Source of the DNA: Ectocarpus siliculosus
Lineage: Eukaryota; Sar; Phaeophyceae; Ectocarpales; Ectocarpaceae
Reading direction: 5' to 3'
DNA: 30,356 nt
NCBI GenBank assembly: GCA_000310025.1
Contig: FN649743.1
Coordinates: 530,704 to 561,059 of the forward strand
Within the stretch, counting starts at the first letter, position 1; the number at the start of each line of letters is the position of its first letter. Below the pieces are notes generated by a model that was given only the letters and a program-made list of their open reading frames with translations, did no database searches and had not been told where the DNA came from. The position numbers were made by a program, and so were the translations under genes. Below, one piece after another: positions 1-30,356 of this stretch.

Positions 1-484
1 GGGGGGGGGGGGCAGAGAGACAAAGCCAGATAAACACGCCAACACAGGTGGGTGGGTGGGCGTCGACGGAGCGGCAGAGACAAAGACGCGAGCATGTGGC
101 ATGGATGGAACGGGGTTGTGATGGTGTTGATGGTGTTGATGGTGACTGGTCACGCGCGGGTCCGTGCGACGAGTACTTGAGATCGGGGGGGTGGATGTGG
201 CCAGTATTTTGTCGCGGTGAAAAGACAGACGCCGTACCACACGAAAGGGAGACAGCATGGGCGGCGGCGGCGGTGGTGGCGGTCCACACCGTCTGGGGTA
301 GCCTCTTGTTCTATGTGCACCCTTTCCGAAGACTTGACAAATAAAAACTCTCTTGCCTTCCTCTTCCAAAACAAGGACGCATCCTCTCTCCCCACACACG
401 GCGCGGTGACAAAAAACACGGACATTTTTTTTTTTTTTCTGTTTTTGAACGATAAAAAGAAAAATGATTCTTAATTTGTTTTTT
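1..484. other. Left-edge non-coding sequence, probably intron of the ABHD-like gene
   Basis: The window starts with a 12-base G run followed by purine-rich sequence and T/A runs. No frame on either strand contains the expected next exon of the ABHD-like protein (a GxSxG nucleophile-elbow exon). I see nothing else supportable here. Confidence 0.4.
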
Positions 485-530
485 CATACCTTTCCAGCCA
501 GTCCACAACAAACTCCCTCCAGGTCCCACC
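485..530 (-). repeat. Partial duplicate of ABHD exon 3 end inside the following intron
   Basis: On the minus strand this stretch repeats the end of exon 3 (about 654-592): GGTGGGACCTGGAGGGAGTT, then GTGGACT.. CTGGAAAGGTATGA. About 17 bases in the middle are missing. The copy retains a GT donor-like junction (GGAAAG|GTATGA). A short CTGACAGTTCTTT duplication lies between the two at about 545-585. It looks like a local tandem duplication with an internal deletion, not a coding exon, because the frame is lost. Confidence 0.7.
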
Positions 531-596
531 AACACGAGAAACACCGACAGTTCTTTATTTTCAAAAAATACTGACAGTTCTTTTTTATTATCACAC

Positions 597-1274
597 CTTT
601 CCAGAGAGTCCACAAAGAACGCCTCCGTCTCCTTAACTCCCTCCAGGTCCCACCGGGGCCTCGAAGACAGGCCGCACCCCAGCCAGTCCTTGGCCATCAC
701 GTGCGTCGACGCCGTCAGCTCGCCCAGGTTAAGGTGCCACCCGCCGACCCCCATGCCGTACCCGTGGCAGAGGACCACCGGGATCTGTTGCAGGGGGCAC
801 GAGGAGTGGGGGGGGGGGGGGGATACTCATGTTTTGCATGCCGTGGTCGTTAGACCATTGACCACGCGTCCCCGAGGGGACGAAGCATTGCGTATAGGGA
901 GGGAAACGCATGCCGTAGTCGTTAGACCATTGACCTGGCATCCCTACAAGGGCCGGGACGGAGCGATGTGCCGGGTGTTCGCCGGGGTGGGGGGTTGGGC
1001 AGGGGGTGGTATCGGGTATTGCGGTCGCGACAGGGTCGCCAGCGCTCGTGTAGCACCCGCGGCAGAACCCACCAACGCACCTCTGACTTCCCTTTGCCGC
1101 CTTCAACAGTGTGGATGTGCTGTTCGCTCCCGATGTCGGCGTCGAAGACGTTCAGGTTCAAGGCGGACTTCTCCAGCAGCAGCAGCAGCAGCAGTACAAG
1201 TAGCAGCAGCAGCACGAGGTCCAGCCACAAAAGGGCACCCCCGAAAACAAAACAGACGACAATGGGCACCACAG

Positions 1275-1323
<49 letters not shown>

Positions 1324-2332
1324 TAATGTGCAGCATGCTTGCCAAGCCACCACCAAAGCAGGGGTCTACCAAGTTGTTAGTTGCACGGACAGTTGCACGG
1401 ACGGTGTGGATCGAGAGGTGGACAACGGACGGAGATACGAGGAGAAGGGGGTGTGGAGCAGGTGAAACTACTACTGAACGTCCCCGTCTTCCGTCGTTGC
1501 GAGTGCCCACGGGGCCTCGCCCGCAGTTGGTTTGACCCACCTTGTAGTAGGTTGCACAGCAGCTTTTGAGGTTGTCAGATCTCAATACAGGGTTCCTATA
1601 GAGCCTGCATTAGCAGAAACAACAGCTGCCGAAACACGCTCTTCTTGCTACGTACGGTACGGGCAAACAGCACGTGTTATGCACGTAACCAGCAGGACGG
1701 GACGTCCAACGTTGTCAATGCTAACACACAAGCGAACGTTGGTTAGCAAGACCTACTCTTTTGTACTTTCTGCCGTATCATGTTTGCAGCTTGCTTCCCA
1801 AAGTTGGAAGAAACGCTAGTCGGCAGCAGTTACGGTCTCTTATTACGTAGCGATCTATTACACACCGCTTAACGTTGCGGTTGTGGCTCACCTCCCATAC
1901 ATAGGGGTCCAATAACAAGAAAAAATATACTTCGGGCGAAGCGCGAAAAAGAAGGGGCGGGGATAGAGAGGCAAGCAGGTGTAGATAGATATGGATGGAG
2001 CCTTAGCCATCACGCAGAGGTCACCACTGCCACTGCACACGCTCACACCTCTAACCCGCCACCACCAGTCAGATGTGTATGCGGGACTTCTGCTGTGTAC
2101 ATAGCAGCGCGGGGACGAAGTGATTTTTCCGAAGTGTCATTTTTATTATTATTTCCCACGAAGTCTGAAAGGTAACTCTCTGGCAAATAACGAGGGGGCG
2201 ACACCGGTCGCTTCCCTCTCTCATCCAGAATCCAAGTTCCCTTTCATGTCAACTGGCCGGGCCTAACAAAATGCACTGTTTGGTGTGGACGAAGTTCTCA
2301 TCCATCAGCTGCTTGCTGCTGCTTGCTGCTGC

Positions 2333-2368
<36 letters not shown>

Positions 2369-3186
2369 CTGCTGCGTGGATGCGTGCACTACTTGCCTCC
2401 CTCGTTTCGGCTGCTAGCAGCAGGCGACGGGCCCTAAAAATCGCTCCCGACGCCTCATGCGGTATGATGTGTGTATTTGGTCGCCCTTGCCTACAGCAGT
2501 GTGTGCGTCTCATTGTCTCGCTGTTTTTGGGGGGGGTGCGTTTGTTACGGATCAAAAGATCGGCCTGCAGACAGACACAGACAGACGGCAGATTGATTGA
2601 CTTGTGTGCAATTGCTTCCCTCGCTGATACGCTGCTAGCAGCAGGCAACGGGCTTCAAAAATACCGACGCCTCGGATGAGAGGACACCGAATCCTTCGGT
2701 GTGCCACAGGGATACAGAAGGATGACGTCACAAATAGCAAACAAACGTGTGTGCGGGACACAGACAGCGAGGTGTCTTGTTTTCGATGTACCAGCAGTAT
2801 CGTATGCATTCAATTTAACGCGGTGGGACACCTGCTCCCTTCAGGAAAACACGTCTGGCTGAACTCACAAAAAGTCTCTCCTCCGCGCTTCTGAGGGAAT
2901 CAAGGGAGCTGGCCGTCCACCTCATCTTGGCAAGGCTCTCACGCAAGGTCACCCTGCAAGGGGTTTTCGCTGCAGCTGCCGCTGCCATGTTATTCTCTTC
3001 CTCCTCGCTGCTGGTGCTGGTGCTGGAAGAAGAAGTCGCCAGAGGGAGAACGGGAGACGAAGCTGCCGCTGCTGCCGCTGCCGCGATGGTTACTTCCGCC
3101 GCGCCGCCGCCGCCGCCGCCGGTGGTGGTGGTGGTGGCCGGTGCTTCGCCTCGAGCTCCGGCTTCGCGTGTTGCCGCCTGGCCCAT
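597..3186 (-). CDS. ABHD4/ABHD5 (CGI-58)-like alpha/beta hydrolase, N-terminal half (3 exons; continues beyond left edge)
   Basis: Exons read on the minus strand: 3186-2869 (106 aa), 1167-1081 (29 aa), 784-597 (62 aa plus 2 nt). Donors are GTGAGT at 2868, GTGCGT at 1080 and GTGTGA at 596; acceptors are GAGAAG before 1167 and CAACAG before 784. The first two junctions are phase 0. An in-frame TAA lies upstream of the ATG at 3186. Residues 1-75 are Ala/Thr/Gly/Ser/Glu low complexity. The segment WTASSLDSLRSAEERLF matches the family's N-terminal helix (human ABHD5 has a TS..HLKEAEEKML element). Exon 2 has the beta-strand region ending HIHTVEGG. Exon 3 has VVLCHGYGMGVGGWHLNLG, the oxyanion-hole HG.G motif, then DWLGCGLSSRPRW and FFVDSLER, all in family order. 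Family members are lipid-droplet or membrane-linked lipase cofactors, lysophospholipases or acyltransferases. The nucleophile exon (GHSxGG) is not in the window, so activity cannot be judged. Confidence 0.8.
808..1010 (-). mobile_element. LINE 3'-tail fragments (two tandem) ending in oligo-C
   Basis: Read on the minus strand, two successive copies of the tail repeat occur, each with GGTCAATGGTCTAACGACTA-type sequence, preceded by the CGCTCCGTCCCGGC-type segment and ending in a run of about 14 C (seen as G at 810-823). It sits inside the intron between exons 2 and 3 of the ABHD-like gene. The same tail is found at the 3' end of the LINE fragment at 27050-27925. Confidence 0.75.
1177..1321. repeat. 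(GA)n and (CAG)n microsatellites next to an exon
   Basis: A GA run of about 48 bases (1274-1321) and interrupted CAG/CAA trinucleotides (1173-1225). On the minus strand they read as (CT)n and (CTG)n directly upstream of the ABHD-like exon 2, where they form the pyrimidine-rich part of the intron. No AG occurs in this stretch before GAG/AAG at 1171-1168, which supports the acceptor chosen there. Confidence 0.85.
2323..2366. repeat. (CTG)n microsatellite
   Basis: About 12 near-perfect CTG/GCT trinucleotides preceded by interrupted TTGCTGCTGC units, in intron 1 of the ABHD-like gene. Confidence 0.9.
2380..2690. repeat. Diverged direct duplication, about 210-220 bp apart
   Basis: Two blocks share the order CTTCCCTCG..., GCTGCTAGCAGCAGGC, ACGGGC, AAAAAT and CGACGCCTC (first about 2395-2460, second about 2615-2678). 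Neither frame is conserved as protein, so this is a local intronic duplication. Confidence 0.65.
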
Positions 3187-3229
3187 CACTTGGGTAGCAA
3201 AACAGGCGGTGTGTTGACCGGATTAGATC

Positions 3230-4700
3230 ACCAGATGTTCAAGGAGAACAAGTGTTGTTGTTGTTGTGCTTTCGTATGTCGACCAGTAAAGGGATTAACG
3301 CACCCAGGCAGACGAAGAGACAGAGGAGAGGAGAGCTGCAGTGTGGCGAGAGGTGGATGGTGAGGTGCGGGAGACAGACGCGCTATCTAGAGCCTGCGGG
3401 ACAAGAGTGCGGGAGAATCGGCAAACTTGTTTCATCGGAATTTTAAGCCGCATGCGAAAACGCCTCCTGGGCGAAACCGGGGTGTAGTGACATGCTCCCA
3501 TACACCCCCGCGGGGATTTACCCGCCGCTGATGGCCCGGCGGTTTCTTCCCTTCCACTCTATCGCATCATCGAGGATGAAATACTCACACAACACACGCC
3601 ACCTGAAAATCACACAATCCTTGTTCCGAGGTTCAGTTGAGCTCCTGTCTGTGCCGTGCGAGGAAGTAAAGCCTCCGGAGAACGTTTTTTTTTTTTTTAC
3701 AGCTCCTCCTCCCGTGTGACCCCCCGGCAGACACGTCAATCATAACACCGAGAGTTGTGTGTAGACTGGCGCCAGAATGAATGGACGGGGACCATGTTGA
3801 TCCATCAGAGTTTGCAAGGGCAAGCTCCCTCGCTGCACAGTGTTCACGTGTTCACCCACACCACCCGGTGCGGGGTCAACAGTAGAGCGGATATACGGAG
3901 GAAGACAAAAACAAGTTGATCCAGAACAGTTTATGGCGAACTTTCTTCTCTTACAATAGAGGACATGAAACGCCGAACTAGCATAGAAATGCCTGCAGTA
4001 CTCTTGGCGCAGTCGCTTGAACCATGTGTGCTCGCGCGTGCGCATAGCCTACTGCCGCTGCTGCTGTAGACTCGTACAGCAGTAGTGCTATACACTCTCA
4101 CCACGTATTCATGTTCAAGTTCTCAAATAGAAAACACCTTCCTAATAGCTTCACACCACAACCTGTATTTGAGTCGATGTTTTACGGATCAGCATATATC
4201 CTTCAGAGAAAGAAACGAACCTCTGCCAAGATTCCAGATGTTGTCAGGACCTGGCGCCTGGCTAGGCAACCGAGCATTACACAATCTGTGCCCGGTTCGG
4301 ACACCCCCACCTCGCAGGATTCAGGCGACTAATCCATCGCATCTCATATGAACGATACAACAACAAAACAGATGCTGCTGCTGGCAGTGATCGTGGAAGG
4401 AATCCGTTTTGATTTGCTGGGCACCGACTACCAGTACGCATGCACATATTGACCACGATTCGGTTGATTGAAGAAGTCGAGATAGATTGATACTTGAAGT
4501 ACATGGATCGGATGTGACTGCCGCGGAGAGACAGACGGAAAATAAAAAGGGGAATCGATGAGCGCGGGCAAAACAGACTGCATAAAAAACGTTTTTTTTT
4601 CGTCGGGGTTCGGGCAGACAGAACAAGCAGTTTCAAGAGCCCACAGCTCTTCTTACAGCCATCAAAATTGCTCCCGTCAAACAGCTATTATAGCGATTCA
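3230..4700. other. Intergenic stretch, no gene recognised
   Basis: Only short unsupported frames occur here, with no codon bias or recognisable motifs. Homopolymer T runs occur at 3686 and 4591. It lies 5' of the ABHD-like gene and probably holds its promoter; no TATA or initiator element stands out. Confidence 0.4.
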
Positions 4701-4701
4701 A

Positions 4702-4943
4702 TACCGTAAGAGGCGGAGAGATGGCACCCTGCCTACGTAGACCGACTTTCAAAGCTCGATTGCTCCACAACCAAGTGGCTGCGGAAAGAGCCCAGTAGGT
4801 ACAGGTACGCCTACGGACCCCCCTCGACGAGACGTTTCTAAAACCACCGTTGTTGGTACTGGCACAAGCATAAGCTTGGGTGTGGAACAATCGAGCTGAT
4901 AAATGGATCTACGGGGAGTGCCATATCTCCACTTCTTACGGTA
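4702..4943. mobile_element. MITE copy 1 (diverged, TA target duplication)
   Basis: The ends are inverted: the left end CCGTAAGAGGCGGAGAGAT is mirrored at the right end by the complement of CCGTAAGAAGTGGAGATAT, each flanked by TA (4702-4703 and 4942-4943). The inner segment TTTCAAAGCTCGATTGCTCC and CTCGACGAGACG are shared with the copy at 18157-18377. The size is about 240 bp with no coding potential. TA duplications and short TIRs suggest a Tc1/mariner-derived (Stowaway-like) MITE. Confidence 0.75.
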
Positions 4944-6888
4944 GTTGGATAAGAAAACGGGAGGGTAGCAAGCGCACGACTCCTAATCTCGAGTGCGTTC
5001 ATTGGCCGAAAAGGGTTCAAAACTGATGTTTGCATGTGCAAATAATTCGGTCCTAGCACGTGCACATGTGAACACATGAAAATCGAGTCACATTTCAGTT
5101 GTCGGACTGTTTGTGCTCGATAGGCATACTCAAAACGAACGTTCCAATCCCCGCAGGAATTCGTTGATTTTTTTCGACTCTTTCCACCACTTTCTTGCCT
5201 TGTTTCGGTGCGCGGCTAATATCTAGCAATATTCACCACCTTCCACCCCTGGACCTTGCAGGCATCCGTTTTGCTTACACAGGAACAAAATAATCTCGCA
5301 ACAGCCCAACAGGAAAGAAATTAGACATGAAAACAAGTGAACCAGTGGAGAAGGGGGCATACTTCCCCCGCCACACGCCCCGCAGCCCCATCTGACGTGT
5401 GCTCCCCGCCCCCCGAAAAACTCGATAATTCATCATGTGCTGCAGTGCACGCGTTCACAGAGGGCCTCATGCACACACACCCCTCTGCGGTCACAGGCAC
5501 AACCAATGTCTACGTACACGTGCCCGGCAGTTTCCCGTTTTTTTCCAACATCAGATTTGCAAGTACGAGTTCTGAATCAAACCCCGCCTATTGCCAACGG
5601 CGTGCAAGCACACACCTACAACAAAGACATGTAAAGAACAAAAATTATTCAACAACAAATTTCGGAAAAATAACGTACATATATCAAAAATTGCTTGTGC
5701 AAATCCACGTTCTCGCGGTCCAACTACTCGAACACGGATGGACTACTTCGCGACCTTCCCTCCGACAAAACGGAGGCTTCCTCCCAACTGCAGCGCGCTT
5801 GTTTTCCTCTCTAGAGGCCCCCTCCCCGGTCACTCGTAAGGCCCGGAAAATAACGAAGCTCCCAAAAAATCCAAATCCAAACCCAAATCGAGCTGTGATT
5901 GGTCGAATACCAAAAATAACGCCGTTCGTTTTTTTTTTACCGGCAGAGCTCAATTTTTATTTTTATTTTTTCGATTTTTGCAGTTTTGGACCTTCGTTAA
6001 TTCGGAGCCTAACGCGAAAGCAAACCGGGACTATGGTCCTGAAAAAAAACAAAAAAGCGGCTCCTTTTTATGGCGCGCGCGCGCGCACATGCGGCCATGA
6101 TCCATCATCAACGCCGAAAAGGTGAAAAACATCATTGCGACTTGGACCGAACACGAACGCGACAGGGACAAAAAAAAATGGAACCGGCAGCAACCGCCGC
6201 CGCGGCTGCAGCAGGAGCGCCACCAACCAAATCAAAAACAATAAGGAGTTATCCCCCGCTTCTGTCAGTCAAAAGCTCAACTCACGGCCGAAGCCCTCTT
6301 CACGCATTATTGCGTCTACCATGCGGAAAAGAAAACCGCCTGAGTCCCCCCCGCGAAAAACAGATACGACGGAAACGAAACGGACGCAGGGTCCACCGAA
6401 AACACACACCGCGGCCGAGAAAGACAACAAAATGTAAAAAAAAAAACGCACAACACAAGAAAACTGTATCCTTGTGGTAAGGGTACACGCAGCTTCAGGG
6501 AGCAACCAACTCCTGAAGTTCCAGGAGAGGTAACCTACGACTATTTCTCATCCCCCTCTGCCGACGACTTGAAAACAAAACGCGACATTTCGCCGTTCCA
6601 TGCAGGCGGGTGGGTCGATTTGCACCCGCTCCTTTTCTTCTTGAGGCGAAAAAATCGAAACGAAAAAAAGAAAAACTGTTGCATCGTACACCAATCGCGC
6701 CTCGGAACGAAACACACGTGGTAGCAAAACAGGGGAAGTTATTAGGCTGGGCCTGTTGCCGTGTGTATCGCCACGACGCTCCAGCTGCAGTCAGCCACGA
6801 AAAACAAAAAAAAAAACAATAAAAATATTCGCGTGCCCCCTCCCCCCCCCCCCCAGCCCCGGGTCACGCGCGTGTGCGTCTACTACCA
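4944..6888. other. Intergenic stretch, no gene recognised
   Basis: A-rich on the plus strand towards the right, with T runs near 5930, CG-alternating sequence near 6071-6088, and a C run at 6843-6854. Frames are short or low complexity. It follows the stop codon of the PH-like gene (minus strand), so the rightmost part is probably its 3' UTR. Confidence 0.4.
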
Positions 6889-9315
6889 CTACGAGTGGCT
6901 CTCGCGCCGGGCCTGCGTTGAGGTCGCCGAGGCTTGGGTAGCAGCTGCCGCGGGGGACGTGCTGAACTTGCTGTACTTAGCGGCCGCGGCGGTGGCCGAG
7001 AAGTCCTCCACCCCGCCGATACCGGCGCTGGCGTAGGCGGGCTTCCCGCCCCCCGTCCTGGCTCTCGGGTTCGAGAAGAAACGGTTCCGGATCCCCCCCC
7101 CGCCGCCGCCGCCGCCGCCGCCGTTCGAGGAAAGATCCAGAGACCCGAGGCCCCGCGAGCCCCCGCGAGCCCCCGCGGGGGACGGCGAGCGCGAGACCGG
7201 GCTGCCGGAGGTTTTGCCGTGGCTCCTGGACGGAACGACTCCCCCGCCGGACGAAAAGAGCTTCGCCCCTTCCCGGAAGGCCTTCCCGATGCCGGTCTTC
7301 CTCAGCCTCAGCTTCGCCCTCGTCGGAGAGGCCGAGTGGCCCCCCCCGCGGCCGCTCGCCGATGCGTCGGACCCCGCGGGCGAACGCCGCGCGCCCGTCC
7401 AAGAATGGTCCAATGACGACCCCGCGGGCGAGCGCCGCGCGCCCGTCCCGGAATGGTCCAGCGACGAGCCCGTCGGCGACCGCCTCCGGCCGTACGCCCC
7501 GCTGCCCGACCTGTCGATGTCGTCGATCGGCTCGGGCGCGGGCGTTGGTCCCTTCACGCGGAAGGTGGTGAAGCTGTCGTCGTCTTCGATGCTGCCGCCG
7601 CCACGGCCGCCGCCGCCGCGGTGGTCTGCGGGAGAGGCAGACCTGGTCGGGCTACGAGTCCCGCTACCGCCGGCACGCGTCTCTACGGTGCGCCGCTCGA
7701 TCCCGCCGAACCTTCTCCGCTCCACAACCGTCTCACCGCCACCACCACCACCACCCCCTAGGCTGCCGCTGCCGCTTCCTCCGCCGCGGTCTCTCCCTCC
7801 TGCAGCAGCGCCGAGGCCGCCGGCCATCGTCTTGATCACGTCCGCGTTGTGTTCGGCTTCGCGTACGGAGGCGGCGACGTCCGCCGGGTTCGTAAACGGC
7901 CGCGCTGCAGCACCAGCGGTACCTGGACGAGGAGGAGGAGGGGGAGGAGAACGGCCGGAACCACTACCCCTAGCGCCGCCGCCGCCGCCACCACCACCGG
8001 AGCCCGGGAACTGCGCTTGGAGGTTCGCTCGGTGGCGCACGCGGTGGTCAGCAGCGTCGGCCGCGCCCGCACCCGCACCCCAGGCGATGTCATCGGGGGT
8101 CGGTGGCAGCGGACGCGCAGTACCACCTCGTGCCGGCGACCGGGCCCCGCCGCCGCCGCCGCTGCCGCCGTCGCCGCCGCCGGGGGCGACACCGAGGGTG
8201 TCTCTACGCCCCCTGCCTCTCGACGTCGGCGTCGGCGAGCGTTCTTCACGGCGCGCAGCAGTCGGATCAGCCTGCTGCTGCTGGTGCTGCTGCCCCTCGC
8301 CCCCTCTTCTCGGAGGCGTTCTCGACGCGTTCCGCCGGGCGAGGGTCCCCACCGTGCGGCCCGGTCGCGGCTGCTGGTGCTGGTGCTGCGACGACGAGCC
8401 CTCGTCGTGGGACGGCGTGAATCCAGCGGAGGCGGCGGCGGCGGCGGCGACGTTCCCGCCGCTGCCACCGCTGTTCACGAGGGCCTCGTATGTAGGGGGA
8501 GGCGCCGCTCTCGCAGTTGCCGCCGCCGCTCGACCAGCGGGGGAGCCAGGCGTCTCTGCTGTCCTTGAGTCTCCCTGCTGCTGGCGGCCCCGATTTCGCC
8601 CCTGCTGTTGAAGCGCGTGCGGGTGCTCCCCCCGCCGACCCTTCCTCCCACCACCCTCGGCACGGGCCTCGGGGGTAGGGGACACCACGGCTATGGTCGC
8701 CCGCCTGCCGGTCGTCGGGGTCGAGTGAAACTGCGGGGCCCCCGCCCCCAGCGATCCCGGTGAACGGGGAGGCTCCGATCCCTTCGCCCCCCCTCCGGCC
8801 TTCCACACCCGGTGCAGCGCGGCCTCGCCTTCCGAAGGCAGGCCCCGCAGCGAGGCGGTCGTGTTGAACCCGCTCGCCGCGGAGCTCTGCCTCAGCAGCC
8901 CCGGCGAGCCTTCCCCGCCGTCGCCGCGGTCGTCGCCCCCGTAGCCGCTGCGGAAACGGGTCGAGAAGGACGGCACGCTGCTCCCCAGGGTCTCCGCTGG
9001 CGACATCTTCCGGGCCCCGTAGGAGGGTGCGCTCTGCCCGGTGGCGTCCTCCACGTCGATCCCCGTCCCGGGGGGCCCACCATCGGTCTCTGACATGTTC
9101 AGCATCGCGGCCCCGGCGGCGTGCACGTCGTCCTGCTGCCGCGGCGACACCCCCCGGTGCCCCCCGGTGCCCCCCCCCCTCACGCCGGTGCAGGACTCTC
9201 TCGCCGTTTGCCGCCCAGCGTCATCGGGCGCGTACCCCAGCATGGAACGGTCCGGAGGCTTCGCGCGGGTGAAGCCCTTCAGCTCCGAAAAGTACAGGAC
9301 CAGCTCGTGAGCGTC
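6889..9315 (-). other. Giant last exon encoding the low-complexity tail
   Basis: A single open exon of 809 codons (including stop) after a strong acceptor (CCCCCTTTTCTCAG, exon start 9315). Only the first about 35 residues (DAHELVLYFSELKGF...) look folded. The rest has poly-Gly, poly-Ala, poly-Gln/His and poly-Pro tracts. One 16-residue unit containing RRSPAGSSLDHS is repeated about 2.5 times (7360-7500). The opposite strand is also open for about 465 codons because the DNA is GC-rich; that shadow has no start context or splice support. Confidence 0.7.
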
Positions 9316-12300
9316 CTGAGAAAAGGGGGCCCGTGAGGGATAATGGGGGGGGGGGCATGATCAACAAAACTCCCTGATTAACATGTTGTCCGTTGTGTGT
9401 GAGAATGAAGGGGAGGGAGGGAGCCTTGCAGGGCGCGTCGCGCGCTTCGTACGGATGCGAGGTCAACGGTCTAACGACTACGGCATGCACGGCTATGAGT
9501 ATGTACATGTACTACACACCCCGTTATACCACACACCAATTAGATCAGTCTCACCTTCAAGCAACCGCAGGTGATGTCCATTGACCTCGCCGAGAAGACG
9601 AGGCTTACCGCCGCCGCTCTTTGCTCTTTGTTGTCGCCCTGGGTATCGTCGGTGGTCGAACCAACACGCAATAGGCAAAAAAAGGGTGGTGGTAGCAAGC
9701 CAACCGAATATTATCAGTCGAGGGTGAAAAACATAGGACGGGACACGTAAAGACAAAAGAATCAAATGTACAGTACCAGGAATGTACCGTAGCGATTCCA
9801 CAAACATTTCCATCCAGGTATACCAAAGAAAAACATGGGAAGCATTCTTCGGCGACGTACCCAACGCCCGGTTCGAAAGACGGTTCCCTCGAACTTTCCA
9901 AAGCCGTTTGAGCGGCAGCGGAAGAGAAAAACTGCTTCTTCTCGAGCCCTAAGCTTAGGTATCTCGCAGCGGGAACGGCATTCCCTCTCATTTAATGGGC
10001 AGGCAGGGTTGCTATGTCCCGACTCCCATCCGTATACCACATGGAGCAGAGGCTCTCTACTGACGAGAGGCCTCGAACTCCCGGGTTTGCTGAACGAGGC
10101 TGATATGACGGCCAAGGGGCCGCCTTTTTTCTCTGTGAGCTAAACCCCCCACAGCAAACGACACTTTTGAGCAAAAAACAAACAACGGAACGATATTACC
10201 CACCCACCCCACGAGGGTAATCTTAATCTTTGTTCTTCCTTCGCTCGCGTGCACCGTCTCTCGACGGTATTCCTCGAGAGACGTCAGGCGTGCAACGACA
10301 CCACCACCACCGAACCCGGCGTGCTCCGTCCCGGTCTGTAGGGATGCGAGGTCAATGGTCTAACGACTACGGCAATGCACGACTATGAGTACCCCCCCCC
10401 TCCCCCCCCCAATATCTGCAGCTGGGGAACCCCCTACGGTTGCGCCTTACCGCCGTGGCCCTGAGAAGCGATGAGGTCGGTCCGTGCGCTGAAAGCCCCC
10501 CTCCAACCTGTTCTCACAAGAATAAAAGAAACGACGAAACACGCGCGCGGCGGCCAACCGACGGGTGAGAAAGCGCCATTTTTGTTGTTCCCATCACTTA
10601 CAAATCAGCGCTCACCGCATTTATGCCTGCTGTAGTGTGACACAAAATAACCCAACCTTCCGCAAACGATTAACTCCCCACATAAAGCACAAGACCACGC
10701 CCGGCGGCAAAATCCGTACACGCCAAAATGGGGCCCAAAACACAAATCCTATTCTCAGATCAAGCAACAGGGCGACGACACATGATACCCTACACACTCC
10801 ACACAGTAGTAACGAACACATCGGCGAGGTTTGCTGTAGGTATGGTCTGAGCGGGGGTGTTGTCTTGTGTCGAATTACCGGACAGGACAGCACCCAGGTG
10901 TCCAAAGTTTGACCGCGCGCCAACTGGGACAACACTGAAGCTAAGCACAGCCGCAACGGCAAGGGCCACGTCTGGCTGTCTCCCTCCCTCTCTCCCTCTC
11001 TCTCTGTATCTCTCTCTCTCTGTATCTCTGTACCTCTTGGCTTGAAAACGGGTGGATGGGGGCGTGCTCATGTTGTGAATGCCTTCTAGCGGTTAGACCA
11101 TTGACCACGCATCCTCGAGAGGACGGAGCGTTGTTACCACAGGACCAATCGCCGCGGGGGCGGCGGGTGGGGGCGAGGAAATTTCCCTTGGGTCTGTATC
11201 TTCTTCCAAAAAACGAGCCTGCGAAACGCCTTCCTTCATTCATGTACAGCAAACCCCTCCAAACAAGAGAGGACTGATCCCATCCCCAAACAAACACAAT
11301 GACGTACCTGCACTAGGCTCGACAAGGGCTCGACGATGTCATCTCCGTCCCCTTCAAAAGACGCCTCCAAATACACGAGGCCCGCCTTTGACTGGCAGTC
11401 GTACCGGAGCCTTCGAGGGGTGCTCGTGCTGATGTAACCCCTCAACGCTGTGGGTGAAGGGCAACGTCGTGGATGGGTGGGGGTTGGCATGACAGGTAAG
11501 ATATTCGGTCTACGGCAGTGGTCCCCGGTCAAAGACCAGAATCCAGAAAACTCACGGCTTTTAAGAACGCCGCAATCAAGGATACCTCCCCACCGAGGAC
11601 TCCTGTTGCTCCTAACCGAACTGCGGCAGTGGTTCCCGCTCAAAGGACACCATAATAAAGGACACTCACGCCTCTGAACAACAGCACGATCAAGGATGCA
11701 TCCCCACCGAGGACTCTTGTTGCTCCTAACCGAACTGCGACAGTCGTCTCCGTTGTAAGGACACCACAATTACGATAACCCCCGCTTTACGGGCGCCAAA
11801 CCTAAGGATGCCCCCCGCTTATAGGACACTCCCGACATAAGGACACTCTCCGCTTCAAGCGCACCATATCCCCCGTTTGAAGAGCGCCACAAAACATACA
11901 GACCGCTCCCCGCTCTGAGGTACACCACAATTAAAGCACAATCCCCGCTCGTTTTGGTCACAATGCTTTCAGAAGCTTCAGCGAAGTACATGCGCGCAAA
12001 GAACGGGGCTGCGAGTGTCGGGGCGTCGGCGACGAGGAAGGGTAGGGTGCCGAATGGCGAAAAGCGCGTCATCGAGATCTCGCGCGTAGATACAACGAGA
12101 GAAGAAGCACTCGCACTGCCACCACCGCCGACGACTAACAAAAACAACAACAAAAACAACTCCAATCGCCACTAAAATAGCTGTTGCAGCGCAAAAATTC
12201 AAAAGAGTGCCCGGCAAAATAACAAACAAACATTTGCCGCTGCCGTCGCAAACAAACCAACAATCATCACCTAGCAAGGCACCCGCCACAACAGAACACC

Positions 12301-12586
12301 AACCAACTCACACAAGTCGTGGTAGGTGACGTGCACGCCGCCCAGCAGGTCTTCCTCGAGCTTGGCCTTCGTCTTGGCGTCGAGCTTCGGCAAGCGGCCG
12401 AACCCAGCCCCGTCCACCTCGTCCTCCCCGCCGCCACTACCGCCGCGCCCCCGACCTCGCCGCCCGGTTTTCTTGGGAGCGTCGTACGCACCTTCACGGG
12501 CCATGGAGATGTTTCGCCCTTGAAGGGCCATGGCTATTCTCGGGTTTCCCTTAAACGACTTCTGGAGCCTGTTAGTTATGGTCCCG

Positions 12587-12620
<34 letters not shown>

Positions 12621-14480
12621 GGTAAGGAAAAATTTTTTTGGGGGGGGAAAAAGAGGAAAAAAATGGCCCCCCCAAAATTTTTGGGGGGGGGTTGATTTTT
12701 TTTGTTTTTTTTTGAAAAAAAAAAAANNNNNNNNNNNNNNNNNNNNNNNNNNNNNNNNNNNNNNNNNNNNNNNNNNNNNNNNNNNNNNNNNNNNNNNNNN
12801 NNNNNNNNNNNNNNNNNNNNNNNNNNNNNNNNNNNNNNNNNNNNNNNNNNNNNNNNNNNNNNNNNNNNNNNNNNNNNNNNNNNNNNNNNNNNNNNNNNNN
12901 NNNNNNNNNNNNNNNNNNNNNNNNNNNNNNNNNNNNNNNNNNNNNNNNNNNNNNNNNNNNNNNNNNNNNNNNNNNNNNNNNNNNNNNNNNNNNNNNNNNN
13001 NNNNNNNNNNNNNNNNNTGTGTGTTTTGTTGGGGGGGGGGGGGAGAGAGGCAGACAGAGAAAGACAAACATAGATATATGCCGGTGAACCAACGGGCTGG
13101 CGCAGACCCTGAAACACAAAAAAGGACACAAGCAACGAACGCACGGCGCACCACCAAAACCCGCCAGCCTGACTGCTGCTTACGTCCGCACGACCAACAA
13201 AATCGACTCTCACATGGCGACAGACCACTTCGCAGCGATCCACTCCCCCAGCTGGTCGCACTCGGCCTTGCTGGCGAACGTCATGTCGACGGCCTCGTTC
13301 TTGTGCACAAGGCTGAGACTCCGCTCGAGGATTTCCTTTTTCATCTTCTCGTTGCCTGTATGCACGCACACCCAAGGTTTGTTTCAGTAAGCAGCGTAGA
13401 ACCAAGCGCGGGGCATGCCGTTACCGCAAAGCTTGAAGGCTGAGTGCAGCGAACAACCAAGGCGTGGCGTGCCGTTCCCGAAAAGCTTTTAGGATTGAGC
13501 AGCACAGAAGTAAGGCGTGGTGCATAGAGCCAAGGCGTGGCAGGCCGTTACCAAAAACTGGTAATACTCGTACTATACGTGTACTACCAAATATACTTTA
13601 AGCAGCAGTAGCAACAAGAACAAGCAGCAACACGAAATCAACAGAGGCAACATGCAAGCAAACTGCAACAAAAGAAGGTGGCAAAACAAGCAATCAACGG
13701 ACAGACTCACCCTTGGAAAGGTGCTTCACAGAGCGCAGCAGGAAGGACGTGTGGGTGGAGCTGGAGCGCTCGAGCTCTCCCACCTTAAACACGTGCCGAA
13801 ACTCCCGCTTCACGAGCCCGAACAGGTTCGAACTAAAAGGCGAAGAACGCCGAGCGAGCGAGCGAGCGAGTGAGCCCAAAACAAGTTCGCGCGTGTGTGT
13901 TTGACGCAAAGAAACCAGATGGTGGAAGAGGACGACGACGAGAAGAAGCAAAGAGGCGGCGGGGTCGGGTGCGAACGCGGGAACAAATGCAAAACAATTA
14001 ACAAAAAAATACAGACCGCGTCATCAGTCGCGAACCTGGGATGAGAAAAAACCTCGGGGCGAAAACACAACGACAGTTGAAAAGCCTGGCCATACGAACA
14101 CGTGCTCAGAGAATTATCCTAAACTACATAAATAAGACCTATGTATGTAGTCGCTGTTCGGGGTAACCTAACCCACAGACAGAGGAAATGAGAAACGAGT
14201 AGCCTCGGTCCCCAAAATCAGACGTTTCTAACCAACAAACGAAAACGAAAACCACCACGCGCACAGGTGAGAGTTGGTCTCAATTTCGTTCTCTCTCTGT
14301 GGAAACAACAAAAGGAAACGAAAGACAAAGGGGGGGGGGAGGGGGGGATCCGTGTGTTCCTCCTCACCCATGAGCCTGCACAACGATCTGCATATCCCCT
14401 CCCGGAAGCTTCTCCAGACCGATGTTGCCGTCCGCCACTTTTCCCGAGCTCACGTGGAGCTTCACCCTGACGGGCTTGTC
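6889..14480 (-). CDS. Putative PH-like domain protein with very long disordered C-terminal tail (6 exons seen; 5' end uncertain)
   Basis: Exons on the minus strand: 14480-14368, 13832-13711, 13355-13214, 12568-12312, 11447-11308, 9315-6889. Donors are GTGAGG, GTGAGT, GTGAGA, GTGAGT and GTACGT. Every junction keeps frame: GG|T, G|GC, AT|G, T|CG, then phase 0. The visible CDS is 3201 nt (1066 aa to a TAG). Residues about 1-126 resemble a pleckstrin-homology fold, with strands VRVKLHV and MQIVVQAHG, then SLSLVHKNEAVDMTFASKAE and the closing Trp helix LGEWIAAKWSVAM. PH domains usually bind phosphoinositides or proteins, but this call rests on pattern only. A basic linker (about 150-175), a helical segment LDAKTKAKLEEDLL and DAHELVLYFSELKGF follow. 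Residues about 280-1066 are Gly/Ser/Pro/Arg/Gln-rich with many RSP and SP sites. The family is not recognised. The start exon may lie upstream (see 15693-15725). Confidence 0.7.
9435..9510 (+). mobile_element. LINE 3'-tail fragment
   Basis: Contains GGATGCGAGGTCAACGGTC followed by TAACGACTACGGCATGCACG and a GAGTATGTAC end. It matches the tail of the 27-kb LINE fragment but lacks the oligo-C run. It lies in the last intron of the PH-like gene. Confidence 0.7.
10300..10410 (+). mobile_element. LINE 3'-tail fragment with oligo-C end
   Basis: CGGCGTGCTCCGTCCCGGTC, then GGATGCGAGGTCAATGGTC, TAACGACTACGGCAATGCAC, GAGTA and a run of about 19 C broken by one T. It has the same order as the copies at 26930-27036 and 27840-27925. 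Confidence 0.8.
11055..11175 (-). mobile_element. LINE 3'-tail fragment (inverted)
   Basis: The reverse complement reads GGTAACAACGCTCCGTCCTC, CGAGGATGCGTGGTCAATGG, TCTAACCGCT, then GAGCACGCCCCCATCC. This is the closest match to the tail of the LINE fragment at 27830-27925. It lies in an intron of the PH-like gene. Confidence 0.75.
11505..11770. repeat. Tandem repeat, 114-bp period
   Basis: The block CACCGAGGACTC.TGTTGCTC + CTAACCGAACTGCG.CAGT recurs at 11591 and 11705, a spacing of 114 bases, each followed by a related AAGGACACCA.AAT segment. Down to about 11950, shorter degenerate units of the form CCCCGCTT.. AGGACACC continue. The whole array lies in the intron between 11447 and 12312 of the PH-like gene. 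Confidence 0.75.
12590..13041. other. Assembly gap with low-quality flanks
   Basis: N run from about 12727 to 13017. The flanks are dominated by stuttered homopolymers: 28 G at 12592-12619, T/G/A runs up to 12726, and about 13 G after the gap. These look like sequencing artefacts around a difficult G-rich tract. The gap falls in the intron between exons 13355-13214 and 12568-12312, so no coding sequence of the PH-like gene appears to be lost. Confidence 0.85.
13402..13562. repeat. Short tandem repeat, about 55-73 bp units
   Basis: Units beginning CCAAGGCGTGGC.TGCCGTTA at 13402, 13457 and 13530, the first two followed by CGAAAAGCTT-type sequence and a GAGC/GTGCAGC segment. They lie in an intron of the PH-like gene. 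Confidence 0.65.
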
Positions 14481-15692
14481 CTGAACCAGGGACACGAAGC
14501 GGAGGAAGGGCGGGGTGCAGAGAAAGCGAGGGCGACCGACTTACAGCAGTACGAATTTTTCCACGCAATCATCGCCAACGCGAAAGCAACTGGCAGGGTT
14601 GTTTCAAGGCTGAGTCCGACGAGGGTGCCAACCACAGGGACGACAGAACGAAAAATCACTAGTCGACGCAGGTTTTCCGAAGTAAGCAAACATACTGGAC
14701 AAAGCATAGAACCGGCTGAGTTGAGGTTAGGGTTACGGTCTGCGTGTCCCCTCCCTGGCCTTTTTGGCGATAAACTTGCTTTCTTTGCGTGGGCAGTCCA
14801 GAGAAATAACTGGTGCGTGTTGGATGGAAGTTCGAGATCGAAGTGGTGTTAAAAAATCCAGAGAGGTTGAGGTTGGAAACATCCTTCGAAGACAAAACCG
14901 GTGAGGGTAGCACCACCATCGTAGCACCTTGTGCGATAGAGAGAGGTCTTGTCTTGAGAAGAGAGATTGGGTTTTGAAGCGACGGTCTACACGTCTTCGG
15001 GCAACCCCGCAATTTTGCTGTTCTTTTATTCATATTATAAAAGAAAGAAAATTCGACGACAATTATCTTTTCTTTCATACTAAAATGAAAGAAAATTCAA
15101 TTTCGACGAAACGATCATAAGAGTATCCATCAACACCCTCTCCGACAAAAACTGTCAAAAGGTAAGTGGCTTGAGTCAAGAAATGTATGTCAACGAACGC
15201 GAGGCGGAAACGTCAACTCGTGTCAGAAGCGCCTCGAGAACAGCAACAGCATAAGCAGCAGAAACAACAAAATACGGACTGCTGTTGTGCTGCCGCCGCC
15301 CTGCTTACGTGTTCGTGTGTGTGTTTTGCTACCTGACGCACGCCTGTTCTGTTTAGATGCCAACTATTGCCCCGACGAACCGAGGGCAAATTTATCGAAT
15401 GTATCGAATCATGACCATTTTTCCGGGCCAGCATACCATGTGTGTTTTTCGTTCAACTATTCATGGGCAATACATAAAAGTGGGCATGTGTATTTCCACC
15501 CTCCTTGTCGGACAAAAGTGGGCACAAACTCCACAAATATTTCGCTTCGCGGAGACCGCTCGCGAGATGGCCCAACCACTCAACCTCTCATCCGGACGGA
15601 CGTCTCGGAAACGCAGCCAAGGCTGATGCGCAGCATGGATCATCAGCTCCTTCACAACAAGCTTTCGGGCTCGTCTTCAGCCCAACCTTTAC

Positions 15693-15725
15693 CGCGTCGC
15701 ACAAGGCCTCAACGGAGGTTGCCAT
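15693..15725 (-). CDS. Possible first exon of the PH-like gene (weak)
   Basis: An ATG at 15725 with A at -3 and G at +4 opens a frame coding MATSVEALCDA. A GTAAAG donor follows at 15692 in phase 0, the phase needed by the acceptor before 14480. Nothing else between 14.5 and 15.7 kb looks like an exon of this gene. The frame runs on for about 34 more codons, so the donor choice is arbitrary. This is a suggestion only. Confidence 0.25.
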
Positions 15726-16007
15726 ATTTTGTCCCCGACACTACTTACTTCAATCACCCACGACGGACCGAGAGACGGGGTGGGTATTACCTTTCCCACT
15801 TCTGTCAATTCCCTTTGTTGGGCAGGAGGACACAAGATTGCAAGAGCTGAAGAACGACTGGAAAGGGGTGTCGTGTTTGTTGACAACAGTGTTTTTTCGT
15901 TTTGTTGGGCAAGGCGCATCGGCAGCCGACACCGGGACTGCATGCTGTCCGTGCCAGAGAGAGACAGAGGGAGATGGACAGGAGAGAGACGGAGTGAGAT
16001 AGACAGG

Positions 16008-16045
<38 letters not shown>

Positions 16046-17200
16046 CTGGATTCTCATCAGAACGAGCAGCACAGCAGCAGAACTTGACAGCCGCAGTCTT
16101 GCGGGAAAACTCCTGCGTTGCCGTATGTAGCAGAGTCAGCCTTACACAGAAAAATTATAGTATAAAATTCTACACCCAGGTACCAACTTGGTGGTGGCAA
16201 AGTAACTCGTTGATATTTTCCAGCAGCCTGCGTCACTGAAAAACAGCCCCCCCCCCTCTTTCGAACGGTCAAGTCAACCCTAGCCTTGAGCCTTCCCAGA
16301 ACACCAGACGGGCTTCTAGTCCTCTCTGGGGTCTGGCAGGTCCGGGGCGGGGAAACCGCTAGCCCGACGCAATGCTATTGCGAAACGAAGACCGGGGAGG
16401 GGGCACGCGAACCCTAACTTAACCCTAACCCCGACTAAGTCGATTCTATACTTTATCCAAGTATGTTTTGCTTACTTGAAAAAACCTGCGCAGTCTACTG
16501 GGACGGCCCGAGGGTACCCACCAACCACAAAAAAATAGAAGCTTAGTGGCCCGAAACAAGAGCGGATTCCAACAAGCTAGATGTGGCAAAAAGCACAGGC
16601 AGTGGCTCCCCTGGTGCCATGGGTCACTGCTGATGTATCCCTTATCCATGGATGAAGATTACTTCGTTGTGGTAAAAAAACAAAAAACATACTAAGAGAG
16701 AGAAAAAGAGCCGGGTCGCCGCTTGGGGGATCGTAGAAACACAGGTACTATTTATTTAGTGTTATGGAGACATCTCCGCCGTGGGCTCATTGCTTATTTG
16801 TCCTGGACTCGTTGTCTATGGATGTAGAGATGGATTCAATGTGCTCAAAAAGAAGACAAAAAATGAGACAGGTTGTTTAACACGAAGACATGCAAACACA
16901 CCAAATGAGTATGTACGTCGCACCAAATGCGGCACCTGCTGTAAGAACGTGACAACGCGTGACGTGGTATCTTGCGAAGAAAGCCTACTTCTATTTATTG
17001 ACCACCAACAAGACTGTAGTTTTACCTACATCTCGAACGGGTATTTCGTATTTCTGTGAGGTTATGAATACTACGTCGACCTCACCTCTCTTGCCGCTCA
17101 TCTCTCGTACGAGTCACACGCGAAGAGCGACGCGGCTCGTCCTGACCAGAGGCCAACATGAATAATTGCAGCATTTTATAGTACAACAATACTGCTGTAG
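15726..17200. other. Non-coding stretch with (GA)n
   Basis: A GA microsatellite lies at about 16013-16041 and a short CCCTAA-like stretch (CCCTAACTTAACCCTAACCCC) at about 16412-16432. No frame shows codon structure or splice-linked motifs. Confidence 0.4.
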
Positions 17201-17204
17201 GCGC

Positions 17205-17325
17205 GTGTAGTGGGGGGTATACTCGTCATGTAAACGCATGCCGTACTCGTTGGACCGTTGGCCTCGCATGCCGGGACGGAGGAGCGATGCGTCGGGTTTT
17301 CGCCGGCCCAGGCTACAAATACGTT
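17205..17325 (-). mobile_element. LINE 3'-tail fragment (inverted)
   Basis: The reverse complement reads CCGGCGAAAACCCGACGCAT, CGCTCCTCCGTCCCGGCATG, CGAGGCCAACGGTCCAACGA, GTACGGCATGCGTTTAC, GAGTATACCCCCC. It has the same segment order as other copies but is more diverged. Confidence 0.7.
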
Positions 17326-17329
17326 TGAC

Positions 17330-18075
17330 AAGGATGACCCAGAAGCTGGCCAGTATCCTTGCGTTTGTCGTGAGAAAACCCAGTTACGCCATGGGTTGAT
17401 TTGATTGGGCATGTCCCGGCCAACCAAACAGTTGACATTCGGCAGGCCTCAGCGGGCGGGGGCGTGGGGGCCCGTTGACGCCGGTCGAATATAGAGGCGG
17501 CACAGCCGTCGGGGAAATTGCTTGGCAACCACGGACTGACTTGTTACGTTGCTGTTGTTGTTGTTGTTGTTGATGTTGATGTTGTTGATGATGCTGCTGC
17601 GTATGCGAAAAAATGTTTAGGGCACATAATGTTTGCCGTAGCCGCACCAGCAGGGGCACACAGCCCACAACAAGCAAGCGATCTCGACGAGGTTTTGCCG
17701 TGAGATGAAAAAATGGTCGTGTTTTGGTTGTCAGTTCCGTTAAATAAATGTGTGTTTGTTCATTTGTATGATACAGCAGCAGTACGCCTTTATATCACCT
17801 TTAAGAAGTACAATTTTTTCATGTACCAGCAGGGGTCACCCAGGAGCAGGATGGCGGCACGGGAGCTTTTTCTCCGCCCCCCTTTTGTGGGCGCTTTTTC
17901 CTGGTGATGGCTGCAATAAAATATAGTATAGTATGTATACCTTTAGTACCGCGAGAAGGATTCAGCCGTCCCCCTCCCTCGTCGACGGTGAAAACTCCGA
18001 ATTTTTTTCGTGCACACGAAACGAAATGTACGCGAAACGAAATTGCCGCTTTGCCCCGTTACCATATGTACTACC
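17330..18075. other. Non-coding stretch, no gene recognised
   Basis: Contains a TTG/TTGATG trinucleotide tract (about 17550-17590). Short open frames have no support. Confidence 0.35.
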
Positions 18076-18080
18076 GGCAG

Positions 18081-18155
18081 AACAGAATTAGACGGCTCTG
18101 CCGCTGGTGGACTCACGTACATGAACAGAAATAGACGGCTCTGCCGCTGGCGGAC
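18081..18155. repeat. 43-bp direct duplication
   Basis: AACAGAA.TAGACGGCTCTGCC followed by GCTGG.GGAC occurs at 18081 and again at 18124, immediately left of the MITE at 18157. Confidence 0.75.
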
Positions 18156-18156
18156 C

Positions 18157-18377
18157 TACCGTATATGACACAAGATAACACACCCCCTGGACCGATTTTC
18201 AAAGCTCGATTACTCCACGACGAAGAGGATGCATAAATGAAACAATACGTTTTCGAACAGCTCTCGACGAGACGGTTCCAACGCCGCCGTTTTCGGCGCT
18301 GTGACTCTTCCTGCTGTTGAGAAATCGAGCTTTGAAAATCGGCCAAGGGGGTGTGTTATCTTGTGTCATATACGGTA
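18157..18377. mobile_element. MITE copy 2 (intact, long TIRs, TA target duplication)
   Basis: The left end CCGTATATGACACAAGATAA, CACACCCCCTGG, CGATTTTCAAAGCTCGATT is repeated almost perfectly inverted at the right end (about 18330-18375). TA flanks both sides (18157-18158 and 18376-18377). The size is about 217 bp with no ORF. TIRs of about 55 bp would fold the whole single strand into a hairpin. This is the best-preserved family member in the window. Confidence 0.9.
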
Positions 18378-18653
18378 TGTACATACCGTATGCATACAAC
18401 AGCGGAGTGTCTTGACGGAGGCAGCCCACTTACTGCTGCTGTGCGGTTTGACCAATGGCAGCAAGCAAGGGCAGCGGGAAAATAACAACACGACAACGTT
18501 TGTGTTTGTGGTCTCGAGGACGAGATAATTTCACCCGAACGAAAGGGCGTCTCTTCATCATGGACGTAGATTACTCATGTAGACTACTGTATCGGTACAC
18601 AAATGGGTACATTTTCACTTTTTGTGTATTTTCTCGTACATTTATATTTTGTC

Positions 18654-18654
<1 letters not shown>

Positions 18655-18692
<38 letters not shown>
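18655..18692. repeat. (GA)n microsatellite
   Basis: About 18 uninterrupted GA units, followed by GAGAGACC. Confidence 0.9.
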
Positions 18693-18698
<6 letters not shown>

Positions 18699-19127
18699 CC
18701 GCTGTGGGCGAGGGAGAGAGTTACTGATTTAGTTGGGCTTCAAAAAAGGCGGCATCCAGCAGTCTACATGTAAAATGCATACGTCTATGCTCAAACTGGG
18801 TCTGATGTGCTACTGTAGAGGTGGTTGCTTGAGACACACAGGTTCGTGCGCTACCCACCAGCACACCGGGACGATACTCTACTGCTGTAGCAGCAGCGGG
18901 CATTTCCAGCGGGTTAGGGGCCAATCCCCCCGGGCGCTACCCCTGAACTGGTTCTCGATCCGATCCGCCGCAGGCACGGCGTAAGGTTAGCGAACATGCG
19001 CTCATCGTACGTACATACCCCAGTAGTAGAGGTGGTGCGTGATGTCAAATAGCGTACTATTAAGTGAGACTTGTTTGTTCCAATGGCGGATCAAAGGCTC
19101 TACCTGTCTCTGTTTGTGTGTGTACAG

Positions 19128-19240
19128 TCCGATTCTTCATGCTAACGCCGACTACAGGCCCAAGGCAGCAGCACCGGTGGCAAGGAAACAAAGCATTCAC
19201 CCGGTCATGGTGTCCGACCTGACGCGAGAGGCGCTACAGG
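19128..19240 (+). CDS. Candidate internal exon, unassigned (weak)
   Basis: Acceptor GTGTGTGTACAG before 19128 and donor GTGAGA at 19241 enclose a frame coding SPILHANADYRPKAAAP then VARKQSIHPVMVSDLTREAL, with good third-position GC. No flanking exon in matching phase could be found, so it may be chance or part of a degraded gene. The product is not recognised. Confidence 0.25.
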
Positions 19241-19326
19241 GTGAGAGAAAAAGACCAGAGGGGGGACGGGGCTCTATTCGTTAACAGTGCCACAAAACAA
19301 AAAGTACGAAACTATGATTCACCCAC

Positions 19327-19508
19327 CGCCTTCCTCCACATCAGCTTGCTGCGGGAAAAAAAGGCTTGCAAACTTCCCACACCTCTCTCCCTCTTTGCCT
19401 TCTCCATCTCTCTCTCACCATGAGGCGCTGGGAGTAAACTTTACACGCTTGGACGACATCGCTCGGCGCCCCTGATCGTTGCTGTGCCAGCTGCTTCCGG
19501 CGCTCCAT
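19327..19508 (-). CDS. Candidate small gene start, unassigned (weak)
   Basis: An ATG at 19508 in good context (A at -3, G at +4) opens 30 codons (MERRKQLAQQRSGAPSDVVQ, then ACKVYSQRLM) ending at a GTGAGA donor at 19418 in phase 0. A strong acceptor (TTTTTTTCCCGCAG) before 19348 would add QADVEEGG and then reach a TGA if not spliced again. A CAG microsatellite lies just upstream, as a 5' UTR would. No family is recognised. The opposite strand has a competing candidate nearby. Confidence 0.28.
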
Positions 19509-19526
19509 CGTGCCTGCTGTGTGCTC

Positions 19527-19565
19527 TGCGCCGCTGCTGCTGCTGCTGCTGCTGCTGCTGCGTCC
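19527..19565. repeat. (CTG)n microsatellite
   Basis: Nine to ten consecutive GCT/CTG units (about 19532-19561). Confidence 0.9.
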
Positions 19566-21813
19566 TCTTCAAAAACCGATTGATTATTTGCTGAAAGGGA
19601 GTCGCGGGTGCTCACGTTGCCTCCCTCTCTGTTTGCAGCGTGCAAAGAGGAACTCGACTCCCCTTGGATCTGTCTAATAGGGAGCTCGGGCCATCCCCCC
19701 GTCTCCCTGGGCAGAGAAGAGAGAGTTAGCGAGCGTGTGGGAGCAGAGACGAGAGATTTTTTTTTATTTAGAGAGAGCGGGCGTTGTGTGTTGCACGTAG
19801 CCAGAAAATAGATAAAGAGGCGTTTTTTCGGCATATGGCAGGGCAAATTTCTCAGAAGTTTCCCTCGACCCAGCTGTCGGCAATCTTTCCGATCCTCTAC
19901 ACTACTCCCATCCTAAAAAGCGCCAGTCGGTTACAGTACGATCCTTCGAATATTTTAAAGCGAAAGCCGGTGGACGCGTGAGTAAAAGTGCGCTTGGCCC
20001 GAGCTTCGTCTCCGCACTTAGGAAGGTACAGATATGGAGATGTTGCGCATGCATATATATGCATACCTTTTTTTTACAGTAGTAAACAAACTTCGAAGGT
20101 GTTGACTGGCCTGGCTGGCTTATCTAGGGGACCGCGATCCTCGTGTCCCACAGGGAAGATACAAGAAGTAGAGATGTTTCTTGCGTCGCGTCTGGCGAAA
20201 CTACGCGCAACGCAATGCGTAGCACCCAAGCTGAGGGATTCAACACAGAGTAGTTACGCGGGTACAACCTCAAGCAGAGTGCGTGTTGAAGTCTACGGGA
20301 TGTAGTCTACAGTCGATGCCTTGTCGATGCATGCAGTCAAAACATCATATTGGATTCTTTTGGGTTGTTGAAGGTCCTCTGGCCCTGAGGTGGTGTCTCT
20401 GGTCTTTATTTCCGATTCTGGCTTACTAGATTACATAACCATATTTTCTATGCATGTGCAATAGACATGAGAATGTGAGAATGCGCGCAAGCCGGTCCGC
20501 CCTCCACCGGTCTGCAGTGCTGATAGCACTTGTAGGTGGCGCTGGCGCCGCCCGGAGACACCAGGAAACCGTCAGTTCGTCAGTTCGCGTCGAGGGTATA
20601 ACGGTAAAATTTTCATTTCGTCGCCATCGATGCATCGAGTAGGTAGGGTATGCTTCCATAACGGCTGAGCTGTGTGTTTGCCTTGTGGCCAGCCCTTCTT
20701 TTCTGCACAGAATTTTCGCGACAATCTTGGTCTCAGTTTCCGTTTTTAGTCGCGGGCGCCCACTACTTGCTGTACATAGCGCCCGAACTTGTCAAGTTTT
20801 TGCCGAGGTCGCTGGGGCGCTTGGTTAGTGGGCTAAATAAAGTCGCCGCTGTAATTACCTACTAGTACGTTTTAGTGTGGTGTTCATATCCCGGGCTCAC
20901 CAACGGTTGGATGCAACGTGAACGCATGTAGTTCTCAACTGCGAAAGTCTAAAGGTGTGGGCGCTATCAGTAGAGTGTGCAACTTCTGTACCCAGTCTGA
21001 TGGGGCGGCGGTACGTAGGCACTACGGATTAGGTCCGCCAGTTGACTATGGTAATTCTATTTCTAGTATTTTTCGTTTCGGGGAAATGACCTGGTTGGTT
21101 GAATATTTAATATTTACCAGTTCGGATATTATTACTGAGCGGAGATCGGAACGGTTTTTATAGTAAAGACAACAACAACAATGAATAACGACAGGAACAA
21201 GGGTCTTCCACATCTCCGCTCCTTCTACCACGGCAATTTGCCAGGGCCCAACCATCTTGCCAAACACATCGCTTCATCCGAAGGGTCAATTCACTCGCTT
21301 GTTGTAGTACCTCCTTTGTGGTATGCATATGCCAAAGAAAGGACTGACTATCTCTTTGAATAGGTAGGGTGCTTACGTCCACCGCGGGTCTCTCCCTCTC
21401 TCCATCTCTCCCACGCTTGAACTCGAGATCTGAAGGTCAGCGAGTTGTACCTCACAAAACCGAGCGTGGGATCTAGGCCTCGCTGCCGTTAAATCCTACT
21501 ACTGCTGCTGGGTACCGCCCCAAGGTTGTCACCTCCTACCCCCTCTGGGGCATGTCACGTGCGGCCGCCTCTCGATGAACAGGGCCGTACACGCCCAATA
21601 GAATCGCTCACACAGATTTTCTAGGCAAAAACAACTACTACCTGTAGTCGCACATGGTAGATACCACAGGACTTTCACGTACACTGCCACGCCCATAAAG
21701 TAGTGCGATAGAGGACCATGAACGAAGGATCGTCGCCATGGTCGTCAATACACACACGCGTCTATCGGAACCTTCGAAACCCACGTTGTTTTCAGCAGCC
21801 ACTCACTAGTCTC
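19566..21813. other. Stretch without a defended gene
   Basis: Several open frames of 60-105 codons occur but none has recognisable motifs. A possible terminal exon on the plus strand at about 20747-20865 (acceptor CCGTTTTTAG, then AGAHYLLYIAPELVKFLP to a TAG) reads fluently but has no partner. The right end is the 3' flank of the proteasome-like gene. Confidence 0.35.
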
Positions 21814-22616
21814 CTATCGCCTGTTTCCTGTTGAGGTCGTTTCGTCTTCTGCCTCTAGCTCGAGCAAGATGCTCTCCAACTCCTCTCGGGAGCACCCGAC
21901 TCCTTGCTCCCATGCCCCCTCCCCCTCCCCGCCCCCAAAACCAGCATCGCCCACAGGGTCTCCAAGGCTCTCGCCGCCGCCGTCCTCTTCCTTCGGCGAC
22001 CCCACCGATGCTTGCCGCTGGATCCCGTAAACCGCAGCTGACAGCTCGGCGGCCCTCAAGCCACCGCGGGTCACGGCTTCCCCTCCGTGACTTTCCTCCC
22101 CCCCGGGTGAACCACCGGCGCCGTCGCCGTCGCTGCCGCCGCCGCCGCCGCCGCGGCCACCCGCGGGCTCCCACAGCGCTGCGACCGCGCGCTTCAGGGC
22201 TGCGCGGTGCTCGGGCGCGAGAGTACCGCGCCCGTGCCTTTCCCGTCCCCCCGCCCGACCCCCCTCTTTCGTTGTTGCGGCGTCTACTCCTGCTGCTGCT
22301 GCTGCTGCTGCTGCTACGGTTGCGCTATCCTCGGCATCGCCCCTTCTTCCGTCAGCGGAGGTGGTGGTGGCATCAACGGGGACGCCTTGCCGTGCTTCCC
22401 CGGGCGTATAGCCCGGCACCGCGTCGTCTGATGCCTGTCGCATCCCATCGTCGTCGTCGTCTTTCTCTTCTCTTACTTCCGCCGCTTCTTCCGCCGCAGC
22501 TGCAAGGCGGGCGGTGGCAGCAGCGCCGCCGCCGCCCGCGGCGAACGCCTGGTACCGCTGGAACGCCCCTGTTGCCTGCACTCGATGGAGGCTGGCGCCC
22601 GCGTGGTCATCAACCC
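21814..22616 (-). other. Last exon of the proteasome-like gene: expanded C-terminal region
   Basis: 266 residues, where a typical alpha subunit has about 100 after this point. Start: GVDDHAGASLHRVQATGAF and QRYQAFAAG, aligned to the canonical GVDxxGPxLFxxDPSG..xxxxAxAIG. Then come poly-Ala, EEKDDDDD, poly-Gly and acidic stretches. Recognisable islands are APEHRAALKRAVAALW (position of the helix after the T.x.A element), LRAAELSAAVYG (position of the xIELATV strand) and the terminal SREELESILL. Insertions between conserved islands, rather than a simple tail, explain the extra length. Confidence 0.65.
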
Positions 22617-25600
22617 CTTGAGGCGCGAAAGGGGCGGGCGGTAGAGAGCGGCAGGAGGAGAGTTGCCGGGAAACCTTTCTACAACGCAACGTTAACAGTC
22701 TCAATCGGAACCACGAGACGCACAAAAGAACCGCCTTCCGGGCCGTCTACGCACCCCCGTGTACTGTAGGTCGCGAGAGATACCTGGACCGTTTTTCAAC
22801 GCTCGTTTTTTTTTTTTTTTGTCTTTATTTCAAACCAGCGCTCACAGCACTAGTGCCGTTTACTCCAACCCGCCGTCACACAGAAGAGCCCCTCTCTACC
22901 CTCCCATCCTGCGGTACTTTGCCTTCGATTTTTAATGCGAGAAGAGTTCATTCAGCACTCTCTTCCCTCTGTGCACACACACACCAGCGCTATCCACTAG
23001 GCCAGGAGCGGAAGCGAGAGAAAAACTCACTTCGCAAGAAAAGCTCGTTGCGCAGGGATTCGAACCCCTGACCTGACCTCTAGAAGGTTTCGAGGATACC
23101 AACTAGACCACCGGGGCGATTGCTCTGCAGCGAATCCGGCGGCGGTGCCGAAAAAATGTTTCGTTTGACTCCGTCCCAACGACGACATCTTCCCGAAAAC
23201 ATACCATGTGGTTTTGTCATCGTCTTTGTCGTGGAGCAATCGAGATTTTCAAATCCGTCCAGGGGGTGTGGTACCTAACGTCATGCAACCTACGGTAGTC
23301 GTTCTCGTCGTTACCCTCACCTCCAACTAGGATGTCGACAGCAAGAGGCCGCTTGCCTCCGCGCGTAGTGCAGGAATGGATGAGGTCGGCGAGTCGCCTG
23401 GGGACGGGGAAGCGAAGAGGAGGGTTCAAGATCTTGGAACTCGTTTGTGCCACGAAGGAAGTATCATCCCATCTACATCATGGAAGGCTTTCGGCCTCAT
23501 TCCCCGCAGCCTGGGCCCGGGGACACCAACACACACAAGAGCGGTCGGCGCCCTTCCTCTCTCCCCCCCCGCCCACTCGCCATGCCCACCCCAACCTTCC
23601 TCCTCCCAAATCAACCGACCAAAGTTCCACACAACCGCGCGCTCCTGCTGTGTGTTATTCCATTTTCACCTGCTCAGCATCGGGCAGGGCATCGGCCCCC
23701 CGTAAACGAAGCGGTGCTCCGAGCACCACGTTCGAGCGCAGTCCACGACGTATTGGATGTCGCTGCGTAGCCTGGGGGGCAGAGCGACCAGCACACACAC
23801 ACACCGACAATAGAAGGAAAAGGGAAACGCATGGTCAAAATCGTTACTGAGGGAGAGCGAACGATCGACTCAACGGAGGTCGGGGGTTCACCCATGTACT
23901 TGAGTCTCCGCGTGCATCGCTTTTCTGGGATCAAGTATCCCTTCACACCACCCGCCCGAATGACGACGACAAGGTCATTGTGATGCGGTTTCGAGTTCGA
24001 AGACCGGTTTCATGTGGTTGCAGAATGTCCGCTTTACGAAAGGTACTGAGCTCGGGAAAGTAGAAGGAAGTCACAGAGAGGACTTTGAGGCATGGAGTAG
24101 CCGGGAGAAGACGGAAGCTATTCTGGGGTAAAGAGGTGGGCTGCAAAATCGGGAAGTGATATACAGTACTGGGCCCGCTATCGTGCCGGTATGTGCCCAG
24201 AGATAATATCGGCACTATTGAGGGCACCGGCACTAATCAGAATAGTGCCTCAATAGTGCCGATTCGCACTATTGAGGTTTCGAATATCCCTCAATAGTGC
24301 CGGTCCGGCACTATTGAGGAGATGTTTGATTTCATGCTGTGGCGCTCATGCGTTGCGGCGCTAGCAGAGTACGAAATGGATCAAACTTGGTGAAGGTCTA
24401 CTTGTATCGTGGGCGTAGGCATCCTTTCTCGCGACAAGTATGGTTCCCCCCTGTCGCACACACAGAGGGCGAGTTGTAAAAAAATATTACTTGCATGTTG
24501 CACCGTTATTTTCTGCCTGCCTCAGCACATGAACTGTACTGCACACCCTGAACTGTCGAAACTGCTGTTGACGGCAAGATGCTTGTAAAGCTCCCGTTCG
24601 TACAGAGTGGACGAAGCTACATCTCAGCCCTACAGCCCCTCCTTCGATGTTGCAAGATACAAAAGACAAAACAGAACAAGAAACACGACAGGAAGCGCAC
24701 TGCAAGAAAACAAACAATCAATACTACTGCACTACAGTTGTATCTCCCCCCCCTCACTACGTCGCGACACTGGAGTGTCTGCCTGGCGTACCCGCTTCGA
24801 TGTTGCAAGAAAAAAAAAAAAAAACTACAAGTATACGACAGGAAGCGAACCGCAAGAAAAAGAAACAACCATGAACTCTACGTCACGACAAATTCTCTCA
24901 TGTCTGCCTGGCGCACCCGCCTAGCGGAATGCGCTGCGATCATCGACATCTTCGCTTTCGTTAGGTAGAACGCCGCGTCTCCGTTGCCACTGTCCTCTGC
25001 CGCCGCTTCCAGGGCGCCGAAGTGAGACGACAGTTCTTCATAACCCGGTGGCGAACGTGGGGCACGGCGCTCGCGCCCCGTGTTCTCACCGCCGCCGCCC
25101 TGGTCCTGTTCGTCCTCCTCGGCGTTCTCGCAAAGGGCCCTGATTTCCTCCATGCCCTCCTTGATGGCCTCCTTGTCGACGCTACCAGCCTCGCCATGAA
25201 GTCTCACGCTCTGGATCTTGTTGCGCTTCACGAAGTTCTCCGCCCACCTCTCGCCAGCCTTGAAGTCCTCCACCCTCTCCCTCACTGCTGCAGAAGTTGC
25301 GGTGTCAGCCAGCAGGGTGGCCCTCGCAGAACGGCCGAAGCTTCGAAGGATATCGCGTGTGACGGGCATCTTGGCCTTCCGGGCTTTGTCGAGTAGATCA
25401 AGAGCTATCTCATCGACCTGCCGCCAAAAAACCAGTAAACAACGCAGAGAGTGCAAAAGATCGAACGGTTAGTTTCGAACGCAAGCATGCTAATCTACAC
25501 TGCGCGGCGCGGGCAGGCGGACGACGCGTACCCTGCAACACTAAGCTCACACGTTCGAGTATTGTTCCCAATTGTGCACTAGTGTGACGAACACTTGGAC

Positions 25601-28600
25601 AAAAATGCGGCAGGTACAAACAAGAAGCGCTGCCGTGTTGTAGTAATTTACTGGTTTAAAATTGAAAAGCGGGTGTGTGCGAGAGCACAAGGAACGAATG
25701 AACAATGAAAGCGGAGATGAAAGAAGAAAAATGAGAGACAAAAAAAAGGAAAGAAAAAACCCGAAAAAAGACAACAAAAAGGAGAAAGAAAGACGAAAAA
25801 AAACGAAAAAATTTTGGACATCCAGCAGCGAACGAACCAGGCTCGAAAAAAAAAAGGCCGGCAAAACAAAATGGCGGGGGAAGCAACCCAAGGTCACAGC
25901 ATTGCATGTAGGGCACCTCCGGAAAATCTCCTTTGCGTGCAGTTTTCTGGCTGCCGCAGCCTGCAGCAGTTGCTGTCTCCACCTTCTGCCGGCCAGCCTT
26001 CACGGTCCCAATAAATCGAAGCGAGCACTCTAAGCGGTCTGCAATCTGTGCGTGAGACACCTTCTAATCCAGCATCTTCAGAATCTCGAGCTTCTTGTTG
26101 TTGTCAGGCCGCGCACGAGAACCCGTTCCCTTCTTGCTTCCCCCACTCGTCTGCTTCTGGCGTTTAGATGGTCCCGCCCCAGCACCCTCAGCTGGTGTCG
26201 CTTTGCGCTTGCTAGTCCTGGCGACACACGTGCTGCAGATGCGGTGCTGCTCGTTTTCCTCAAACACGCTGCCCGTGGAGCCGCCCGCCACATCCTCCCT
26301 TGCAGGGGTGGCCATGAGGGGGTTGCGGCGTCCTGTCTTGTTGAAGGCACAGTTCACCTTCCGCACAAGGCATGGTGCGCCTCTGCGTAGAACTGTTCGG
26401 GTCTGCAGCAGCACGTGTACCCTCTGTGTTGCGTGTGTCCGCTGTCTTGTGTGTGTGTGTGTGTGAACCGGCACTATTGCGGGGCGCCGTGGTGCCCAAT
26501 CGGCACTATAGAGGGGCCGCCCTCAATAGTGCCGAACCGGCACTATTGAAGGCGCTTTCTGTGTCCAGAGATTTTACCGGCACTATACCGGGCATCGGCA
26601 CTATTCAATCGGCACTATAGCGGTCCCAGTACTGTATAGATAGGATAGGGAAAATGTTGTTGAGCCACCTTTGAAAAAACAGGAAGGAACATGTGGCCAT
26701 TGGTCTCTGTGGGAACAACTCTCCGCCCTCTGGAGGCCGCGCGGTCAATAGTCCAACAGCTAAGGCATACAAAACATTAGTACGCCCCCCCCCTCCCCTC
26801 CCACCCGGCACATCGCTCCGTCCCGGCATTGTAGGGATCTATGGTCTAACGATTGCGGCATGGGTATACATGATCGTACCCCACCCCCCCGAAGACCTCA
26901 CGGCGCTTCGCGCGCTTGGTGATGTGATAGCCAGGTCCGGTGAAAACTCGGCGTGCTCCGTTCCGGCTCAATAGGGATGCGAGGTCAATGGTCTAACGAC
27001 TACGGCATGCACGACAAGAGCACACCGCCCCCCCCCCCTCGGAGAAGTATGGGAAGGGAATAAGAAGGTAGTGAAAGAACTCGAGGAGGCGCAGATGAAA
27101 GCAGCGAAAATCATCCTAGGATGCTCCAAGCGCACAAGTAATGCAGCCGTAAGGGCAGAATTGGGGATCCAATCCCTACGGTCGGGAAGAGACGCAAGGA
27201 AGCTGACATGGCAGTATCGCATGTGCGGGATGGGAGAGGAGAGGTTGCCGAGAATAGTATGGGAGGTGAAGTGGGCAAACAAAAAGAGGGGTAGACAACC
27301 ACGGAATGGGTCAAGGTTGTAGAGAAGGATGGAAGGGGTTAGACATCGACGAAGATGATACGCTGGAAACGGAGGGTCTACAGGGGTTCAAGGAGAAGAT
27401 ATCTGTTGCTTGTGCCGAGAGAGAAGAACAGAATCTAAGGAAAGAAACCAAGGATAAGGAGGGTCTAGAAGTGTGCGGAATGTTGAAAGAAGGAATAGGG
27501 TTCAAGGATTACCTACATGGACCAATGGATGCAGGGACAAAGCTTAAGGTCAAATTCAGGACCGGGGACATAGGCCTTCGAGAACGTCGACGAAGACATA
27601 GGACGGCAGACGACGAAGACGACAAGTTCAAAGCTGGGAAAAATACAAGGGACGTACAGGGAGATGTTTGAGGCATGGAATAGAGAGGAGAGGACGGTAG
27701 CTGTACTGGGGAGTAAGAAGTGGTTTGAAAAGGCGGGAAGGGATATCGTTAGGATAGACAGACTAGGGAAGACATTTTTGAGCCACCTTTGGCAAAGCAG
27801 GAAGGAACGATTGGCCATCGGTGATCGGTTCTGTGGGAACAATGCTCCGTCCTCTCGAGGACGCGTGGTCAATGGTCTAACCGCTACGACATGCAAAACA
27901 TAAGAGTACGCCCCCCCCCCCCCCTTCCAGCCTCACCCGCAAGCAGCGATGCCGACGTGCGTGTCTACCGCCCACACGCCTTCCTGCGGCCCCGCCGCGC
28001 GGCACGAGGACGTCGGGGGCGACGGGTCTCTCGTCACCAGCGCCACGCAGCCCCCCCCGCAGACCCCGAGCACGGTGCGGCCGCGCCGCGTGGCCTCCAT
28101 CGCGTACTCCACCTGGTAGATTCTCCCCTAGAAAAAAAACATTGTATGCATACGCCGGCCAGACCAGGAAAAAAACGGCTGGCATTTGTCATAAAATTCA
28201 GTGAATAGGCTGTTAGAATAAAAAATAAAATCCAGCAGCCGGTTTTCTTCCCGCGCACTGCGAAGACTTCAACACACACCCTTCGACTGCTGCTGTGGTC
28301 TCACTCTATCTCGAAAGGGTAGTTCATTTCTGATTGTATGTATGTATACCTTCTAAAATCGGGGATAGCATGCGTGCGTGCGACACAGCCAGACGGGGCT
28401 CCAACATCCACATGATGCATCTTATAGAGCGTCTTGCATGATACTGCTGTTCTGTTCTTTCCGTGAACGCGGGGGGGATTATATTATTTGCGCGGTCAAC
28501 GCGTTCATCACTACTGGGAGGGAGACGTCCAGTTTAGCGGCGATGTGTGACCGCGAACTATGTATCTCGGTGCAGCGCGAGATGCCTTAGATAGCGGGAG

Positions 28601-29025
28601 TTCTACATCTTGGCACTTGAACCGCCGAACCGGGGCCCTCACGCCTTCACTACCGCTATGCTGGCGATCCCATGTACTCCGCCATATAGTCTGCAAGCGT
28701 GAGATCTCTGCGACAGACGAGCAGCAGCTAGCGCTTGATGTACACTACCTGACCTCTCGTACATGACAAAGAACACAACAATTGCATTCCTCGTGGTTAA
28801 TGTTTCCCCCGACAAAGTAGGGAATCGAACCACACGATTCGCTGCGAATGTCCACACGGAGACTGCAGCAAATTTCAGCCGTGCCGCAGCCTTGCTACAA
28901 CACACCTATTATACCTTTGGATCGTAGCTGAGTATGCTGCCGTCATACTTGCGCTGGCTTGATGATGCCCCGACCGTCGAAGCAGCACACAAAACGCAGA
29001 CGATCTCCAGCAGCAGCAGCAGCAT
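21814..29025 (-). CDS. Divergent 20S proteasome alpha-type protein with N-terminal signal peptide and extended C-terminus (5 exons, 427 aa)
   Basis: Exons on the minus strand: 29025-28915, 28127-27937, 23771-23670, 23397-23321, 22616-21814. Donors are GTATAA, GTGAGG, GTGAAA and GTGAGG; acceptors are TTTCTAG, CCCCCCAG, GTCCCCAG and CGCCTCAAG. Phases agree at every junction and the CDS is 1284 nt. Residues 1-20 are MLLLLLEIVCVLCAASTVGA, a signal-peptide-like leader and the first ATG after an in-frame TAG at about 29149. Then come QRKYDGSILSYDPK and GRIYQVEYAMEA (the alpha-family N-terminal signature), VWAVDTHVGIAACG, EHRFVYGGPMP, RRLADLIHSCTTRGGKRP, and VDILVGGVDDHAG, all in alpha-subunit order (nearest by eye to PSMA4/PSMA5 types). 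The DPSG motif is replaced (VQATGAF). The last 240 residues carry low-complexity insertions before a C-terminal SREELESILLELEAE helix. Alpha subunits are non-catalytic ring formers; a secreted one is not known to me. It may be a neofunctionalised paralogue or a decaying copy. Confidence 0.82.
22762..23297. mobile_element. MITE copy 3, interrupted by a SINE-like insertion
   Basis: The left end CTGTAGGT...ACCTGGACCGTTTTTCAAC and the complement of the right end (CCGTAGGTTGCATG, CCACACCCCCTGGACGGATT) are inverted and flanked by TA. The inner sequence CAACGCTCG (to 22805) continues as ATTGCTC at 23119, restoring the family sequence CAAAGCTCGATTGCTCC when 22806-23118 is removed. It lies in intron 4 of the proteasome-like gene. 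Confidence 0.78.
22806..23118 (-). mobile_element. tRNA-derived SINE-like element nested in the MITE
   Basis: On the minus strand it begins GCCCCGGTGGTCTAGTTGGT (A-box-like TGGTCTAGTTGG). It has a B-box-like GGTTCGAATCC about 40 bases later, a second D-arm-like GGCCTAGTGGATAGCGC, and ends GAAATAAAGAC plus 15 A. The 7-base acceptor arm (GCCCCGG against GCAACGA) cannot pair and the T stem is imperfect, so this is not a functional tRNA. No clear target duplication is seen beyond CG. Confidence 0.65.
23955..24163 (+). mobile_element. LINE-like retroelement copy A, left part (split by DNA transposon)
   Basis: GACTTTGAGGCATGGA...AGCCGGGAGAAGACGG and GGGAAGTGATA match copy B (27660-27750) in order. 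The frame is broken; residues like FEAWSREKT correspond to FEAWNREERT in copy B. A ...HVVAECPLYERY-like reading occurs in another frame. The remainder continues after the transposon at 26635. Confidence 0.7.
24208..24320. repeat. Left subterminal inverted-repeat array
   Basis: Six or more copies of CGGCACTATTGAGG or its complement CCTCAATAGTGCCG, alternating in orientation. Two are joined as CCGGTCCGG palindromes. They are likely transposase-binding sites. Confidence 0.8.
24640..24925. repeat. Tandem duplication, about 150-bp unit
   Basis: CTTCGATGTTGCAAGA... then ACGACAGGAAGCG.AC.GCAAG occurs twice (24641 and 24796). TGTCTGCCTGGCG.ACCCGC occurs at 24776 and 24901. The last unit overlaps the 3' end of the transposon ORF exon. 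Confidence 0.7.
24878..26315 (-). pseudogene. pogo/CENP-B-type transposase, N-terminal DNA-binding part, interrupted by a stop codon
   Basis: From the ATG at 26315: a basic Ser/Lys-rich N-terminus, then KKLEILKML, an in-frame TAG at 26066-26064, and KVSHAQIADRLECSLRFIG, which together form a psq/CENP-B N-terminal helix-turn-helix. An intron follows. The exon 25417-24878 (acceptor TTTTGGCGGCAG) encodes a CENP-B-type second HTH with the hallmark ERWAENFVKRNKIQSVRLHG and EAGS, then an acidic stretch and YEELSSHFGALEAAAEDSGN to a stop. The donor of the first part is not certain. No DDE domain follows inside the element. The nonsense codon splits the first HTH, so the copy is probably dead, or the second exon is used alone. 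Confidence 0.7.
26466..26625. repeat. Right subterminal inverted-repeat array
   Basis: About eight copies of CGGCACTAT(A/T) and its complement, including CCCTCAATAGTGCCGAACC + GGCACTATTGAAGG, matching the left array at 24208-24320. Confidence 0.8.
26635..26792 (+). mobile_element. LINE copy A, right part and 3' tail
   Basis: TAGGATAG, then GAGCCACCTTTGAAAAAACA, GGAAGGAACATGTGGCCATT, GTGGGAACAACTCTCCGCCC and GTCAATAGTCCAACAGCTAA, ending TACGCCCCCCCCC. It matches 27775-27925 base for base with scattered changes and continues copy A directly across the transposon. Confidence 0.8.
26805..26890 (+). mobile_element. LINE 3'-tail fragment
   Basis: GCACATCGCTCCGTCCCGGC, then TATGGTCTAACGATTGCGGCATG, GATCGTACCCCACCCCCCC. 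Confidence 0.65.
26930..27036 (+). mobile_element. LINE 3'-tail fragment with oligo-C end
   Basis: CCAGGTCCGGTGAAAACTCG + GCGTGCTCCGTTCCGG, then GGATGCGAGGTCAATGGTCT, AACGACTACGGCATGCACG and a run of about 11 C at 27027. Confidence 0.8.
27040..27925 (+). mobile_element. LINE-like non-LTR retroelement copy B, degraded 3' ORF fragment with tail
   Basis: The first frame (27071-27322) reads LEEAQMKAAKIILGCSKRTS then NAAVRAELGIQSLRSGRDAR, a pattern seen after the reverse transcriptase domain of non-LTR elements. Shifted frames continue with KFRTGDIGLRERRRRHR and FEAWNREERTVAVLG..WFEKAGRD..RIDRLGKTFLSHLWQSRKE. The reading frame shifts at least twice, so it is inactive. No reverse transcriptase core is present (5' truncated). 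The 3' end is the conserved GGTCAATGGTCTAACCGCTA tail and a run of 14-15 C ending 10-12 bases from the splice donor of exon 28127-27937 of the proteasome-like gene. Confidence 0.75.
28963..29025 (-). other. Predicted secretory signal peptide of the proteasome-like protein
   Basis: The h-region LLLLLEIVCVLCAASTV is followed by a plausible V-G-A cleavage site before SSSQRKYDG. Five Leu codons are a (CTG)5 run. There is no Phe after the cleavage site, so it lacks the ASAFAP-type motif used by secondary plastids; ER or secretory targeting is the simpler reading. Confidence 0.65.
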
Positions 29026-29518
29026 CACTGCGGTTTTGATGCACCTGACGAAACGACCCCTTGCTGTCACTGCTGCAGTCTTGTCATCAGCCAGCTGGTC
29101 GGGAAGGTCGTGTCTGCACCCCACTGATGTGACACAACCAAGTACACACTACAGCAGTACAAACACAACAAGCCCCGCGGGACGTAAAATAATCCCGCCG
29201 CACCTGAATCGGGGGGTCGGCAGATTGTGAAGATGACCACGCGTAGTAGTATAGTCTGCGTGGTGTGAACCTCTCATGCATCTCGACAACCTGTTCCAAG
29301 GAGAGTTAGATAGAAAGAGTTTACGTCAAGGCGCCTTTGACACAGCAAACCCGGGGTGCGTGCGAGTGCAGGAAAAAATCGTCCATTAGTGACAAGTCTT
29401 TCGAAGGACCGAGGGAAAGTTATTTGCTGCGTTCGCTGCTGGGACTTTAGTAAGCTCAAATCGGCGTGTTCGGACGAAAGCGATAGGAGAGTGCGGAGAA
29501 ATCGACGACGACCAAAAG
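29026..29518. promoter_or_regulatory. Divergent intergenic region between proteasome-like gene and His-rich membrane protein gene
   Basis: 493 bases separate the two start codons, which point away from each other, so it should contain both promoters. No TATA box is clear. GAGAGTTAGATAGAAAGAG lies at about 29301-29319. Nothing else is supportable. Confidence 0.4.
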
Positions 29519-29840
29519 ATGTCGACAAGCGTCAACAACGACGTTGAGCACGGCGGGGGGGATGACGCGAGCATGCCGCTGCTCCCTCTGGCGGTAGACT
29601 TTGCGGAGCATACCGTGCAGGCCGGCGACGACGAGCACAAGAGCCGGTACTCCGCCCACAGGGGGTGGGCGTGCGCTTTCAAGGTCAACGTGCTCGTCAC
29701 CGTGTTGGCCGCCTTTTGGTTTGGCTTCGAGGGGCTAGAGGCCCTAGCGAACGACTCCCTCTCTGGGCAGGGGCGCCGGCGGCTCATGCACCACGAGCAC
29801 GGGGATGACCACTCGCACCACCACCACCACGATAACGGCG
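29519..29840 (+). CDS. Histidine-rich single-pass membrane protein, first exon
   Basis: The ATG at 29519 (AAAAG before it, A at -3) opens 107 codons plus 1 nt to a perfect GTAAGT donor at 29841. The first about 52 residues are acidic (VEHGGGDDAS, DFAEHTVQAGDDEH). One hydrophobic segment follows (FKVNVLVTVLAAFWFGFEGL, about 54-73), then RRRLMHHEHGDDHSHHHHHD. A His/Asp cluster just after a membrane segment is common in metal-transport or metal-sensing proteins, but no transporter signature is visible, so function is not assigned. Continuation is unclear. A possible exon at 29984-30037 (acceptor TGTCACACAG) and another from 30154 (acceptor GTCTTTCAG) running to the right edge could follow; the most protein-like frame of the latter (NSISAHLAAGFTLYQEDKD) does not match the phase of the former. 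Confidence 0.6.
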
Positions 29841-30356
29841 GTAAGTCTCGATCGATGAGGTGTCTTTATGTTTATGACTCTGTCGAAGCCGGTGTTTTTT
29901 TTTTGGTTGAAGCAGCCAGCACCGTTTCCCGTACACCGGTCTTTCGGGTCAAAGTTTTTGTTTGTTGTTTCCCTGTCACACAGAGTTGATGATGGCTTCG
30001 GCCCTCTCTCGGAGAAACATACAATACGCATGCTGGGGAAGGTAGTTGAGGCACGGGAATGGCCGTGGCGGTCGAACTTGCTGCTGCATCCGTGCTGTTG
30101 CTGTGGACGCTAAACTGACAAGTGATTCATTCCCACGAAGGCTTGTCTTTCAGAACTCCATTTCTGCGCATCTGGCAGCAGGCTTTACATTGTACCAAGA
30201 GGACAAGGACCGAGGGGGTGTCGCCTGCCAGTTTCTCAATCCCGAACATTCTGTGGTGGCTGAAGCATCGAACACAAAGAAGTGCGCTAGACGTTTCCCA
30301 CCTACCCCCCCCCCCCCCCCCTTCCCGCTGTGCATTGTAACTCCGTGTTTGCCTCA

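Follow-up and report, generated by a model that had tools for sequence, protein, structure and literature searches.

What is a proteasome alpha-type protein doing behind what looks like a secretory signal peptide, and in which compartment would it work? The gene that raises this question lies on the minus strand (21814-29025) of the window, the whole stretch of 30,356 nucleotides of the brown alga Ectocarpus siliculosus analyzed here (C18:530704-561059, within a genome of 189 Mb in 492 contigs), and its spliced model comprises five intact exons that encode 427 residues and end in a TAG stop codon (Table 1). The start codon at 29025-29023 follows an in-frame stop with no ATG between the two and has a G at position -3, and the frame of exon 1 reads MLLLLLEIVCVLCAASTVGA, then SSSQ, then RKYDGSILSYDPK, ending at 28915. 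Exon 1 joins exon 2 in phase 0, with a junction that reads GRIYQVEYAMEA and the acceptor TTTTTTTTCTAG. The earlier note had described exon 28915-29025, its in-frame stop, the first ATG opening on the leader and the phase joining correctly to the base, and was also right about the G at -3; its reading of exon 1 captured the leader and RKYDGS and omitted the SSSQ between both.

Table 1. Features of the window (plain positions), and second-set alpha genes and paired beta genes of the genome (contig labels)
Feature	Position	Strand	Remarks
Putative signal peptide MLLLLLEIVCVLCAASTVGA	28966..29025	-	Hydropathy; cleavage read by -3/-1 rule
Exon 1: leader + SSSQRKYDGSILSYDPK	28915..29025	-	Donor GTATAA from 28914
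Exon 2: GRIYQVEYAMEATRRGRTVLGV...HVGIAACG	27937..28127	-	Donor GTGAGG
Exon 3: (G)LRSDIQYVVDCARTWCSEHRFVYGGPMPCPMLS	23670..23771	-	GT/AG ends, in phase
Exon 4: RRLADLIHSCTTRGGKRPLAVDILVG	23321..23397	-	GT/AG ends, in phase
Exon 5: GVDDHAGASLHRVQATGAFQRYQAFAAG..., low-complexity stretch, C-terminal part	21814..22616	-	In phase; stop TAG
Intron 2, 4.2 kb	23772..27936	-	With mobile-element-like ORFs
Reverse-transcriptase-element-like ORF	around 27071-27903	+	In intron 2
Transposase-like HTH ORF	24878-25456	-	In intron 2
Near-perfect palindrome	24289-24319		In intron 2
ORF MSTSVNNDVEHGGG...	29519-29989	+	One hydrophobic segment, His-rich stretch; ATG 494 bp from alpha gene ATG, divergent; common promoter region possible
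Run of 291 N	12727-13017		
Second-set alpha1	C14:2896355		
Second-set alpha2	C14:1808364		
Second-set alpha3	C368		
Second-set alpha4	C11:4832747		
Second-set alpha5	C1		
Second-set alpha6	C18		Window gene
Second-set alpha7	C4		
beta1 pair	C19 / C11b		Second less like human type
beta2 pair	C5 / C65		Second less like human type
beta3 pair	C100 / C15		Second less like human type
beta4 pair	C26 / C11c		C26 start ordinary-like; C11c start unread, "second" by default
beta5 pair	C16 / C34		Second less like human type
beta6 pair	C103 / C2b		Second less like human type

Profile searches agree with the earlier identification of a proteasome alpha-type protein. On the full spliced protein, PF00227 (Proteasome) scored 98.0 bits against a cut-off of 22.4 and PF10584 (Proteasome_A_N) scored 32.4 bits against a cut-off of 27.7. 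The PF00227 match covers residues 51-213 and profile positions 2-164 of 189, and runs through exons 2-5, whereas the Proteasome_A_N signature spans the exon 1/2 junction and is completed only across both exons (36.0 bits on exons 1-2 without the leader). Exons 1-2 alone reached 16.0 bits with PF00227, below its cut-off of 22.4, and did not fix the alpha type in searches of PDB and Pfam. The full protein matched solved alpha subunits at E 1e-27 and shares all 12 invariant columns of an eight-alpha alignment. Like ordinary 20S alpha6/PSMA1 it has the alpha N-terminal signature and the proteasome domain; unlike it, the window protein has a leader, a low-complexity stretch, far higher divergence and, in the eight-alpha alignment, EG in place of KK, a position that we take to be the lysine pocket for cap C-termini. 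The alpha gate tail retains its YD...P residues, so the gate may still work.

To judge the leader, we located the in-frame stop upstream of the conserved core, took the first ATG that follows it, computed a 10-residue hydropathy peak, and used as background 20,000 random points in the DNA of this genome having a first-ATG leader of 15-80 residues. The window leader peaks at 3.09, at a tail share of 0.0053 of these points, which is consistent with the secretory leader proposed in the earlier note; the leader is very probably genuine, and its hydrophobic, signal-peptide-like character makes entry into the secretory route a likely first step. Signal-peptide cleavage follows a -3/-1 rule, by which the window leader would likely be cleaved after A20 with S next. 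Hydrophobic strings can also arise from translated intron ends, and AGs at 28958, 28954 and 28948 would allow the leader to be an intron, with the true first coding exon lying upstream and splicing in at an AG immediately ahead of CGCAAGTATGAC. The pyrimidine share upstream of the AGs near RKYD is, however, 0.44-0.50 (0.61 for the AG at 29005) versus 0.72-0.89 at the four acceptors of the gene itself, and second-set genes of other types (below) have leaders in the corresponding position, in sequence that is unrelated; on these points we rejected intron read-through, which is very unlikely.

The genome encodes more than one set of alpha subunits. Genome searches scored best candidates only, and gene counts are lower bounds. 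PF10584 gave 16 matches at E<=10 over the genome, of which 13 are alpha genes; the remaining three (E 1.2-6.8) were judged not to be alpha genes. The at least 13 alpha genes divide into six ordinary genes (alpha1, 2, 3, 4, 6 and 7), 53-63% identical to the human type, and a diverged second set of seven, one per type. A genome search for an ordinary alpha5 found none, the best match being the C1 gene and the others exons of other alphas; the sole alpha5-like gene found, at C1:3069925, sits in the leader-bearing set. Spliced models of the six second-set genes other than the window gene all contain an alpha domain.

Hydrophobic leaders occur in all seven second-set alphas. In five, the leader lies in the same exon before the YD/YS start: the window gene, C368 (MARRRKLPHAAIVSVLSAAACLLSAALGA), C11 (MRAPIAVLAVILAARPCMA), C14a (MHYVANAMFLIAFTATTAGS) and C4 (MRVWLLLQLRLLLLCYNQHVAEG). 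The other two appear to acquire it through a phase-matched upstream exon, with a first ATG at MAGPDGLERRRRHVGTP followed by MIAVFVFFYCAMLLSSVSGA in C14b and with MRFTFGVLLLISPGALRVRSVAHV in C1; the donors of these exons are GTGAGC and GTGAGT, and the phase fits the next exon. None of the four readable starts among the ordinary alphas (MSRDSN-, MGDSA-, MARR-, MFRNQ-) has a leader, and two further ordinary alphas (C2, C6) begin in an unread upstream exon and stand outside this count. Fisher's method gave a combined p of 1.7e-5 over eight second-set genes with a same-exon start, a test that left out second-set genes with a leader spliced or possibly elsewhere. Singly, p falls below 0.05 in only four of these eight: beside the window gene, the values are 0.09 (C368), 0.003 (C11), 0.11 (C14a) and 0.10 (C4) for the alphas, three of which thus lie at 0.09-0.11, and 0.026, 0.031 and 0.72 for the second beta1, beta2 and beta3. 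A one-off leader on the window gene was rejected.

Second copies were also found for six of the seven beta types, a lower bound from the genome search; a second beta7 was looked for in the genome and only C6 was found. The second beta1, beta2 and beta5 retain Thr1, Asp17 and Lys33, in what we take to be the standard numbering, with the catalytic residues in one exon in beta1 and beta5 and read across a putative intron in beta2. Leaders lie in the same exon in the second beta1 and beta2 and are reached in beta6 through an exon in matching phase whose donor, GTCAGC, is weak; in beta3, a leader appears only if the third in-frame ATG is used, in place of the first-ATG rule. A splice-aware search found no leader in the 1.9 kb covered at the second beta4 and established no leader exon for the second beta5, for which a hydrophobic candidate exon was seen and a splice match was not found. 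A further PF00227 match (C489:1463023-1463190) was rejected as a proteasome subunit: it is an HslV-like exon, presumably of an HslV gene, so that the genome would carry a bacterial-type Ntn protease gene in addition to the two proteasome sets.

The second beta1 gene (C11:3666601-3668300, minus strand) has an unusual start, in which the leader ...LLVAAAGLVDA directly abuts Thr1 (TTLVAARFDGG). The residue at -1 to Thr1 is Ala, where we take Gly to be usual. Because the leader abuts Thr1 with Ala at -1, signal peptidase could free the catalytic threonine. It is possible, as a tentative proposal drawn from these gene models, that a near-complete second 20S core is delivered via the ER and that its beta1 Thr1 is freed by signal peptidase before assembly, not by self-cleavage. 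If true, the second beta1 would be an instance of a proteasome active site generated by signal peptidase.

We compared the two alpha sets in a tree of 20 rows (seven human, six ordinary and seven second-set sequences; red-algal sequences are absent). Six of the seven second-set alphas group with their own type on starred branches, so that the second set represents the individual types and not one late expansion of a single gene. The window gene groups with alpha6 at 68/91, on a branch of 1.7 that is the longest in the tree and with an odd composition; alpha6 is the only type left over for it in the second set, and the best BLAST match of the trimmed window protein among the 20 rows is ordinary alpha6 (31% identity over 220 positions). 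An alpha paralogue that is decaying or has taken on another role, and that belongs to no core particle, might show just such a branch and composition, together with the loss of the pocket lysines and a large low-complexity stretch, yet it would hardly keep 427 open codons in five exons with GT/AG ends and a PF00227 match at 98 bits, and no candidate other than the window gene was found to fill the alpha6 position in the second ring. On these points we rejected a decayed copy, and consider decay or repurposing highly improbable; the earlier suggestion of an Ntn-fold protein recruited for another job is likewise not supported. In three types, alpha2, alpha3 and alpha7, starred branches unite the human with the ordinary copy and leave the second-set copy outside the pair; the same holds for alpha6, where the placement of the window gene is weak, and weakly for alpha1, while alpha4 weakly shows the opposite arrangement. 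With human and ordinary copies as sisters and the second copy outside, a red-algal origin of the second set gets no support from the tree; long branches could lie behind the outside position.

We also searched the genome for cap and import components. PF16450 gave five matches over the genome, which we take to be five different Rpts with one of six not seen, and PF01851 gave three matches on two contigs. These two marker families give no sign of a doubled 19S base, at a sensitivity that is limited, as the finding of only five of the six expected Rpts indicates. PF02359 identified three Cdc48-type N-domains, one near human p97 and two lower-scoring ones at C11:5445771 and C241:508094, which could be a periplastidal Cdc48 pair; a search for leader exons of the Derlin and Cdc48 genes established none. 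The 87 PF00504 matches, counted exon by exon, indicate a photosynthetic host. Light-harvesting matches on C92, C232 and C488 are clustered and have identical scores (E 7.0e-35 repeated), which points either to tandem amplification in the recent past or to an effect of the assembly.

The ER lumen is an unlikely site for a proteasome. A second 20S core retained in the ER lumen or exported from the cell, and hence a proteasome of the secretory pathway proper as the earlier note suggested, would nonetheless account for leaders that resemble plain signal peptides and for the alpha4-like and beta1-like genes, in which the fold starts within ~0-2 residues of the likely cleavage site with no transit-like stretch; such a stretch is expected for periplastidal import, and its near absence in these two genes counts against that location. 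The window protein, however, ends in ...TTSTGNRR, without a KDEL-like signal, and heterokont signal-peptide subunits are placed in the periplastidal compartment in the passages seen of PMC5070193 and PMC5756292, so that an ER or secreted core is unlikely. In those passages, plastid-bearing heterokonts have a 20S-only proteasome in the periplastidal compartment, imported via a signal peptide (PMC5070193, citing Moog 2011, Stork 2012 and Lau 2016), diatoms have periplastid 20S proteasomes that have lost the cap (PMC5756292), and two SELMA Cdc48 variants are mentioned (PMC5070193). The leader-bearing second set fits this description, which makes the leader very probably real and the "new class" of the earlier note unnecessary. 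We therefore consider it likely that the product of the window gene is the alpha6-type (PSMA1-like) subunit in a second, signal-peptide-bearing 20S core, for which we infer a probable periplastidal site, a possible red-algal origin and leader cleavage.

As far as those passages describe it, the heterokont periplastidal 20S proteasome shares with the Ectocarpus second set nucleus-encoded core subunits with signal peptides, a photosynthetic host and extra Cdc48 copies, and no second 19S base was found here with the two cap marker families. It differs in that location and transit-like part are putative in the second set here, which has a very short leader-fold distance in some subunits and a second beta1 leader that abuts Thr1. 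The heterokont periplastid proteasome is termed "degenerate" in the part seen of PMC5756292, unlike the set found here, in which six beta types have a second copy and all seven alpha types have a gene with a leader. The cryptophyte proteasome is likewise a second proteasome of eukaryotic type and sits in a comparable compartment, if the periplastidal site proposed here is right; in the account given in PMC5070193 it is nucleomorph-encoded with both parts, whereas here the genes lie in a large host-type genome and no second 19S base was found.

A periplastidal core would be reached by the following route. The signal peptide would take the window protein into the ER, and the first residue of the processed chain, if cleavage falls after A20, would be serine and not aromatic; the rule in the passages seen of PMC12136025 and PMC5756292 is that position +1 behind the signal peptide is neither aromatic nor Leu. 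The SELMA translocon, which derives from ERAD (derlin, Cdc48), would then pass the processed chain across the next membrane into the periplastidal compartment, which surrounds the plastid and was once the cytosol of the red alga. There the subunits may form a 20S core without caps, which would degrade unfolded proteins and could be supplied by a compartment-specific Cdc48.

The window gene is thus best filed as a further, presumably periplastidal, member of the kind of proteasome known from heterokonts. What appears to be a single odd gene would occupy one position in a second proteasome that is nearly complete and has a gene for every alpha type, and this makes testable how a compartment with a ubiquitin-dependent import channel may contain a protease that spares the proteins imported there.
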